Assembly (NCBI RefSeq): GCF_947495565.1
Contig: NZ_CANLZM010000005.1
Coordinates: forward strand, 124,001 to 188,000
Direction of reading: 5' to 3'
From: an uncultured Pontibacter sp.
GTDB taxonomy: Bacteria > Bacteroidota > Bacteroidia > Cytophagales > Hymenobacteraceae
DNA: 64,000 bases
Position 1 is the stretch's first letter, and every line of letters starts with the position of its first letter. Shown here in pieces: positions 1 through 64,000 of the stretch. The notes beneath the pieces were generated by a model, which was not told the origin of the DNA, made no database searches, and saw only the letters and a list, made by a program, of their open reading frames with translations. A program made the translations under genes and the position numbers.

Positions 1-1007
1 TGGGCCTTCAGCGGGAACACCTGTCCGGACTTGGTGGCCAGGTTCACGCCTTCGCTTTCCTGCGTGATGTTGCCAATGATGGTGATATCTGGGTGGTTCT
101 TCAACTCATCGTAGGCAGCAAGCGGCACCGTGAAAAGCAGTTCGTAATCTTCGCCGCCGTTCATGATGCATGTCAGCGGGTCAATGTTAAACTCTACCGC
201 AGTCTCCAGCATCTGAGGATCAGCAGGCAGGTTGTCTTTGTACACCACGGCACCCACCTTAGACTGGCTGCAGATATGGAATAGCTCCGAGGCCAGTCCG
301 TCCGAAATATCAATCATAGAAGTTGGCTTAATGCCGCGCTCCTTCAGGTCATAGATCACATCCATGCGTGCCTCCGGCCTCAGCTGGCGACCCACAATAT
401 ACTGCTTGTTCTCAAGCTCCGGCTGCATGTCCGGGTTAGCCATAAAAGCCTGCTTCTCGCGCTCCAGAATCTGCAGCCCCATATAAGCGCCTCCCAGGTC
501 TCCGGTTACACACACCAGGTCGTTTACTTTAGCGCCATTACGGTACACGATCTCCTCCGGGGCAGCCTCGCCGATGGCTGTAACGCTAATCACCAGGCCG
601 GCACGCGAAGAAGTTGTATCGCCTCCTACTAAATCAACTTTATAATTGTCGCAAGCCAGGCGGATGCCTTCGTACAGTTCTTCCACAGCCTCCAGGGTAA
701 AGCGCGCGCCAACGGCAATGTTTACCGTAATTTGCGTTGGTTTGGCATTCATGGCGGCAATATCCGATACGTTTACAGCCACAGCCTTATAACCCAGGTG
801 CTTTAGCGGGCAAAAAGTCAGGTCAAAGTGCACGCTCTCCAGCAGCATGTCCGATGATACCACCACCTGCTTTTCCTTTAGCTCCAGCACGGCTGCATCA
901 TCACCGATGCCCTTGATGGTAGACTCGTTACGAAGCTCAATTTTCTCTTTTATTTTACGGATAAGGCCAAACTCGCCTACTTCACTTAGTGGAGTATATT
1001 CGCTCAT
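1..1007 (-). CDS. thiL: Thiamine-monophosphate kinase, 3' end outside the window
   Basis: ThiL phosphorylates thiamine monophosphate to thiamine diphosphate with ATP, the last step of cofactor synthesis, in the cytoplasm. About 335 residues are visible, starting MSEYTPLSEVGEFGLI from an ATG. Family landmarks are GIGDDAAV near residue 32 (metal and nucleotide site), VGGDTTSS in the middle, DISDGLASEL and GEDYELL in the C-terminal half. Family members are about 320-350 residues, so only a short C-terminal piece is cut by the left edge. A clear -7 promoter element lies 25 bp upstream. No other thiamine gene is visible here. Identification is firm. Confidence 0.95.
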   Translation of the reverse strand, partial: MSEYTPLSEVGEFGLIRKIKEKIELRNESTIKGIGDDAAVLELKEKQVVVSSDMLLESVHFDLTFCPLKHLGYKAVAVNVSDIAAMNAKPTQITVNIAVGARFTLEAVEELYEGIRLACDNYKVDLVGGDTTSSRAGLVISVTAIGEAAPEEIVYRNGAKVNDLVCVTGDLGGAYMGLQILEREKQAFMANPDMQPELENKQYIVGRQLRPEARMDVIYDLKERGIKPTSMIDISDGLASELFHICSQSKVGAVVYKDNLPADPQMLETAVEFNIDPLTCIMNGGEDYELLFTVPLAAYDELKNHPDITIIGNITQESEGVNLATKSGQVFPLKA

Positions 1008-1031
1008 AATTTTCAATCTGTTTTAGATTTG

Positions 1032-1039
1032 CAAAGATA
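1032..1039 (-). promoter_or_regulatory. Bacteroidetes-type -7 element (TATCTTTG) of thiL
   Basis: On the minus strand TATCTTTG fits the Bacteroidetes sigma-A -7 consensus TAnnTTTG exactly and sits 25 bp before the thiL start codon. No clean TTTG -33 box is seen at 19-21 bp spacing, so this is a -7-only prediction. Confidence 0.55.
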
Positions 1040-1203
1040 CAAAATTAGATACAGAGCTGACACAGTGCCTTGCCTGCTGTTAAAAGGGGAGGGTGTTTTG
1101 AAGTGCTTTTATACTTATGCCGCCTTTTAAAACCTGTAGCGCTAGCTTTTTCCAACCTGATGAAGTATACTTTGTATGAATAAAGTCTGAACTAAATCAG
1201 TGT

Positions 1204-1239
1204 TATGTTTGTACATTATATGTATGTACATTAAATTTG
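1204..1239 (+). promoter_or_regulatory. Promoter with embedded palindromic operator for the nitroreductase-pirin operon
   Basis: TTTG at 1208-1211 and TAAATTTG at 1232-1239 are 20 bp apart, the textbook Bacteroidetes -33/-7 arrangement. TATGTTTG at 1204-1211 could act as an alternative -7. The spacer carries an 18-bp near-palindrome at 1217-1234 (TATATGTA, TG, TACATTAA), and a wider inverted repeat TGTACAT/ATGTACA spans 1210-1230. The palindrome overlaps the -7 box, so a bound repressor would block RNA polymerase. A near-identical site occurs before ypdA at 40774-40791. Confidence 0.6.
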
Positions 1240-1284
1240 TGAAAACATAAAGCCTTATTTCGATTTATACTTTAAACTATAGAT

Positions 1285-1869
1285 ATGTCAACAGCAACGG
1301 AAAATAACATCGCCACGCATACCTTAATTGAGAACCGTTGGAGCCCCCGCGCCTTTAGCAGCGAGAGTGTGAGCAACGAGCAAATGGAAGCGCTTTTTGA
1401 GGCGGCACGCTGGGCACCGTCTGCCATGAACGAGCAACCCTGGCGCTTTATTTATGCCACGAAAGAAGAAAAAGAAGCCTTTGACCGCCTCGGCAGCTGC
1501 CTGGTGGAGGGTAATAGCTGGGCTAAAAACGCAGCGGCACTTTTTATCAGCATCGCCAAAACCAAGTATGATTTTAACGGCAACCTGAATAAGCATGCCT
1601 GGCATGATGTAGGCCTGGCAACCGGAAACCTGCTGCTGCAGGCCACAGACTTAGGTTTGCACATACACCTGATGGGCGGTTTTGATGCTGGAAAGGCGCA
1701 GCAGATGCTGGGTATACCCGAAGGGTATGAAGCCGTATCGATGGGTGCAGTTGGGTATGTAGGCGATCCGGAGTCGCTGCCGGAGGTGCTGAAAGAGCGG
1801 GAGTTGGCACCGCGCAAGCGTAAGCCTCTACATGAGCTGGCGTTTAAAGGCAAGTGGAAGCAAAAGTAA
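1285..1869 (+). CDS. Nitroreductase family FMN oxidoreductase
   Basis: Predicted cytoplasmic FMN-dependent NAD(P)H oxidoreductase of the nitroreductase superfamily, 194 residues, a usual length. Visible family features are RWSPRAFS near residue 19 (phosphate-binding arginine region), ARWAPSAMNEQPWRF around 41-55 and GLATGNLLLQATDLGL around 111, followed by the MGGFD segment. The natural substrate cannot be read from sequence; these enzymes reduce nitroaromatics, quinones or flavins. The gene leads a two-gene operon with pirin 22 bp downstream. It has its own promoter with an operator-like palindrome, so inducible redox or xenobiotic control is likely (inference). Confidence 0.9.
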   Translation: MSTATENNIATHTLIENRWSPRAFSSESVSNEQMEALFEAARWAPSAMNEQPWRFIYATKEEKEAFDRLGSCLVEGNSWAKNAAALFISIAKTKYDFNGNLNKHAWHDVGLATGNLLLQATDLGLHIHLMGGFDAGKAQQMLGIPEGYEAVSMGAVGYVGDPESLPEVLKERELAPRKRKPLHELAFKGKWKQK

Positions 1870-1891
1870 TCAGCATCAAAAAAATCGAACT

Positions 1892-2605
1892 ATGAGCAAT
1901 AAGGTAATTCATAAGGCAGCTACACGCGGCCGCGCAAACCACGGCTGGCTAGACTCTCATCATACTTTCAGTTTTGCGCAGTACTACAACCCTGAGCGTA
2001 TGGGCTTCGGGCTGCTGCGTGTGCTGAACGATGACGTGGTGGCACCGGGCATGGGCTTCGGTACGCACCCCCACGACAATATGGAGATCATCTCTATTCC
2101 GTTGAAAGGCTCGCTGGCACACCGCGACAGCACCGGCACGCAGGAGGTGATAAATACGAATGATGTGCAGATCATGTCGGCAGGAAGCGGGCTTACGCAT
2201 TCGGAGTATAACGGATCTAAAACGGAGTCTGTAAACTTTTTGCAGATTTGGGTGTTTCCTAATAAGCGAGACATTACGCCGCGCTATGGCCAGAAAACCT
2301 TTAAACCGGAAGACAGGCAGAACCGACTGCAGACGGTGATTTCTCCGGACGAAAACGGCGAAGCTCTGTGGATAAATCAGGATGCCTGGTTTACCTTAGG
2401 TACGTTAAACAGCGGTTTTTCTGAAGAGTATGCGCTACACAAGCAAGGTAACGGCCTTTACACTTTTGTGATAGACGGAGAGGTGGAGATTGACGGTGAA
2501 AAACTAGGCAAGCGCGACGGAATGGGCATCAGCGAGGCAGATAAAATTCAGATTAAAACATCTGAAGGCGCTGAGCTGTTACTAATGGAGATTCCCATGA
2601 AATAA
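1892..2605 (+). CDS. Pirin family protein (YhhW-type bicupin)
   Basis: A 237-residue bicupin of the pirin/YhhW family. E. coli YhhW has quercetin 2,3-dioxygenase activity, but the physiological role of most pirins is unknown. The N-terminal cupin shows metal-ligand residues H59, H61, H103 and E105 in THPHDNME and LTHSEYN, the same spacing as YhhW. The start at MSNKVIHKA is preferred over an upstream in-frame codon inside the nitroreductase gene because family members begin here and it lies 22 bp after the upstream stop. Co-transcription with the nitroreductase suggests a shared redox or quinone-stress role (inference). Confidence 0.92.
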   Translation: MSNKVIHKAATRGRANHGWLDSHHTFSFAQYYNPERMGFGLLRVLNDDVVAPGMGFGTHPHDNMEIISIPLKGSLAHRDSTGTQEVINTNDVQIMSAGSGLTHSEYNGSKTESVNFLQIWVFPNKRDITPRYGQKTFKPEDRQNRLQTVISPDENGEALWINQDAWFTLGTLNSGFSEEYALHKQGNGLYTFVIDGEVEIDGEKLGKRDGMGISEADKIQIKTSEGAELLLMEIPMK

Positions 2606-2635
2606 AAATTTAGTGTTTAGTGATTTGAGTAGGAA

Positions 2636-2660
2636 CCCTGGCAATTGCCGGGGTTTTTCT
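2636..2660 (+). terminator. Rho-independent terminator after pirin
   Basis: A 7-bp stem CCCTGGC/GCCGGGG (one G-U pair) with an AATT loop is followed by TTTTTCTTTTT. It ends the nitroreductase-pirin operon just before the convergent DUF2459 gene. Confidence 0.8.
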
Positions 2661-2662
2661 TT

Positions 2663-3358
2663 TTACCGCAGGTGACGCATTACAGCAAACGGCAAAGGTG
2701 CCCAAACAGCTGTTGTAACGTCTATGGTTTTCAGCCCCTGGTTTACCCAATTGTTGCAGTTCTTTAGGATATAGAATTTCCTGTTCGCCTCATAAAAAGT
2801 ATCTCTTTCAGAGTAGCCGGAGCCTTTAATATGTAGGTAACGGTTGTTTTGCTGCACAAAAGATTCATCAATATAAGTGATGAGGCGCTGGTACTGTTCC
2901 GGTGATATGCGTATAGGCCTTTGCCTTTTGGTGGGTACCAGCCGGGTGCGGATGTACGCTACATGCATGGCAGTGCGGGTGGGCCAGAGCGCGGCGGTAA
3001 GGGCAACTTTCGGTGTCAGGTCAGACCATTCTGGCGTTTCCATGTAAAACCTGCGATCGCCCCAGCCAAAGCCGATGTACCTGAATGTGCTGTCCACGTT
3101 GCCGAAGTGGTGCAGCGGCAGTTTTTCACGCCAATCAATGTAAGGGGAAGAGACCGGCACGATGATATCTGTGTGGACTCCGTTTGAGGTAACATAGATC
3201 TCAATATGCTCCTCCTGCGGTTGTACCTGTGCAAACCCGCTATTTACAGTAATACTACCAAGTATAACTGCCGCCGCCATAAACAACACTGCCGCTCCTG
3301 CCACAGCAACCAGCAGCCAAAGTATAAAAGTCGTTATTTTGCCAATGACGTAACGCAT
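2663..3358 (-). CDS. DUF2459 / TIGR02117 family membrane-anchored protein
   Basis: 231 residues of the TIGR02117 (DUF2459) family, first noted near urease genes; its biochemical function is unknown. One N-terminal hydrophobic segment (about residues 5-33) should anchor it to the inner membrane, with the remainder outside. Conserved-looking pieces are VTSNGVHTDIIVPV, IGFGWGDRRFYMETPEW and KNCNNWVNQGLK, including a His, Cys and Asn reminiscent of hydrolases, though I make no catalytic claim. The ATG at 3358 is chosen because it starts with a positively charged residue before the hydrophobic helix; an in-frame start at 3421 would overlap a terminator stem. No urease genes are visible here. Confidence 0.8.
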   Translation of the reverse strand: MRYVIGKITTFILWLLVAVAGAAVLFMAAAVILGSITVNSGFAQVQPQEEHIEIYVTSNGVHTDIIVPVSSPYIDWREKLPLHHFGNVDSTFRYIGFGWGDRRFYMETPEWSDLTPKVALTAALWPTRTAMHVAYIRTRLVPTKRQRPIRISPEQYQRLITYIDESFVQQNNRYLHIKGSGYSERDTFYEANRKFYILKNCNNWVNQGLKTIDVTTAVWAPLPFAVMRHLR

Positions 3359-3400
3359 ATCTGATAGATACGTGTAAAGCCTGGAAAGTATGATTGGCTT

Positions 3401-3431
3401 AAAAAACAAAACCCGGTACAAAGTACCGGGT
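3401..3431 (-). terminator. Strong leftward terminator ending the candidate RNA
   Basis: Perfect 9-bp stem ACCCGGTAC/GTACCGGGT (3411-3419 with 3423-3431) with a 3-nt loop, followed on the minus strand by TTTTGTTTTTT. No protein gene ends just upstream of it, which is why a non-coding transcript is proposed. Confidence 0.8.
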
Positions 3432-3622
3432 CTGAGTGTAGTTTAGTTAGTTTAGTTTCTATTCAAAAATCGCCCTCTGAGCCAGCTGTTAACAAAATTT
3501 GCTATTCTGGCTGGTTTGAAATAAATCTGGAAAGTGTGTGGCTTGCGGAACAAGTTACTTTGCAGCAGCTTTAGTTTTCAAGTAGGAGTGAGGGCGTAGA
3601 GAAACCCAAAATGGATTTCGGG
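3405..3622 (-). ncRNA. Candidate structured small RNA (possibly 6S-like)
   Basis: About 218 nt between a -7 box on the minus strand (TACCTTTG, 3625-3632) and the strong terminator at 3401-3431, with no credible reading frame. Its ends can pair over long range: GTTTCT (3605-3600) with AGAAAC (3460-3455), and CGCCCTC (3596-3590) with GAGGGCG (3477-3471), giving a closing stem around an open middle of about 110 nt that has further small hairpins. A terminal stem around a large central loop, at about 200 nt, resembles 6S RNA architecture. I recognise no conserved primary sequence, so it could be another regulatory RNA or an untranslated leader. Confidence 0.45.
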
Positions 3623-3799
3623 TACAAAGGTATGAAATTTTATTTTTGTTAAAATACCTTTCCGAATTTTAATGATATACAAAACAGCATAAGTTAGCAA
3701 GACTAAAGGCTGATGAGGCTGCAAACTTGCCATATTCGCTGTTTTTGCGCAGATTGTGCAGAATTCCTAATGCCATTAAATTTTTACTCACAAAGAAAC

Positions 3800-6361
3800 A
3801 TGATAAACACGCTAAAGCGTTTAACTGCTTTATGGCTGGTGCTTTTAAGCATACCCTATGCCATGGCACAGCAGCAACTGCAGTCTCCAGCTCAGTTTTT
3901 AGGGTATGAGTTGGGAGAGCATTTTACCACTCAAAACCGCATCCTGGATTATGTAAAGTATTTGGCCGCACAAGCTCCCAACCGCATAAAGGTAGAGGAG
4001 TACGGCCGCACGTATGAAAACCGGCCGCTGGTGTTGGCTTACGTGGCATCAGACGAGAACCTGCCGCGCCTGGAGCAGATTCGTGAGAACAACCTGCGCC
4101 AGGCAAGTATGCAGAACGGCAATGTGCAAGGAGACCAGCCCGCTATTGTTTGGCTAAGCTACAACGTGCATGGCAATGAGTCGGTAAGCTCAGAGTCGGT
4201 GATGCAGGTGCTGTATGATCTTGTGAACCCAAATAATGCCCAAAGCAAGCAGTGGCTGCAAAACACTGTGGTGATACTTGACCCGATGGTGAACCCTGAC
4301 GGCCGTGAGCGCTATGTGCAGTGGTACCAGCAGGCCTCTAACCGCGGCGGCAATGCCTCGCCTTACGCCTGGGAGCACTACGAGCCGTGGCCGGGCGGCA
4401 GACCGAACCACTACTACTTTGACCTAAACCGCGACTGGGCCTGGCAAACACAGGTGGAGTCTAAACAAAGGCTGCAGGTATACAATAAATGGCTGCCGCA
4501 GGTGCATGCCGATTTCCATGAAATGGGTGCGGAGTCGCCTTACTACTTTTCGCCGGCGGCAAAGCCTTTCCATGAGAGCATTACGCCTTGGCAGCGCCAG
4601 TTCCAAAACACCATCGGAGAGTATAACCGCCAGTATTTCGATAAAAACAACTGGCTATACTTTACCCGCGAAAGCTTCGACCTTTTTTACCCGAGCTACG
4701 GCGATACCTGGCCAACTTATAACGGCGCTATCGGCATGACTTATGAGCAGGGCGGCTCTGGCCGTGCAGGATTGGCTTACAAGAAATCAGACGGTGATAC
4801 GCTCACGCTGACGGACAGGATTGCACACCACGTGGCGGCAAGCGAGGCCACGATCAAAGCTACTTCTGAGAAGGCAGACGCACTGAAGCAGGAGTTTCAG
4901 AAATATTATAGCACTAGCCTCCGCAGTCCCGAAGGCGAGTATAAATCCTTTGTGTTGAAAAGCAGTGCTACGAGTGCCGCCAACCTTAAAATGCTGACGA
5001 AGTATCTGCAGCAGCAGGGTATTCAGTTTGGATATGCCGGTAAAAACAGCTCTGTAAGAGGGTATAACTATAGCAATGGCAAAACTGAGCGCGTGGAGCT
5101 GACTCCGGAAGATGTGGTCATCAGCATGTATCAGCCAAAATCGGTGCTGGTTAAAGTGCTGTTTGAACCCAAGTCCGCGCTGGAGGATTCGCTGACGTAC
5201 GACATTACATCCTGGGCACTGCCTTATGCTTACGGCATTCAGACGTATGCTGTAAAAGGAAAGGTAGACATGAGTTCCACGGCACCTGCCGCGCCTGCCG
5301 CAGCAACCATCAGCATAGAAAAACCTTACGCCTACCTGGCCCGCTGGAACAGCGTACAGGATCTGCAGTTTCTTACAGAGCTGATGCAGCAGAACATTAA
5401 AGTGCGCATGGCAGAGCGCCCGTTTGAGATAAATAACAGCAAGTATGAGGCAGGCACACTGATTATCACACGCACTGGCAATGAGCGTTTTGGCAATAAA
5501 TTTGATGCCACCGTGCGCGAACTGGCGCAGGCAAACGACGTGCAGCTTACAGCCACCAACACAGGTTTTGTGAGCAGCGGCGCTGATTTTGGATCCGGGA
5601 ATGTGCGTTACCTTAAAATGCCGAAAGTAGCGCTGATGTCCGGCGAAGGCGTTTCTCCATACGGTTTCGGGGAGATATGGCACTTCTTTGAGCAACAGAT
5701 CAATTATCCGGTTACGGTGCTTAATACCTCATACTTTAACCAGGTGCCGTTACAGGAGTTTGATGTGCTGATATTGCCGACCGGCTCCTATACTGAACTC
5801 CTGAATGAGAAAACACTGGAGAAGGTGCAGGATTGGGTGCGCGGAGGCGGCAAGTTGATTGCCCTTGAAGGTGCAGCGGGTTTTCTGGCTGGCAAAAAAG
5901 GCTTTGAGCTAGAGAAAAAAGGCGCTGACGCTGATGAGAAAGCCGAAGGTAAAGGCAGTGAAAAAGAGACTGACCCTTATGAAAACCTGCGCACGTATGC
6001 CACGCGTGAGCGTGTGGCTTTGGCAGAAGAGGTACAGGGCAGCGTGTACCGTGTCGACTTGGACAGAACCCACCCGCTGGCATTTGGCTATGGCGATAGC
6101 TACTTTGCGCTTATTCGTTCGGCCAGCACTTTCCAGTTTATGGAAGATGGCTGGAACGTCGGCGTACTGAAGAAGGACAACTATGCTGCCGGCTATGTGG
6201 GCCAGGAAGCAAAAGAGAAGCTGCAGGACGCGCTTATACTTGGAGCTCAGAACATGGGCCGTGGACAGGTGGTATACCTGGCGGATAACCCGCTGTTCAG
6301 AGGCTTCTGGCAAAGTGGCAAACTCATGTTCGGGAATGCTGTTTTTGTAGTAGGCCAATAA
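3800..6361 (+). CDS. Secreted M14 family zinc carboxypeptidase-like protein
   Basis: 853 residues with a signal peptide (cleavage near AMAQ, residue 23). The N-terminal half is a peptidase M14 domain: zinc ligands H124 and E127 in VHGNES, third ligand H236 in QVHADFHEMG, substrate-binding N165/R169 in VNPDGRE and a catalytic Glu candidate E316 in TYEQGG. The C-terminal half (from about 560) contains a segment resembling a class I amidotransferase/ThuA-like fold (LIALEGAAGFLAG) of unknown role, plus a charged Lys/Glu-rich insert near 720. The product probably trims peptides in the periplasm or outside the cell. The ATG at 3800 is chosen because it opens the signal peptide; upstream in-frame ATGs add unlikely sequence. 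Confidence 0.92.
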   Translation: MINTLKRLTALWLVLLSIPYAMAQQQLQSPAQFLGYELGEHFTTQNRILDYVKYLAAQAPNRIKVEEYGRTYENRPLVLAYVASDENLPRLEQIRENNLRQASMQNGNVQGDQPAIVWLSYNVHGNESVSSESVMQVLYDLVNPNNAQSKQWLQNTVVILDPMVNPDGRERYVQWYQQASNRGGNASPYAWEHYEPWPGGRPNHYYFDLNRDWAWQTQVESKQRLQVYNKWLPQVHADFHEMGAESPYYFSPAAKPFHESITPWQRQFQNTIGEYNRQYFDKNNWLYFTRESFDLFYPSYGDTWPTYNGAIGMTYEQGGSGRAGLAYKKSDGDTLTLTDRIAHHVAASEATIKATSEKADALKQEFQKYYSTSLRSPEGEYKSFVLKSSATSAANLKMLTKYLQQQGIQFGYAGKNSSVRGYNYSNGKTERVELTPEDVVISMYQPKSVLVKVLFEPKSALEDSLTYDITSWALPYAYGIQTYAVKGKVDMSSTAPAAPAAATISIEKPYAYLARWNSVQDLQFLTELMQQNIKVRMAERPFEINNSKYEAGTLIITRTGNERFGNKFDATVRELAQANDVQLTATNTGFVSSGADFGSGNVRYLKMPKVALMSGEGVSPYGFGEIWHFFEQQINYPVTVLNTSYFNQVPLQEFDVLILPTGSYTELLNEKTLEKVQDWVRGGGKLIALEGAAGFLAGKKGFELEKKGADADEKAEGKGSEKETDPYENLRTYATRERVALAEEVQGSVYRVDLDRTHPLAFGYGDSYFALIRSASTFQFMEDGWNVGVLKKDNYAAGYVGQEAKEKLQDALILGAQNMGRGQVVYLADNPLFRGFWQSGKLMFGNAVFVVGQ

Positions 6362-6371
6362 GTAAAGTATA

Positions 6372-6425
6372 AATCTCAGAAAAATCCCCTGTTCCTCTTT
6401 CGGAGCAGGGGATTTTTCTGAGATT
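6372..6425. terminator. Long perfect hairpin after the M14 gene
   Basis: A 27-bp stem with a single G-U pair and a 6-nt loop. The outer 20 bp are a perfect inverted repeat that includes AAAAAT/ATTTTT, so U-runs exist in both directions. It starts 10 bp after the stop codon. Confidence 0.75.
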
Positions 6426-6740
6426 AGGGTTTTCTCCAAGATTGGCTCCAACTAACATGGCATCTCAAAACTATACTTGTAAGCCTGAAATTCGTGACTT
6501 TACCTGTTTAAGGAGGAGGCTTATTTTTTGGAATCAAGTAGAAGGATTATTGTTGTGGTGCTGCAGGTATCCAACCTTAAACCCACACAGGAAGGGAATT
6601 GCTCGCGAGCGGTGTCATTCTCCTTACAAAGTAGTACTTAAGTTACAAATCCAAGATCATCAGCAGCCATCCTCTCATTAACCACTATATAGTATAAATT
6701 TGTAACTTGCAGAGCGTCTATACTTACAGATGCCAAACGC
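6426..6740 (+). promoter_or_regulatory. Intergenic region; -7 element for the DinB-family gene
   Basis: Most of this 315-bp gap holds nothing recognisable, and a 79-codon open frame in it has no family resemblance. TAAATTTG at 6695-6702 matches TAnnTTTG and would start a transcript about 30 nt before the ATG at 6741. A TATACTT copy lies at about 6716 in the leader. Confidence 0.5.
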
Positions 6741-7274
6741 ATGAAATCGCAATTAACCATCACACCGCCCGCACCAGCTGAGTACACCGGCTACATGGCC
6801 AATTATGTGCAGCAAGCCAAAACCGAAGACCTGATTGAAGGACTGACGGCCAGCTACGTTTTTATCACAGGTTTGGTGCAGGGGCTGACCGAGGAGCAGC
6901 TGTTGTTTAGGTATGAGCCGGGCAAGTGGAGCATTAAGGAGCTGATGGTGCACCTGATGGATGCTGAGCGAATTTTCTCGTACCGTGCCCTGCGTTTTGC
7001 CCGCCAAGACAAAACAGAGCTGCCCGGCTTTGAAGAGAACCAATATGCGCAAACCTCAAAAGCCGATGCCCGCGATATAAACTCGATTATTGCAGAGTAT
7101 ACTTCGCTGCGCACGGCCACTATCGAGTTGTTCAAGGGCTTTGATGAGGAGGCGCTGCAGCAGGAAGGCATTGCCAGCGGACAAAAGGCTAGCGTACGGG
7201 CGCTCGGTTATGTTATACTTGGGCACGAGGTGCATCACCAGAAAATAATCCGCGAACGGTACCTGAAGGCTTAA
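6741..7274 (+). CDS. DinB family protein
   Basis: 177 residues with the four-helix DinB/YfiT-like fold signature. The likely metal-binding histidines are H71 in ELMVHLMDAER and H162 plus H165/H166 in GHEVHHQKIIRERY. Family members include bacillithiol- or mycothiol-dependent S-transferases and metal-dependent hydrolases; many are uncharacterised. As a ypdA-type gene occurs elsewhere in the window, a bacillithiol-linked transferase is possible but is only inference. The start is fixed because the ATG upstream at 6729 runs into a stop after four codons. Monocistronic. Confidence 0.85.
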   Translation: MKSQLTITPPAPAEYTGYMANYVQQAKTEDLIEGLTASYVFITGLVQGLTEEQLLFRYEPGKWSIKELMVHLMDAERIFSYRALRFARQDKTELPGFEENQYAQTSKADARDINSIIAEYTSLRTATIELFKGFDEEALQQEGIASGQKASVRALGYVILGHEVHHQKIIRERYLKA

Positions 7275-7367
7275 TTTCTGGCTGCACAAGCGCTACATGG
7301 CTACACCTATACTTTTCTATATCTTTAGGTAGAATTGATTTTTAATGAAAGCCTGCAAAGTATAGCT

Positions 7368-8807
7368 ATGTCCTTAACTCGCCGCAATGTAGGTATGGTG
7401 GCCGCGCCGCTGCTGGCGCTGCTGGTGTGGCTGCTGACGCCTGCCCTGGATTACCAGGCGCGCTTAGTGGCTACCATCATGTCTTTCTGTTTGGTATTTT
7501 GGATGGCCGAGGTAATTCCGCTTTCCATGACGGCGTTTCTGGGTGTACTGCTGGCTGTGATGCTAGGGATTGCGGAGATAGAAACTGCCTTTCAGAACCT
7601 GGGCCATCCTATCATCTTACTCTTTATCGGCAGTTTTCTGCTGGCCCGCTCCATGACCCGGCACGGCCTGGACAAGCGGATTGCTCTGTTTATACTTTCA
7701 CGAAAATTTTTCCAGAAAAGCCTGTTCCGGCTGTTCTTAGGTTTTTCGGCTGTGTCTTTTCTACTTTCCATGTGGGTGAGCAACTCTGTAACAGTGGCTA
7801 TGCTGCTGCCGCTCATGCTGGGTGTAACGCAACTGGTGTGCCACCCGGAGCATGGGAAAAGCACGGCAGTATACTTTCTGCTGGGTATTGCCTACAGTGC
7901 TTCCATTGGCGGTATCAGCACAATTATCGGTTCTCCTCCCAACCTGATTGGTATAAACTACCTGGCGCAGGAAGGCATCCGGATAGATTTTCTGCAGTGG
8001 ATGTATTTGGCCCTGCCTATCTCGCTGAGTATGTATGGTTTTATGCTGCTATACATGCGCTATTTTCTCAACAAGGGCTTGTACCGTAGAGATACAGTAA
8101 AGGCGTATGTGGCAGAGCATCAGCGGCAAGAGAGCAAGCTGAGCAAAGGAGAGCTGGTAACCATGAGCGTCTTTATGCTGGCAGTTATACTTTGGCTGGC
8201 GCCAGGGGTATTCAACCTGCTCGGTATGGAGGGAGCCTATACTTTTATGAGCACTTATTTCGCGGAAAGTACCGTGGCCGTATTAGCTGCTTTGCTGTTG
8301 TTTCTGATTCCGCCGGGCAAGGAAAACATGGGGGCGGGCACGCTTACGTCCGAAGACCTGGTGAAGATAGACTGGGACACCATACTTCTTTTCGGGGGCG
8401 GAATGGCGTTGGGGCAGTTGGTGGTCAGCTCTGGTCTGGCTGATGTGATTGGGCGCAGCATCACCACTTTTATTGATCCTGAACAGCAAATGCTGCTGGT
8501 GCTGGCGCTGGTGTTTTTAGTGCTGATGCTAACAGAGGTAAGCTCGAATACTGCTATTGCCATTACGTTTATACCCATTATTATAGGTGTGCTGCAGGGG
8601 TTAAGTCTGCCGCTGCTCTACCCGGTGCTGGGTGTGGTAGTGGCTTGTAGTATGGCCTATATGCTTCCTGTGGCCACGCCACCCAATGCTATCGTGTTTG
8701 GCAGTAAAATGGTGCCAATCGGGCAAATGGTGCGTACCGGCTTCATCCTGAATATAATAGCTACAGTGCTGATAACCTGTTGGGTTATACTATATATGAT
8801 GTGGTAG
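7368..8807 (+). CDS. SLC13/DASS family sodium-anion symporter
   Basis: 479-residue inner-membrane protein with about 11-12 hydrophobic segments. Both halves show the family's substrate-loop signatures: SIGGISTIIGSPPNLIG near residue 190 and SSNTAIAITFIP near 400, where Ser-Asn-Thr type loops bind sodium and the anion. Likely substrates are dicarboxylates or sulfate; the specificity cannot be read from sequence. A TTG codon 33 bp upstream is in frame, but the ATG at 7368 gives the usual short N-terminus. The gene carries at least four TATACTT copies, in frames reading Ile-Leu, Val-Tyr-Phe and Tyr-Thr-Phe. Confidence 0.92.
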   Translation: MSLTRRNVGMVAAPLLALLVWLLTPALDYQARLVATIMSFCLVFWMAEVIPLSMTAFLGVLLAVMLGIAEIETAFQNLGHPIILLFIGSFLLARSMTRHGLDKRIALFILSRKFFQKSLFRLFLGFSAVSFLLSMWVSNSVTVAMLLPLMLGVTQLVCHPEHGKSTAVYFLLGIAYSASIGGISTIIGSPPNLIGINYLAQEGIRIDFLQWMYLALPISLSMYGFMLLYMRYFLNKGLYRRDTVKAYVAEHQRQESKLSKGELVTMSVFMLAVILWLAPGVFNLLGMEGAYTFMSTYFAESTVAVLAALLLFLIPPGKENMGAGTLTSEDLVKIDWDTILLFGGGMALGQLVVSSGLADVIGRSITTFIDPEQQMLLVLALVFLVLMLTEVSSNTAIAITFIPIIIGVLQGLSLPLLYPVLGVVVACSMAYMLPVATPPNAIVFGSKMVPIGQMVRTGFILNIIATVLITCWVILYMMW

Positions 8808-8912
8808 CGGGCAAAAAATAATTTCAGCTGGCAGTAATTTAAAAGTTTACATGTACTTTACAGAGCTGCTTCAGAACAAGATTTTACCATTTATACTATC
8901 ATACTTTTACTC

Positions 8913-9098
8913 ATGCAGAACCGCAGATCGTACAGAATAATCATGACAATTGCCTGCTTTGTGTTTGCAGGACTGAATGCCTATAGAGTTTTCACAGGAA
9001 ATTACTCCACCATGGATCTTATCCTCCTTGTGGTTTTTCTGCTTTTTGGTGTGATTTACTTGTTCTTGCTTTTCAAGAAAAATGAGCCGCAACAGTAG
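8913..9098 (+). CDS. Small two-helix membrane protein
   Basis: 61 residues with a basic N-terminus (MQNRRSYR), a hydrophobic helix (about 9-25), a short polar loop and a second helix (about 34-53) ending in a charged tail. Family not recognised. The pattern of positive ends around two clean helices supports a genuine small membrane protein, and it has its own space between the anion transporter and a hairpin at 9124. No function is proposed. Confidence 0.6.
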   Translation: MQNRRSYRIIMTIACFVFAGLNAYRVFTGNYSTMDLILLVVFLLFGVIYLFLLFKKNEPQQ

Positions 9099-9123
9099 TA
9101 GGAGAGGGGGTATAAAAAAGAAA

Positions 9124-9171
9124 AACCTGAAAGTATCTATTGTCCCTTCTGAACAATCATACTTTCAGGTT
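9124..9171 (-). terminator. Hairpin terminator between the small membrane gene and priA
   Basis: Perfect 13-bp stem AACCTGAAAGTAT/ATACTTTCAGGTT with a 22-nt loop. On the minus strand it is followed by TTTTTCTTTTTT, so it best terminates leftward transcripts from priA; on the plus strand the tail is weaker. Bidirectional use is possible. Confidence 0.65.
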
Positions 9172-9318
9172 CTCAACTTTTAGCCAAAGGTATCTATATT
9201 TACGGCAGTGGTTTGCGGAAGGTTTTTATTTGGATGAAAAAAACAGAAGTATTTTTTAAAAACGACCTAAAATGCCGTTAATGTCTGTTTTTATTGACTT
9301 TTTATTTTTGACACTTTT

Positions 9319-9390
9319 AGAAGGAAATTATCTGCCTATCAAATTAAGCTGAAAGTATATGTAAGCCATTTCTTACATTGATTTCCTTCT
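9319..9390. other. Nested hairpin structure downstream of priA
   Basis: AGAAGGAAAT (9319-9328) pairs perfectly with ATTTCCTTCT (9381-9390). Inside lies a second perfect stem ATGTAAG (9359-9365) with CTTACAT (9372-9378). It ends 13 bp from the priA stop and has no U-run on either side, so it looks more like a 3' untranslated RNA structure than a terminator. The rest of the 9172-9318 gap is AT-rich without visible features. Confidence 0.45.
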
Positions 9391-9403
9391 GCACGGTTTG
9401 TAA

Positions 9404-11935
9404 TTACACCGGGTCTACATCCGCCACTACCCGAATCCCTTTGAAATCAGCGAGCAGTTTTAGGTTGAAGATGGCTTGCGCAATCTGGCTTTTGGCGGCT
9501 TTTAAATTAGTTGAGTCGCGGGGCAGTTTTATGTGGATTTCCTGTAGAAATAAATTACGGATCTTGAAGATGTATGGCACCTCCGGCCCCAGCACCTGCT
9601 GCTTGTCTAAGCGGTCGGATAGATCTTTGGTGAGCACAATGGCAGCGTTCTCGGCTGTTTTATCGTCGGCGTGCTTCACCGTAATCCGGATCATGCGGGT
9701 AAAGGGCGGATAGCCAAAACGCATGCGCTCCTCAATCTCGTGTTCGTAAAGGGTAGAATAGTCGTTGCTGCGCACTTTGTTGAAGATTGGCTGCAGCGGG
9801 TCGCGGGTCTGGATGATAACCGAACCCGGCTTGCCCTTGCGGCCAGCACGCCCACTTACCTGCACAAACAGTTGGTAGGCCCGCTCATGTGCCCGGAAAT
9901 CCGGGAAGTTGATAATAGTATCGGCGTTAAGTATGCCCACCAGGCTCACATTCTCGAAATCGAGGCCTTTGGTAACCATTTGGGTGCCCACCAACACGTT
10001 GGTGCGGCCTGTCTCAAAGTCAGAAATGATCTGCTGGTAACTATTTTTTTTCTTGGTAGTGTCCAGGTCCATACGCTGCACCTCGGCGCTGGGCAGCATC
10101 AGTTTCAGTTCGTCTTCCACCTTCTCGGTACCGAAACCCATACTTTTAAGCGTGGTGGCACCGCAGGCGGGGCAATCGTGGGGCATGCGCTCGTGGTAGC
10201 CGCAGTAGTGGCAGCGCAGCTCATTGTTATACTTGTGGTACGACAGGCTTACGGCACAGAACTTACACTTGGGTATCCAAGAGCATTCGTCGCAGCTGAT
10301 GAACGGGGCATACCCGCGGCGGTTCTGGAACAGGATTACCTGCTCCTGGCGCTTCAGGCGCTCCTCAATCTCGGTGAGCAGTTTCGCCGAAAAGTGGCTA
10401 TGCATGTTTTTGCGCTGCTGCTCGCGGCGCGTATCCACCAGTTCAATTTCCGGCAGTTTGGCCTCCCCGAAACGCTTGGTCATACTTACCAAACCCCAGC
10501 GGCCGGTTTTGCAGTTGTAATAGCTTTCTATGGATGGCGTGGCCGAGCCCAACAAGGTTTTAGCGCCTTGCAGGTGCGCCATCATCAGCCCGGTTTCGCG
10601 GGCATTGTAGCGCGGCGCCGGGTCATACTGTTTATAGCTTGGCTCGTGTTCCTCATCAATTATCACCAACGATAAATCATGAAATGGCAAAAAGATGGAA
10701 GACCGCACCCCGACGATGACCTGAAAACGGCCTGAAAGTATACCTTGCCATACTTCGGCGCGCTCGTTGTCTGAGAACTTGGAGTGGTAAATGCCCAGCT
10801 TATCGCCGAATACCTTTATCAGGCGCGTCACGATTTGGGCGGTGAGGGCAATCTCGGGCAGCAAGTATAAAACCTGGCCGCCGCTGTCCAGGGCGTGCTT
10901 TATCAGGTCGATGTATACTTCGGTTTTGCCACTACCCGTTACGCCATGCAGCAGCACGGTATCTTTCTCCTTGAACAAGCCTAAAATCTCGTCCTTGGCC
11001 TGCAACTGGTGCTCCGACAGCGCCATGGGCAGCTGCTGGTTGCCATGCTCTATCGGAAACCGCGACACGATTTGGTCGAACTGCTCCAGAACACCTTTCT
11101 TAATGAGCGTGTTAATGGAGGAGGCGGAGAGGTGCGGGTTATTGGTCAAGGCACTTTTTTCGATGCCATGGTAGTTTAGGTTAACATCCTGGTGCACAGG
11201 TACAAGCTGCAGGTAATTCAGGAGCACGTCCAGTTGCTTTGGCTGCGGCGTGAGTTGGTTAAAAAGCTCCTCCAGCAAGCCCTCTTCCTGTACAAAATGC
11301 TCTGTAAGGCGAATTTTCTTTACCACTTTAGGCGAGAACTTATCGCTTACCTGCTCATAAATAATAATAGCCTCCTTCTGTATCAGCGACTTTATAAACT
11401 TATGATAGCTTTTGAGCTGCAGCAGGTTGCCTACCTCGGTAAACGTTAGCGCTTGGTTGTTGTGCAGCGCAAAAATGATCTTTTCCTCCTGCGGGGCAAG
11501 TATAAGCTCGTCTTCCTCAGGGTTATAATGCGGGTGCAACTGTATCCGGGATTCGCTGCTGAGCTTAAGCGCAGAAGGCAAGGCGGCATTTATCACCTCG
11601 CCCAGGGTGCACATATAATAATCAGCAATCCACTTAAAAAGGCGAAGCTGCGGTTTTGTGATGATGGGTTTATCATCCAGCACATCCAGGATATACTTGG
11701 CTTGGTAATCGGCGGGGGCATTTTCGTGGATGTCGGCTACGATGCAGCTAAGCACTTTTTTGGCCCCGAACTGTACAATTACCCGCACGCCCACCAGCAC
11801 CTCGTCGTTCATCTCGTAAGGGATGCGGTAGGTGTACAGCTTGGGCAAGGGCAGCGGAAGAATCACGTCGGCAAACAGCGTAACGCGATCTGTGCTTGGC
11901 TCCGGCGGATAATTAAAGTTCAGTAACTCAGACAA
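9404..11935 (-). CDS. priA: Primosomal protein N' (replication restart helicase)
   Basis: 843 residues. PriA binds stalled replication forks, unwinds the lagging arm and reloads the replisome. The N-terminal DNA-binding region contains LYTYRIPYEMNDEVLVGVRV. The helicase core has Walker A GVTGSGKT (331-338), Walker B DEEH in VIIDEEHEPSYKQY, and the GSATPS motif. Paired zinc-binding cysteines sit in CDECSWIPKCKFC and CHYCGY...CPACG. QVSGRAGRKGKPG near the C-terminus is motif VI. The start is TTG at 11935, preceded in frame by a stop three codons upstream. Monocistronic, transcribed leftward. Confidence 0.96.
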   Translation of the reverse strand: MSELLNFNYPPEPSTDRVTLFADVILPLPLPKLYTYRIPYEMNDEVLVGVRVIVQFGAKKVLSCIVADIHENAPADYQAKYILDVLDDKPIITKPQLRLFKWIADYYMCTLGEVINAALPSALKLSSESRIQLHPHYNPEEDELILAPQEEKIIFALHNNQALTFTEVGNLLQLKSYHKFIKSLIQKEAIIIYEQVSDKFSPKVVKKIRLTEHFVQEEGLLEELFNQLTPQPKQLDVLLNYLQLVPVHQDVNLNYHGIEKSALTNNPHLSASSINTLIKKGVLEQFDQIVSRFPIEHGNQQLPMALSEHQLQAKDEILGLFKEKDTVLLHGVTGSGKTEVYIDLIKHALDSGGQVLYLLPEIALTAQIVTRLIKVFGDKLGIYHSKFSDNERAEVWQGILSGRFQVIVGVRSSIFLPFHDLSLVIIDEEHEPSYKQYDPAPRYNARETGLMMAHLQGAKTLLGSATPSIESYYNCKTGRWGLVSMTKRFGEAKLPEIELVDTRREQQRKNMHSHFSAKLLTEIEERLKRQEQVILFQNRRGYAPFISCDECSWIPKCKFCAVSLSYHKYNNELRCHYCGYHERMPHDCPACGATTLKSMGFGTEKVEDELKLMLPSAEVQRMDLDTTKKKNSYQQIISDFETGRTNVLVGTQMVTKGLDFENVSLVGILNADTIINFPDFRAHERAYQLFVQVSGRAGRKGKPGSVIIQTRDPLQPIFNKVRSNDYSTLYEHEIEERMRFGYPPFTRMIRITVKHADDKTAENAAIVLTKDLSDRLDKQQVLGPEVPYIFKIRNLFLQEIHIKLPRDSTNLKAAKSQIAQAIFNLKLLADFKGIRVVADVDPV

Positions 11936-12139
11936 GGGTATTTATACTTTTAGCTAAATGCAAAGGTCGTAAAAAATTGACGAATGTACGTTATATCAGG
12001 TGCCTCCCGTGAAGATGCCCGGTTTATACGTTGGCGGGTTCGGGTAAAAAGTTAGCTTAAAGCGATGAAAGACTTTTGCAAGTGATTGCCATTCCCTCGA
12101 TTAAAGAAGCAGATAAATCTGTGAAATCTATATGCTGTT

Positions 12140-12236
12140 GCGAGCTTGCAACTCATATCCTCTTTAGTCAAAGCTGCATTAATTAGAAGTTGAATGTATA
12201 TAGCATTGCGCTTTAAGGTACTAGCTGCAAGCTCGC
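12140..12236. repeat. Diverged intergenic repeat bounded by an inverted repeat
   Basis: GCGAGCTTGCA (12140-12150) and TGCAAGCTCGC (12226-12236) are perfect 11-bp inverted repeats about 75 bp apart. They resemble the ends of the dispersed element seen better at 17632, 24941 and 41907, so this may be an old or solo copy. The rest of the 11936-12349 gap holds no gene. Confidence 0.45.
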
Positions 12237-12349
12237 ACCAGCGAAGGGTGTGCAGCGGTAATTTACACTTTGGCAGGTGAGGGGAAATATACTATCTTAA
12301 ACGTCGAAATGCCTTTTTATAGGATCAAATTATACTTAAACCAATACCT

Positions 12350-13213
12350 ATGATAAGTAAAGCCTTTTACTTTGCCAGTTTGCTGTTGCTGTTCTGCGGC
12401 GCCTCCATATTTGCTCAGGCGCAAACCATGCGCGTGGCAACGTTTAATATCCGCTACGATAATGTAAACGATACCGTAAATGCCTGGAGCAAACGCCTGC
12501 CAGCTATTACGGGGCTGGTGCAGTTTCATGACTTTGATATGTTCGGGACGCAGGAGGTAATGCACCACCAGCTGCAAGGCATGGCTAAAGAACTTGCGGG
12601 GTACAGCTATATTGGCGTGGGCCGCGACGATGGCAAGGAAAAAGGCGAGTATGCGGCCGTGTTTTATAAAAATGAGAAGTATAAACTACTGAAGCAAGGC
12701 CACTTCTGGCTCTCCGAAACGCCTGATAAGCCAGGAAAGGGTTGGGATGCCGATTACCCGCGCGTGTGTTCGTGGGGGCAGTTTCGGGAGCTTGGTACAG
12801 GTTATACTTTTTACCTGTTCAATGTGCATTTCGACCACCGTGGCGAGCAGGCCCGCAAAGAAAGCGTAAAGCTGGTGCAGCAAAAGATAATAGAGATTGC
12901 CGGAAAAGCGCCTGTTATACTTACCGGCGATTTTAACTTTAGCCAGCACGACGAAAAGTATAAAGCCATGAGCGCCGGCAGCGACCTGAAGGCTGCTTAC
13001 CAACTGGCAAAATTCCGCTACGAACCACGCGGCACTTTTAATGCCTTTGAGGCAAGCCGCCAAACCGACGAACGCATAGACCACATCTGGCTCACTCCGG
13101 ATTTTAGCGTTAGCAAGTATGGCATCCTGACGGACACCTACGCCAACGGCCTTTTCCCCTCGGATCATTTCCCGGTGATGGCAGAGGTAAAGTATGAGGC
13201 GAAGAAGAAATAA
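12350..13213 (+). CDS. Exported endonuclease/exonuclease/phosphatase family protein
   Basis: 287 residues with a signal peptide (cleavage near FAQAQ, about residue 25). The core is the DNase I/sphingomyelinase-like fold: TFNIRYDN, the metal-binding Glu in FGTQEV, FNVHFDHRG, LTGDFN (Asp and Asn of the active site), DERIDHIW and the C-terminal SDHFPV His. Substrate is not predictable; exported Bacteroidetes members may act on phosphodiesters in the periplasm or outside. A bidirectional terminator follows immediately. TATACTT occurs several times, including in-frame Ile-Leu in PVILTGDF. Confidence 0.9.
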   Translation: MISKAFYFASLLLLFCGASIFAQAQTMRVATFNIRYDNVNDTVNAWSKRLPAITGLVQFHDFDMFGTQEVMHHQLQGMAKELAGYSYIGVGRDDGKEKGEYAAVFYKNEKYKLLKQGHFWLSETPDKPGKGWDADYPRVCSWGQFRELGTGYTFYLFNVHFDHRGEQARKESVKLVQQKIIEIAGKAPVILTGDFNFSQHDEKYKAMSAGSDLKAAYQLAKFRYEPRGTFNAFEASRQTDERIDHIWLTPDFSVSKYGILTDTYANGLFPSDHFPVMAEVKYEAKKK

Positions 13214-13217
13214 ACCA

Positions 13218-13247
13218 AAAAGCGGCTCCTGAGTGGGAGCCGCTTTT
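13218..13247. terminator. Bidirectional terminator between convergent genes
   Basis: Perfect 12-bp stem AAAAGCGGCTCC/GGAGCCGCTTTT with a 6-nt loop, directly between the stops of the exported EEP-fold gene and the SIMPL gene. Confidence 0.85.
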
Positions 13248-13250
13248 GGG

Positions 13251-13964
13251 TTATTGTTCCAGTTTAAATTTTACGTTTACACTGCTTTCAACCTTAATCT
13301 TTTCAAATTGAATATCAGCGGGCTTAGGTTCGGATTTACTTGAAGTGCCATAGCCTGTTACAACAATTCCAGCTACTCGGCCCTGAAGTTGATTGCTAAA
13401 ATCAGGGCTGCTTTGGTCAGAAATAAAGATAGCGGTTCCCACTTTTTGGTTTAATGGCGAAACTAGGTATTCGGCCTGCTTTTTTGCTTTTGCAATAGCC
13501 TTGGATTTAAGCGTTAACCTAAGTTGATCAATGCCTGAGAACTCGGTTCGGTCCAGGTGTATATTTGAAACGTCGATTTTCTCCAGCTCAAGAATAACCA
13601 TACCTGCCGTCTGCGCATTATCTACTTTCAGGGAGTAAACTTTTGTTTTAAGCACATCCTGCCCTTTAAGAAAATACTTTTTGAAGTTACTGCCCAAGTC
13701 ATTAAGCGCGAGGTTTTTTTCTGTATTAATACCTAACTCTTGTAGCGTTTTCACCATTCTGGACTCTAATTCCTCCACAGAGCTCTTTCCTTTGGTGTCC
13801 TTTTCATTAATTAAGACATTAAGGTAAATTTCATCAGGGGTTACCAGCGTGTCTACCGAAGCTGAAGTTTCTATAAACGGCTGATCAACAAAATTCTTTG
13901 CCTGCCCGAAGCCCGCTAAAGACTGCAGCAAAGCACATATTATTACAAGAATTAACTTTTTCAT
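13251..13964 (-). CDS. SIMPL domain (DUF541) exported protein
   Basis: 237 residues with a signal peptide (cleavage near GFGQA, residue 21). The body matches the SIMPL/DUF541 pattern: a start VTPDEIYLNVLI, the segment ELGI in the first subdomain, and AIAKAKKQAEYL preceding the second. Function of the family is poorly defined; BP26/OMP28-type members oligomerise in the periplasm. An unusual insertion, LQGRVAGIVVTGYGT at residues 193-207, resembles the plug-domain signature of SusC-type TonB receptors. Monocistronic, convergent with the neighbour. Confidence 0.82.
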   Translation of the reverse strand: MKKLILVIICALLQSLAGFGQAKNFVDQPFIETSASVDTLVTPDEIYLNVLINEKDTKGKSSVEELESRMVKTLQELGINTEKNLALNDLGSNFKKYFLKGQDVLKTKVYSLKVDNAQTAGMVILELEKIDVSNIHLDRTEFSGIDQLRLTLKSKAIAKAKKQAEYLVSPLNQKVGTAIFISDQSSPDFSNQLQGRVAGIVVTGYGTSSKSEPKPADIQFEKIKVESSVNVKFKLEQ

Positions 13965-14116
13965 GAATTATAGTCTTTCGTGGTGGGTGTAACGGTTAAG
14001 CTATGGCGCTTGCGAGATTTCAAGTTACTTTCCTTGCCAGTTAACGATTAGTTCAGTTTGTGTAAAGATCTTTATTTATCACTTTAACCCGCATTTCATA
14101 CAGCTGATGTTGGCAG

Positions 14117-14989
14117 CTATACTTTCTTTGATTCTATTATAATCATCAACACAATTGTTATAATAGCCAAAAGTGTAGCTATGATAATACCCCATTTCTG
14201 CCATTTGAATGCCTTTTTATCTAAATCGTTATCATAAGTTTCAATCCTATTTTTCTTGCCGATACTAATAGGTCCTTTATTATTAGAAATATTCTTAGCT
14301 TCAATTTTATCTCCCATTATAATATCATTTTTTATATTTATCGAACTTGCTGGAATTTTTTGCTTATCAGAGTTATCAAGAAGCACTTTTATAGGGATAG
14401 AATATAGAAGGTTCTTATCGTTATTTTTTAAGCCTTCAATCGCTTGTTCTAAGCTATTAACTCCTATAATTTTAGATTCAAATTTTTCAAATTCATTTTT
14501 TTTAGAGTCTTTGAAAAAATCAAACAGCTCCTTTAATATCTTATCCAAATCATTGAAAACAAGTTGTAAACTAAGGAAATTAGAATTAGTCTCGTTTCTA
14601 AACCTTAAGTATTTGTTTTTAAAGTGTAGCACTTTAAAAACATCTTCCTCCTCAAAATTTCTTTTAAAGTCGAAGATAGCTTGAATGTTATTGTTCCAAA
14701 TGCTCGAACATGTTTGATCACCAGACCAGATTCTCAGTTCTTTTAATTTATGTATAATAGGTAAGTAAACGTTTGAATATATTACCGGAAAGTCATTGTC
14801 AATCTCTTCCTGTAGCTTTTCGTATTTTTGCTTATCAATATAATTTTTTTCGGATTTTAATTTCTTCTGCTCAAATTTTATTTTTTCGAGTTTGTTGCAG
14901 ACCGGAATATATTTTTGAATGTACTCCTTTTTGTTATTGTCCAAAAAATCTATGAACTCAAATAGAGCTTGTATTCTTTGTGGAATCAT
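14117..14989 (-). CDS. AT-rich tail-anchored orphan protein
   Basis: 290 residues, family not recognised. The first 200 residues are Lys/Glu/Asn-rich and likely helical, with coiled-coil-like stretches (about 28-65 and 145-175). Residues 215-250 hold a repetitive polar segment, NIKNDIIMGDKIEAKN and ISIGKKN, similar in style to the short beta-turn tails on some bacterial effector or sensor proteins. One C-terminal transmembrane helix (266-285) ends in ESKKV, suggesting tail anchoring with the body in the cytoplasm. GC content is far below neighbours (near 30% by eye against about 47-50%), a sign of horizontal gain. The stop codon overlaps a TATACTT copy, but none occurs inside. Confidence 0.7.
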   Translation of the reverse strand: MIPQRIQALFEFIDFLDNNKKEYIQKYIPVCNKLEKIKFEQKKLKSEKNYIDKQKYEKLQEEIDNDFPVIYSNVYLPIIHKLKELRIWSGDQTCSSIWNNNIQAIFDFKRNFEEEDVFKVLHFKNKYLRFRNETNSNFLSLQLVFNDLDKILKELFDFFKDSKKNEFEKFESKIIGVNSLEQAIEGLKNNDKNLLYSIPIKVLLDNSDKQKIPASSINIKNDIIMGDKIEAKNISNNKGPISIGKKNRIETYDNDLDKKAFKWQKWGIIIATLLAIITIVLMIIIESKKV

Positions 14990-15039
14990 AACTTTGATTT
15001 TTTCGCATTGCCGCTAACTACTGCATATAAGGAGTTATT

Positions 15040-15071
15040 CCGGTTATTAGCTAAATATAGCTGATAACCGG
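15040..15071. terminator. Hairpin downstream of the M28 peptidase gene
   Basis: 14-bp stem with one G-U pair (CCGGTTATTAGCTA paired with TAGCTGATAACCGG) and an AATA loop, 17 bp beyond the M28 stop. There is no U-run after it, so it may stabilise the 3' end rather than terminate by itself. Confidence 0.5.
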
Positions 15072-15087
15072 ATGTTCTCAAATCTAT

Positions 15088-16392
15088 CTACCTCACCTGC
15101 GATTTATCCACTCGCGTTGGTGTATCTTCGCCGTTAACTACACCTTCAGAGGCCAGGGCAACCGCGCGGATCATGTTAGTAAGGTGTTCCATATTTAGCT
15201 GCTCCAGCTCGTCGTTAACGGTGTGGTAGGTTTTATCCTGATCGATTTGCACCGAGGAGATGGTGTGGGCCGGAACGCCGAGGCGGGCCAGCGTGGCGTT
15301 GTCGGAACGGTAGAAAAGGTTCTGCTCCGGGTATGGGTCGGGGTGAATGCTATACGCCGTGCCTTCCAGCCTTTTCTGCATCAGTTTGCCCAAATCAGAC
15401 CGCTCGAAGCCGGTGAGGTAGGCGCTGTTCGGGCCGAACTTGGAGGGTTTGCCCACCATCTCAATATTAAACATGGCCACAATCTGGTCAGGGTTCAGTT
15501 GCTCCGAGAAGTACTTTGAGCCGAATCCGCCCATTTCCTCAGCGGTAAAAGCCACAAAAAGTAAGGTGCGCTCCGGCTGTGGCTGGTTTTTGTAGTACTC
15601 GGCAAGTAGCATCATGGCTGTAGTGCCCGCTGCATCGTCATCGGCGCCGTTGGCAATGCTGTCGCCTTCTATGGCTTCCTGAATGCCGATGTGGTCGTAG
15701 TGGCCCGAGAACACCACAAACTCATCTTTGCGCTTGCCCTCAATCATGCCAGCCACGTTGGTCAGTTGCAGCTGCTCTACTTTATTCTCTACCTCCAGCT
15801 TATACTTTTTGGGGCTGAGCTGATCTGTAAGTATAAATACTTTGCTGCCGCCGTTGGGGCTGAGCTGCTGCTTCACGCTGCCCCGGTCCATGTAGTGCTT
15901 GTAGCGCTCAAAAATATCGCTGTGCTTCGGGTGCACCAGCACCAGCACATCCTGCTCCTGGTTGTTCATCACGGTTGGCAGCACCTTCCGGAAATCATCG
16001 TTCTCGCCGATCGTCACGATCTGCTGCTTGCCTTTCTGTGTCCACTCCAGTTCCTCTTTATCCGTCATCGCGAAGATATGCTCCGGCGAGATTTTCTTCT
16101 TGTTCAGCTTTGCCTCCAACTCCTTTGGGGTAACGCGGTACACGCTGAAGCTTTGGAGCAGGCCATCCTCGCCGGGCAGCGGCTGCAGGCCTATCCGCTG
16201 AAACTCGCTTTTAATGAACGCTGCGGCTTTGTCGATGCCGGGGGTAAAGGAGGCGCGGCCTTCCATATCGTCGGCGCTAAGTGTGGATACGATGCGCGTA
16301 ACTTCCTGCTGACTGATGGTGCTTACATCCTGCGCTGTTGCAGTGGCTACCATTCCGCAACTAAGTATAAGGGCGGCGAATTTCAATTTCAT
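15088..16392 (-). CDS. Exported M28 family metallopeptidase
   Basis: 434 residues with a signal peptide (cleavage near ATAQD, residue 20). The zinc aminopeptidase core is intact: H231 and D233 in SGHYDHIG, D251 in NGADDDAAGT, the catalytic/metal pair E285-E286 in TAEEMG, and the last His in PAHTIS. The fourth ligand position reads FNIEMVG, with Glu where many members have Asp. Residues 90-200 form an inserted region, probably a PA-like lid domain. It should remove N-terminal residues from peptides in the periplasm. Divergent from the AI-2E gene, 88 bp apart. Confidence 0.92.
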   Translation of the reverse strand: MKLKFAALILSCGMVATATAQDVSTISQQEVTRIVSTLSADDMEGRASFTPGIDKAAAFIKSEFQRIGLQPLPGEDGLLQSFSVYRVTPKELEAKLNKKKISPEHIFAMTDKEELEWTQKGKQQIVTIGENDDFRKVLPTVMNNQEQDVLVLVHPKHSDIFERYKHYMDRGSVKQQLSPNGGSKVFILTDQLSPKKYKLEVENKVEQLQLTNVAGMIEGKRKDEFVVFSGHYDHIGIQEAIEGDSIANGADDDAAGTTAMMLLAEYYKNQPQPERTLLFVAFTAEEMGGFGSKYFSEQLNPDQIVAMFNIEMVGKPSKFGPNSAYLTGFERSDLGKLMQKRLEGTAYSIHPDPYPEQNLFYRSDNATLARLGVPAHTISSVQIDQDKTYHTVNDELEQLNMEHLTNMIRAVALASEGVVNGEDTPTRVDKSQVR

Positions 16393-16480
16393 GGAGTAGT
16401 GTTTATGGATTTACAGAAAATAAAGAGAATATTTTTGGCAGAGGCTGACTCTGAATCCGTTAAACAAATATACCATTTCT

Positions 16481-17527
16481 ATGGATAAAAGCGCGGATAT
16501 AAACTGGCTGAAGTGGCTGCAGTATACAGTGCTGGTTTCGGTGATTTTATACTTCGGGAGCACACTGTTTATACCGCTTAGCTTTGCCCTGCTTATAAGT
16601 TTTGTACTTTATCCTATCTGCCTTTGGCTGGAGCAGAAAAAACTGCCGCGTTGGGCCGCCATTGCGCTGTGCCTGTTGCTGCTACTGGTGCTGGTTGGCG
16701 GCTTGGGTTTTCTGCTGGTGCGGCAAATAATACGCTTCGGAGAGGAGTGGCCGCAGCTGCAGGGCAAGCTGAAAGCCGCCTGGGGAAATATCAGTACTTA
16801 TGTGGAGCACCATTTTGGCATAGACGCTGCCAAGCAGGTAACCTGGGTAGAGGGAATGGCATCTGATGTGGCTTCTTCGGCGTTTACTACGTTGCAGGGT
16901 ATAGTCTATACTTCCGCCGTTTCGCTGGTGCTGCTGGTGCTGATCCCGATTTACGTGGCGCTTATACTTTACAACCGCGAGCAATTAGCCAAGGCCTTAA
17001 AATCCTTTTTTCCGCAAAACGAGCATCGCAAAATCCGGCAAATCCTCCACGAAACCATCTCCACATACTACAATTTTATCAAAGGCATGGCCATCGTATA
17101 CCTGGTGGTAGGAGTTTTAAACAGCCTGGGCCTGTTGCTGATTGGTGTGCCGCATGCCATCTTTTTTGGTGTGGTGGCCTCTGTGCTTACGTTTATACCT
17201 TATGTAGGCATCACCATCGGAGCTATACTTCCCATGACGGTCGCCTGGATCACTTACGACTCTATCTGGTATCCGCTGGGTGTGGTGCTGGTGTTTGGTG
17301 TGGTGCAGTACTTAGAGGCGAACCTCATTTTTCCGTGGGCCGTAAGTGCGCGGCTGCAGGTAAACATGCTCTTTACCTTACTGGCTATTGTGGCGGGCGG
17401 TATACTTTGGGGCGCCTCCGGCATGATTTTGTTTATACCATTCCTAGCCATACTTAAGCTGATAGCTGATAAGCATCATCGCATGCGTCCGTTGTCGCTG
17501 CTGCTGGGCAGTGGTAAAGAAAAATGA
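16481..17527 (+). CDS. AI-2E family transporter (PerM/YdiK type)
   Basis: 348-residue membrane protein with the AI-2E exporter layout: two N-terminal helices, a helix pair after WLEQKKLPRWAA, a soluble stretch (about 85-135) and four or five C-terminal helices with the conserved FIPYVG and QYLEANLIFP segments. The family includes TqsA (autoinducer-2), sodium/proton antiporters and transporters of unknown cargo; the substrate is not inferable. A second, diverged member lies at 44738. Five TATACTT copies fall in the gene, mostly read as Ile-Leu. Confidence 0.9.
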   Translation: MDKSADINWLKWLQYTVLVSVILYFGSTLFIPLSFALLISFVLYPICLWLEQKKLPRWAAIALCLLLLLVLVGGLGFLLVRQIIRFGEEWPQLQGKLKAAWGNISTYVEHHFGIDAAKQVTWVEGMASDVASSAFTTLQGIVYTSAVSLVLLVLIPIYVALILYNREQLAKALKSFFPQNEHRKIRQILHETISTYYNFIKGMAIVYLVVGVLNSLGLLLIGVPHAIFFGVVASVLTFIPYVGITIGAILPMTVAWITYDSIWYPLGVVLVFGVVQYLEANLIFPWAVSARLQVNMLFTLLAIVAGGILWGASGMILFIPFLAILKLIADKHHRMRPLSLLLGSGKEK

Positions 17528-17631
17528 TTTTGCGAGCAATTGCACCAGTTAAGATACTGAATTGAATAGCCAAAAACTATCCTCCTTGAATAAGGCGATA
17601 ATAAGGACATAAAAGTATAAAACAAGCTAAC

Positions 17632-17771
17632 CTACCGCGAGTTTTCAATTCGTGGGTTTCCCATGGCAGTAAACTTTCAGCTTGCGTTAACCTGCAGTAT
17701 TTAAATCTATACTTCTGAAAGCTGAAAGTTTGCCCCATGACAAGCCACAAGATGAAACCTTGCGGCAGTAG
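17632..17771 (-). repeat. Dispersed ~140-bp intergenic repeat, full copy
   Basis: Read on the minus strand it runs CTACTGCCGCAAGG... to ...AACTCGCGGTAG. Its two halves fold on each other: ends match as imperfect inverted repeats (16 of 21 bp), and AAACTTTCAGCTT/AAGCTGAAAGTTT are a perfect 13-bp pair inside. The block GAAGTATAGATTTAAAT is shared exactly with the copy at 24941, and the GAAAGTATAGAT part with 41907. It occupies most of the gap between the AI-2E gene and the clpC terminator. Confidence 0.8.
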
Positions 17772-17830
17772 TGAGGAAGGGCAATACTGAAGCCATACTC
17801 TTGCGGTAGCAGCTGGGCAGACTACAACAA

Positions 17831-17859
17831 AAAAGGCTACCCGAAGCGGGTAGCCTTTT
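17831..17859 (-). terminator. clpC terminator
   Basis: Perfect 13-bp stem AAAAGGCTACCCG/CGGGTAGCCTTTT with a 3-nt loop, followed leftward by TTGTTG. It stands 24 bp beyond the clpC stop. Confidence 0.85.
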
Positions 17860-17882
17860 CATTTATACTACGATAGTATACA

Positions 17883-20480
17883 TTACTCTTTTGTTTTATC
17901 TGAGTCAGATGATTTGGTTGGCTCAGTTTCTTCTGCCTCATCCGAAGCGCCTTTGGCTTTTTTGTCGTTAGACTTTTTGGATGTGAAGCTCAGCTTCTCT
18001 TCGCCTTCCTTATAATCCACCTGAATTAAATCACCCTGATTTACCTCAGCTCTCAGAATCTCTTCCGCAATCGGATCTTCGATGTACTTCTGAATAGCAC
18101 GGTTCAGCGGACGAGCGCCATACTTCGGATCATAGCCTTTCTCGGCCACAAAGTCTTTCGCTTCTTTTGTCAACTCGATAGTATAGCCAAGGCTTTCAAC
18201 ACGAGTGAATAGCTTGTTAAGCGACAGCTCGATGATCTTGTGCATGTCCTCACGGTTAAGCGAGTTAAACACAATCACATCATCCAAACGGTTCAGGAAC
18301 TCAGGCGAGAACGTCTTCTTCAGGGCGCTGGCAATAGTGCCTTTCATAATGTCATCCACGTTCTCCTGCTTTGTCTTAGACATGAAACCGATACCGGCTC
18401 CGAAGTCCTGCAGGTCTCTTGCACCGATGTTTGAGGTCATGATGATGATCGTGTTACGGAAGTCAACCTTGCGGCCAAGTCCGTCTGTCAGAATACCATC
18501 ATCCAGCACTTGCAAGAGCAGGTTGTACACATCCGGGTGCGCTTTCTCAATCTCATCCAGCAATACCACAGAGTATGGCTTGCGACGGATTTTCTCAGTC
18601 AGCTGGCCACCTTCTTCGTAACCAACATATCCTGGAGGCGCTCCTACCAAGCGAGATACGCTGAATTTCTCCATGTACTCACTCATATCGATACGCACCA
18701 AAGAATCTTCCTTATCGAAGAGGTAAGTGGCAAGCACCTTGGCAAGCTCCGTTTTACCTACACCCGTTGGGCCTAGGAATACAAAGGAACCGATTGGCTT
18801 CTTCGGGTCTTTCAGACCAACACGCGTACGCTGGATGGCTTTTACCAATTGGCCGATCGCTTTGTCCTGGCCAATTACTTTGCCTTTCAGCTCTTCGCCC
18901 ATGTTCAAAAGCTTCACGCCTTCTTTCTGTGCGATACGCTTCACCGGAATACCTGTCATCATGGCAATAACCTCTGCCACATTTTCCTCTTTTACCTGGT
19001 AACGCTTTTTCTTGGTCTCTTCTTCCCAGTTCTTTTTAGCAGTTTCGAGCTGATCAATAAGTTTTTTCTCCTTATCGCGTAGCTGGGCAGCTTCTTCATA
19101 CTTCTGGCTCTTCACCACGCGGTTTTTCTCTACCTTGATGTTCTCGATCTGCTCTTCCAGCTTCAGGATATCATCCGGCACCACAATGTTGTTGATGTGT
19201 ACGCGGGCACCTGCTTCGTCCAAAATATCGATAGCCTTGTCTGGCAGGAAGCGGTCGCTCATGTAGCGGTCTGATAGCTTCACGCAGGCCTCAATGGCTT
19301 TATCGGTATAATTTACGTGGTGGTGGTCCTGGTACTTATCCTTAATGTTGTTCAGGATTTCGATAGTCTCCTCTGGTGTGGTAGGGTCCACCATTACAAT
19401 CTGGAAACGACGGGCCAACGCGCCATCTTTCTCGATGTACTGGCGGTACTCATCCAGGGTAGTGGCACCGATGCATTGGATCTCGCCACGGGCAAGCGCA
19501 GGCTTGAACATGTTGGAGGCATCCAAAGAACCAGAAGCGCCACCGGCACCTACAATCGTATGCAGCTCGTCGATGAACAGGATCACGTCCGGAGACTTCT
19601 CAAGCTCGTTCATTACGGCTTTCATACGCTCTTCAAACTGGCCACGATACTTGGTGCCAGCCACCAGCGAGGCAAGGTCCAGGGTTACCACACGCTTGTT
19701 AAACAGCACGCGGCTTACCTTTTTCTGCACAATGCGCAGGGCCAAACCCTCGGCAATGGCGGTTTTACCAACACCAGGCTCACCTATAAGTATAGGGTTG
19801 TTCTTTTTACGGCGACTCAGTACCTGGGCCACACGCTCAATTTCTTTTTCTCGACCAACGATTGGGTCCAGCTTATCGTCCTCGGCCAGCTTGGTTAAGT
19901 CGCGGCCAAAGTTATCTAGCACCGGAGTGCGTGACTTCTCGCCTGGCTTTTTGCTCGAAGAGCTGCCTGCGCGTGACGATGAGCTACCAAACAGTTTGTC
20001 CGAATCATCAGAATCATCAGTGTCTGACGATGCCAGCGGATTATTGCTATGATAATCCAGCGAGTCTCTTATTGCTTCGTAGTTCACGTTGAATTTCGCT
20101 AAAATTTGTGAAGAAATATTGTCCTCGTCCCGTAGGATGGACAACAGAAGGTGCTCTGTGCCGATAATATCGCTTTTAAAGATCTTTGCCTCTAAGTATG
20201 TTATCTTAAGCACCTTTTCGGTCTGTTTCGTCAGGGGGATACTGCCGGTAATATTGCTGCTTTGCGATGCTGTATTTCGTGTAGCCTGTTCTAAAGCGTA
20301 CTTTAATTCATCTATCGAAACGCCAAGCTTCTTCAGCAGCGAGATGGCTGTACCTTCTCCTTCCCGAATCATACCAAGCACTAAATGTTCAGTGCCAATG
20401 TAGTCATGGCCGAGCCGGATTGCTTCCTCCCGGCTGAGCGAGATGACCTCTTTTACTCGGTTTGAGAATTTTGCTTCCAT
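17883..20480 (-). CDS. clpC: ATP-dependent Clp protease ATP-binding subunit ClpC
   Basis: 865 residues. ClpC unfolds proteins and feeds them to ClpP; it is a hexameric cytoplasmic AAA+ machine. Domains in order: double Clp-N repeat (1-145), an acidic/Ser-rich linker (150-185), first AAA+ module with Walker A GEPGVGKT (233-240), a coiled middle region with a UVR-type segment ([14 protein letters not shown]), second AAA+ with GPTGVGKT, and a C-terminal Lys/Glu/Ser tail. The middle region is of ClpC rather than ClpB size. Strongly codon-biased with only one TATACTT copy in 2.6 kb, in line with high expression. No clpP is nearby. Confidence 0.96.
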
Positions 20481-20599
20481 GTATACTATACTCCGTGTAT
20501 TCTTAAAAAAGTAGAATGTTTATAACTGATTGAGTCTTAACAGTTGATGCCTACTCTGAAACAAGCTTTTAGGTACAAATGTTCAGCTTGGTTGCGCCG

Positions 20600-21205
20600 T
20601 TACTGAAGGTAAGAAAGTGACGCAGGCCCTTGTGTAAACAACAAGTCAATTATACTGAGCTCTGGTACAAATTGTTTGCCAAACACTTGCGTATATGGGT
20701 TTACGTGCAAATTGTCAGTAGAGATTTTAGGATGTATCCTATTTCTGAGGTCGAGCACGTTTTCAGGAACCTGCACCTGATAATCTTGCGTGAAATTCAG
20801 CGGCTTGTTCAGTTTTAGTAATTTAAGATAAAGCTTTAAAAGATCAACGTTCAACTCAAATAAAAATTTGTGCTGCTGCTCATAAATGGCTTGCAGGTAA
20901 TCACTGTAAAATTCAAAATAGGGCGCTCGGCCGTATGCTGCCTGTATGGTACGCCAATGCACCAACTGCCATTTCTGGCTGTAATCTATCTCAATCTCCT
21001 GTATCGGTGTTTTGATTTTGCTGTTCCCGCGCAGCACCGGCACGCTTAGCTGCTGCACGCCATGCGCCGTAAGTACATGGCAGCGGTTGCGGTAGCTTTG
21101 CTTGATATAATTTTCGTGCGCCTCCAGCTGTATACTTTCAGAGCGAACGGCATGCCAGAAAAAAGCTGCCGGAGGGTTATACATTGTTTCGGTAAGCAGG
21201 ATCAA
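20600..21205 (-). CDS. WbqC-like family protein
   Basis: 201 residues of the WbqC-like family (ETMYNPPAAFFWHAVRSE at the start, then NYIKQSYRNRCHVLTA and the middle VHWRTIQAAYGRAPYFEFYSD). The family includes proteins proposed to act on surface polysaccharide precursors, but the enzymatic role is not established. The start is TTG at 21205, which keeps the family's ILLTET opening; an ATG lies seven codons downstream. It lies divergently from the acyltransferase gene. Confidence 0.82.
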   Translation of the reverse strand: MILLTETMYNPPAAFFWHAVRSESIQLEAHENYIKQSYRNRCHVLTAHGVQQLSVPVLRGNSKIKTPIQEIEIDYSQKWQLVHWRTIQAAYGRAPYFEFYSDYLQAIYEQQHKFLFELNVDLLKLYLKLLKLNKPLNFTQDYQVQVPENVLDLRNRIHPKISTDNLHVNPYTQVFGKQFVPELSIIDLLFTQGPASLSYLQ

Positions 21206-21372
21206 GATTAATTATAAAATTAGGTTTTGCGTATCATGACAACAGGTATCGGGTAGCATAACTTTCATAGTAGCGTTTCGGTATGAGCGTGCTACTTGAT
21301 TCGTGCTACGAGATACGGTTTCCCGCTAAATAAGCACAAGTTCTGATATTTCATAATGCCAGGTGAGGGTTG

Positions 21373-21380
21373 TACCTTTG
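21373..21380 (+). promoter_or_regulatory. -7 element (TACCTTTG) that decides the acyltransferase start
   Basis: TACCTTTG matches TAnnTTTG exactly. A transcript would begin near 21385, downstream of the upstream GTG (21363), so the GTG at 21399 is the more likely translation start. Confidence 0.55.
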
Positions 21381-21398
21381 CGGCTGCTCCTTTTGCCC

Positions 21399-22292
21399 GT
21401 GAATAAACATACAAACATACCGCCGCTTTACTATCCGCTCTGGCTGCTGCTGAAAGGCTTGTCGCTGTTGCCGCTTTCTATGCTTTACCTGTTGGCCGAC
21501 TTCCTATACTTTGTTATATACTTTGTGCTCGGCTACCGCAAAAAGGTTGTGCTCAATAACCTGCAGCGCGCCTTCCCGGAGAAAAGCCCGGAAGAGATAC
21601 AGCAAATTACGAAGGCTTTTTACAGGCAGTTTGCTGACGTGATTGTGGAAACGCTCAAGCTCCTGTCGATGGATGCTGCTGAGATGGCACGGCGGATAAC
21701 CTTCACCAACCAGGAGCTTCTGGATGATTTTGTGCAGCAAGGCAAAACCGTAATCACCATGGGCTCTCATTCCAGCAACTGGGAGTGGGTACTATCGGCC
21801 GGGGCTGTGCAGTTTGATTTTCCGGCATATGGCGTTTACAAACCCCTGAACAATGCGTTTTTTGAAAACTTTATGCTGCGCACGCGAAGCAAGCTGGGCG
21901 CAAAGCTGATTAAGATGAAAGACACGCTGCGCGACTTTGCCGCCAACCGCAACACCCCGCGCGTAGTAGCCATGCTCTCGGACCAAACACCACTTAAAAG
22001 CGAAATTACGTTTTGGACCACCTTTCTGCACCAGGATACTCCCTTTTATGAAGGCGCTGAAAAGCTGGCCAACAAATTTGGCCTTCCTGTACTTTTCCTG
22101 GATGCGCACCGCACAAGCCGTGGCCATTATACCCTTACCTTTGAGCTGATTTCTGACGGGAAAAAAGACCCGGCCGAACCTAACTCTATTACAGAAACCT
22201 TTGCCAGAAAACTGGAAGCCGCCATCCGCCGCCACCCTGCCGATTACCTCTGGACCCACAAACGCTGGAAACATAGGAAGTTAGAGGGTTAG
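21399..22292 (+). CDS. Lysophospholipid/lipid A acyltransferase (LpxL/HtrB family)
   Basis: About 297 residues. An N-terminal hydrophobic segment (LYYPLWLLLKGLSLLPL) anchors it to the inner membrane. The LpxL/HtrB signatures are the HX4-E-type catalytic motif in MGSHSSNWEWVL and the DQTP segment in AMLSDQTPLKSE; ANKFGLPVLFLD and a C-terminal LWTHKRWKHRK complete the match. Family members transfer an acyl chain from acyl-ACP to lipid A precursors or related lipids. The start is uncertain: GTG at 21399 is preferred from the promoter position, with GTG at 21363 as the alternative. The 3' end runs into an 8-nt-period repeat. Confidence 0.88.
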   Translation: MNKHTNIPPLYYPLWLLLKGLSLLPLSMLYLLADFLYFVIYFVLGYRKKVVLNNLQRAFPEKSPEEIQQITKAFYRQFADVIVETLKLLSMDAAEMARRITFTNQELLDDFVQQGKTVITMGSHSSNWEWVLSAGAVQFDFPAYGVYKPLNNAFFENFMLRTRSKLGAKLIKMKDTLRDFAANRNTPRVVAMLSDQTPLKSEITFWTTFLHQDTPFYEGAEKLANKFGLPVLFLDAHRTSRGHYTLTFELISDGKKDPAEPNSITETFARKLEAAIRRHPADYLWTHKRWKHRKLEG

Positions 22293-22311
22293 AGAGTTGA
22301 AAAGTTGAGGA
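22280..22311 (+). repeat. 8-nt-period GTTAGAGG array overlapping a stop codon
   Basis: Four tandem 8-mers: GTTAGAGG, GTTAGAGA, GTTGAAAA, GTTGAGGA. The first starts in the last codons of the acyltransferase and the array includes its stop codon. A related shorter run, on the other strand, lies at 22336-22356 just beyond the stop of the convergent gene. Confidence 0.7.
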
Positions 22312-22354
22312 TGTTATACTAGAATCATTATTAAAGCACTTTCTAACTCTTAAA

Positions 22355-22984
22355 CTACAAAAACTCCTCTATGTCTCCTGCACCTGGGCGTAGGACTTCG
22401 AATGTGTTGTTTGTGGCGTCTACTACCGTAGAAGCTACGTTGTTGCCGTAACCGCCGTCTACAACAGCATCCACCAGGTTTTTATACTTCTCATAGATCA
22501 GCTCAGGGTCAGTGCTGTACTCAAGCACCTCGTCCTCATCGTGGATGGAGGTGGAGAGGATGGGGTTGCCAAGTTCTTTTACCAGCTGCAAGGCAATATT
22601 ATTTTCAGGTACGCGTATGCCTACGGTTTTCTTTTTGGCGCTGGCATACTTCGGAGCATTACTGGTGGCATTAAGCACAAACGTAAACGGGCCGGGCAGC
22701 GCCTTCTTCATGACTTTATAAGTCGGGGTATCTATTTTGGCGTAATCGGAAATGTGCGTAAGGTCGGAGCAGATAAAGGAGAGATTCACCTTATCTGGTT
22801 TAACGCCTTTTATCTGGCAAACACGCTCAATAGCGCGTGCATTATGTATGTCGCAGCCAAGGCCATAGATGGTATCAGTCGGGTAGATGATGACGCCCCC
22901 GTTTCGGAGGATGTCGACTACCTCACGGATTTTTCGCTCCTGCGGGTTATCGGGGTGTATCTGGATAAAGGCTGCGTTACTCAT
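22355..22984 (-). CDS. L-threonylcarbamoyladenylate synthase (Sua5/YciO/YrdC family)
   Basis: 209 residues. The family makes threonylcarbamoyl-AMP from threonine, bicarbonate and ATP for t6A37 tRNA modification. The characteristic KxR-SxN binding groove is suggested by IYPTDTIYGLGCDIHN, KGVKPDK, NLSFIC, LPGPFTFVL, GIRVPENN and STSIHDEDEV. The sequence is closer to the YciO branch (short, no C-terminal Sua5 domain), so whether it supplies t6A or is a paralogue of unknown role is unresolved. Confidence 0.88.
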   Translation of the reverse strand: MSNAAFIQIHPDNPQERKIREVVDILRNGGVIIYPTDTIYGLGCDIHNARAIERVCQIKGVKPDKVNLSFICSDLTHISDYAKIDTPTYKVMKKALPGPFTFVLNATSNAPKYASAKKKTVGIRVPENNIALQLVKELGNPILSTSIHDEDEVLEYSTDPELIYEKYKNLVDAVVDGGYGNNVASTVVDATNNTFEVLRPGAGDIEEFL

Positions 22985-23061
22985 AGTTTTAAATTATTTT
23001 GTCTGAAAGATAGAAATACTGCTTCAGCTGCTGAAGCGTTGTAAAACTTATACTTGGCAGC

Positions 23062-23619
23062 TTAACTCTTAAACTCGCTCCGGAGCAAGCTGTATACTTC
23101 AAGGTCATGGAACTTCCCGTTTAGAAGCTCTCCGTGGCGCTGAACTCCCTCCAGCTTAAAGCCTAGTTTTTTAGGGATGTTGCTGCTGCGGTGGTTGCCT
23201 ACGCCGACTTTTATCTCTACCCGGTTCATGCGCATTTTCTCGAAAGCATATGTAAGCAATGTCTGGCAAGACTGGCGCATAATTCCCTTGCCTTGCTTTT
23301 CCTCGGCCAACCAGTAGCCAATCTCCAGCTTCTTGTTCAGTTTGTCTATGCACTTAAACCCGATCAAGCCGCATACTTTTTGCTCGTGTACAATTACAAA
23401 AACAAGATCGGAGGTGTTGCCTGGGGCGCTAACGTATTTCAGGTAAGCCTCTGTGTCACCGGCATCCTGGCTAACATCTATAAAAGGCAACCATTTACGG
23501 AGGTAGGGGCGGTCGCGGTCGATGATGTAATAGAGAGCAGACGCATCTGAGGGAGTTGCCCGGCGTAGGAAAAGATCGGTGGCTACAGGCAATTGTAACA
23601 ATGGAGTAGCAGTTTTCAT
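23062..23619 (-). CDS. GNAT family N-acetyltransferase (RimJ/RimL type)
   Basis: 185 residues of the RimJ/RimL/SpeG-like GNAT branch: opening LFLRRATPSDASALYYIID, the acetyl-CoA loop in IGYWLAEEKQGKGIMRQSCQTLL and the C-terminal NIPKKLGFKLEGVQRHGE. It may acetylate the N-terminus of a ribosomal protein or a small amine; the acceptor is unknown. Monocistronic; the short gap to the Sua5-like gene (77 bp) allows readthrough in the same direction. Confidence 0.85.
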   Translation of the reverse strand: MKTATPLLQLPVATDLFLRRATPSDASALYYIIDRDRPYLRKWLPFIDVSQDAGDTEAYLKYVSAPGNTSDLVFVIVHEQKVCGLIGFKCIDKLNKKLEIGYWLAEEKQGKGIMRQSCQTLLTYAFEKMRMNRVEIKVGVGNHRSSNIPKKLGFKLEGVQRHGELLNGKFHDLEVYSLLRSEFKS

Positions 23620-23755
23620 AGTTTATAGATACGTGTTTACAGGCAAGGTAAAAAACTTCTGCTATAAAGCCGCTCTGCCAGCCAAACAAAGCCAATGCAT
23701 GTACAGTTTAAGGAGTATGAGTGCGGGCTGATGAACATTACTTTATACTTCCTTT

Positions 23756-24349
23756 ATGAGAAAATATTTACTAACCGGTTTTATACTTTTCATCACCTTT
23801 TCAGCCATTGCGCAAAGCGAACCGGAGCTTACTGTTGGGGCAAAGGCGGGCATCAACATCTATAGCCTGAGCAGCGATGATTTGATTGAGGACGATGATA
23901 CCGGACTAAGCTATGAGTTTGGGATTTACGGGCGCATTGGGGAGCGGTTTTTTGTGCAGCCTGAGCTAAACCTTGTAAGCCACAAAACGCATTTGATTAC
24001 CCGAACCCAGCCTCGGGTAGGAGAGCGTGACGCGCTAACAGTGCGTTACCTGCGCCTGCCGGTGTACCTCGGATACCGGACAGACTACAGCGGGCCACTG
24101 ATTTCGCGGGTGCGCTTTATGGCTGGCCCCTCTATATCTTATGCCATCTCTGTGGCAGACAATAACCTCGATATCCAACGAAACGACATACATAACGCAC
24201 AGTTTGCGCTTAACGGCGGCGCTGGCTTCGAGCTTTGGGTGCTGCACTTGGACCTGACGTATCACCACTACTTTACCTCGCTGCTTAATGATGGGCGCTC
24301 TTCGGGCAAAGGCCGTGCCTTTTCATTAACAGCTGGTTTCGGATTTTAA
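23756..24349 (+). CDS. Outer-membrane beta-barrel protein (porin family)
   Basis: 197 residues with a signal peptide (cleavage near AIAQS, residue 20), alternating hydrophobic strands and a terminal aromatic residue (AGFGF), as in small 8-10-stranded Bacteroidetes barrels of the OMP_b-brl_2 type. Typical pieces are VGAKAGINIYSLS, FFVQPELNLV, YLRLPVYLGYR, AGPSISY and NGGAGFELWVLHLDL. No ligand or pore function can be assigned. The downstream hydrolase begins 26 bp after the stop and may be co-transcribed. Confidence 0.85.
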   Translation: MRKYLLTGFILFITFSAIAQSEPELTVGAKAGINIYSLSSDDLIEDDDTGLSYEFGIYGRIGERFFVQPELNLVSHKTHLITRTQPRVGERDALTVRYLRLPVYLGYRTDYSGPLISRVRFMAGPSISYAISVADNNLDIQRNDIHNAQFALNGGAGFELWVLHLDLTYHHYFTSLLNDGRSSGKGRAFSLTAGFGF

Positions 24350-24375
24350 ACGATTTATACTTTCAGCAAGAGCTT

Positions 24376-24924
24376 ATGCAGCACAGCACGGTTATACTTA
24401 TCCCCGGCCTCGGCGACTCAGAACCTGACCATTGGCAAAGCCTTTGGCAGCAGCAACACCCGCCTTTTAAACGGGTGCAACAGCAGAACTGGGATGCCCC
24501 AAAGCAAGCGGAATGGGTGGAGGAGATTGCGAGCACAGTGCGGCAACACAAGCCGGAGCAGGTGGTGCTGGTGGCGCATAGCCTGGCTTGTATCGCCGTC
24601 GCTTTTTGGGCTCAGAAGTATAAACAGGCAATTAAAGGAGCATTACTGGTAGCCCCCGCCGACACCGAAGCGGCCTCTTTCCCGGAAGCTGCCGCTGGCT
24701 TCGCGCCAATACCGATAGCGCAGTTGCCTTTTAAAAGTATTGTAGTAAGCAGCAGCAACGATGAGTATATCGCTGCGGGGCGGGCGCAGCAGTTGGCCAA
24801 TGCCTGGGGAAGCCGCTATGTGAACATCGGCATGGCCGGGCACATAAACAGCGCCTCCGGCTACGGCCGTTGGGACGAGGGGCTGGAACTGCTCAAAGGC
24901 CTCTGCGGCACAGCGCGATTGTAA
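24376..24924 (+). CDS. RBBP9/YdeN family alpha/beta hydrolase
   Basis: 182 residues, matching the short RBBP9-like serine hydrolases: ILIPGLGDSEPDHWQSLW (oxyanion region), nucleophile S69 in VAHSLACIA, the acid in SSNDEYIAAGRA and the catalytic His in GHINSASGYGRWDEG. The substrate is not known. Cytoplasmic, no signal peptide. Follows the barrel gene closely; a dispersed repeat begins 17 bp after its stop. Confidence 0.9.
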   Translation: MQHSTVILIPGLGDSEPDHWQSLWQQQHPPFKRVQQQNWDAPKQAEWVEEIASTVRQHKPEQVVLVAHSLACIAVAFWAQKYKQAIKGALLVAPADTEAASFPEAAAGFAPIPIAQLPFKSIVVSSSNDEYIAAGRAQQLANAWGSRYVNIGMAGHINSASGYGRWDEGLELLKGLCGTARL

Positions 24925-24940
24925 GGTTGTGCTATCAAAA

Positions 24941-25072
24941 CTGCCGCAAGATTCCATTTTGTGGCTTTTCCTGGGACAAGCTTTCAGCTTGCAGAAGTAT
25001 AGATTTAAATGCAGCCGGTAAAGCTAGACCTGTCTCTACTGGGGTAAGCCCACCCATGAAAGCTGCGCTCGC
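24941..25072 (+). repeat. Dispersed intergenic repeat, second copy
   Basis: Begins CTGCCGCAAG and shares long stretches with the complement of the copy at 17632: TTTTGTGGCTT, the hairpin CAAGCTTTCAGCTTG (24977-24991) and GAAGTATAGATTTAAAT. The right half is more diverged but ends in GCGCTCGC as expected. No gene lies in the 563-bp gap that holds it. Confidence 0.75.
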
Positions 25073-25133
25073 TTAAAACTCACGCTTTTGCTAGTCCATG
25101 AGAGGAGGGATTTCTGCATCAGCCATCATCCAA

Positions 25134-25380
25134 CCACCCCTAACCCCTCCTTGTCTAAGGCGGGGAATTTTTACCCCACCCCACCCCTAAAAACAGGGGA
25201 GGGAGTTCGGTTCAAGTTGTATTAGCGGGGGCTATCGAACCTGATCCCAGTCCTTGGGTTGAGCGCCTTGTGAGATCCGGTGCCCGCCAAGGGCAGCCGC
25301 AGCGCAGCGGAGGCAGGAGGGAACACAGCGCGATGCCCGAGGACGAGCCCTCCCGGGCTTGAGGGAGCCAAAGCCAGAAG
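25134..25380. repeat. C-rich hairpin repeat and GC-rich block, likely mobile repeat debris
   Basis: 25134-25204 carries ACCCCTAACCCCTCCTTG-type sequence with two hairpins (CCCCTCCTT/AAGGCGGGG and CCCCT/AGGGG), a repeat style that recurs in many Bacteroidetes intergenic regions. From 25225 to 25380 the DNA is unusually GC-rich with CCCTCCCGGGCTTGAGGG and no convincing frame. I cannot show copy number within this window; the assignment rests on style and composition. Confidence 0.45.
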
Positions 25381-25487
25381 TGAAACAAGCTGTTTATAAA
25401 GCCGAGGATCAACAGAAGCTATTAAGTATAGCTTATATTAAGCAGCGGCTAAGATATTAAAATAGCTTTGAACAGGCCAATAGCTAA

Positions 25488-26165
25488 TTAATTAATCTGT
25501 TTTCTAAAACCGCCTTTGCCGCCGCTCTTGCGGCCTTTGTTGCCGGCGCCAAAGCTTTTGCTTCTCACGCCGCTGTTTCCACTTCCGCTGCTGCCTTTAG
25601 CTATTCCTTTAAGCTGCTCTACTTCCTCAGGAGTCAGTTCGCGCCACTCGCCGGGCTGTAAAGTGCCTAAAGAAATCGGGCCTATACTTGGGCGGATCAG
25701 GCGGAGAGTAGGGTAGCCCACGGCGGCGGTCATGCGGCGCACCTGGCGGTTCATACCTTGCGATATTTTAATCTCTAGCCAGGAAGTGGGAATGTTTTTA
25801 CGAAAACGGATTGGCGTAGAGCGTTCCCATACTTTAAGCTCGCCTTCCATCAGGCGTACTTTGGCCGGAGTGGTTTTGCCGCCCTTTATCTGCACGCCCA
25901 GCCTCAGCCTGGTAAGTGCCTCGTCTGCCGGCACATCATCCACCTGCACCCAATACGTTTTCTCAACTTTAAATTTGGGGTCGGAGAGGCGGTGCTGCAG
26001 CTGTTTGTCGTCGGTTAAAAGCACAAGTCCTTCGCTGTCGTAGTCGAGGCGGCCAACGGGATAAATGCCGGCAACAGGCACAAAGTCTTTTAAAGTAGAG
26101 CGTCCTTCCTCGTCCGTAAACTGCGTGAGCACTTCAAAGGGTTTGTTGATGATGATGTATTTCAA
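25488..26165 (-). CDS. Pseudouridine synthase, RluE/RsuA family
   Basis: 225 residues. The catalytic Asp is D41 in YPVGRLDYDSEGLVLL, the RsuA/RluB/E/F motif, and ISQGMNRQVRRMTAAVGYPTLRLIR is the family's RNA-binding strand. There is no S4 domain, as in RluE, which modifies 23S rRNA; the exact target uridine is not provable here. The C-terminus adds a Ser/Gly/Arg/Lys-rich tail, a common RNA-affinity extension in this phylum. Start is TTG, keeping the MKYIIINKPFEVL opening. Confidence 0.9.
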   Translation of the reverse strand: MKYIIINKPFEVLTQFTDEEGRSTLKDFVPVAGIYPVGRLDYDSEGLVLLTDDKQLQHRLSDPKFKVEKTYWVQVDDVPADEALTRLRLGVQIKGGKTTPAKVRLMEGELKVWERSTPIRFRKNIPTSWLEIKISQGMNRQVRRMTAAVGYPTLRLIRPSIGPISLGTLQPGEWRELTPEEVEQLKGIAKGSSGSGNSGVRSKSFGAGNKGRKSGGKGGFRKQIN

Positions 26166-26204
26166 AGTATAAAAGTAATCAGTGAATAACTGTGACGGAC
26201 ATAG

Positions 26205-26777
26205 TTAAGGCTGCTGCTTTGCCTGCCACTCCTCAAACTCCGGCTTCAGCAGCGAGAACATGATAGAATCCTCCAGCTGGCCGTTTACCTGGTAATGGTT
26301 GCGCAGCAGGCCTTCGCGCTTAAAGCCGAAGTGTCGCACCAGCTGCAGCGAAGGCGTATTGTAATCGGCAACCAGCGCCTCTACGCGGTACAAGTCCATC
26401 TGCCTAAAGCCAAAGGTAAGTATACTTTCCAGCGCTTCGGTCATCAGCCGCTTGTTTTTATACTTGCTGTCGGTAATGGCGTAGCCTATTTCGGCACGGC
26501 AATGGCTCGGTATCCAAGTGTGGTAGTCGCAGTGGCCGATTACCTTTTTAGTGCTACGGTCCAGCAGGTGGAACCCCTTGTAGTTGTGGTAGTAGGTGGT
26601 GATGCCTTTGGTGTACCTTTCCTCCATCTCCTCAAACTGCTCGTCTGTCTGCAGGCTCAGGTACGCCATAATTTCCTGCTTGGTTTTTTTGAGAAAGAGC
26701 TGGTTGAATATAGCCGGTGTCAGCTCGCGGAGCAGCAGGCGTTCGGTAGTGAGTACGATAGGAGAAGCGCTGAACAT
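26205..26777 (-). CDS. GNAT family N-acetyltransferase (RimJ/RimL type)
   Basis: 190 residues: TERLLLRELTPAIFNQLF at the start, AEIGYAITDSKYKNKRLMTEALESIL as the acyl-CoA loop region (the glycines of the usual Q/RxxGxG/A are partly replaced, SKYKNKRLM), and LVRHFGFKREGLLRNHYQVNG at the C-terminus. The acceptor is unknown. It follows a palindrome at 26901-26917 and precedes the pseudouridine synthase by 39 bp on the same strand, so the two may be co-transcribed. Confidence 0.85.
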   Translation of the reverse strand: MFSASPIVLTTERLLLRELTPAIFNQLFLKKTKQEIMAYLSLQTDEQFEEMEERYTKGITTYYHNYKGFHLLDRSTKKVIGHCDYHTWIPSHCRAEIGYAITDSKYKNKRLMTEALESILTFGFRQMDLYRVEALVADYNTPSLQLVRHFGFKREGLLRNHYQVNGQLEDSIMFSLLKPEFEEWQAKQQP

Positions 26778-26983
26778 TTTGTCTGAAGCAGGATTCGCAG
26801 AATTTAAAGATGCACAGGATGAGGTACTACTACATTATACTTGCAGACAGCTGAGAAGGTGTAGCTAAGAGTAGGTTATACTTTTCTGCTCTCGCAGAAA
26901 GCAAGTTTAAAACTTGCCGCAAGTTTAGCGCAGCATCATTTGCGGTTGTAATAAAACAGAATCAACAACTAACAATTTAACAA

Positions 26984-29062
26984 TTAATAGCTGCCGTTAT
27001 ACTTGCGCACGAACCACTCCACGCACACCAGCCCCAGCAGCAGGAAAAACAGCCATTTCATGTCTACCAGATCGCTAAGTTCTTCGTTGCTGTAGATTAC
27101 GTTTTTATGATCAGCCTGCAGAATGTCCTGCTCCAGCTGCTGCAGTTGCTCCGGAAAGTATAGCCTGGAGCCGCTGTTGCTGGCCAACTGGTACAGCAAG
27201 GTATGGTCGGCTACAGCGTTCAGGGCCTCCAGTTGCAGCTCTTCCACAATAAATTCACCTGCGTCTTTCTGCGGCTGTCCGTTTATACTTGCCGTGGCTG
27301 TGTAAGTATAGCGCCCACCCGACAGCGTCCCGATGTTCACGCCGCTCTGGTTTTCGCCGTTGGCAAACGTAAAGGTCTTTGTCTGGGCATCCTCACCCGT
27401 AATATTCAAGGTGATGTTCTGACCGTAAATAGGCTCCAGGGCCTCGTCGTATGCTTCGGCGCTAAACCGTATCTCGTCTGAACTTGTATACTCCGTCTGG
27501 ATTGGGTAAACGTTCAGTCGCTTTTTATTGCGGGGAGCGCTTAGTAGCTGCACCAGGTTCGTGATGAGCTGATCGTAAACCTGGGGCTGCTCGTGGTTAG
27601 CCGCTTCCTGCAGGCGCCACTGCCATGTTCCGGAGGCAAGCATCACGGCGTTGCGTTTGTCGCCGGAGGTCTGCACAGCCAAAAGCGGCTTATTGGTACG
27701 CACGCGGCCAACCTGCTGGTAAAGTATAACTTCTGTGTTTGGCGCCAGCCGCACTTCCCCGAAAGGCACACGCGCCGGCGGAAACTCCTGCAAACGCTCT
27801 GTGGCAGCCTCGGGCAGCTGAAAATTGCTGAAGTTAGCGTTTGTTACGGCAGTCACCTCATCTGTCTGGCCACTGCTGATAAGGTTGATGCCTATGTTGA
27901 GGCGGTTAAAGTTGGCAAGGTCGCTTTGCGGGCCAAGTATGTAGAGAGCGGGCAGGTTTTTCTGGCGCACCAGGTTTAGCGCCGGCTCGGCACCGGCCAT
28001 TCGCGCTGGCAACTGGTGCAGCACAGCCACATCATAATTCTGCTGTTTTAGCTCGTTTAAGCTAGGGATAAAAAGTTCTATCTCATAGTTTTCGTTAGAC
28101 TCGATGGCGGAGCGGATAGCTTTGATGTCGGGGTGCGGGGCAGCGGCGGCAATCAGCACTTTAATCTTGCCTTTTACCACATCAATATAGGCGTGTTTTG
28201 TATTATTGATAGTTGTGAACTCGTCCTGAAGCGGCTCTACCTGCACCACGTAATGGCGTTTGCCCAGCCCGCTTGCCAGCACCTGAAACGGCACCTGCTG
28301 CAGCGGTTGGTTATCGCGGAGCAGCACTCTTTTGCTCACAACCGTTTTGCCGTTCTCCTGAAGTATAACGTTGGCTGTTCTGCCGCCAAAGCCCTCGTGC
28401 TGCAACTCAACCTCCAACGGAAAACGGCTACCGCTGTAGTTTACTTTGTTGTAGCGCAACGAGGCCACCAATACATCTTTCTTCGGTACGGTATCGCCCA
28501 CGGCCACAGGGTATAAAGTATAGCCGAAATTGCTGTAGGTAGGGGAGAGCCCCTGGTTCACGATGCCATCCGAGAGCAGCACGACGCCTGCCAGGTTCTG
28601 CTCTGCATAACTCTCTTGTACCCGCTGCAGCAGCTGGCTCAGGTTTGTGGTTTGGGTGCCATACGCTATCTCGCTTATGCTTTGCTGCTGTTGCTCCCCC
28701 AGTGTCTGTACGGCTGTCTGATATCCTTCTTCCTCTAGCCGCTCCCGCACCTGTTGCAGTTGCTGCAGCGTGGCCTGTAGCTCCGTAGAGTCAGAAAACA
28801 GCTTCACCGACTGTGAGTTATCTACTGCAAACACAATAGTAGGCGGCACTGTATTATTGGATATAAACCTGACCATCGGCCCCAGCAGCAGGAAACAAAG
28901 TATGCTTACCACCACAAACCGCAGAGCCGCCAGCCCATAGTTCAGGGCTTTGGGCCAAGGAGATTTCCTACTGTACAGTAGCCACGCATACAATGCACCC
29001 GCTGCCAGGCAGGCAAGTACAAGCCAGGGAGAGGCGGTGGTTATGAGGCGGAGCGAGAACAA
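26984..29062 (-). CDS. Membrane protein with von Willebrand factor A-like domain
   Basis: 692 residues: two N-terminal helices (12-30 and 46-62), then a large extracytoplasmic part, then a C-terminal helix (WLFFLLLGLVCVEWFV). The region from residue 74 opens as a vWA fold with a MIDAS-like D81-N-S-Q-S85 in VFAVDNSQS and VVLLSDGIVNQG further on. The C-terminal half looks like beta-sandwich modules. Similar Bacteroidetes proteins are often annotated as BatA-like, but no bat operon is present and the role is unknown. The start is TTG at 29062, with no good ATG nearby. Confidence 0.78.
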   Translation of the reverse strand: MFSLRLITTASPWLVLACLAAGALYAWLLYSRKSPWPKALNYGLAALRFVVVSILCFLLLGPMVRFISNNTVPPTIVFAVDNSQSVKLFSDSTELQATLQQLQQVRERLEEEGYQTAVQTLGEQQQQSISEIAYGTQTTNLSQLLQRVQESYAEQNLAGVVLLSDGIVNQGLSPTYSNFGYTLYPVAVGDTVPKKDVLVASLRYNKVNYSGSRFPLEVELQHEGFGGRTANVILQENGKTVVSKRVLLRDNQPLQQVPFQVLASGLGKRHYVVQVEPLQDEFTTINNTKHAYIDVVKGKIKVLIAAAAPHPDIKAIRSAIESNENYEIELFIPSLNELKQQNYDVAVLHQLPARMAGAEPALNLVRQKNLPALYILGPQSDLANFNRLNIGINLISSGQTDEVTAVTNANFSNFQLPEAATERLQEFPPARVPFGEVRLAPNTEVILYQQVGRVRTNKPLLAVQTSGDKRNAVMLASGTWQWRLQEAANHEQPQVYDQLITNLVQLLSAPRNKKRLNVYPIQTEYTSSDEIRFSAEAYDEALEPIYGQNITLNITGEDAQTKTFTFANGENQSGVNIGTLSGGRYTYTATASINGQPQKDAGEFIVEELQLEALNAVADHTLLYQLASNSGSRLYFPEQLQQLEQDILQADHKNVIYSNEELSDLVDMKWLFFLLLGLVCVEWFVRKYNGSY

Positions 29063-29070
29063 TGGTTTGA

Positions 29071-29102
29071 GTTAGAAAGTTAGAGCGTTAGAAAGTTAGA
29101 AC
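29071..29102 (+). repeat. 8-nt-period GTTAGAAA array upstream of the vWA gene
   Basis: Four exact-period 8-mers: GTTAGAAA, GTTAGAGC, GTTAGAAA, GTTAGAAC, starting 8 bp before the vWA start codon on the opposite strand. Same unit as the arrays at 22280, 47242 and 47499. Confidence 0.75.
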
Positions 29103-29197
29103 TACGGCAGCGCCACATGTATGGGTGCGGGTAGCAATTTGCTGGAACAGGCGGACACTTGAGACATAGCTATACCAGCAAAACTAAAGTTAAAACA

Positions 29198-29242
29198 AAA
29201 AGACCAATGCTACTAACGTAAACGCCGCCGCATTGGTCTTTT
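29198..29242 (-). terminator. fabG terminator
   Basis: Perfect 13-bp stem AAAAGACCAATGC/GCATTGGTCTTTT with a 19-nt loop, followed leftward by TTTTGTTTT. It lies 72 bp beyond the fabG stop. Confidence 0.75.
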
Positions 29243-29314
29243 ATCAATTATGAATGTTTATTATAAAAGTACCTAAACAGGTAAATTCCATTCTTAATCC
29301 CTAATTCCTAATTA

Positions 29315-30061
29315 TTAAGTTAGCATGCCGCCGTCTACCTGCAGCACCTGTCCGGAGATGTACGCTGAGTCGTCGGAGGCCAGGAACACGGCTGCTTTAG
29401 CCACATCCTCCGGGGTGCCGCCACGGCGCAACGGAATAGCCTTGCGCCACTCGTCTACCACTTTCTGGTCCAGTTCGCCGGTCATCTCAGTTTCGATAAA
29501 GCCTGGGGCAATGGCGTTGCAGCGGATATTGCGCGAGCCAAGCTCCAGCGCCACCGACTTGGTAAAGCCGATGATACCCGCTTTAGAGGCCGCATAGTTT
29601 GCCTGACCAGCGTTGCCTTTTATACCTACCACAGAGGTAATGTTGATGATAGAGCCGCTCTTGGCTCGCATCATGTGCTTGGTGGCCGCCTTCGTCACTG
29701 CAAAAACCGACTTGAGGTTAACGTTCATCACGGCATCCCACTGCTCTTCGTTCATACGCATCAGCAGTCCGTCGCGGGTAATGCCAGCGTTGTTCACCAC
29801 CACATCAATTTTCCCGAACTCCTTTACCACGTCCTCTACCAGTTGCTCTGCCTGGGCGTAGTCAGAGGCATCGGAGCGGTAGCCTTTCACGTTGCCGCCA
29901 CCGGCTGCCAGTTCTTGCTCTAGCTGCTGTCCTTTTTCTACACTTGAGAGGTAGGTAAACGCTACCTTTGCGCCCATTTCCACAAACTGCTGTGCAATGG
30001 CTCGTCCTATTCCTTTTGAGGCCCCGGTAATCAGGGCTACTTTTCCTTCTAATGCTTTCAT
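29315..30061 (-). CDS. fabG: 3-oxoacyl-[acyl-carrier-protein] reductase
   Basis: 248 residues. FabG reduces 3-oxoacyl-ACP with NADPH in fatty acid elongation. The classical SDR features are present: cofactor loop TGASKGIG (12-19), NNAGITRDGLL, catalytic Ser in INITSVVG, Y-x3-K in YAASKAG and the C-terminal SAYISGQVLQVDGGM that marks FabG. The ATG at 30061 is used; a TTG three codons upstream would lie on the predicted -7 box. It stands alone, not in a fab cluster. No TATACTT copies. Confidence 0.94.
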   Translation of the reverse strand: MKALEGKVALITGASKGIGRAIAQQFVEMGAKVAFTYLSSVEKGQQLEQELAAGGGNVKGYRSDASDYAQAEQLVEDVVKEFGKIDVVVNNAGITRDGLLMRMNEEQWDAVMNVNLKSVFAVTKAATKHMMRAKSGSIINITSVVGIKGNAGQANYAASKAGIIGFTKSVALELGSRNIRCNAIAPGFIETEMTGELDQKVVDEWRKAIPLRRGGTPEDVAKAAVFLASDDSAYISGQVLQVDGGMLT

Positions 30062-30067
30062 GGGAGC

Positions 30068-30075
30068 CAAAGTTA
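30068..30075 (-). promoter_or_regulatory. -7 element of fabG, almost leaderless
   Basis: TAACTTTG on the minus strand ends 7 bp before the fabG ATG, so transcription would begin at or next to the start codon. A weak TTCG at the -33 position is visible. If right, the mRNA is nearly leaderless. Confidence 0.5.
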
Positions 30076-30330
30076 AAAAAGATTTCCGTATTCCGAAGTA
30101 GGGACCTTATAGCTTCTGCTGAAGACCTTTAAACGGTTGTTGTTTAGCAGGTTGGCAGTAGTATAATAAAAAAGGTAAATGTTGCTATATAGGCCTTTGT
30201 TATATGTTTGATTCTAGTGAATGCATTGCAACATATTTATAATCTGATTATTGTGTAAAAATTGACTTTTATTTTTATAGGTTAAAGCCTATTTTCGTGT
30301 CGATTTTTAACCAAAAGTATCCCAAAACTC

Positions 30331-31668
30331 ATGCTGAAACGCAGAAAAGGACTTGCCATCCTGATCGCGTTGTCGTTGTTGATCTGCATTACGGCTGCGC
30401 AAACATTGAACTTTATCCCAGTAAATGTACTAGGTACAAAACGAGCAGAAGCCGCTTCTGCTGAGTATGTTGTAGATAATAAACGGATAAAGGCTGCCCC
30501 TGCGCCGGTCGTCTACGGCATCGCCACCGACTCCCTGGAGATAGTAGAAGGAGAGGTGGAGCGCGGGGAGGTGCTATCCCAGATTCTGGCCCAATACAAC
30601 ATCGACCCAACCACAGTACACAACCTGGCTCAGAAGGCGAAAGACGTATTTAATGTGCGTCGTATAGCTGCTGGCCGTAACTACATGATCCTGCATGCGC
30701 GCGACTCTGCGCAAACTGCCCGCTTCTTTATTTATGAGCCCAACCAGGTAGAGTATGTGATTTATGACCTGCGCGACAGCCTGGCTGTAACACTGGAAAA
30801 GCGAAAAGTGGAGGTGCTGGAGCGAACAATTGCCGGCGAGATTAACAGCTCCCTGTACGTGAGCATGGTAGAGGCCGGAGGATCTCCACAACTGGTAAAC
30901 AGCTTTGCCGACATTTTTGCCTGGCGCCTCGACCTGAACCGCCTGCAGCCCGGCGATAGCTTTAAGCTTATTTATGAAGAAAAAGTAGTGAACGGGGAAA
31001 CGATTGGCTTCGGAGCATTAAAATCTGCTGTGTTTGAGCACGAAGGAGAAGAGATTTATGCGATTGGTTTTGATGAAGGGAATGGCCTGAACTATTATGA
31101 CCAAAAGGGGCAAAGCCTCAAAAGAGCCTTCCTAAAGGAGCCCTTGGAGTATAGCCGCATTAGCTCACGTTTTTCTAAGCGCCGCTTCCATCCGGTGCAG
31201 AAGCGTTATAAAGCTCATTTAGGTACTGATTTTGCCGCTCCTCGTGGCACACCGATCCGTACAGTGGGCGATGGTGTGGTGATAGCAGCCCATTATACAA
31301 GAGGCAACGGTTACTTTGTGAAGGTTCGCCACAACGAGACTTATACAACACAATACCTGCACATGTCTAAATTTGCCAAGGGTGTCCGGAAAGGTGCACG
31401 CGTTAAAATGGGGCAAACTATCGGGTACGTAGGCAGCACCGGCCTGGCCACCGGACCGCACCTTTGCTACCGCTTCTGGAAGAATGGGCGACAAGTGGAT
31501 GCCCTGCGCGTGAAACTGCCAGCTGCCAACCCCGTGGCTAGAAAGAACATGGACGTGTTCGATACAGTGAAAGACCAGACAATGCAGCGTATGCAGGCCA
31601 TCGATATCAAAAGTGTAAAACAGGAGCTGCTGGCTTCCGGTAAAAACAAAGAACCAAACGATGCATAA
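30331..31668 (+). CDS. M23 family peptidoglycan endopeptidase
   Basis: 445 residues, anchored by an N-terminal hydrophobic segment (about 7-27). Residues 70-260 form an OapA/LysM-like substrate-engaging region (EVLSQILAQYNIDPTTVHNL, LQPGDSFKLIYE). The LytM metalloprotease domain follows with zinc ligands H296 and D300 in AHLGTDFAAPRG and H377 in GPHLCYRF, plus H344 in QYLHMSKF. It should cleave peptide cross-links in the periplasm to allow wall growth. The ligand set is complete, so it is probably active rather than an EnvC-like activator. Followed by its own terminator. Confidence 0.92.
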   Translation: MLKRRKGLAILIALSLLICITAAQTLNFIPVNVLGTKRAEAASAEYVVDNKRIKAAPAPVVYGIATDSLEIVEGEVERGEVLSQILAQYNIDPTTVHNLAQKAKDVFNVRRIAAGRNYMILHARDSAQTARFFIYEPNQVEYVIYDLRDSLAVTLEKRKVEVLERTIAGEINSSLYVSMVEAGGSPQLVNSFADIFAWRLDLNRLQPGDSFKLIYEEKVVNGETIGFGALKSAVFEHEGEEIYAIGFDEGNGLNYYDQKGQSLKRAFLKEPLEYSRISSRFSKRRFHPVQKRYKAHLGTDFAAPRGTPIRTVGDGVVIAAHYTRGNGYFVKVRHNETYTTQYLHMSKFAKGVRKGARVKMGQTIGYVGSTGLATGPHLCYRFWKNGRQVDALRVKLPAANPVARKNMDVFDTVKDQTMQRMQAIDIKSVKQELLASGKNKEPNDA

Positions 31669-31702
31669 AACTATACTTTAGTGAATATTTGAATATTAAT
31701 GT

Positions 31703-31728
31703 AAAAGGCGCTGTTTTCAGCGCCTTTT
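31703..31728 (+). terminator. Terminator after the M23 gene
   Basis: Perfect 10-bp stem AAAAGGCGCT/AGCGCCTTTT with a 6-nt loop and following TGTTGTTTT. Confidence 0.85.
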
Positions 31729-31771
31729 GTTGTTTTACTGCCAGAGGATGAAGTTTATGCTTCCTCCTGCT

Positions 31772-31896
31772 CTTTCGGATTTGTAATCCGAAAGTATAAT
31801 AAAAGCAAATTTGTAATCCACCTGTTTGCCATTTAAGACTGCCTTTACAATACGGATTACAAATCCGCTTTTAGTTGGTTTCGGATTGCAAACCCG
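31772..31896. repeat. Cluster of GGATTTGTAATCC-type palindromes (REP-like)
   Basis: A perfect palindrome with 10-bp arms and core CGGATTTGTAATCCG lies at 31772-31794. A second core, CGGATTACAAATCCG, is at 31853-31867, and diverged units are at 31806-31819 and 31882-31896. AAAAGCAAATTTGTAATCC (31801-31819) and the complement of 31854-31872 match at 17 of 19 bp. This short-palindrome style resembles REP sequences moved by RAYT transposases, but none is encoded here. Confidence 0.65.
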
Positions 31897-31958
31897 GAAC
31901 AGCTGTGACCCGCTCATAACTGTTCCGGGTTAACATTTACGGAACGTTAAAAACAAAA

Positions 31959-31981
31959 AGAGACGCAAAATTTGCGTCTCT
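31959..31981 (-). terminator. Terminator of the TPR gene
   Basis: Perfect 11-bp stem AGAGACGCAAA/TTTGCGTCTCT with a single-base centre and TTTTTGTTTTT on the minus strand after it. Confidence 0.8.
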
Positions 31982-32022
31982 CCAAGTATAGAAATCATAC
32001 TATTCAATCTCAAGTACTGAGC

Positions 32023-32631
32023 TTACTTGCAGTACTTTTTCAGGTATGGTTCAGCTTCCTTCAAGCCCAGGTTTTTTGCTTTCGTCCAGTCGAGGCAGGC
32101 GTTGGCTTTTTCGCCGATGTTGTAGCGTGGTGCGCTGCGGTTATAATAGGCCTCTGCATACTCCTTGTCCAGCTCTATGGCTTTGGAGTAATCTGTGATA
32201 GCGTTGCGGTAATCTTTAAGCGCATAACGTACCAAACCGCGGTTGTTGTAGGCTCTGGCGTCCTTTGGTTTTAACTCTATGCCTTTGTTAAAGTCCTGAA
32301 GGGAGGCTTTGTAGTCGCGCAGGTTGTACCTCGAAAGGCCCCGGCTCAAATATGCCTCCGTATACTTGGCATCAGCGGCTATGGCTTTTGTAAAGTCTTC
32401 AATCGCACCTCTGTAGTCGCGCAGGCGGTCTTTTGACACGCCACGGTTGGTCAGGGTAGGGGCATGCTTTGGCTCCAGTTTCAGCACCTGGTCGTAGAGC
32501 TGTATGGCATCATTGTACCTGCCGGCTTTAAATTTCTCGTTTCCGCTCCTAAAGAGCTCTGTTGCAGTTTGCTGTGCAGCAGAATTAAAGGCAATCAGGA
32601 AAAAAAGTAATAGGGGTAAAATTCTCAGCAT
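32023..32631 (-). CDS. Exported tetratricopeptide-repeat protein
   Basis: 202 residues with a signal peptide (cleavage near NSAAQQ, about residue 19) and about four TPR units, for example AIQLYDQVLKLEPKHAPTL, AIEDFTKAIAADAKYTEAY, SLQDFNKGIELKPKDARAY and AITDYSKAIELDKEYAEAY. It ends with Cys-containing KKYCK. TPR proteins scaffold partners; none is evident from the neighbours. The ATG at 32631 is preferred to the TTG two codons upstream. Monocistronic. Confidence 0.88.
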   Translation of the reverse strand: MLRILPLLLFFLIAFNSAAQQTATELFRSGNEKFKAGRYNDAIQLYDQVLKLEPKHAPTLTNRGVSKDRLRDYRGAIEDFTKAIAADAKYTEAYLSRGLSRYNLRDYKASLQDFNKGIELKPKDARAYNNRGLVRYALKDYRNAITDYSKAIELDKEYAEAYYNRSAPRYNIGEKANACLDWTKAKNLGLKEAEPYLKKYCK

Positions 32632-32778
32632 AAGCAATGGTAATTTATACTTTCAGGGGCTAAAATACGGCAGCATTGCGCATCCTCAAAATATAATTAG
32701 GATTTTTATAGTATGGAGGCCTGCTGGTGCCATGGTGATGCAGCCATTGTGCTAATAATCAGAAGGGTAAAAGGTGGT

Positions 32779-32809
32779 TTTGTAGAGTTGGGATTATCGT
32801 TTAATTTTG
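32779..32809 (+). promoter_or_regulatory. lpdA promoter
   Basis: TTTG at 32779-32782 and TAATTTTG at 32802-32809 are separated by 19 bp, a full -33/-7 match for the Bacteroidetes housekeeping sigma factor, 25 bp before the ATG. Confidence 0.7.
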
Positions 32810-32833
32810 TCTGTCAACTATAATTAAGATACT

Positions 32834-34228
32834 ATGGCATCAAAATACGATTTAGTAGTGCTGGGTAGTGGCCCGGGTGGCTATGTAGCCGCAATTCGTG
32901 CCTCGCAGCTAGGTATGAAAGTAGGTGTTATCGAGCGCGAGTCGCTGGGGGGCATCTGCCTGAACTGGGGCTGTATCCCGACTAAGGCACTGCTGAAAAG
33001 CGCAAATGTTTTTGAGTACATCAACCACGCGTCAGATTATGGTATTTCTGTAGGAGAGGCTTCTGTTGATTTTGATAAAGTGATTAAGCGCAGCCGCGGT
33101 GTAGCCGACGGCATGAGCAAAGGTATCCAGTTCCTGTTCCGCAAGAATAAGATTGATGCCATTATGGGTACTGGTAAAGTAGTAGCCAAAGGCAAGCTGG
33201 AGGTTACAGATGCAGAAGGCAAGAAAAGCACAGTAGAGGCTGATAATATCATTATCGCAACTGGTGCGCGCTCCCGTGAGCTGCCTAACCTGCCAATAGA
33301 CGGCAAGAAGATCATCGGATACCGCCAGGCAATGGTGCTGGATAAAAAGCCGGAAAGCATGGTGGTAGTTGGTTCTGGTGCCATTGGGGTGGAGTTTGCA
33401 TACTTCTACAACGCGATGGGCACGAAGGTGACGATTGTGGAGTACATGCCAAACATCGTGCCTGTAGAGGACGAGGAAGTATCGCGCCAGCTGTCTAAGT
33501 CTCTCCGTAAGTCAGGCATCAACATCATGACTGATTCGTCTGTTGAGGCTGTGGACACGAGCGGTGATATCTGCAAGGTTAAAGTTAAAACTGCCAAAGG
33601 CGAGGAAACACTGGAGGCTGAGGTCGTACTTTCTGCGGTAGGTATCCAGACTAACCTGGAGAACATCGGCCTGGAAGAGCTTGGCATCAAAGTAGACAAA
33701 GGCCGCGTGATTGTAGACGAGTACTACAAAACAAACGTGGATGGCATCTACGCTATCGGTGACATCGTGCCAGGCCCAGCGTTGGCGCACGTAGCTTCTG
33801 CCGAAGGTATTATCTGCGTGGAGAAACTTGCAGGCCACGATCCGGAGCCGTTGAACTATGGCAACATACCGGGTTGTACGTACTGCTCTCCTGAGATTGC
33901 CTCTGTTGGCTTAACCGAGAAAGCCGCGCGTGAGCAAGGCCTTGAGATTAAAGTTGGGAAGTTTCCGTTCTCAGCGTCTGGTAAGGCAAGTGCTGCCGGT
34001 GCTAAAGATGGCTTCGTGAAAGTGATTTTCGATGCCAAGTATGGCGAGTTCCTGGGCGCGCACATGATTGGCGCAAACGTAACCGAGATGATTGCAGAAG
34101 TGGTGGTTGCCCGTAAACTGGAGACTACCGGCCACGAGATCATCAAGTCGGTGCACCCGCACCCAACCATGAGCGAAGCGATTATGGAAGCCGCCGCTGC
34201 CGCTTACGATGAGGTGATACACCTGTAA
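32834..34228 (+). CDS. lpdA: Dihydrolipoyl dehydrogenase
   Basis: 464 residues. The E3 component of 2-oxoacid dehydrogenase complexes and the glycine cleavage system reoxidises dihydrolipoamide with FAD and NAD+. Visible are the FAD fold GSGPGGYVAA (11-20), the redox disulfide C42/C47 in ICLNWGCIPTK, the NAD fold VVGSGAIGVEF, AIGDIVPGPALAHVA and the active-site His-Glu of the partner subunit in HPHPTMSEAIMEAA. Monocistronic between its own promoter and terminator. No TATACTT copies, consistent with high expression and biased codons. Confidence 0.96.
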   Translation: MASKYDLVVLGSGPGGYVAAIRASQLGMKVGVIERESLGGICLNWGCIPTKALLKSANVFEYINHASDYGISVGEASVDFDKVIKRSRGVADGMSKGIQFLFRKNKIDAIMGTGKVVAKGKLEVTDAEGKKSTVEADNIIIATGARSRELPNLPIDGKKIIGYRQAMVLDKKPESMVVVGSGAIGVEFAYFYNAMGTKVTIVEYMPNIVPVEDEEVSRQLSKSLRKSGINIMTDSSVEAVDTSGDICKVKVKTAKGEETLEAEVVLSAVGIQTNLENIGLEELGIKVDKGRVIVDEYYKTNVDGIYAIGDIVPGPALAHVASAEGIICVEKLAGHDPEPLNYGNIPGCTYCSPEIASVGLTEKAAREQGLEIKVGKFPFSASGKASAAGAKDGFVKVIFDAKYGEFLGAHMIGANVTEMIAEVVVARKLETTGHEIIKSVHPHPTMSEAIMEAAAAAYDEVIHL

Positions 34229-34248
34229 ACAGAAAGTATAGCGATACA

Positions 34249-34286
34249 AAAAAGGGGTTGGTCGAAAATTCGGCCAACCCCTTTTT
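34249..34286 (+). terminator. lpdA terminator
   Basis: 13-bp stem AAAAAGGGGTTGG/CCAACCCCTTTTT extended by CGAA/TTCG pairing near the loop, followed by ATTTT. Confidence 0.85.
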
Positions 34287-34367
34287 ATTTTATGGGATAT
34301 GGTTGAAACTTGTAGTCGCTGCCGGCGCTGCCGCAGTGCATACACGACCTAACTATACCTATAAACT

Positions 34368-35126
34368 ATGAAGAAATCACTCATTTTGGTAGGAGCCTGC
34401 CTCTGGTACGGCCTCGCCAATGCCACACCCGACACCCTGCAAATAAAAGCAGCGGATCTGCGCATGCACCAGCTCAAGCCTGGCCTGCGGCAGTACATGG
34501 TCACGATCCGGAAGCCCGATAAGCCGGACGTGCTCAGCCAGTCGCTTTGGAACCGCGATGTGCGCCTCGAAAAGTATAAAGGCAAAGATCGCCTGGTTAT
34601 ACGGCAGAGCTGGGTCGGGGCCGATAGCACCACCAACCGCAGGATCTTCTCTATCTGCGAAAGCGACTTCACTCCGGTTTACCACACCAGCACCTCGTTC
34701 AGAGGCACGGCTGCGTTCGAGTTCCGGCAGGGGCAGGTAGTAGGCTCGGATACCACGCAGCACAATGCCTTTAAGGGGTTTAAAGTGGAATCGCCGGAGC
34801 AGGCGTTTAACTGGGAGCTGGACCTGGAGTTTTTCGAAACGCTGCCGCTGAAGGCGAATACCGTGTACAGCATCAACTTTTACCACCCCGGCAGCAGGCC
34901 CGGCCCGGCAGAGAAACTCTATGAGGTAATCGGCTCAGAGAAAATCCCGACGCCTGGGAATACCCAGACCGATTGCTGGAAACTCCGCACCGAGTATGGC
35001 AACGGAAACTATGCTATCTTCTGGATCAGCAAAAAAGGCCATGAGGTGCTAAAGATGGAGGAGGAGTTTAACGGCGCTATACGCCACAAAGTAAAACTCA
35101 GCACCAGTGCCGGAAAGTATATTTAA
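34368..35126 (+). CDS. Exported hypothetical protein, DUF3108-like
   Basis: 252 residues with a signal peptide (cleavage near ANATP, residue 19). The rest is predicted beta-rich with the C-terminal pattern DCWKLRTEYGNGNYAIFWISKKGHEVLKMEEE, reminiscent of DUF3108-like periplasmic proteins where a Trp-containing strand is followed by a Lys/Glu strand. Family placement is tentative and no function is proposed. Monocistronic, with its own terminator. Confidence 0.65.
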   Translation: MKKSLILVGACLWYGLANATPDTLQIKAADLRMHQLKPGLRQYMVTIRKPDKPDVLSQSLWNRDVRLEKYKGKDRLVIRQSWVGADSTTNRRIFSICESDFTPVYHTSTSFRGTAAFEFRQGQVVGSDTTQHNAFKGFKVESPEQAFNWELDLEFFETLPLKANTVYSINFYHPGSRPGPAEKLYEVIGSEKIPTPGNTQTDCWKLRTEYGNGNYAIFWISKKGHEVLKMEEEFNGAIRHKVKLSTSAGKYI

Positions 35127-35163
35127 GGCTTGAGGTCTTTTCTTCCTGGGTTTACTGATTTAC

Positions 35164-35196
35164 AAAGACGAGCTGCAACGGCTCGTCTTTCTTTTT
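35164..35196 (+). terminator. Terminator after the DUF3108-like gene
   Basis: Perfect 10-bp stem AAAGACGAGC/GCTCGTCTTT with a 7-nt loop and CTTTTT tail. The remaining gap to 35443 holds only a promoter element for the desaturase and one TATACTT copy. Confidence 0.85.
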
Positions 35197-35400
35197 ACAA
35201 GAATCTATAAAACTTTTCGTTTTGCATAGAAGCAGTGTGTTTAGCCAGATTCACTAATTATACTTAACTTGTACGCCTTTTACAGCCCTTATTATAGTAC
35301 TGCTGTAGATGCTGTAGGCAAGTTGGCACTGTTATGGCTTTAATTACACCGAATCTTAAGCTAGAGGTTCTTTTATCAACGATTCACTCTTCTGCTCTTT

Positions 35401-35408
35401 TAGCTTTG
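35401..35408 (+). promoter_or_regulatory. -7 element (TAGCTTTG) of the first desaturase
   Basis: Exact TAnnTTTG 35 bp before the ATG at 35444. Its last base coincides with a GTG that would otherwise be a candidate start, which argues for the downstream ATG. Confidence 0.5.
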
Positions 35409-35443
35409 TGTGGGTTTATTTTTCATCACACCATTACCCAAAC

Positions 35444-36556
35444 ATGAAGCTTAAAGGCAAAGTAAAATTCGTATCCAAAGATAAAAACCTCTTTTTCGCT
35501 ACCCTCCGCAAGCGCGTAGACGCTTATTTTAAAGAGAACAATATCCCTAAAACGGCTAACACGGCCATGGTCGTGAAAAGCGTGGTGCTGCTGTTAATGT
35601 ATGTGCTGCCGTTTGTGGCCATTCTGGCGCTACAGCCTGCTTGGCCACTTAGCCTGCTGCTGTGGTTTGTAATGGGTCTGGGCGTGGCCGGTATTGGCAT
35701 GAGCGTAATGCACGACGCCAATCACGGCGCCTTCTCCAGCAATAAAAAAGTTAACTTCCTGATGGGGCATACTTTGAACCTGGTAGGCGGGTCGGCCTTT
35801 AACTGGAAGCTGCAGCACAACATCCTGCACCATACTTACACCAACGTAGTGGAGATGGACGAGGACATTCAGGACAGGCTGGTGCTACGATTCTCGCCGC
35901 ATACTAAGGTAAAGTTCTTCCATAAGCTGCAGTGGGTGTACGCCTTCATGTTTTATGGGCTGCTTACATTGTACTGGGTAGTGGCAAAAGATTTTGTGCA
36001 GTATGGTCTTTTTATTAAAAATGGAGTAAATGTCAACACTGCTTCAGAAAACAAATCCATGCTTCTGAAGCTTGTAATAATGAAGTTGCTATACTTTTTT
36101 GTAGTGTTAGCGGTGCCCACGCTGTTTTTCGGGATTCCTTTTCTGGAGGTGCTGCTTGGCTTTCTGCTGATGCACTTTGTGGCGGGTATTATACTTACAG
36201 TGGTGTTTCAGTTGGCGCACACGGTGGAGGGCACCAGTCACCCAAGGCCTGATGCGCATGGCAACATCGAGAATGATTGGGCCATCCATCAGCTAAACAC
36301 AACGGTTAACTTCTCGCGGAATAACAAGCTGCTGTCCTGGTACGTGGGCGGCCTTAATTTCCAGATAGAGCACCACCTGTTTCCGCGTGTCTGCCATGTG
36401 CATTATCCGGCTATCGCGCATATCGTAAAGGAAACAGCTGCCGAGTTTAATATCCCTTATCTCGAAAACGAAACGTTTTTAAAGGCCGTACGCTCTCATA
36501 TTGCTACCTTGCACCGCTTTGGCAGGTTACCGAACATTAATGAGGCAATTGCTTAG
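35444..36556 (+). CDS. Acyl-lipid/acyl-CoA fatty acid desaturase, copy 1
   Basis: 370 residues, membrane-bound di-iron desaturase. The three histidine boxes are HDANH (90-94), HNILHH (125-130) and QIEHH (307-311), and hydrophobic helices flank them in the usual 2+2 layout. The Q-x-x-H-H third box and length fit front-end or delta-6/linoleoyl-type desaturases; regiospecificity cannot be read from sequence. The ATG at 35444 matches the tandem copy's start MKLKGKVKFV. It lies 83 bp ahead of the second copy, with the same direction. Confidence 0.92.
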   Translation: MKLKGKVKFVSKDKNLFFATLRKRVDAYFKENNIPKTANTAMVVKSVVLLLMYVLPFVAILALQPAWPLSLLLWFVMGLGVAGIGMSVMHDANHGAFSSNKKVNFLMGHTLNLVGGSAFNWKLQHNILHHTYTNVVEMDEDIQDRLVLRFSPHTKVKFFHKLQWVYAFMFYGLLTLYWVVAKDFVQYGLFIKNGVNVNTASENKSMLLKLVIMKLLYFFVVLAVPTLFFGIPFLEVLLGFLLMHFVAGIILTVVFQLAHTVEGTSHPRPDAHGNIENDWAIHQLNTTVNFSRNNKLLSWYVGGLNFQIEHHLFPRVCHVHYPAIAHIVKETAAEFNIPYLENETFLKAVRSHIATLHRFGRLPNINEAIA

Positions 36557-36639
36557 CATTTTTAAAATGCCAAGGTTTTTTTAAGGGACTCGAAAGTTTT
36601 AACTTAAGGGCCGATTTTACCAATTATGAAGTTTATTAA

Positions 36640-37758
36640 ATGAAATTAAAAGGCAAAGTAAAATTCGTTAACAAAGACAAAAGCCTGTTTTTCCCAACGC
36701 TGCGCAAACGTGTAGACGCCTATTTTACTGAAAACAATCTATCTAAGTCCGGTAACAATGCGTTGCTGACTAAAAGTATTATACTGCTGCTGCTTTACCT
36801 AGTGCCCTTTGCGGGGCTGCTGGCTTTTACGCCGGGCTTGTTTGTAAGTCTGCTGCTTTGGTTTGTGATGGGAATAGGCGTGGCGGGCGTTGCCATGAGT
36901 GTGATGCACGACGCCAACCACGGAGCCTTCTCCACAAACAAAACCATAAATTACCTGATGGCGCATTCTGTGAATCTGCTAGGCGCCTCGGCTTTTAACT
37001 GGAAGCTGCAGCACAATATACTGCACCATACTTATACCAACGTGGCGGATATGGACGAAGATATTGACGATATCGTGTTTATGCGTTTCTCCCCACACAC
37101 CAAAGTAAAGTTCTTCCATAAAATCCAGTGGGCATATGCATTTCTGTTTTACGGGCTGCTTACGCTGTATTGGGTTATTCTGAAGGATTTCGTTCAGTTC
37201 TTTAAATATATCAAAAGCGGCGTAAATGCCAACTCAAAAGCAAAGAACAGGGTTGCCTTCGCGAAGATTGTAGCATTTAAGGTGCTGTATTTCTTTTGCG
37301 TGCTTGTGGCACCGACGCTTGTTTTCGGAATACCGTTTCTTGAAGTTCTGGGTGGCTTCCTGCTGATGCATTTTGTAACCGGAATTATACTTTCCACGGT
37401 GTTTCAGTTGGCGCACACGGTGGAGGGCACCAGCCATCCGCTGCCTGGCGAGAATGGCACCATAGAGAACGATTGGGCTATCCACCAGCTCAACACTACT
37501 GCCAATTTCTCGCGCAGAAGCAGGCTGTTGTCCTGGTACGTAGGCGGCCTTAACTTTCAGGTAGAGCACCACCTGTTCCCGCGCATATCGCATGTGCATT
37601 ACCCCGCTATTGCCGATATTGTGAAGCAGACTGCCGCAGAGTATAATATTCCGTACCTTGAGAGCGAAACATTTGTGCAGGCCGTGCGGTCGCATTTAGC
37701 TACGCTGCACCGCTTCGGTAGGCTGCAGCTGCCCCGGCTAAGCGAGGTAATGGCCTAA
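36640..37758 (+). CDS. Acyl-lipid/acyl-CoA fatty acid desaturase, copy 2
   Basis: 372 residues, clearly a tandem duplicate of the preceding gene: near-identical N-terminus MKLKGKVKFVNKDK and the same boxes HDANH, HNILHH and QVEHH. Differences concentrate in the helices after residue 40 and the loop around 190-205, which could alter chain-length or position preference. Sharing of direction and short spacing allow one transcript. It ends before a perfect 46-bp palindrome that should terminate the pair. Confidence 0.92.
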   Translation: MKLKGKVKFVNKDKSLFFPTLRKRVDAYFTENNLSKSGNNALLTKSIILLLLYLVPFAGLLAFTPGLFVSLLLWFVMGIGVAGVAMSVMHDANHGAFSTNKTINYLMAHSVNLLGASAFNWKLQHNILHHTYTNVADMDEDIDDIVFMRFSPHTKVKFFHKIQWAYAFLFYGLLTLYWVILKDFVQFFKYIKSGVNANSKAKNRVAFAKIVAFKVLYFFCVLVAPTLVFGIPFLEVLGGFLLMHFVTGIILSTVFQLAHTVEGTSHPLPGENGTIENDWAIHQLNTTANFSRRSRLLSWYVGGLNFQVEHHLFPRISHVHYPAIADIVKQTAAEYNIPYLESETFVQAVRSHLATLHRFGRLQLPRLSEVMA

Positions 37759-37779
37759 GTATAAACACTATTAAAATCA

Positions 37780-37825
37780 TAGCAAGACAGGCGGCGGGAA
37801 AGCTTTCCCGCCGCCTGTCTTGCTA
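37780..37825. terminator. 46-bp perfect palindrome ending the desaturase pair
   Basis: A fully self-complementary 46-bp sequence with centre GGGAAAGCTTTCCC, 22 bp after the desaturase stop. It gives a GC-rich stem; the tail is only moderately T-rich (ATATACTTT). It could act in both directions. Confidence 0.7.
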
Positions 37826-37914
37826 TATACTTTCCTGAATAATTTTTTGATCTATGTAACACAACCTACTCAGAAATATTCTTTAATTTTATATATTCAA
37901 AATGATATGTTTTT

Positions 37915-38502
37915 ATGAGCAATACTATAAGCGCAGCTACTAAGAGCCGTTACCAACTGGTGGATTACAGCGAGGCAGGAACAGAAGTGCAGGCAATTTA
38001 TGACAACACCATGCAAACGTTGCAGCTGCCTTTTGTACTAAATTGGTTTAAGTGCCAGGGCAATAGCGCTACGCTTTTGCGGGGCAACTGGGCCAAATTA
38101 AAAGCAACGCTCATAGAGGGGCAAGTGCCGAACGTGCTCAAGCAGCTGATCATCTACAACGTATCTAACCTACGTGGCTGCGATTATTGCGCACAGGCAC
38201 ACGGAATTTTTGCCGATAGTATGAGCGCGATGATTAGCACCGAAGAAGGCTACCAGGCAACCAACCTGGATTCGCCGCTGCTGCCAAACAGCTACAAAAC
38301 AGCCATCCGTTTGGTAACGAAAGCGGCGCTGCATACTCAGCAGCTGTCTGATGAGGATTTTCTGGAGCTGGAGCAGGAGGGTTTCACAGACTCGGAGGTG
38401 CAGGAGCTGATGGCGCAGGCAGACCTAGTGAACATGCTGAACACAATTGCCACCATTTCCGGCATAAAGCTCGATAACGAACTGGCCGAGGCTGAGTTTT
38501 AA
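37915..38502 (+). CDS. AhpD-like / carboxymuconolactone decarboxylase family protein
   Basis: 195 residues. The CMD superfamily catalytic motif is C89-D-Y-C92-A-Q-A-H96 in LRGCDYCAQAH, an AhpD-type redox pair with a proton-relay His, so peroxidase or disulfide reductase activity is likely; the physiological partner is unknown. The C-terminal part is acidic (EDFLELEQEGFTDSEVQELMAQA). It heads a three-gene operon, 17 bp before the GAF/DHp gene and its response regulator, which hints at redox-linked signalling (inference). Confidence 0.82.
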   Translation: MSNTISAATKSRYQLVDYSEAGTEVQAIYDNTMQTLQLPFVLNWFKCQGNSATLLRGNWAKLKATLIEGQVPNVLKQLIIYNVSNLRGCDYCAQAHGIFADSMSAMISTEEGYQATNLDSPLLPNSYKTAIRLVTKAALHTQQLSDEDFLELEQEGFTDSEVQELMAQADLVNMLNTIATISGIKLDNELAEAEF

Positions 38503-38519
38503 AAAGCGAAAAACGGACG

Positions 38520-39371
38520 GTGGAAAACCAGGTATACAGGATAACCTACGAGGCTTTTTCCAGGTTTTCGAACAGCCTGATGTGCTGCCGCACGCTGGAG
38601 GCCGTGGCAGCGTCTTTTCGGTTAAACCTGAAGTACCTCTTTAACTTCCATGTTTTCAGGGCCAGCTATTGCCGGGGTAATACTTACCTGCACCTCGAGG
38701 TAACAGCCGCAGGAGCTGTCATAACAAAGCAGGGGCACGCTAGCTTTTTATCATTTGAGGAAGAGCTGCTGGAGCGCCGGGTGCCGCGGCACTGGCAAAA
38801 CCTGCAGGAGTTGCAGCTGCCCCAAGATTATAGCCAGCCAGCCGAGGAGCTGCCGGAGCTGTGGGGCTGGGTAATTCAGAATGATGAAAACAGGCACATT
38901 GTGGTGTCGGTGCTGGCAGGGAAGAGCCGCCTCTTCACCCGAAAAGATATCAATTTCCTGAAGCTGGTGGCCGAGAACCTGGAGGCAAAACTGTTCGAGT
39001 TGTGCCTGCTGCAGGAGCTGGACGAAAAGAACAAGCGGCTGCAGCACGCGCTGGACACAATTAACGAGCAGAACCAGGTTATCTCCTCTATTGTGGAGTA
39101 TCAGCAGGAAGTTATTGTTGAGCGCACCAAAGAAGTGGCTGCTAAAAATGCAAAGCTCCTGGAGGTGTCTGTACTGAACGCCCACAACGTGCGGGAGCCG
39201 CTAAGCCGGGTGCTGGGACTGGTAAACCTGCTTGAAATGCGTGAATGGCCGCTAGAGGAAGTCCGGCAGAACTTTTTACCGCGCCTGAAAACATCGGCGC
39301 AGGATTTGGATATAGCCCTGAAAGAGGTAATCGAGAAATCAACCGCAGACTTGATAGAATTAAAAGCTTAA
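38520..39371 (+). CDS. GAF-like sensor with histidine-kinase dimerisation domain but no ATPase domain
   Basis: 283 residues. Residues 1-160 have a GAF-like pattern with one central Cys pair (MCCRT at 21-24). A long coiled coil (165-215) leads into a DHp helix containing H222 in NAHNVREPLSRVLGLVNLLE, the standard phospho-acceptor context of Bacteroidetes kinases. The protein stops at about residue 283, where an HATPase_c domain would begin, with no frameshift evident. It may thus act as a phosphotransfer or decoy protein, or be phosphorylated by another kinase. GTG start, 17 bp after the AhpD-like gene; a response regulator follows 10 bp later. Confidence 0.75.
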   Translation: MENQVYRITYEAFSRFSNSLMCCRTLEAVAASFRLNLKYLFNFHVFRASYCRGNTYLHLEVTAAGAVITKQGHASFLSFEEELLERRVPRHWQNLQELQLPQDYSQPAEELPELWGWVIQNDENRHIVVSVLAGKSRLFTRKDINFLKLVAENLEAKLFELCLLQELDEKNKRLQHALDTINEQNQVISSIVEYQQEVIVERTKEVAAKNAKLLEVSVLNAHNVREPLSRVLGLVNLLEMREWPLEEVRQNFLPRLKTSAQDLDIALKEVIEKSTADLIELKA

Positions 39372-39381
39372 GAAAATTAGA

Positions 39382-39750
39382 ATGAAAAGGATAGTACTGG
39401 TGGATGACATGGAGATTTTTAACTTCATCATGGTCAATTCTATAAAAAGCGTAAATCCTGCTTACTGCGTGCATGATTTTACCAGCCCGGTGCAGGCATT
39501 CTCAGCCATCGAAGAACTGGATCCGCACCTGGTCTTCCTGGACCTGAACATGCCTGAGATGGACGGCTGGGCGTTTCTGGAGAAAATGCAGGCCCGGAAC
39601 ATGAGCCAGAAAGTGTACATTCTGACTTCATCCACAAGTGAGCTGGACATACAGCGCTCAAAATCGTTTACCAATGTCGCCCGATTCCTGGTAAAACCCG
39701 TTGAGGAAGAACTGCTGGAGGAGATTCTGCAGGAGGGTGAGCTGGTCTGA
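39382..39750 (+). CDS. Single-domain response regulator (CheY-like)
   Basis: 122 residues, receiver domain only: acidic pocket D8-D9, phospho-acceptor D54 in VFLDLNMPEMDGW, S/T at 82-84 in LTSSTS and K105 in FLVKPVEE. There is no output domain, so it should relay by protein contact or phosphotransfer. It is 10 bp downstream of the ATPase-less GAF/DHp gene, so these two are a likely pair. Confidence 0.92.
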   Translation: MKRIVLVDDMEIFNFIMVNSIKSVNPAYCVHDFTSPVQAFSAIEELDPHLVFLDLNMPEMDGWAFLEKMQARNMSQKVYILTSSTSELDIQRSKSFTNVARFLVKPVEEELLEEILQEGELV

Positions 39751-39796
39751 TCCGCAACTTTTAAAGTATAAACTGGCAGCTGCTCTTTTTTGTGGT

Positions 39797-39815
39797 TATG
39801 TTTGTATATACAAAC
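39797..39815 (+). promoter_or_regulatory. -7 element overlapped by a 16-bp palindrome before the GNAT gene
   Basis: TATGTTTG (39797-39804) fits TAnnTTTG. GTTTGTATATACAAAC (39800-39815) is a perfect 16-bp palindrome overlapping the -7 box and the expected start site. GTTATGTTTGTA is shared with the nitroreductase promoter. The ATG at 39823 is 8 bp on, so the leader would be very short. Confidence 0.55.
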
Positions 39816-39822
39816 AATAAGT

Positions 39823-40344
39823 ATGCATTCAGTTGAATTAAGGCCATGCCAGCTGCAGGACCTGCAGGAGCTCCATAAAATAGCTATACGCTCTTACAAC
39901 GATCATTATTTATACTTGTGGCTTGATGGCGGAGCCTGGTATGTAGACCGTAGTTTCAATAAGCAAACGTTGCTGGATGAGCTCAAAGATCCGCATGCCG
40001 CGTTTTATTTTGTCTATTCCGGAGCAGAACTGGTCGGTTTCCTGAAGCTGAACCTGCACAAAGCGCTGGAGAATTACACGGCAGAGGAGGCGCTGGAGCT
40101 GGAACGGATATACCTGCTTAAATCTGCCTCAGGCAAAGGAATTGGCAGGGAGGTTGTCCGGTTTACGAAAGCAGTTGCAGCCCAGTATAACAAGCGCATA
40201 ATATGGTTAAAAGCGATGGACAGCAGCCGCTCGGTAGATTTCTATGAGCAGAACGGCTTTGTGAAGTGCGGCACGCATACCTTGCCTTTCGAGCAGATGA
40301 AGCCAGCCTACAGAGGCATGTTCGTGATGAAGTTGGAGCTGTAG
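39823..40344 (+). CDS. GNAT family N-acetyltransferase
   Basis: 173 residues: VELRPCQLQDLQELHKIAIRSY at the start, YFVYSGAELVGFLKLNL in the core, the acetyl-CoA loop LLKSASGKGIGREVVRF (a good Q/RxxGxG/A variant) and DFYEQNGFVKCGTHTLPF at the end. The acceptor is unknown. The ATG at 39823 is chosen because the upstream TTG lies before the promoter element. Monocistronic. Confidence 0.9.
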   Translation: MHSVELRPCQLQDLQELHKIAIRSYNDHYLYLWLDGGAWYVDRSFNKQTLLDELKDPHAAFYFVYSGAELVGFLKLNLHKALENYTAEEALELERIYLLKSASGKGIGREVVRFTKAVAAQYNKRIIWLKAMDSSRSVDFYEQNGFVKCGTHTLPFEQMKPAYRGMFVMKLEL

Positions 40345-40400
40345 AAGTATAGCCGTTAGTGTGAGGTGTAAAATAAGTATAGATTTAACATACTATAGCA

Positions 40401-40730
40401 ATGCCAACTATACACAAAGTATACTGGGGAATCTTTATTGTGGCTGGACTAATACTTATGGAGTTTTTGTCCCACCCTAGTTCTCCTCAATTTTTCAATG
40501 ACATAGTAGATAGCTACAAAAAAGATGAGGCTAAAATGGCTTCTATAGGTGGATATGAAAGTTATGAATATGAGTACAACAGCAAGCAGCGTAATAAGGA
40601 TACACTAGATTATCTAATCACTATACATGGGCGCAGCGGCAGGATATCTTTAACAGGGAGAGCGGTTAAAAAGGATAACACCTGGCAGGTTATAGAACAA
40701 ATTTCAGAGGGAAAGGATAATAGAGAATGA
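40401..40730 (+). CDS. Small membrane-anchored hypothetical protein
   Basis: 109 residues: short N-terminus, one helix (8-22, VYWGIFIVAGLILME), then an extracytoplasmic polar domain with DTLDYLITIHGRSGRISLTGRAVKKDNTWQVIEQ. The strand pattern of the last part loosely resembles the Coa1-like assembly factor fold (cytochrome oxidase), but I would not assign it. More AT-rich than neighbours. No function proposed. Confidence 0.6.
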   Translation: MPTIHKVYWGIFIVAGLILMEFLSHPSSPQFFNDIVDSYKKDEAKMASIGGYESYEYEYNSKQRNKDTLDYLITIHGRSGRISLTGRAVKKDNTWQVIEQISEGKDNRE

Positions 40731-40773
40731 GTTTTATAAGTGCGCTTCTGTGACAATAAGCATGGAAATCTAG

Positions 40774-40791
40774 TTAATGTACATACATTAA
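40774..40791. promoter_or_regulatory. 18-bp palindromic operator-like site before ypdA
   Basis: TTAATGTA-CA-TACATTAA is a perfect palindrome. Read on the minus strand, 15 consecutive bases (ATGTATGTACATTAA) are identical to 1220-1234 in the nitroreductase promoter. It lies 67-84 bp before the ypdA start at 40858; no clean -7 box is visible next to it. Confidence 0.5.
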
Positions 40792-40857
40792 ACCAAAGTT
40801 TACCACTGCCTGTTGTAAATGCGGGCGTACTTTAGTGCCTTTAGAAAGGATAGAATA

Positions 40858-41841
40858 TTGGAGACAACTCACGACATACTCATTATCGGAGCCGGGCCGA
40901 TTGGGCTCGCTGCAGGGTTGGAGGCGCAGCGGAAGGGGCTGAGCTACCTGATTGTGGAGCGGGGCTGCCTTGTCAACTCTATCTACAACTACCCGCTCAA
41001 CATGACTTTTTTCTCCACTTCGGAGCGACTGGAAATTGGAGGGATACCTTTTACCTCGCTTAACGCAAAACCGACCCGTGCCGAGGCGCTGGAGTATTAC
41101 CGTCGTGTAGCCGATTCCGCAAACCTGCACATCAACCTGTTTGAGGAAGTGCAGCATCTGCAGCCTGAAGACGGTTTGTACCGCATTAGTACAAGCAAAG
41201 GCAGTTATAAGGCACACCATATAGTGGTGGCGCTAGGTTTTTATGGCATCCCGAATTTGTTGCACGTGCCCGGCGAGGACCTTCCAAAAGTGCGTCACTA
41301 CTACTTTGACCCGCATTATTATTTCCGTCAGAAAGTAGTGGTGGTGGGCGCCAACAACTCTGCCGCCGATGCTGCCCTGGAAACCTGGCGTAAAGGAGCC
41401 GAGGTGACGCTGGTAGTGCGCCAGCCGGAGCTAGGAAGTATAAAGTACTGGACCAAACCCGACCTGGAGAACCGCATCAAAGAAGGCGACATAAAAGCTT
41501 ATTTCAGCTCCAGCATCACAGAGGTGCGTGAGCATGAGGTGGATATACAAACGCCGGACGGCAAAGTGACGTTGGAGAATGATTTTGTGCTGGCCATGAC
41601 AGGGTACCAACCAGATTTCAGTTTTCTGGAGAAAATAGGTGTGCAGCTGAGTCAGGATGAGAAGCGCTTGCCGCAGTATAACCCCGAAACCATGGAAACG
41701 AACCTGCCAAACGTATACTTGGCAGGCGTAGTGTGCGGCGGCATGGACACGCGGGTATGGTTTATTGAAAACTCGCGCGAGCACGCCGTAAAAATAGTAG
41801 ATCACATCAAGCAGGAGCTACAGGAGGTGGAGAAAGTATAA
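40858..41841 (+). CDS. ypdA: YpdA family putative bacillithiol disulfide reductase
   Basis: About 327 residues, the length of characterised YpdA/Bdr proteins. It has an FAD Rossmann fold HDILIIGAGPIGLAAGLEA, the YpdA-typical block GCLVNSIYNYPLNMTFFSTSERLEIG, an NAD(P)H fold VVVVGANNSAADAALE and CGGMDTRVWFIENSREHAVKI at the end. It has no CxxC pair, as expected for this single-Cys family. Bdr reduces bacillithiol disulfide in low-molecular-weight thiol metabolism. The start is uncertain: TTG at 40858 best matches family length, while ATG at 40819 would add 13 residues. Preceded by a palindrome shared with the nitroreductase operon. Confidence 0.88.
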   Translation: METTHDILIIGAGPIGLAAGLEAQRKGLSYLIVERGCLVNSIYNYPLNMTFFSTSERLEIGGIPFTSLNAKPTRAEALEYYRRVADSANLHINLFEEVQHLQPEDGLYRISTSKGSYKAHHIVVALGFYGIPNLLHVPGEDLPKVRHYYFDPHYYFRQKVVVVGANNSAADAALETWRKGAEVTLVVRQPELGSIKYWTKPDLENRIKEGDIKAYFSSSITEVREHEVDIQTPDGKVTLENDFVLAMTGYQPDFSFLEKIGVQLSQDEKRLPQYNPETMETNLPNVYLAGVVCGGMDTRVWFIENSREHAVKIVDHIKQELQEVEKV

Positions 41842-41906
41842 AATAGAACCTCCTTTAATATTATAGCAGCTACTGCATCTAACAATGGTTCTACATACTT
41901 ACTTAT

Positions 41907-42030
41907 TACTGCCGCGAGCTTTCAGCTTTTAAGGCAAGCTTTCAGCTTGCGAAAGTATAGATGCCGCTAATTATCGTAAGCTGAAGACTTACCCTCATGT
42001 CAAACCACGGACTGAAAGCTCGCAGGAGGC
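41907..42030 (+). repeat. Dispersed intergenic repeat, third copy
   Basis: TACTGCCGCGAGC... to ...GCTCGCAGGAGGC. GCGAGCTTTCAG on the left and CTGAAAGCTCGC on the right are perfect 12-bp inverted repeats. GCAAGCTTTCAGCTTGC (41934-41950) is an inner hairpin followed by GAAAGTATAGAT, as in the other copies. It lies in the 481-bp gap before the RhlE-type gene. Confidence 0.8.
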
Positions 42031-42145
42031 ATTTGGCGTTATACTTGCCTCTCCGATAAAAATCTCAGCTCGGCATTCAAAAGCATCAAGATCATCCACC
42101 CAAAGTATAAAACTTGCCAAGTTAGGAACAGAGTAAACTTGGCTC

Positions 42146-42153
42146 TATCTTTG
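42146..42153 (+). promoter_or_regulatory. -7 element of the RhlE-type helicase gene with long leader
   Basis: TATCTTTG fits TAnnTTTG. Transcription would start near 42160, leaving a leader of about 160 nt, in which GCGCA/TGCGC can pair just ahead of the AUG. Long structured leaders are common on cold-shock DEAD-box helicase genes, so temperature control is a reasonable guess. Confidence 0.45.
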
Positions 42154-42322
42154 TAGCTTGCTTTCTGCGCCTTTGAAACTATAAAAGCTTTTTTTAGGTT
42201 GATGAGAGCAACACCGGTCGGGAATGGCCTCTTTGCAGTTTCTGCACTATTTCAAACTCCGGCTACCTTACCGTGAAAGCAGCGCACATGGCGTTGCGCG
42301 GTTTTATTTGAAAAACCATTGA

Positions 42323-43705
42323 ATGACATTCGAGAATCTTAATTTGATAGAGCCAATCCTAAAAGCTCTTAAAACAGAAGGATACACTACCCCAACCCCC
42401 ATCCAAGCAAAATCAATCCCGCTTATACTTCAGAAAAAAGACCTGCTAGGCTGCGCCCAGACAGGCACCGGTAAAACAGCGGCTTTCTCTATTCCGATTC
42501 TGCAGTTGCTGCACGAAAACCAGGGAAATGACAAAGGACAGCGAAAGATCAAAGCACTTATACTTACACCAACCCGTGAGCTGGCCCTGCAAATTGGCGA
42601 TAGCCTTGCAGCCTATGGCAAGCACACCGGCCTGAAACATACTGTGATATTTGGCGGTGTGCCGCAAAAGAAGCAAACCGACGCCCTGCGTGCCGGCATA
42701 GATATTCTGGTGGCTACACCCGGCCGATTGCTGGACCTGATGGCGCAGAAGTACGTGCACCTGCAGCATATTGAGCTTTTTGTGCTGGATGAGGCAGACC
42801 GCATGCTGGATATGGGTTTTGTGAATGATGTGAGGAAGGTGCTGAAAGTGCTGCCGGAGAAAAAGCAATCGCTGTTTTTCTCGGCCACTATGGCACCGGA
42901 AATCATGAAGCTTTCTGATACTATACTGGTAGACCCTGCCAAGGTGGAGGTAACGCCGGTATCGTCTACAGCTAACACCATTCAGCAGTCGGTATACTAC
43001 GTGAAGGGCCCGGACAAGCGCAAGCTGTTGCTGCACCTGCTCAGGGATGAGGAGATGGAGAGCGTGCTGGTGTTTACCCGTACCAAACGCGGCGCCGACA
43101 GAGTAGCCAAAGATATTGCCAGTGCCGGTGTAACCGCAGAGGCCATACATGGTAACAAGGCACAGAACGCACGCGTAAGAGCGCTGGACAACTTTAAGTC
43201 TCGTAAAACACGTGTACTGGTTGCTACCGACATTGCCGCGCGTGGTATTGATGTGGACGACCTGAGCCACGTGGTAAATTACGAGCTGCCAAACGAACCT
43301 GAAACGTACGTGCACCGCATCGGGCGTACAGGTAGGGCAGGGGCAAGCGGCATTGCGCTATCGTTCTGCGGAGCTGATGAAGTGCCTTACCTGGCCAGCA
43401 TCCAAAAGCTGATCTCTAAAAACGTGCCGGTGATTGATAACCACCCGTACCCGCTAACTGCCAAAGATTTTGCTGAGGCAGCCAGCACTATAAAAGAACA
43501 GAAGAAAAAAGGCGGCAGCAGAGGCGGTCGTGGTAACTGGGGCAATAAGCCGTCCGGTGAAGGCCAGCAGCGCAGCGCCGGTAGCAGCAACGGTACCCAA
43601 AGCCGCAGCAGCAGTGCCAACAGCAACAGACCTGCAGGTGGCCCCCGCAATAGCGGTGGCGGCAACAGACGCTGGAGCAGCAGTAAGCCAAAGACAAACG
43701 CTTAA
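42323..43705 (+). CDS. DEAD-box RNA helicase (RhlE type)
   Basis: 460 residues. Core motifs are complete: Q motif [11 protein letters not shown], Walker A AQTGTGKT (45-52), [13 protein letters not shown] in [16 protein letters not shown], and [10 protein letters not shown]. The C-terminal 70 residues are Gly/Arg/Ser/Asn-rich, an RNA-binding tail. It should remodel rRNA or mRNA structures in ribosome assembly or decay, as RhlE and CsdA do. Long leader and solitary position. The last two bases of its stop codon are part of a hairpin shared with the convergent gene. Confidence 0.93.
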
Positions 43706-43778
43706 GTATAGTCTTATAAAGTATAAAGTCCTGCCGGAGATGATCTGGCAGGACTTTATACTTTATAAGACTATACTT
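43704..43778. terminator. 32-bp perfect hairpin joining the stop codons of convergent genes
   Basis: Left arm 43704-43735, loop 43736-43746 (11 nt), right arm 43747-43778, perfectly complementary over 32 bp. Each arm contains two TATACTT/AAGTATA copies. The left arm starts inside the helicase stop codon and the right arm covers the last codons and stop of the EamA gene, so it terminates both. Confidence 0.85.
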
Positions 43779-44667
43779 CCGTTGCGGTTTGCCTGGTGCG
43801 GCTCACCAGGTAGACCCCGGCAAATATAAGGAGCGCGTATAAAGCTTTCTCGATGGTAAAGACATCCTTGCCCACACTTATGGCAATAACAATAGCCAGC
43901 ACCGGCTGCAGGTAAATATAGGCGCCAACCAAAGATGGGTTGGCATAGCGCAGCGCCCAGGTATTAAACAGATACGCGATAATGGTAACCGCAATCACCA
44001 TAAAAGCGATGGCTACCCAGATAGAGTCCGGAAAGGAGTTGTAGTCAGGCGCCTGCACCTGTTGCCAGCCAAACGGAATAACGATAACAGCACCCACCGT
44101 AAAAATACGGCTCACCACAGTAAGGGCGTTATACTTTTGCATCAGCGGCTTTACCAGCACCAGGTATAAACCAAAGGAGGTGGCATTGAGAATAATGAGC
44201 AAATCGCCCCACAAGTTACCGGTAGTATGCTCGCTGCTGGAAGTATAAATCAGTAGGAACGCGCCTACAAAAGCCAGGGCAATACCTGAAACCTTGCGCG
44301 TGCTGATGCGCTCGCGCAGCAATATGGCCGAAAACACCAGCACCACCACCGGCACAATCACCATCAGCAGAGCCGCATTGATAGGCGCCGTTAAATTAAG
44401 CCCGGCAAAGAAACACAGCTGGTTTACCGCCACGCCTGTTACGCCGCATAGTATAACCCGCAGGTTATCCGCCCAACCTACAATCTTTTCTTTTGTGATA
44501 AGCCGTGTAAAAAAGCCAAAGAAAATAGCCGCCGATACCACCCGAATCACGATCAGGCCGAATGGCCCCATATATGCCGGCATCACTGCTTTAGCAATAC
44601 TGTAATTACTCCCGTATATTAACGCCACCAGAAAGAGCGCTCCATGCACCTGCAATTGTTTGTTCAT
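43771..44667 (-). CDS. EamA/DMT family transporter
   Basis: 298-residue inner-membrane protein with ten hydrophobic segments in two EamA halves (GALFLVALIYGSNYSIAKAV at the start; GDLLIILNATSFGLYLV at the second half; PSLVGAYIYLQPVLAIVIAI near the end). Such proteins export metabolites or amino acids; the cargo is unknown. The ATG at 44667 opens the first EamA half; the longer upstream frame would overlap the divergent AI-2E gene. It has its own -7 element and shares a terminator hairpin with the helicase gene. Confidence 0.9.
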   Translation of the reverse strand: MNKQLQVHGALFLVALIYGSNYSIAKAVMPAYMGPFGLIVIRVVSAAIFFGFFTRLITKEKIVGWADNLRVILCGVTGVAVNQLCFFAGLNLTAPINAALLMVIVPVVVLVFSAILLRERISTRKVSGIALAFVGAFLLIYTSSSEHTTGNLWGDLLIILNATSFGLYLVLVKPLMQKYNALTVVSRIFTVGAVIVIPFGWQQVQAPDYNSFPDSIWVAIAFMVIAVTIIAYLFNTWALRYANPSLVGAYIYLQPVLAIVIAISVGKDVFTIEKALYALLIFAGVYLVSRTRQTATEV

Positions 44668-44671
44668 ACAA

Positions 44672-44679
44672 CAAAGGTA
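44672..44679 (-). promoter_or_regulatory. -7 element (TACCTTTG) of the EamA gene
   Basis: Exact TAnnTTTG on the minus strand, ending 5 bp before the ATG at 44667. Transcription would begin at or next to the start codon, again giving a near-leaderless mRNA. Confidence 0.5.
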
Positions 44680-44737
44680 CGTGCAAAATCTTTTCGGCAC
44701 GTATATGTACAATCTTAAACTCGCTTTACCAGGAGAT

Positions 44738-45892
44738 ATGAATTTTATGAACGATATGCCGCTTACAGTAAGAAGGTCGGTGGAGATAATGGGAGTGTTC
44801 TTCCTGGGGTGGATCATTGTGCTGGCCAAAGGTCTGCTTACGCCGCTGCTGCTGGCCTTTTTTATAAGCATTATGCTCCTGCCGCTTCACCGCTATTTTC
44901 AGAGGCACAGGTTTCCGGATATACTTTCTATCGCCATTAGTATTCTGGCCTTAGCGATTGTTTTCGGGCTCATTATTTGGTTCTTCTCTTACCAGATCGG
45001 CAGCTTGATATCTGACTTTCCGGTAATCCAGGAAAATGTTACCAACCACCTGAACGCACTCAGCTCCTGGGTAGAGAAACGCACTCCTTTCTCTACCGAA
45101 GAACAACTCAACTTTATAAAAGAGCAAAGCAATGCCCTGCTTAACTACGCCGGAACTATACTTGGCGGGGCTGCCGGGTCAGTTACCTCTTTGTTTATCC
45201 TGCTGGGGCTGCTGCCTATCTATATTTTTCTGCTGATGTTTTACAAGAACCTGCTGCTGCGGTTTGTTTTTCTATGGTTCGCGCCGGAGAGGCACGAGAA
45301 AGTGGCCGAAACGCTGGGCGAAATGCAGGTCATCATCAAAAGCTACCTGTTTGGCCTGCTGATACAGGTAAGTTACATGACGGTGCTGCTGGGCGGCATT
45401 CTGTTGATCATCGGTATTAAGCACGCCCTGCTGATAGGGCTGATCTTTGCCTTCCTGAACCTGATACCTTATGTAGGCGCACTGCTCGGCAACATTATCG
45501 GGGTGCTGCTCACGCTGGCATCTTCTGCTGAACTGTGGCCGATCTTTGCCGTGCTTGGTACCATTGCGGGTGTTCAGTTTCTGGATAATAACATTCTGAT
45601 GCCGCGTATTGTAGGCTCAAAGGTTAAGATTAACGCGTTGGCAACTATCGTAGGCGTTATTATTGGCGGTGAAATAGCGGGTATTGCTGGCATGTTCCTG
45701 TCGCTGCCGATTATAGCTGTGCTTAAAGTGGTGTTTGACAGAACCCAGGACTTTAAACAGTGGGGCGTGCTTTTCGGGGATGAGAGGCCGGAGCAAAGCT
45801 CGATGGAAGTGCCGGTGCTGCGCCAGAAAAACGAGCGTGCCCGGAAGGAGCTGGAGCGGCAGAACAAGGTGAAACCGCCACGGCAGAAGTAA
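44738..45892 (+). CDS. AI-2E family transporter, second member
   Basis: About 384 residues with paired N-terminal helices (VEIMGVFFLGWIIVLAKGLLTPLLLAFFIS pattern), a soluble linker (about 95-145) and the C-terminal helix bundle with LIPYVGALLGNIIG and QFLDNNILMPRIVGSKVKINALATI. This sequence is more like the common AI-2E group than the member at 16481, so they are diverged paralogues. ATG at 44738, 44747 or 44756 are all possible; AGGAGA at 44731 is best spaced for 44747. The charged C-terminal tail (RQKNERARKELERQ) is cytoplasmic. Confidence 0.88.
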   Translation: MNFMNDMPLTVRRSVEIMGVFFLGWIIVLAKGLLTPLLLAFFISIMLLPLHRYFQRHRFPDILSIAISILALAIVFGLIIWFFSYQIGSLISDFPVIQENVTNHLNALSSWVEKRTPFSTEEQLNFIKEQSNALLNYAGTILGGAAGSVTSLFILLGLLPIYIFLLMFYKNLLLRFVFLWFAPERHEKVAETLGEMQVIIKSYLFGLLIQVSYMTVLLGGILLIIGIKHALLIGLIFAFLNLIPYVGALLGNIIGVLLTLASSAELWPIFAVLGTIAGVQFLDNNILMPRIVGSKVKINALATIVGVIIGGEIAGIAGMFLSLPIIAVLKVVFDRTQDFKQWGVLFGDERPEQSSMEVPVLRQKNERARKELERQNKVKPPRQK

Positions 45893-45932
45893 GGCATCTG
45901 GTATTAGGCCTACCTCTTTGCCTGTAAATTCG

Positions 45933-45940
45933 TAGCTTTG
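45933..45940 (+). promoter_or_regulatory. -7 element (TAGCTTTG) of rarA
   Basis: Exact TAnnTTTG 33 bp before the ATG at 45974; no TTTG at the expected -33 spacing. It excludes an in-frame TTG at 45938 as the start, which would lie inside it. Confidence 0.5.
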
Positions 45941-45973
45941 TTAGTAACCGTTTCCGGAGAAAGTATAGAGCAG

Positions 45974-47242
45974 ATGATTCACCCGAATATACCCTTGGCC
46001 GAACGCATGCGGCCGCACAATTTAGATCAGTATTACGGACAAAAGCACCTGGTAGGACCAGATGGTATTCTGCGCCGCTACATAGAGGGTGGCGTTATAC
46101 CAAGTATGATTCTGTGGGGGCCTCCGGGCGTTGGCAAAACTACCCTGGCTAACATTATCGCCAACCAGATGAAAGTGCCGTTTGTAGCGTTGAGTGCCAT
46201 CAACTCAGGGGTGAAAGATATACGCGAGGTAATTGACCAGGCCAAAAAACGGCAGGGCACAGTGCTGTTTATAGACGAGATCCACAGGTTTAACAAATCT
46301 CAGCAGGATGCCTTGCTGGGTGCCGTGGAAAAAGGGACAGTCACACTGGTAGGCGCCACTACCGAAAATCCGTCTTTTGAAGTGATTTCGGCCTTGCTGT
46401 CGCGTTGCCAGGTGTATATCCTCAAGCACCTGACCAAAGATGAACTGATAGAGCTGGTGGACAAGGCGCTGGAGCAGGACGAGTGGATGCAGCACCGTAA
46501 GGTGCGGGTGCAGGAGTACGAGGCTCTGTTCACTATTTCTGGGGGCGACGCACGCAAACTGCTGAACCTGCTCGAGATCGTGGCTGAAGGTGTACAGGGC
46601 GATGAAGTGGTTGTTACAAATGAACTGGTGAAGCAGGTGGCCCAGCAAAACATCGTGATGTACGATAAGTCTGGTGAGATGCATTACGACTTGGTTTCGG
46701 CTTTCATAAAATCTATTCGTGGCTCCGACCCGAATGCTGCCGTATATTGGCTGGCTCGCATGATAGAGGGCGGCGAGGATCCGAAGTTTATTGCCAGGCG
46801 CTTGCTTATTGCTGCTTCTGAAGACATTGGTTTGGCAAATGCCAACGCGCTGCTAATGGCGACCAACTGTTTTCAGGCGGTGCAGATGATCGGCTATCCG
46901 GAGGCGGAAATCATACTTTCGCAGTGCACCATTTACCTGGCCACATCCCCTAAGAGCAACGCCTCGTACAAGGCCATAAAAACAGCACGGGCGCTGGTGC
47001 AGCAAACCGGTAACCTGCCTGTGCCGCTCCACATCCGGAACGCGCCTACCAAACTGATGAAGGAAATCGGGTACGGCAACAACTATAAATACGCCCACGA
47101 TTACGAAGGCAACTTTGTGCAGCAGGAGTTTATGCCGCAGGAGCTGAGCACAACACCGCTCTACCAGCCAGGCAACAACGCCCGCGAGCGCGACCTGCTG
47201 AAGCAGCTGCAGGCGCAGTGGGGCAAAAAATACAGGTATTAG
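45974..47242 (+). CDS. rarA: Replication-associated recombination protein A (RarA/MgsA)
   Basis: 422 residues. AAA+ ATPase acting at stalled forks with the clamp loader and recombination factors. It opens with NIPLAERMRPHNLDQYYGQKHLVG, then Walker A GPPGVGKT (49-56), Walker B VLFIDEIHRFNK, sensor VGATTENPSFEV, the C-terminal MgsA domain with RGSDPNAAVYWLARMIEGGEDP and SEDIGLANANAL. It ends in PLYQPGNNARERDLLKQLQ, usual for the family. The ATG at 45974 is chosen over a TTG upstream. An 8-nt array begins at the last base of its stop codon. Confidence 0.95.
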   Translation: MIHPNIPLAERMRPHNLDQYYGQKHLVGPDGILRRYIEGGVIPSMILWGPPGVGKTTLANIIANQMKVPFVALSAINSGVKDIREVIDQAKKRQGTVLFIDEIHRFNKSQQDALLGAVEKGTVTLVGATTENPSFEVISALLSRCQVYILKHLTKDELIELVDKALEQDEWMQHRKVRVQEYEALFTISGGDARKLLNLLEIVAEGVQGDEVVVTNELVKQVAQQNIVMYDKSGEMHYDLVSAFIKSIRGSDPNAAVYWLARMIEGGEDPKFIARRLLIAASEDIGLANANALLMATNCFQAVQMIGYPEAEIILSQCTIYLATSPKSNASYKAIKTARALVQQTGNLPVPLHIRNAPTKLMKEIGYGNNYKYAHDYEGNFVQQEFMPQELSTTPLYQPGNNARERDLLKQLQAQWGKKYRY

Positions 47243-47265
47243 TTAAAAAGTTAAAGAGTTAGAAA
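47242..47265 (+). repeat. 8-nt-period array beginning in the rarA stop codon
   Basis: GTTAAAAA, GTTAAAGA, GTTAGAAA, in exact 8-nt register, starting with the G of TAG. Confidence 0.7.
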
Positions 47266-47294
47266 GTCAATCATCGAATAACCAACCACCAAGT

Positions 47295-47498
47295 ATGAGT
47301 AGGATCGTATTTATACTTTCGTTCGGGCTGTTGATTGCGTTTTACATAGTATGGGGGCAGCTGGGCTTGAGCTTTGGCGGCATCCTGACGGTGGCAGGCA
47401 CTATGGTGCTGATATACTTTAGGAGGCGCCACCTGCGCATGAAGCCTTACTGGGCAGGCAAGTTGTCTGATATTCCCAAATACTTTACATTACCATAA
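47295..47498 (+). CDS. Small two-helix membrane protein
   Basis: 67 residues, family not recognised. Two hydrophobic segments (4-19 IVFILSFGLLIAFYIV and 27-41 GGILTVAGTMVLIYF) precede a basic, aromatic C-terminus (RRRHLRMKPYWAGKL). The gene sits alone between inverted 8-nt arrays (47242-47265 and 47499-47522). No function is proposed. Confidence 0.6.
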   Translation: MSRIVFILSFGLLIAFYIVWGQLGLSFGGILTVAGTMVLIYFRRRHLRMKPYWAGKLSDIPKYFTLP

Positions 47499-47522
47499 AT
47501 TTTAACTTTCTAACGCTTTAAC
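47499..47522 (-). repeat. 8-nt-period array after the small membrane gene
   Basis: On the minus strand GTTAAAGC, GTTAGAAA, GTTAAAAT. Together with 47242-47265 it frames the small gene at 47295 with opposite orientations. Confidence 0.65.
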
Positions 47523-47670
47523 TTTCAAATTGAAAAGGTTGGTCTATTAATTGGCGTGGTTGGTCGAGTTGAGGTGAGGTAGATGAACTTTAAGCCTTAA
47601 ATTTGATTTTGTAGTAAGGAAGCATGAGACTTTCGAAGTAGTATGTACTTAAATTAAACCCTATCATACC

Positions 47671-49431
47671 ATGCTAAATTTTCTGAAATATGTGCTGGCC
47701 ACCATTGTAGGCTTGCTCATATTCTTCTTCATCAGCATTTTGTTGCTGATTGGTATTGCCGCCAGCACCGCCTCCCGCGACGAAGTGAAAGTGGCAGACA
47801 ATTCTGTGCTCGAGCTTAAACTAAACAGACCTATCTCAGAGCGCGACCCCAAAGATCCTTTCTCAGAGCTAGGCTTTTCGTTTGGAGGTTTTTCCAGTAC
47901 CGATGGCCTGGATCAAATCAAAGCTTCTATCCGTCGTGCCAAGAATGATGACAGAATCGAAGGCATCTTCCTGAACATGACGTATGTGGATGCCGGAATG
48001 GGCAAGCTGGAGGAAATCCGGAATGATCTAATCGACTTCAAGAAGTCCGGTAAGTTTATTGTTTCCTACACCGACCTTTCCACTGAAAAAGCTTACTACC
48101 TGGCTTCCGTTGCAGATAAAATCTACCTGAACCCAATGGGCACGATAGAGTTTAACGGCATGAGCTCGGAGCTATACTTCTTTAAGCGCCTGCTGGATAA
48201 GCTGGAGATTGAGGCTCAGATTTTTAAAGTTGGTACTTACAAAAGCGCCGTAGAGCCGTTCTTCCTGGAGAAGGCCAGCGAGGCTAACCGCGAGCAGCTG
48301 AACTCTTTCCTTAACTCTATCAACGATTACCAGCTGCAGCAAATCGCTAAGACGCGTAACATTACGCCTGAGCAACTGAAAAATGTGCAGGATAACCTGT
48401 TGGTGCGCGATCCGGAAGATGCCAAAAAGTATAAACTCATCACCGATATCGGCTACTACGATGAAGCTATCTCTTACATCAAAGATAAGATCGGGGTGGA
48501 GGAGAACGATAAGCTGGAGCTTGTGCAGCTATCAAAGTATAAAAAGGTAGAGGACGATGACATTAGCACTGCCAAAAACCGTATTGCCCTGATTTATGCT
48601 GAAGGCGACATAGTGGACGGAGAAGGTGATGAAGATAACATTGGCGGTCGCCGTTTTGCAGATGCCATACGCGATGCCCGTTTAGATGAAAACGTAAAAG
48701 CGGTGGTGCTCCGCATCAGCTCGCCGGGTGGCAGCGCCCTGGCCTCAGATATTATCTGGCGCGAGGTGCAGCTAACCAAAAAAGTAAAGCCTGTAATTGC
48801 CTCTATGTCTGATGTGGCGGCCTCTGGTGGCTATTATATAGCGATGGGCTGCGATACCATTGTGGCGCACCCGAACACTATTACCGGCAGCATTGGCGTA
48901 TTTGGCGTAGTGCCGAATATGCAGGGCTTCCTAAACGAGAAGCTGGGAATAACCGTGGACCACGTAAGCACAGGAAAGTTCTCTGACATGCCAACCATTA
49001 CCCGCCCAATGACTGCCCAGGAGAAAGAGATTATGCAGCACCAGATCGATCAGATTTACGAGACCTTTACCGGCAAAGCCGCACAAGGACGTAACATGAC
49101 GCAAGACCAGCTGAAAGAATATGCTTCCGGTCGCGTATGGTCGGGCATCGAGGCGAAAGACCGCAAGCTGGTGGATGTATACGGTGGCCTTGACAAAGCC
49201 ATTGCCATTGCCGCTAAGAAAGCCGGTGTAGCAGATGATTACCGCCTGAAAGAGCTGCCAGCCCGCAAGACTTTCCTGGATGAGTTGTTCGGAAACATGG
49301 GAGCCAAAGCGAAGGAGCAGGCCATACAAGCGGAGATGGGAGAGCTTTACCCATACTATAAGCTTTACAAAAAAACCTCTACGCTTAAAGGTATTCAGGC
49401 CCGAATGCCGTACGAACTGACAGTGGAGTAA
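47671..49431 (+). CDS. sppA: Signal peptide peptidase SppA, 67K type
   Basis: 586 residues. Inner-membrane serine protease that degrades cleaved signal peptides. The N-terminal helix (7-30) anchors it; two S49 repeats follow. The Lys of the Ser-Lys dyad is K191 in VGTYKSAVEPF, and the nucleophile is S385 in SDVAASGGYYIAMG, matching E. coli K209/S409 spacing. RISSPGGSALASD precedes the second domain. Monocistronic, with its own terminator. TATACTT-type copies appear at a few sites, including KYK-encoding AAGTATAAA. Confidence 0.95.
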   Translation: MLNFLKYVLATIVGLLIFFFISILLLIGIAASTASRDEVKVADNSVLELKLNRPISERDPKDPFSELGFSFGGFSSTDGLDQIKASIRRAKNDDRIEGIFLNMTYVDAGMGKLEEIRNDLIDFKKSGKFIVSYTDLSTEKAYYLASVADKIYLNPMGTIEFNGMSSELYFFKRLLDKLEIEAQIFKVGTYKSAVEPFFLEKASEANREQLNSFLNSINDYQLQQIAKTRNITPEQLKNVQDNLLVRDPEDAKKYKLITDIGYYDEAISYIKDKIGVEENDKLELVQLSKYKKVEDDDISTAKNRIALIYAEGDIVDGEGDEDNIGGRRFADAIRDARLDENVKAVVLRISSPGGSALASDIIWREVQLTKKVKPVIASMSDVAASGGYYIAMGCDTIVAHPNTITGSIGVFGVVPNMQGFLNEKLGITVDHVSTGKFSDMPTITRPMTAQEKEIMQHQIDQIYETFTGKAAQGRNMTQDQLKEYASGRVWSGIEAKDRKLVDVYGGLDKAIAIAAKKAGVADDYRLKELPARKTFLDELFGNMGAKAKEQAIQAEMGELYPYYKLYKKTSTLKGIQARMPYELTVE

Positions 49432-49454
49432 GCCTCTTCAATCATACAAAACGT

Positions 49455-49497
49455 ACAAACCGCTTCCAGGCACAAAGTCTGGAGGCGGTTTGTGTTT
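49455..49497 (+). terminator. sppA terminator
   Basis: 15-bp stem ACAAACCGCTTCCAG/CTGGAGGCGGTTTGT with one G-U pair and a 9-nt loop, then GTTTT. Confidence 0.85.
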
Positions 49498-49605
49498 TAA
49501 ACCATTGCTATTTTTCGCAACTTTGCCCAGTGAGAGGCTTGCGTGGAAGAATGGTATACTTCGCATGATCGCAGACTTACAGTTTACCTAAAAAAACATA
49601 CTATA

Positions 49606-50418
49606 ATGCAGCAAATACAGGAATCAACAGAGCATATTAAAAAGATTATAGATGGCTTTGAGCCTGAGTTCGGAATTATACTTGGCACCGGCCTGGGTGC
49701 TTTGGTTAATGAGCTGGAGGTGGTTCAGTCTATCTCTTACGCCGATATTCCGAACTTTCCAGTATCCACAGTAGAAAGCCACTCTGGCAAACTGATCTTT
49801 GGGCATCTGGCAGAGCGCCGGGTGGTGGTGATGCAAGGCAGGTTTCATTTCTACGAAGGCTATAGCATGGACCAGGTTGTGTTTCCGGTGCGCGTAATGA
49901 AGCAGCTGGGCGTAAAAAAACTGTTTGTATCTAACGCAGCAGGCGGTCTTAACCCAAGCTTTAACACTTCAGACCTAATGGTGATTACTGATCACATCAA
50001 CCTGCAGCCAAGCAACCCGCTTATAGGCAAGAACCTGGATGAACTGGGGCCACGCTTCCCGGATATGAGCGATGTATATGATGAGCACATGGTGCGCGAG
50101 GCGATGGTGATTGCCGAGGACGCTGATTTTACTGTACGCGAAGGCGTTTATGTAAGTGTGCCTGGACCAATGCTGGAGACACCCGCTGAATATAAATATT
50201 TAAGTATAATCGGAGCAGATGCTGTGGGCATGTCTACGGTGCCGGAGGTAATTGCTGCCCGCCATATGGGCATGCCGGTTTTCGCGGTTTCCGTTATTAC
50301 TGATATGTGCACGCCAGACCGTATAAAAAAAGTAGTGCTGTCGGATATTTTAGAGGCTGCCGCTATTGCAGAACCACGCATGACGCTGCTCATCCGTGAG
50401 CTTGTGCGTCGCGCCTAG
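49606..50418 (+). CDS. Purine nucleoside phosphorylase, trimeric type
   Basis: 270 residues. Catalyses phosphorolysis of inosine and guanosine to base and ribose-1-phosphate in purine salvage. Trimeric PNP (PNP-I) landmarks are FGIILGTGLG, the phosphate-binding VESHSGKLIFG, GRFHFYEGYSMDQVVFPVRV, NAAGGLNPSF, GVYVSVPGPMLETPAEYK and the base-binding SVITDMCTP. The ATG at 49606 fits family length better than the upstream in-frame codon at 49543. It has its own terminator. Confidence 0.94.
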   Translation: MQQIQESTEHIKKIIDGFEPEFGIILGTGLGALVNELEVVQSISYADIPNFPVSTVESHSGKLIFGHLAERRVVVMQGRFHFYEGYSMDQVVFPVRVMKQLGVKKLFVSNAAGGLNPSFNTSDLMVITDHINLQPSNPLIGKNLDELGPRFPDMSDVYDEHMVREAMVIAEDADFTVREGVYVSVPGPMLETPAEYKYLSIIGADAVGMSTVPEVIAARHMGMPVFAVSVITDMCTPDRIKKVVLSDILEAAAIAEPRMTLLIRELVRRA

Positions 50419-50433
50419 CATCTAACGCAAAAT

Positions 50434-50480
50434 AAGCATAAAAGGCAGGGCCTTATTGATAGTCCCTGCCTTTTATGCTT
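50434..50480 (+). terminator. Terminator after the purine nucleoside phosphorylase gene
   Basis: Perfect 17-bp stem AAGCATAAAAGGCAGGG/CCCTGCCTTTTATGCTT with a 13-nt loop and A/T flanks. Confidence 0.85.
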
Positions 50481-50623
50481 AAAAATACCAGTATCAACTC
50501 AACAGTGCGAATATCTCCTTTTTAAAATCAAGCAGAAATTCCCCTCCTTATAACAAGCATGTTTCATACTTCTTCTTTGAAGGTATGCTTCATCCGAAGA
50601 GGCTATTTAGTGTCAATATCTGA

Positions 50624-51421
50624 TTAAGCTTCAGTCAGATAGCCATATAAAAGAAGCAGTGCCACCAGGTTATTAAATATATGAAAACCGATAGCCCAAC
50701 CCAAACCTAGCCGAAGCCGCGTATAGCCCAAGAATATACCTCCTAAAAGTTTAGGAAGCGCCAGCAGCAGGAGCATGGCTAATGGCAAGTCTAGCTCCTT
50801 GTAGTTTAGCAGGTGCAGCAGTGCAAACAAGGCTGCCGAAGTATAAAACACTAATCCGAAATGCCTTTTCCAGAACAAGTATACTTTCGTCTGCAGTTTG
50901 TTGGAAGTTAAAAGCCACAGAGATAGTAAAGCCAGCGCAGAGGCAACAGCTGCATAGTGAAACCAGGACGCATGAAACGCCTGTGCTATATAAGGGCCAT
51001 AGCTCATCAGTAAAGCAAAAATTGCCACCAGCACAAAGCTGCGGGTATAAATCAAAGGCAACCGAAATATAATCTCTTCTGTCAAAGGCGCGATAATCAC
51101 CACAGAAAGCAGCAAGGGCGCAAAAGGCAGGTCTGTATCATAAGCGCGTGCTAAACTGGTTCCCAAATATTCATACCCGATTTCATCATACACAAGTGCC
51201 AATACAACAAACAACAGTGTCTGTAGTACCAGGTGGATAAACGTTAACTGAAAAATAAGGGGGAGTTTGGCTTCAAGCACATTGTGTTCACGCTTTACAA
51301 GCTTGGGCCGCCATACAAAATTCCATAGCTTTTGGACTGTATCCGACACCGCCGGTGGAGCATTAAATGGCGGTGCTTCTCTATAAAAGATAGGCACTTT
51401 GTAAGAGGTGGGAGTTTTCAT
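50624..51421 (-). CDS. CPBP family intramembrane metalloprotease
   Basis: 265 residues with about six to eight helices. The CPBP/Rce1-like motifs are present: EExxxR at E115-E116-R120 in TEEIIFR, a His in FALLHLLNY and HIFNN near the end (H and N of motif 3). Members cleave prenylated or signal-type peptides; some guard bacteriocin immunity. The target is not known. Start is ATG with a cytoplasmic N-terminus of about 50 residues. Confidence 0.85.
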   Translation of the reverse strand: MKTPTSYKVPIFYREAPPFNAPPAVSDTVQKLWNFVWRPKLVKREHNVLEAKLPLIFQLTFIHLVLQTLLFVVLALVYDEIGYEYLGTSLARAYDTDLPFAPLLLSVVIIAPLTEEIIFRLPLIYTRSFVLVAIFALLMSYGPYIAQAFHASWFHYAAVASALALLSLWLLTSNKLQTKVYLFWKRHFGLVFYTSAALFALLHLLNYKELDLPLAMLLLLALPKLLGGIFLGYTRLRLGLGWAIGFHIFNNLVALLLLYGYLTEA

Positions 51422-51517
51422 AGTTAGTATAGATGCTATATATAGTGTAATATAGGTATAATATTTATTTATAGTCTAAGGTTTAAGATAAATATTTCTT
51501 AGATCACGTATATAGTA

Positions 51518-51552
51518 GCTTGCGTTGCAGATGGGCTTACATTGCGGCAGTA
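51518..51552 (-). repeat. Fragment of the dispersed intergenic repeat
   Basis: On the minus strand it begins TTACTGCCGC and continues to CGCAAGCT, similar to the ends of the copies at 41907 and 24941, but lacks the GAAGTATAGAT core. Assignment is tentative. Confidence 0.35.
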
Positions 51553-51630
51553 ATAGACGGGCAACATATAGTTTGTTGTTTATATGCGCCTGCTTGTCCA
51601 TACTTCTCTTAGCGGTAATAGGTTGAGTTC

Positions 51631-51680
51631 TACTAACAAAAAAGCGGCTGCCTTACCAGGCAGCCGCTTTTTTGTTAGTA
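51631..51680. terminator. Long hairpin downstream of the TonB receptor operon
   Basis: Perfect 22-bp stem (TACTAACAAAAAAGCGGCTG... and its complement) with a 6-nt loop. It includes internal A/T runs so it can work in both directions. It lies 15 bp beyond the DUF4249 stop. Confidence 0.8.
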
Positions 51681-51695
51681 GAAAAGTGTCTACAA

Positions 51696-52508
51696 CTACT
51701 TAGTCAGTACAACGGTTTTTTGGTCATGAACCAGGTTCGTGAAAATACCAATACCACCCTCTACTGATGACTTTATTTTTGATGGTTGTGAAAACGGATT
51801 TCCATTGGCACTCTTAGCATCAGAGATGGAAGAAAGAAACTCGTAATACTGCTTCTCGATGTGGTATAACGTAACGATCAGCGTATCGCCTTCTTCATAA
51901 TCATAGGCAGAGCCATAAGATACCCGCTTGCCGTTTGTCAGTTCATCAGAAGTTAACAAGTCTCGGTCGGAGCCGGCACTGAGGCTGTCTATATGCGTCA
52001 GATAACGGTAGTAGTTATCGGTGCTGCCGTTATCGTAGAAAGAGGTAAGCAGGTAAGCCTTATCTTTGTCGTTAAACTTCCATTCTATTTCATCTATCGG
52101 CACTTTAGGCTGTATTTTAGTGTAGCCAGTCAGTTTCCGGCCTTTGCCATCCACTACCTCCAAGTAATAGGTTTGGCCGGGTGCTCCGGTCATAATTTCA
52201 GTGGAAGTATGTGTGTAAAAACGACCATTGCTGCTAACCAGCACCGGTTTATAGTTTAACTGTATGCGTTTGCCTTCGTGGGTGGTGATGTATACTTCTG
52301 CATCTGGCACAAGGGGCGGAACAGGTTCATCAAAGTAGGCGGAGCTTTCCAGCACAGAAGCTCTGATGGTGCGGCCAGGCTCCAGGTAGCACTCCACCAC
52401 CAGCTGGGGCTCATGGTCAGGCAGGTCTACATCAATATCCTTCTCCAGGTCGCAGGAGGCAAGGGCGACCAGCAGTGGCAGCAGGAAGTATAAAAATCGC
52501 TTTCGCAT
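51696..52508 (-). CDS. DUF4249 lipoprotein partnered with TonB receptor
   Basis: 270 residues. Lipoprotein signal with lipobox LASC (Cys about residue 19). The body starts KDIDVDLPDHEPQLVVECYLEPG, the DUF4249 opening. The gene begins 2 bp after the stop of the TonB receptor, so they are translationally coupled; DUF4249 lipoproteins commonly accompany these CarboxypepD_reg receptors and probably form a lid or capture subunit, as SusD does for SusC (inference). Ligand unknown. Confidence 0.88.
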   Translation of the reverse strand: MRKRFLYFLLPLLVALASCDLEKDIDVDLPDHEPQLVVECYLEPGRTIRASVLESSAYFDEPVPPLVPDAEVYITTHEGKRIQLNYKPVLVSSNGRFYTHTSTEIMTGAPGQTYYLEVVDGKGRKLTGYTKIQPKVPIDEIEWKFNDKDKAYLLTSFYDNGSTDNYYRYLTHIDSLSAGSDRDLLTSDELTNGKRVSYGSAYDYEEGDTLIVTLYHIEKQYYEFLSSISDAKSANGNPFSQPSKIKSSVEGGIGIFTNLVHDQKTVVLTK

Positions 52509-52510
52509 TA

Positions 52511-54817
52511 TCAGAATCTAAAGTTATAGGTAACAGATGGAATAACGGGGAAAAGCGATACCTGCTTGGCCTGAAAGCCGATTGTCAGCTCGTCGTTTAT
52601 GTCCTTCTGTTGCTCAAAGTAAATAAAGTATGGGTTGCGCCGATTGTAGATGTTATAGACGCTAAACGTCAGGTCTGCCTCTCCACGTTTTGGTTTGAGC
52701 TTCAGCACAGCTCCCAGGTCCAGGCGGTGATAGGCCGCCAATCGGTACGCATTCCGGTCTTCGTAAATAGGCACGATGGTCGGGTCTTTCCCCTCCACAT
52801 CCTGAAAGGCAAACCGGGCTACCGGAACTGAATAGGCATTTCCTGTGCCGTACACAAAGGCGCCTGTCAGGCTGAGCCGCTTGTTAAGGCGGTGCATAAG
52901 CACCAGGCTGATGTCGTGGCGGCGGTCGTAGCGGGCCGGAAAACGCTTGCCGTCGTTAATGCCGTCAAACTTGCGATAGGTCCAGGAGAGAGTATAGCCC
53001 AGCCAGCCGGTGGTTTTGCCGCTTACCTTCTCTAAGTATAGCTCATTGCCGTAGCTATCGCCTTTTCCAAACAGGAATTCATTCTCCAGGCTGTCATTCA
53101 CAAAAAGATTGGCACCGTCGCGGAAGTCTATCTGGTTCTGCATCCATTTATAGTATACTTCATTGGTGACGAGGTATTTGCCTTTCCCGAAAAGATGACT
53201 CACACCCAATGCCGCCTGCTGAGAGCGCTGAGGCTCAACATTTTCGTTAGAAGGATACCAGATATCAGTAGGCAGGGAGGCGCCAGAGTTGGTGAGCAGG
53301 TGTACGTACTGCATCATACTGGCATAACTGGCTTTCAGGGAAGTTGTCTCGTTCAAGGTGTATTTGGCAGCTGCACGCGGCTCCAGGGCGGTATAGGTTT
53401 TCCCGTTGCTGTTAAAGCCCGATAACCGCAGCCCGTAGTTAAGGGAAATCATGGGGCTTAGCACAAAGTCGTCGGAGGCGTAGAGGCCAAATTCGCTGCC
53501 CTGGTATATGTTCCCTGCCCCAAAGCTCAACGTGCTGTCTGCCGATTCAAAGTTTAGGCGCCCAACCGTAAAGCCATGATGCGTGGCTTGTGCCCCGAAT
53601 TTTAAACTATGGCCGTTTCCTACAAACCAGTCAAAATCGGTTTTGAAAGTATAATCCTGTACCTCAGAAGTGAGTTTGAAAGTGAAAATATCAATCTTAT
53701 TGGTGATGTTATACTTGTAACCGGTAGAAATAAGGGAGGTGCTGGCGTAAAGGTTATCGTTAAACTTATGGCGCCAGTTCAGGTTGCCCATGGTGTTGCC
53801 CCAGTCAAAGCCGAAACGGAAGTCGCTGTCGTTAAAGCCAAAGAAGTCGCGGCCAAAGTAACCGCTCAGGCTAAGCTGGTCCTTATCACTTAAAGTATAG
53901 TTCAGGCTTCCGTTTAAGTCGTAGAAATAATAATCAGGGATAGGGTTATACTCTTTGTCTCCTTCCTTGATGCGGTTTAGCTGCCGGGTAAAAATATCGA
54001 CATACGTTCGTCGGCCGCTCACCGTAAAGTTCAGCTTATCTTTTATTATGGGGCCATCTACGGTAAGGCGTGAGGAAATAAGGCCCAGCCCGCCATTAGC
54101 CTGGATCCGCTCATTATTGCCCTTGTTCATCTTCACATCCACTACCGACGACAGCCTGCCGCCAAACTGCGCTGGGAAACCGCCTTTATACAGCTCCACG
54201 CTTCTTACTGCATCCGGGTTAAACACGCTGAAAAAACCGAACAGGTGAGAGGGGTTGTAGATCATGGCATCGTCGAGCAGCACCAGGTTCTGGTCCGGGC
54301 CTCCGCCACGCACATAAAGCCCGGAAGTGCCTTCGCCGCCAGACTGTATACCTGGTTTAAGCTGCAGCGTTTTCACAAGGTCAACTTCACCGAAAAGCGC
54401 CGGCAGCAGCTTCGCCTCGCGCGATGAAAGAGACTCTACGCTCATGCGGGTGTCGTTTAGCTTCTGCTGCAGCGAGCTGGCCTGTATCTCCACCACTTTC
54501 AGCTCATTACTGGCTGGCTCAAGTATAAAGCTCACATTTTGGCCGGTTCCTGCTACCACAATGGTGCGGCTGGTGGTGGCGTAGCCCACATAAGTTGCCT
54601 GCAGGGTATGCTCGCCTTCAGGTAGGCTGAGGGTGTAGTAACCGTTTTCGTTTGTGATGGTGCCAATGCCTGTTTCGGGTGCTGATACGGTGGCACCGAT
54701 AAGCGCCTCGTTGTTGGTTCCGGCGCGGACATAGCCTTGTACCACCTGCCTTTGCGCCCAAGCGGGCAGCGCAACAAGTAGCAGTAGCAATAGGATAGTA
54801 GTATGGTAGATGCGCAT
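52511..54817 (-). CDS. TonB-dependent receptor with CarboxypepD_reg-like domain
   Basis: 768 residues. Signal peptide (cleavage near AWAQRQ, residue 21), a CarboxypepD_reg-like beta-sandwich (24-105: VQGYVRAGTNNEALIGATV), the plug with TSGLYVRGGGPDQNLVLLDDAMIYNP (about 175-200) and FGGRLSSVVDVKMNKGN, then a beta-barrel ending in a terminal aromatic (TYNFRF). It should import a large ligand across the outer membrane with TonB energy; the substrate is unknown, and no enzyme genes flank it. Upstream there is a hairpin at 54832-54864. Confidence 0.93.
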   Translation of the reverse strand: MRIYHTTILLLLLLVALPAWAQRQVVQGYVRAGTNNEALIGATVSAPETGIGTITNENGYYTLSLPEGEHTLQATYVGYATTSRTIVVAGTGQNVSFILEPASNELKVVEIQASSLQQKLNDTRMSVESLSSREAKLLPALFGEVDLVKTLQLKPGIQSGGEGTSGLYVRGGGPDQNLVLLDDAMIYNPSHLFGFFSVFNPDAVRSVELYKGGFPAQFGGRLSSVVDVKMNKGNNERIQANGGLGLISSRLTVDGPIIKDKLNFTVSGRRTYVDIFTRQLNRIKEGDKEYNPIPDYYFYDLNGSLNYTLSDKDQLSLSGYFGRDFFGFNDSDFRFGFDWGNTMGNLNWRHKFNDNLYASTSLISTGYKYNITNKIDIFTFKLTSEVQDYTFKTDFDWFVGNGHSLKFGAQATHHGFTVGRLNFESADSTLSFGAGNIYQGSEFGLYASDDFVLSPMISLNYGLRLSGFNSNGKTYTALEPRAAAKYTLNETTSLKASYASMMQYVHLLTNSGASLPTDIWYPSNENVEPQRSQQAALGVSHLFGKGKYLVTNEVYYKWMQNQIDFRDGANLFVNDSLENEFLFGKGDSYGNELYLEKVSGKTTGWLGYTLSWTYRKFDGINDGKRFPARYDRRHDISLVLMHRLNKRLSLTGAFVYGTGNAYSVPVARFAFQDVEGKDPTIVPIYEDRNAYRLAAYHRLDLGAVLKLKPKRGEADLTFSVYNIYNRRNPYFIYFEQQKDINDELTIGFQAKQVSLFPVIPSVTYNFRF

Positions 54818-54831
54818 TGGTGCAGCTGTTA

Positions 54832-54864
54832 CACTGATTTTTGGCTCAAGTTAACCAATCAGTG
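54832..54864 (-). other. Hairpin in the leader of the TonB receptor gene
   Basis: CACTGATT (54832-54839) and AATCAGTG (54857-54864) form a perfect 8-bp stem extended by TGG/CCA, ending 14 bp before the ATG. It could be a repressor site or a leader structure affecting translation. Confidence 0.4.
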
Positions 54865-55092
54865 GGTAACAGTATATTATATTATCGTCAGTTAATGGCT
54901 AAACTACCTATAGGTATAATAGGTTTACTTTATCAGGTGATTTTTATGCATGGCAAAAGCCATTGCAAGTTGCAACAGCTTTTGCGCCAATTGCAGAGGT
55001 AGAGCTTTCTAATTGCTTTGAAAGAAACTTACGTAGTATCTTTTGCTGTGGATTGGTAGAAGTACATTTAGCCTTAGCTACGCCATAAAATC

Positions 55093-55110
55093 AAGTTGCT
55101 GCAGCAACTT
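55093..55110 (-). terminator. Palindrome downstream of the tolC-like gene
   Basis: AAGTTGCTGCAGCAACTT is a perfect 18-bp palindrome 15 bp beyond the TolC-like stop. On the minus strand GATTTTAT follows, so weak termination is plausible. The rest of the 54818-55125 gap holds only the receptor leader hairpin and AT-rich sequence. Confidence 0.4.
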
Positions 55111-55125
55111 AATTTTAAAGCAGCC

Positions 55126-56478
55126 TTAGCCCTGATACAGTTCCAGAATACGCTTTTTCAGGTAAAACTCACACTTGCTTTGCAAAAGTTCGGCCTGTGC
55201 TCTATTCATGTTGTTCAGCGACTCCATGTAGGCAAAAAAGTCGATGTTGCCTAACTCGTAGCGCCGCTTCGCCGATTCGAAAGCACGTTGGGTGTACTCC
55301 AAGTTTGCTGTAACGGTGTTATACTTTTCGCGGGCGGCCAATACATCCTGGTAGGCCTGCTGCAAAGTCTGGCGCAGCTGGTTCTGGCTGGCCACATAAT
55401 CCAGCTCTGCGTTGCGGAGGTCTAAGCGGGCGGTTTGTGCGTCGAAGTGCCGGCTTAGACCATTGAATATTGGGATGCTAAGGTTGAGCACCACAACTTT
55501 TCGTTGGTTCAGGTCCAGCTGTTCGAAATAAGGCATGGTGGTCAGGTTGCCATTTTCCGGGTCTTTGTAGATGTTGCTGGAGTAGTTGGAGCCGACCATG
55601 CCTTCCAGTGACAAGGTAGGGGAGAAACTGCTTTTGGCTGCTTTCAGGTCTGTTTTAGCGGCATCCAGGGAGGCGGCAGAGGATTTTACGAGCGGCGAGT
55701 AAGCCATTGCCTTTGCCATTATCTCTTCTTCTGTGGGAAGCTCCATATTAATCTCGGCTGGCGTGGCGGGCATCTCTAAAGTATAATTCGGGTTGCCTTC
55801 CACGTTCATCTCCTGCACCAGCAGCAGGTTGGCTCTGCGGTAGTTGTTTTGGTGGGTGATCAGGTTGAGTTTTTCTGTGGCTATCTGGGCTTTTAGCTGA
55901 TACACCTCGTCCTGCGCCCGCACGCCGGCCTGTTCCAGTTTCTCCATCTGGCTCAGTTGCCCCTCCAGAAGCTTTATTCTCTGCTCGGATATGCTGATGT
56001 TTTCGCGGTCTACGAGGGCTTGCAGGTAATAGCCGGTTATGTTTGTTTCCAGGTCAATTTCTGCCTGTTGCGCTGCATAAACGCTTGCCTGTGCCTGCTG
56101 TTTAGATTTCTTGAGTTCAAATAGCTTGGAAAAGCCGTCGAAAAGTACAACCTGGCCTGCCAGGTAAGGGTAGGAGGCATTGGTATTTCCGCGCTGCACC
56201 TGGCCAGTTACGTTATCGAACACAAGACCATTGGAGCGGCTAACGTCAGCATTGGCCGAGATGCTGGGCAGGTATCCATACTTGTTGCGGCGCACATTGA
56301 TGTCGGCTTTGGTACTGTTGTAGCGTGCCTGCCGCAAGGCCACATTGTTCTGGCGAGCCAGTTCAAGGCTTTTTTCCAGGGTCAGCGGTTGCTGCGCACA
56401 GGCTGCAGCCGCTAAACTAAGGCAAAAGATTAGCCCTCCCAGCTTTTTGAGCAGGGCTCCGGTCATACATTTTTTCAT
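55126..56478 (-). CDS. TolC family outer-membrane efflux protein
   Basis: 450 residues with a signal peptide (cleavage near AACAQQP). OEP repeats are seen in LTLEKSLELARQNNVALRQARYN and the long coiled-coil helices around 130-200 and 330-420 (LRQTLQQAYQDVLAAREKYNTVTANLEY). A trimeric TolC-like channel would connect an inner-membrane transporter to the outside. It ends the leftward cluster with HlyD-, LolD- and MacB-type genes at 59.6-64 kb, separated by toast-rack and M61 genes. Confidence 0.92.
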   Translation of the reverse strand: MKKCMTGALLKKLGGLIFCLSLAAAACAQQPLTLEKSLELARQNNVALRQARYNSTKADINVRRNKYGYLPSISANADVSRSNGLVFDNVTGQVQRGNTNASYPYLAGQVVLFDGFSKLFELKKSKQQAQASVYAAQQAEIDLETNITGYYLQALVDRENISISEQRIKLLEGQLSQMEKLEQAGVRAQDEVYQLKAQIATEKLNLITHQNNYRRANLLLVQEMNVEGNPNYTLEMPATPAEINMELPTEEEIMAKAMAYSPLVKSSAASLDAAKTDLKAAKSSFSPTLSLEGMVGSNYSSNIYKDPENGNLTTMPYFEQLDLNQRKVVVLNLSIPIFNGLSRHFDAQTARLDLRNAELDYVASQNQLRQTLQQAYQDVLAAREKYNTVTANLEYTQRAFESAKRRYELGNIDFFAYMESLNNMNRAQAELLQSKCEFYLKKRILELYQG

Positions 56479-56523
56479 AGTTTTATCTTATACTAAGTGG
56501 CAATAATCTCTGCAAAGTATAAG

Positions 56524-58401
56524 CTAGGCACCGTTTAGCCCAAGCCAGGCATTGCGCAGCTGCACTTGCTCCGGAGTAGCCATTGGGTCTAGCTTTAGCA
56601 CGTGCTGCTGCTCGCGCTTCACGGCGGTTGCCTTGCCTTTCAGTTTCTTCTCCTTTAGCTCTCCTTTGCTATTCAGGCGGCCCACGGTAAAGGTTAGTTT
56701 GTCGCCGGGTGTCATGCGTTGCAGCTCTTCCCCGATCAGTTCGCGGATGTTGGTAGGGGTGATTTCTGTGCCGTTAAAAGCCAGGAGCAAATCGCCGGTC
56801 TGGAAGCCCAGCTTACGGCCAAAAGCATCCATATCGGCTGTGTCGGCTACTTTTATTTTGTTGGCTTCTTCGTCATAGCCTGGTGCAAAGCCGCCATAGG
56901 AGATAATCTCCTGCGTTCCGGACGGCGTATAGGAAATGCCCACTTTGCGGAAGGTCTCCTCTAAAGGCAGCGGCTCCGACCCTTCCACATACTTGGTGAA
57001 AAACTCCCGTATCTCAGGGTAAGTCATCTCTGTTATTTTATCGAAAAGCTCCTCGTCTTTGAAGGCGTTTTCCTTGCCGTAGGTTTTGGAGAGATCGAGC
57101 ATCAGGTCGCGTAAGCCATACTTGCCCTCACTCAGCTCCCGCAGCCGTACATCCAGCGCCAGGGCAATCAGAGAGCCTTTCTGGTACACGTTGCCATACT
57201 CGTTCTCATACTTATCCAGCACCTGCGCGCTCATCACTGTAAATGGCAGCGTATCGTTGTAATATGTTTTAGAAGTTAAGATATAATCCCGGATCTTCTC
57301 CAGGAACTCGTCTATGCCGAAGAGGTTTTCATACAGCTGCACATGCGTAGCAAAGTACTCGGTTACGCCTTCGTACAGCCAGAGGTGTTTCGACATTTTC
57401 GGGTTGATAAAATCGAAGTTGCCGATCTCCTCAGAATGTATGTTCAGGGGGGTAACGATATGGAAGAACTCGTGTGCCGCCACATCGCGGATGGTGCTGC
57501 TGAACTGCGCCTCCGGCATCTCCGGCAGAAAATATACGGAAGAGTAGGAGTGCTCCAGCGCCCCGAAAGAGCCGGATTTGCCTACGCGCTCCGGCACGTA
57601 AATCAGAAATGCATACTTATCCACGGGTAAAGTGCCGCCCAGATAACTGCGCTGTGCCTCCAGTATACTTTGCACGTTGGTTGCAATAGGCGCTGAAGTA
57701 ACGCGCCCCGATGGCGAGTATACCGATACCAGCACCTCTGTCTCGCCCAGGTTGAGCACCGTTGTATCCGGAATATTATACATGAGCGGCGAGTCGGCAA
57801 GGTCTACATAGTTGGGCAGCTCATACGTGTCCAGAGAGTCGGAAGAAGTTACTGCTATAAGCGGTGTAGAGCCGTAAAAACCCTGTGGTTTGGTGATGTT
57901 CAGTTGGTAAGGCACTTGCTTCATGCCATCAAAATAGCCTACAAAGCCAAAGGTGTTCAGCAGGAAGTTTTTGTTTTCCTCGATGTTGGTACCCCCCGGT
58001 TCAAATACCACATCCTCGCGCTTGGCTGCATCAAAGGTATCATCTACCCAATAGGAAATCCGGTGAAGCTTATCGGCGTTGCTGATCTTCCAGCGGTTAG
58101 TATCCAGTTTTTGTACAGCCAGCGTATCGCCGTTTAAAGTATAGGCTTTAAAATCTGTGACAAACTTACCGAAGTCGGAGACGGAGTAGGTGCCCGGCAC
58201 AATCTTGGGCATGTTGTAAACGGTTTCAGCCTGTTTTATAGCCGGAGCCTGCACGGTTACCTGCACCCTATCATTTTGTACGTTGGTCAGGTCTACAGAA
58301 ACGCTATACTTGTTGGCAGCATTTTGCTGTGCGGCAACGTTGCCGGATAAAGTTAGGCTTAGCCCAAGGCTCAGCAGCAGAGTTACTTTTTGTATCAACA
58401 T
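56524..58401 (-). CDS. Exported M61 family aminopeptidase with PDZ domain
   Basis: 625 residues with a signal peptide (cleavage near VAAQQ). Gluzincin motif H310-E311-F-F-H314 in AAHEFFHIV, third ligand E344 in WLYEGVTEYF, then a C-terminal PDZ-like domain (about 530-610). M61 enzymes (glycyl aminopeptidases) trim N-terminal Gly/Ala. The ATG at 58401 is used since the upstream in-frame extension adds charged residues before the signal peptide. 45 bp upstream of the TolC-like gene, likely co-transcribed. Confidence 0.92.
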   Translation of the reverse strand: MLIQKVTLLLSLGLSLTLSGNVAAQQNAANKYSVSVDLTNVQNDRVQVTVQAPAIKQAETVYNMPKIVPGTYSVSDFGKFVTDFKAYTLNGDTLAVQKLDTNRWKISNADKLHRISYWVDDTFDAAKREDVVFEPGGTNIEENKNFLLNTFGFVGYFDGMKQVPYQLNITKPQGFYGSTPLIAVTSSDSLDTYELPNYVDLADSPLMYNIPDTTVLNLGETEVLVSVYSPSGRVTSAPIATNVQSILEAQRSYLGGTLPVDKYAFLIYVPERVGKSGSFGALEHSYSSVYFLPEMPEAQFSSTIRDVAAHEFFHIVTPLNIHSEEIGNFDFINPKMSKHLWLYEGVTEYFATHVQLYENLFGIDEFLEKIRDYILTSKTYYNDTLPFTVMSAQVLDKYENEYGNVYQKGSLIALALDVRLRELSEGKYGLRDLMLDLSKTYGKENAFKDEELFDKITEMTYPEIREFFTKYVEGSEPLPLEETFRKVGISYTPSGTQEIISYGGFAPGYDEEANKIKVADTADMDAFGRKLGFQTGDLLLAFNGTEITPTNIRELIGEELQRMTPGDKLTFTVGRLNSKGELKEKKLKGKATAVKREQQHVLKLDPMATPEQVQLRNAWLGLNGA

Positions 58402-58423
58402 ATTTTTTATAGAAGAATCAATA

Positions 58424-58449
58424 AGAACAGATAACGTACGATCTGTTCT
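58424..58449 (-). promoter_or_regulatory. Inverted repeat upstream of the M61 gene
   Basis: AGAACAGAT (58424-58432) and ATCTGTTCT (58441-58449) are perfect 9-bp arms with an 8-bp spacer, 23 bp before the ATG. Operator or leader hairpin. The remaining 58450-58869 holds one more hairpin (CCCTGGC/GCCAGGG, 58714-58750) and no gene. Confidence 0.45.
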
Positions 58450-58869
58450 TTCGCTTGTTTTTGGTTCAGGTTTGAGTTTACAGGTGCTAAATCTATACTT
58501 CTGTTTCACTCAAACACCTTGCCCAAGTAAGTTTGGCAGCGTGTTTATGCCATATTGCCCAGGGCACCCATCTTACTCTCTACTCCAATGTAGCGTTTTT
58601 GGTATGCTTTTTACTTTGGTTTTAGACTAACTGGCGCTTTTTGTAGACTAGCATCCGCCCTGTTGCCGAATAGATGCTGTTGGTCCGTAAAAGGTTGCCG
58701 GGCTGTTAATGAACCCTGGCTGCGGCTGGCTGTGCCGTCTTATGCCAGGGAACTATCACAAACAAACAACTAATATCTTATCTGCCTCTGCTCTCAGCGC
58801 CTTTTCCAAAGTAGCAAGTATGGCTGCTACTGTCTTCTTCAGCGTGGTATGCTTTGGCGCAATGAAAGG

Positions 58870-59613
58870 CTAATCTTGGTTCCGAACAGTGATACTGCCT
58901 AAGCCTCCTGCTGCTTTTATAGTTAAAGTATGATTTGCTTTGCCAAACGCTTCATTTATGTAGAATCTGCCTTTTTTCGTGAGCCCGGACAGATCCTGAC
59001 TGCCAAAGCCGCTTGTCTCCAGTTTTACGCCTGTGCCCTTTGGCAACGTCAGGTTGATCTCTCCCATACCGCCGGCAATATCCAGTGTCAGGTCGTGGTT
59101 CCAGTCTCCACTCAGGTCCAGGTTCAGTTCACCTACACCAGCCTTAATATTTGCCTCTCTCAGCGCACTTTTGGCTAGTTTAACATCCAGGGCCACGGCA
59201 CCAGCCTGAATCTCCAGCTTCTGCACTTTGCTGTTACCTAAATCTATTTTAGATTCTCCGGCGCCCATTTGTAAATAAAGTTCAAGCGGTGTGTTTTTGC
59301 TGAGGTTAACGTCCCAGTTGTTCTCAACATCGCTCTGGTTGCCGCTTACTTTTTTCTGGCTCAGTTCCAGCGCTGCGGTTCCGTTTTTCTTGTTCAGGTC
59401 CATCCGGGGAGTCCAGCTAACAAGGCTGTACTGTATTTTTGTGCTGATCAGGTCGGAGCCGGAGGCGTTCAGATTTAAAGTGCCCACAGGTATTTCAAGG
59501 CGCACGGTGCTGTTCGAGATGCCGGTGGCAGGTATAACTTTATCATAGGTTTGCTGCGCCATCAGCACATGGGCTGTCAGGCAGATGCAGAGTAGAAGTA
59601 AGAGCTTTTTCAT
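58870..59613 (-). CDS. Exported toast-rack family protein
   Basis: 247 residues with a signal peptide (cleavage near VLMAQQ, about residue 19). It has repeated beta-turn rungs such as LELYLQMGAGESKIDLGNSKVQ, LEIQAGAVALDVKLAKSAL, ANIKAGVGELNLDLSGD and LDIAGGMGEINLTLPKGTG, the toast-rack/LiaF-C-like fold. Role unknown; such domains occur in envelope-stress proteins. 26 bp after the MacB-type permease gene, so probably one operon. Confidence 0.78.
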   Translation of the reverse strand: MKKLLLLLCICLTAHVLMAQQTYDKVIPATGISNSTVRLEIPVGTLNLNASGSDLISTKIQYSLVSWTPRMDLNKKNGTAALELSQKKVSGNQSDVENNWDVNLSKNTPLELYLQMGAGESKIDLGNSKVQKLEIQAGAVALDVKLAKSALREANIKAGVGELNLDLSGDWNHDLTLDIAGGMGEINLTLPKGTGVKLETSGFGSQDLSGLTKKGRFYINEAFGKANHTLTIKAAGGLGSITVRNQD

Positions 59614-59639
59614 GTGTGCAAAGTATGGTTCGTTCGTTT

Positions 59640-62048
59640 TTAAGTTCGGATAGCTTTTACAGGATCAAGCAAGGCAGCCTTTATAGCCTGGAAACTAACC
59701 GTTGCAAGCGCAATGACCAGGGCCAGCAGACCGGCCACCGCAAAAATCCACCAGCTGAGGTCTATGCGGTAAGCGAAGTCCTGCAGCCACCTGCTCATGC
59801 CGTACCAGGCAACAGGAGTGGCAACCAAAATAGCGATAAGTACCAACAGGGCAAAATCTTTGGATAACAGCAACACAATATTGCCTGTGGAGGAACCCAG
59901 CACCTTTCTGATGCCGATTTCCTTTGTGCGTTGCTCGGCGGTGAAGGAGGCCAGCCCGAAAAGGCCAAGGCAAGCGATGAGAATAGTGAGGCCGGCAAAG
60001 TACCCGAAAACGGTCAGCATCTTCTCCTCTGAGTGGTATTGACGGTTAAAAAACTCATCCATAAAAAAGTATTCCATCGGGTGCCGCTGGTCAAATATGC
60101 GCCACTGCTGCTCTATAAAACTGATGGTGCTGGCTTGGTCTTCAGGAGCGATGCGAGCCAACAAATAACCCGGCGACTTAGGGAAAAGCCTTATTGCCAG
60201 CGGTTGCACATCGGTATGGAGCGAAGACATGTGGAAGTTTTTTACCACGCCTATAATTCTGGCGCTGTTGTCCCCGATAACAGCCTCTTCGCCTGTTTCT
60301 ACTTTTTTACCGATCGGTTCGCTCCAGCCCAGCCACCTGGCCGCCGCCTCATTTATAATAATGCCGCTCTTCTGGTCTGTCTTAAAATCATTCGAAAAGT
60401 TACGGCCTGCTGCCAGCTCAATTCCCATCAGTGGTATAAAATCATAATCCACTGCTATGACATCTATTGTCTTCTCCACCATTTTACCGTTCTGCTCCAT
60501 CAGCATAAGCGTGCGGTTCGTGGATTCGGCAGGTATGCTGTAGGAGTTGGACACTTGCAGAACGTTAGGGTTCTGCAACAGTTTTTGTTTGATGATTGGC
60601 AGGCGCTGCACCAGGGTTGAGTCGCCGCCCGGAACGTCAATTACCATTACCTGCTGTTTATCAAAGCCCAGGTCTGAATTTTTGAGGTAATGCATTTGGG
60701 TAAAAACGACAATGGTGCCGATGATCATGATAAGCGAAATACTGAACTGCAACACCACCAGTGCCCGCCGCAGCGTAGCGCTTCCGCCTTTTGGTTGCTT
60801 TTCAGACTTCAGTACCTCGGCTGGTTTGAAGGCTGATAAAAAGAAGGCCGGATAGCTTCCGGCTACCACACCTACCAGCACTATAATCGCCACGATTACT
60901 GCCAGGAATTCCCACTGCATAAAAAAGCCGGAGGAGAAGTTCTTTTCAGTGAGGTTGTTGAAGCTCGGGATAAAGACCTGCACCAGCGCCAGCGCCAGCA
61001 GTACTGCAACAAGCGTAAGCAGCACCGACTCTCCCAGGAACTGCCGGATAATCTGGCTGCGCTCTGCACCCACCACTTTGCGAAGCCCTACCTCTTTGGC
61101 GCGTTTGGCAGAGCGGGCAGTGGCCAGGTTCATGTAATTTATACTTGCAATCAGCAGCAGAAACACGGCCACAGCTGCAAAAATATAGACATAAGAGATG
61201 TTGCCGTGCGGGGTAATGTCATGCTGAAAGCGCGTATCAAAATGAATGTCTTGTAGCGGCTGCACAATAAAATTCATCTTGGCGTTCAGTTTGTTCTCCT
61301 TTATCCAGGGGTTTACGCGGTTTTCGGCCAAAGCATCCACCTGTTTCTGCAGCGTAGGTATTTGGGCAGCATCGGGCAGCAACGCATAAGTATAGTTGTT
61401 CATGTTGAACCACTGGTTGTTGCGTACTTCAATAGGGGTGCGGGCATCCTGCGTGGCTTTGGATAAAAGGCCGGAGGCATTAAGGTGGGAGTGCCCCAGA
61501 TCGCGGTATACGCCTGTAACGGTGTAGGAGTCGCGGCTAAACTTCAGTACCTCGCCCATGGCCTGCTCCGCTCCCCCAAAGATCTTCTCAGCCAACTGCT
61601 CTGTCAGCACGATGGTCTGTGGGGCATCCAGCGCAGTGGTAGGGTTGCCGGCCAGCAACTCGTAATCAAATACTTTAAAAAAGGCACTGTCGGCAAAAAT
61701 CAAGTTTTCCTCAGAAAAGGTCTGGTTGTTATACCAGATGGTTTGCTTCCCGACCCGGTTAAACTGCGTTACAGCCTCTGCATCTGAAAACTCGTGGAGG
61801 AAGGACGCCAGCGGCGGGGGAGTAACAGCAAACTCATCTTTGTGGCCTTCAAACACCACCTCGCCTACAATACGGGCTATGCGGTCTTTGTTGCTGAAGT
61901 TGCTCTCATAGCTCAGCTCGTCCTGAACATAAAGGAAGATAAGTATACACGAAGCCACGCCAATAGCTAGCCCCGCAACATTGACGGAGGAGTATACCTT
62001 ATTCCGCAGCAGGTTGCGGATAGCTATTTTAAAGTAATTGTTAAACAT
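59640..62048 (-). CDS. ABC transporter permease, MacB/FtsX family
   Basis: 802 residues with two copies of the layout: a cytoplasmic N-terminal MFNNYFKIAIRNLLRNK, a transmembrane helix, a large periplasmic MacB_PCD domain and a C-terminal FtsX helix bundle (QEFLAVIVAIIVLVG-type and AERTKEIGIRKVLGSS segments). Partners are the LolD-type ATPase 102 bp upstream, the HlyD-type adaptor and TolC. Such duplicated Bacteroidetes permeases act by mechanotransmission in export of peptides, lipids or lipoproteins. Confidence 0.92.
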   Translation of the reverse strand: MFNNYFKIAIRNLLRNKVYSSVNVAGLAIGVASCILIFLYVQDELSYESNFSNKDRIARIVGEVVFEGHKDEFAVTPPPLASFLHEFSDAEAVTQFNRVGKQTIWYNNQTFSEENLIFADSAFFKVFDYELLAGNPTTALDAPQTIVLTEQLAEKIFGGAEQAMGEVLKFSRDSYTVTGVYRDLGHSHLNASGLLSKATQDARTPIEVRNNQWFNMNNYTYALLPDAAQIPTLQKQVDALAENRVNPWIKENKLNAKMNFIVQPLQDIHFDTRFQHDITPHGNISYVYIFAAVAVFLLLIASINYMNLATARSAKRAKEVGLRKVVGAERSQIIRQFLGESVLLTLVAVLLALALVQVFIPSFNNLTEKNFSSGFFMQWEFLAVIVAIIVLVGVVAGSYPAFFLSAFKPAEVLKSEKQPKGGSATLRRALVVLQFSISLIMIIGTIVVFTQMHYLKNSDLGFDKQQVMVIDVPGGDSTLVQRLPIIKQKLLQNPNVLQVSNSYSIPAESTNRTLMLMEQNGKMVEKTIDVIAVDYDFIPLMGIELAAGRNFSNDFKTDQKSGIIINEAAARWLGWSEPIGKKVETGEEAVIGDNSARIIGVVKNFHMSSLHTDVQPLAIRLFPKSPGYLLARIAPEDQASTISFIEQQWRIFDQRHPMEYFFMDEFFNRQYHSEEKMLTVFGYFAGLTILIACLGLFGLASFTAEQRTKEIGIRKVLGSSTGNIVLLLSKDFALLVLIAILVATPVAWYGMSRWLQDFAYRIDLSWWIFAVAGLLALVIALATVSFQAIKAALLDPVKAIRT

Positions 62049-62150
62049 AGTTTTAGTTGGCGGTTAGGATATACTGGCGCAACATGAATGTATACTTGGG
62101 GGCAAACACTTACAGCACCAAGCATGCTAGGAGTGTTTGCGTGAGAACCG

Positions 62151-62873
62151 CTATAGCAGCTCTGCAGCAGCGTGGCGCTTCACGTTCAGGTTCTCTGTCA
62201 CGATTTGGCCGTCGAAAAGGTTGACGATACGGTGTGCATACTCAGCATCGGTAGGTGAGTGCGTTACCATGACAACTGTGGTGCCGGCATCGTTAAGCTC
62301 TGAAAGCAGCTGCATCACCTCACGGCCATGCACAGAGTCCAGGTTACCGGTAGGTTCGTCGGCAAGTATAAGCGCTGGCTCCGAAACCACTGCTCTGGCA
62401 ATGGCGGCACGCTGCTGCTGGCCACCAGACAGCTGCTGCGGGAAATGGTTGCGGCGGTGCGCAATGCCCATGCGCTCCATGGCCTGCAAGGTGCGCTTCT
62501 CGGTTTCAGATTTGGAGTAGCCCAGGTAAGCCAGCGGCAAAGCAATGTTCTCCTCCACGGTCAGCTCATCAATAAGGTTAAAGCTCTGGAACACGAAGCC
62601 GAGGTTCTGCTTGCGCAGTTTTGCCCGCTGGCGTTCCGACACATTGGCCACCTCCTGGCCCAAAAACTTAAAGCTGCCGGCAGATGGGCTATCCAACATG
62701 CCTAGTATATTAAGCAGTGTGGATTTGCCGCAACCCGATGGGCCCATTATGGCTACAAACTCCCCGCGTTTGATTTTTAGATCCACGCCAGCCAAGGCCG
62801 TGGTCTCTACAGTGTCGGTAACATACTTTTTCTGCAGGTTCTGCGTGTCGATGATTAGTTCTTGCATACTCAT
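62151..62873 (-). CDS. ABC transporter ATP-binding protein (LolD/MacB type)
   Basis: 240 residues. Walker A GPSGCGKST (44-52), signature LSGGQQQR (148-155), Walker B ALILADEPTGNLDS and the H-loop H205 in VTHSPTDAEYA; all are of LolD/MacB type and active-looking. It powers the MacB/FtsX permease that follows. Start is ATG at 62873. Part of the same leftward operon as the adaptor. Confidence 0.95.
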   Translation of the reverse strand: MSMQELIIDTQNLQKKYVTDTVETTALAGVDLKIKRGEFVAIMGPSGCGKSTLLNILGMLDSPSAGSFKFLGQEVANVSERQRAKLRKQNLGFVFQSFNLIDELTVEENIALPLAYLGYSKSETEKRTLQAMERMGIAHRRNHFPQQLSGGQQQRAAIARAVVSEPALILADEPTGNLDSVHGREVMQLLSELNDAGTTVVMVTHSPTDAEYAHRIVNLFDGQIVTENLNVKRHAAAELL

Positions 62874-62985
62874 GGTTGTTGATGTTGAAAAGTTCTTATA
62901 GTTTTATCTTGTACTAATGGTGCGTTACTTGTCAGTTGTTGATTGCTGGTTTATAGTCGAGAAACAATGAATATCTATCAGTAAC

Positions 62986-64000
62986 TTACTTAAGTTCCAG
63001 CTGGTCTATTTCGCCGTAGCTGTCGTAAGATGATAGCACTACCTTGTCGCCGGGGTGCAGGCCATCCAGCACTTCGTAATAGTTCGGGTTCTGGCGGCCA
63101 AGTTTAATCTTGCGCTTTTCAGCGTAACCTCCTGACTCGTTCAGCACAAATATCCAATTGCCGCCGGTGCTCTGGTAAAAGCCGCCGCGCGGTAACAGCA
63201 CCGCCTGTGCCCCATCGTTCAGGTTGAGCTTCACCTGCAGGGTTTGGCCACGCCGGATGTTTTCGGGTGCACCCTCCGCAAATTCCATATCTACCTGAAA
63301 AGTATTGTTCTGAACCTCCGGAAACACCTTTACCACTGTTACCTGGTAGCTTTTGCCGTTAAAGTCGAAGGTACCGCTAAGGCCGGGGTGTACCCTGGAA
63401 ATATAGTGCTCGTCTATGTTCGCTTTTACTTTATAGCCGTTCAGGTCGTCGATCTGGCCAATGTTTTCCCCGGGCGCTTTAGACTCACCTACCTCTGCCT
63501 TCAGGGTGGATAGCTGCCCGGTAAAAGGAGCCGTTACATACAGGTTGTTCAGGGTGTTGCGGGCCATGTTGATGTTTGTCTCCATGCGGCGGATAGACTC
63601 GTCCAGCTGCTTCAGGCGGTCGTTCATAAGCTGGGCGTCCTGCTTTACAGAGCGCTCTGCCAGGGTCCTGCGGGTGTTCAGGTAATCATACTCATCCTTG
63701 GCCGACTCATACTCTTCACGTGCTATCACCTTTTCCTCGATCAGCATTTTGTTGCGCTCATACTTGCGCTGTGCCAGTGCCAGCTGGTACTTTATCTCCG
63801 CCAGGTCGTTTTCCTTCCGGATCAGGTCCTGCTTCATCGTGATCTCAGAGTTCTGGCGCTCGTTCATCAGGTCGTACAGCTGTGTCTCGCGGGTCATAAA
63901 GTCTATTTGCAGGGTAGTGTTGGATAGCTTTAAAATAGTATCGCCGGTTTCTACCATGCGGCCATCGTCGGTATAAATCTTCTCCACACGTCCGCCCTCG
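62986..64000 (-). CDS. HlyD/RND-type periplasmic adaptor, 5' end outside the window
   Basis: About 338 residues visible, 5' end (signal anchor and first lipoyl half) beyond the right edge. The frame reads EGGRVEKIYTDDGRMVETGD at the beginning, then a long coiled hairpin (about 20-150, LYDLMNERQNSEITMKQDLIRKENDLAE), the second lipoyl half LYVTAPFTGQLSTLKAEVGE, a beta-barrel and a C-terminal domain ending KVVLSSYDSYGEIDQLELK. It bridges the MacB-type permease and TolC. 112 bp before the ATPase gene. Confidence 0.92.
   Translation of the reverse strand, partial: EGGRVEKIYTDDGRMVETGDTILKLSNTTLQIDFMTRETQLYDLMNERQNSEITMKQDLIRKENDLAEIKYQLALAQRKYERNKMLIEEKVIAREEYESAKDEYDYLNTRRTLAERSVKQDAQLMNDRLKQLDESIRRMETNINMARNTLNNLYVTAPFTGQLSTLKAEVGESKAPGENIGQIDDLNGYKVKANIDEHYISRVHPGLSGTFDFNGKSYQVTVVKVFPEVQNNTFQVDMEFAEGAPENIRRGQTLQVKLNLNDGAQAVLLPRGGFYQSTGGNWIFVLNESGGYAEKRKIKLGRQNPNYYEVLDGLHPGDKVVLSSYDSYGEIDQLELK

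Follow-up and report, generated by a model that had tools for sequence, protein, structure and literature searches.

REPINs have been described as doublets of REP sequences that form hairpins (Bertels and Rainey 2011, PMC3116915). The canonical REP and BIME elements of enterobacteria and pseudomonads, whose hairpins carry GT[AG]G at their 5' foot, are intergenic palindromes that occur in inverted pairs and are linked to a REP-associated tyrosine transposase (RAYT). The persistence and decay of REPs after RAYT loss have already been modelled for Pseudomonas and Stenotrophomonas (PMC3686654). In Bacteroidetes, tnpAREP subclass 2.6 (group 5 of the RAYTs in the Bertels classification) is flanked by atypical structures that lack the GT[AG]G guide (PMC6006769). 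Within the literature that our search covered, no REP or RAYT study naming Pontibacter was found. Here we describe a repeat family from a Pontibacter genome that very probably consists of RAYT-dependent, non-autonomous REP doublets of the REPIN or BIME kind, with one clade of RAYTs that lies beside clpB in relatives and a gene that is absent from this site in the genome under study.

The family was noticed in a window of 64,000 nucleotides (positions 124001-188000 of contig C5) of a 4.52-Mb draft genome in 44 contigs, hereafter G000, and was searched with R1, a covariance model of the 56-nt half-unit (Table 1). The first-pass annotation had listed three well-preserved copies and two fragments in the window. 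The copy at 17632-17771 is indeed a full doublet, and that at 41907-42030 is also a doublet, but with a shortened first unit. At 24941-25072, 'well preserved' holds for a single unit, the rest being spacer (blastn covers positions 7-89 of the 146-nt query). Neither fragment is supported as a member of the family: R1 does not match 51518-51552 even when filters are off and the threshold is relaxed to E≤10, and 12140-12236 gave R1 scores of only 12.3 and 10.4 bits (E of 0.08 and 0.3) and fits instead a unit that flanks another RAYT clade. This type C unit is a single hairpin, CGCTGGCGCGAGCTTGCAGCTCGTGCC, with which 24 of 27 bases agree at 12217-12243 on the minus strand and 20 of 27 at 12133-12159 on the plus strand, the best of 20 mononucleotide-shuffled windows reaching 19. 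None of the three RAYTs seen in G000 belongs to the clade that matches the type C doublet. The Clp ATPase gene next to the full doublet scores 953.9 bits with TIGR03346, under the cut-off of 1232.1. Elsewhere in the window, at 35408-37758, two adjacent genes are diverged duplicates, with 300-nt stretches that are 72-77% identical and 1196 bp apart.

Table 1. Repeat units, spacers and neighbouring genes in the window
Feature	Position	Strand	Evidence or remark
REP unit (two hairpins), first half of full doublet	17630..17687	+	R1 62.9 bits
27-nt doublet spacer; 3' end TATACTT (17708-17714)	17688..17714		between units
REP unit, second half of full doublet, facing the first	17715..17770	-	R1 70.5 bits
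REP unit of half element; no recognisable partner	24939..24994	+	R1 64.5 bits; blastn query 7-89 only
Shortened REP unit, first half of doublet	41907..41952	+	R1 51.8 bits
21-nt spacer, starting with AAGTATA	41953..41973		between units
REP unit, second half of the 41907 doublet	41974..42030	-	R1 57.5 bits
Type C REP doublet (single-hairpin, outside the R1 family)	12133..12243		match to type C unit
Neighbouring gene for an AI-2E family transporter; 103 bp between its end and the 17.6-kb doublet	16481..17527	+	PF01594 172.4 bits
Neighbouring gene for a Clp ATPase (ClpB/ClpC type), in convergent orientation to that of the transporter	17883..20480	-	Clp_N, AAA_2, ClpB_D2-small

The repeats are neither confined to the window nor unique to their places in this genome. 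A blastn search with the 17.6-kb copy, as the annotation had suggested, gave 17 matches in G000 including the query itself; the core GCAAGCTTTCAGCTTGC has 33 matches at no more than two mismatches, compared with none for the reversed pattern, and R1 found 48 units at E<1e-3 and 60 at E≤0.1. Within the genus, at E≤1e-3 and among the matches listed, 43 of 50 genomes contain units, and the number per genome ranges from 0 to 88. Outside it, at E≤1e-4, 29 of 150 sampled genomes from the family's other genera contain them; of 51 stretches in named genomes that match the core hairpin, 16 are from Pontibacter. All 12 close pairs (<200 bp) in G000 face inward and form doublets of 112-141 bp with spacers of mostly about 17-29 nt, the model matches overlapping in one doublet. 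At the loci of relatives, 45 of 48 neighbour pairs face inward and three do not. Under the 200-bp rule, the 20 doublet units among the 48 of G000 score higher than the 28 singlets (60.9 versus 45.2 bits, p=3e-4). The earlier statement that the copies lie in gaps only was largely borne out, as 29 of the 30 best units are outside predicted genes, compared with 23% of random positions at the same loci. In some doublets of G000, homology extends 25-45 bp outward and includes an outer word, AAGGCTACSATTAGG; this extension is not supported as an independent repeat (22 matches in G000 versus 16 for the control) and looks like a subfamily flank.

Each unit of 56 nt runs from a foot (consensus CTG or CTA, then CCGC) through hairpin H1 (CCGCRAGNT TTC ANCTYGTGG) and a link of about 13 nt to hairpin H2 (GCAAGCT TTC AGCTTGC); the canonical GT[AG]G was not found at the 5' foot of the hairpin. 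In 58 chosen units from G000 and relatives, a set (A4) that was picked by high score and is thereby biased towards intact stems, 98.4% of stem cells are paired, and the stems contain 102 double changes, compared with 25.4 after shuffling and 2-5 in slid controls. For the 16 half-units of G000 used for R1, 90.0% of cells are paired and double changes number 16 versus 7.3 shuffled; by a weaker measure, in which both sides of a pair have changed, the count is 5 versus 3.2, a level that 57 of 500 shuffles also reached. On the unit strand, 51 of the 58 chosen units have G-T as the third pair of H1. Because this pair would be A-C on the opposite strand, the unit has one strand that it prefers for folding, which is what a single-stranded DNA substrate should show. 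The full 17.6-kb doublet folds as DNA far better than its shuffles (z of -6.08), and two of the five units in the window fold no better than shuffles (z of -0.25 and +0.65). A single long hairpin is predicted for 44 of 48 doublets. However, arms of the same doublet are no more alike (identity 0.737) than arms of different doublets (0.754), and co-variation across the long hairpin was not found. Therefore, the long hairpin is not specifically kept, and it was dropped as the selected form.

In the genus, 43 of the 50 genomes have RAYT-like genes (PF01797) among the matches listed. The survey covered 112 RAYT loci, each taken with some 1.5 kb of flanking sequence to either side (less at contig ends); 30 came from the PF01797 search, 80 further loci were taken in listed order provided that they had an open frame of at least 150 aa and no stop, and two were from G000. 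Some R1 match at E≤0.01 was present at 44 of the 112. The best unit reaches 61-77 bits at eight loci, the next best locus having 42.8 bits, and these eight are the only RAYTs at least 80% identical (80-100%) to the query RAYT, itself one of the eight, among the matches listed in a genus-wide search, the next being 65% identical. The copy in G008 contains a stop. In a tree of 98 RAYTs, seven of the eight could be placed, and they group in a single clade (SH-aLRT 98) that requires one change. The tree is a quick one with long branches (L220, L206 and L019), and its rows are the 112 loci less 14 in which the motif filter gave no open reading frame (L191, one of the eight, included) and less L018 (<140 aa), with L252 added. 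As in REPINs, the cognate RAYT is flanked by the same units in the eight relatives, which is not the case in G000. The description of the repeats as non-autonomous and BIME-like is thus upheld by their inverted pairs, their intergenic placement and the one RAYT clade that they flank in eight relatives. Because of the doublets, the intergenic placement and the match between RAYT and unit, we regard the family as REP- or REPIN-like with a cognate RAYT, and not as a MITE with terminal inverted repeats and target-site duplications. The strong association with one RAYT clade suggests that the R1 family is mobile in sister species.

The cognate RAYT is recognized by NCBIfam as a REP-associated tyrosine transposase (NF047646, 87.1 bits, cut-off 80), and the motif [NS]H[VI]H ... 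Y[LV]H[QH]NP is close to the NH[LIV]H / YIH[QN]NP of subclass 2.6 (PMC6006769). Motifs and phylum fit this subclass, of which the RAYT is a candidate member. Other RAYT clades have other units, type C and type B, the latter having the same two-hairpin plan with a longer H1 and a different H2. As type B units are also found near RAYTs of a second clade (L142, L128 and L170), the matching of RAYT and REP is not strict outside the cognate clade. Four genomes (G035, G034, G017 and G027) contain many high-scoring units and no RAYT that is at least 80% identical among the matches listed.

All eight relatives have a clpB-like gene 0.66-1.7 kb from the RAYT. Gene order at this site was aligned between G000 and the relatives G004, G016 and G020. 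In G000, an esterase gene (PF00756) and clpB (TIGR03346 1296.7 bits, cut-off 1232.1) are 214 bp apart, with one degraded unit of 44.5 bits between them, and the sequence aligns with that of G004 except for about 790 missing base pairs, which correspond to the first doublet, the RAYT and one unit. The cognate RAYT is absent from the clpB site of G000, which is contiguous in the assembly. A unit at that distance from clpB has likewise been kept in G035 (37.3 bits) and G025 (61.1 bits), with no RAYT of the clade among the matches listed. The RAYT-like genes of G000, among the matches listed, are C2:49283 (intact, 49% identical to the query RAYT), C8:172781 (51% identical, with a stop) and C19:47594 (31% identical), and all three have other hairpins at their flanks. 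The first (L252, C2:49283-49819) is an intact RAYT of another clade (103.3 bits, cut-off 80) with its own hairpins, GCGGAGCTTAGCTCCG and GCGAATCTTAGATTCGC. The RAYT with the internal stop (L018, C8:172781-173293) has CTTTCGGATTTGCAATCCGAAAG hairpins at its flanks. Inside the unit clusters of G000 at C9 and C8, no RAYT was found. Because the cognate RAYT is missing, the copies in G000 look stranded, and they are probably immobile and decaying. We infer that the absence of the gene reflects a loss, for which recombination between the doublets at its flanks is the likely route. The units of G000 might also be served by a RAYT from another clade.

The elements also turn over between genomes. At the 17.6-kb site, R1 scores of 76.4 and 21.6 bits mark the doublet in G020, G027 has a weak unit of 33.8 bits, and there is no match at E≤0.01 in G004, G016, G001, G023, G011 or G026. 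The element at C12:131222 is common to G000, G004 and G020 and is missing from G016, which by RAYT identity is closest to G020; here 27 bp in G016 replace 272 bp in G020, so that the missing stretch is larger than the element. Presence and absence thus differ between species with no exact junction: no clean empty site was found at 17.6 kb or at C12, and neither excision nor new insertion was seen. At the orthologous 17.6-kb site (L257, L265 and L266), G016, G011 and G026 carry a different inverted repeat (GTCATYCTGAAAGGA ... TTCTKWACAGAATGAC), from which it appears that the gap attracts or tolerates several hairpin families.

The first-pass annotation had offered MITE-like as well as BIME-like behaviour. 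A classical MITE, that is, an internally deleted IS with terminal inverted repeats that is moved by a DDE transposase, would share the inverted ends, the length and the interspersed copies of the doublets, and the outward homology of some of them could be read in the same way. However, 50 doublets gave no signal of the target-site duplications that the annotation had proposed to look for (mean boundary repeat 2.66 versus 2.50 shuffled, with 39 of 200 shuffles as high), and the associated transposase that it had also proposed to look for was not found among the listed open reading frames at C9 and C8, where units of G000 stand 0.7-1.6 kb apart. This explanation was dropped because of the missing duplication signal and the lack of a transposase between these spaced unit pairs. 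It also fails to accommodate units that stand singly (28 of 48 under the 200-bp rule), covariation confined to the individual unit, the co-location of units with another kind of transposase, the RAYT, and an outer word that is barely above its control genome-wide, and we consider it scarcely credible. It is very unlikely, too, that the repeats are transcribed 3'-end elements (terminators, mRNA stabilisers or attenuators) that are kept for gene regulation and are not mobile. Their position downstream of genes would suit such a role (16 of the 29 intergenic units are convergent, 13 tandem and none divergent, counted as units, some of which belong to one doublet), as would the strong fold of the full doublet. 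Against it are the wide range of copy number among the matches listed between genomes of the genus, the scattered presence of the 17.6-kb element among relatives, a separate terminator-like hairpin that already exists at 17831-17859, and the lack of any Rfam match in the window. The repeats may nevertheless have such a role as a secondary one.

A third explanation accepts the family and disputes its orphaning: the cognate RAYT of G000 could lie in an assembly gap, or the RAYT at C2:49283 could serve the units, and the unit at the clpB site would then be an independent copy. The assembly is a draft, and the C2 gene is intact. However, the conserved RAYT site is contiguous in G000 and lacks the gene, and the C2 RAYT belongs to another clade and has other hairpins at its flanks; we give this explanation a small but appreciable chance. 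REP doublets dependent on a RAYT that is absent from the clpB site of G000 are the reading that we prefer.

The word AAGTATA had been taken to link the repeats to TATACTT, because it occurs in the block. It is present there, and it is frequent far beyond the repeats. Under a third-order model, no other 7-mer of the window is as over-represented (138 observed versus 27.8 expected on both strands), and the single-base neighbours of the word mostly have 4-19 copies each, AAGTATG having 48. G000 contains 8095 copies (3975+4120, strand-symmetric) versus 436 (217+219) of the reversed word. Across the genus, roughly half of the 50 genomes show a strong excess of the word, with others near background. 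G008, G030 and G034 are rich in R1 units, although the word is near background in them (1.3 to 1.5 times the control). Among doublet spacers at the loci of relatives, taken between neighbouring plus and minus units within 200 bp and not all independent, as some elements are orthologous, the word occurs in 12 of 24 in word-rich relatives but in 0 of 20 in these three word-poor genomes (p=1e-4; 0 of 1 in G039). With a 60-bp rule, the counts are 11 of 23 and 0 of 14 (p=2e-3), and in G000 the word is present in 6 of 11 spacers, or in 7 of 12 when counted over whole elements. Therefore, the proposed link is not supported: AAGTATA as a part of the element is ruled out by the doublets without it in word-poor genomes. 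Since these genomes are rich in R1 units and their spacers lack the word, something else appears to lay AAGTATA over the element, and our guess would be that it behaves like HIP1 or like an uptake sequence. A 35-nt inverted repeat (97% complementary), consisting partly of AAGTATA words, is found at 43704-43778 of the window, at the end of an RhlE-type helicase gene. The repeat family is now separated from the genome-wide word, which deserves a study of its own.

Like REPINs, the R1 family is inverted, intergenic and tied to a RAYT, and its doublets are better conserved than its singlets (PMC3116915). It differs in that each half consists of two hairpins in a row, in that pairing is kept within units and not between the arms of one doublet, and in its size of tens of units, whereas REPINs number hundreds to thousands (PMC3116915). 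With the canonical REP and BIME elements it shares RAYT-linked intergenic palindromes in inverted pairs, but the 5' foot is CT[AG] before CCGC and not GT[AG]G. It resembles subclass 2.6 in its Bacteroidetes hosts and in flanking structures that lack GT[AG]G (PMC6006769), a comparison made by description, the accessible text of that paper giving no unit anatomy. The R1 family is thus REP- or REPIN-like, a variant in its bipartite unit and its lack of GT[AG]G, and is probably orphaned in G000.

By analogy with described systems, the doublet would become single-stranded, and a Y1 (HUH) RAYT of the Bacteroidetes subclass would recognize the hairpins of the units. As for TnpAREP (PMC8266576, PMC6006769), it would bind the unit strand in its folded form and make its cuts at the foot or at the edges of the doublet. 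It may then copy or move the doublet to new intergenic sites. We can further speculate, as a possibility that is less likely than not, that these Bacteroidetes RAYTs read a two-hairpin code (H1 and H2 on one strand, with no GTAG guide) of which each clade has its own, that RAYT loss from the clpB site left dated, decaying REPs, and that a separate process writes AAGTATA into free spacer DNA, the spacers of REPs included.

In summary, the analysis defines a specific unit whose stems covary, matches it to a RAYT clade that occupies one fixed place on the chromosome, and identifies genomes that have the gene as well as genomes that lack it. This makes it possible to test directly how units are recognized in the absence of GTAG, and what becomes of REPs once their RAYT is lost.
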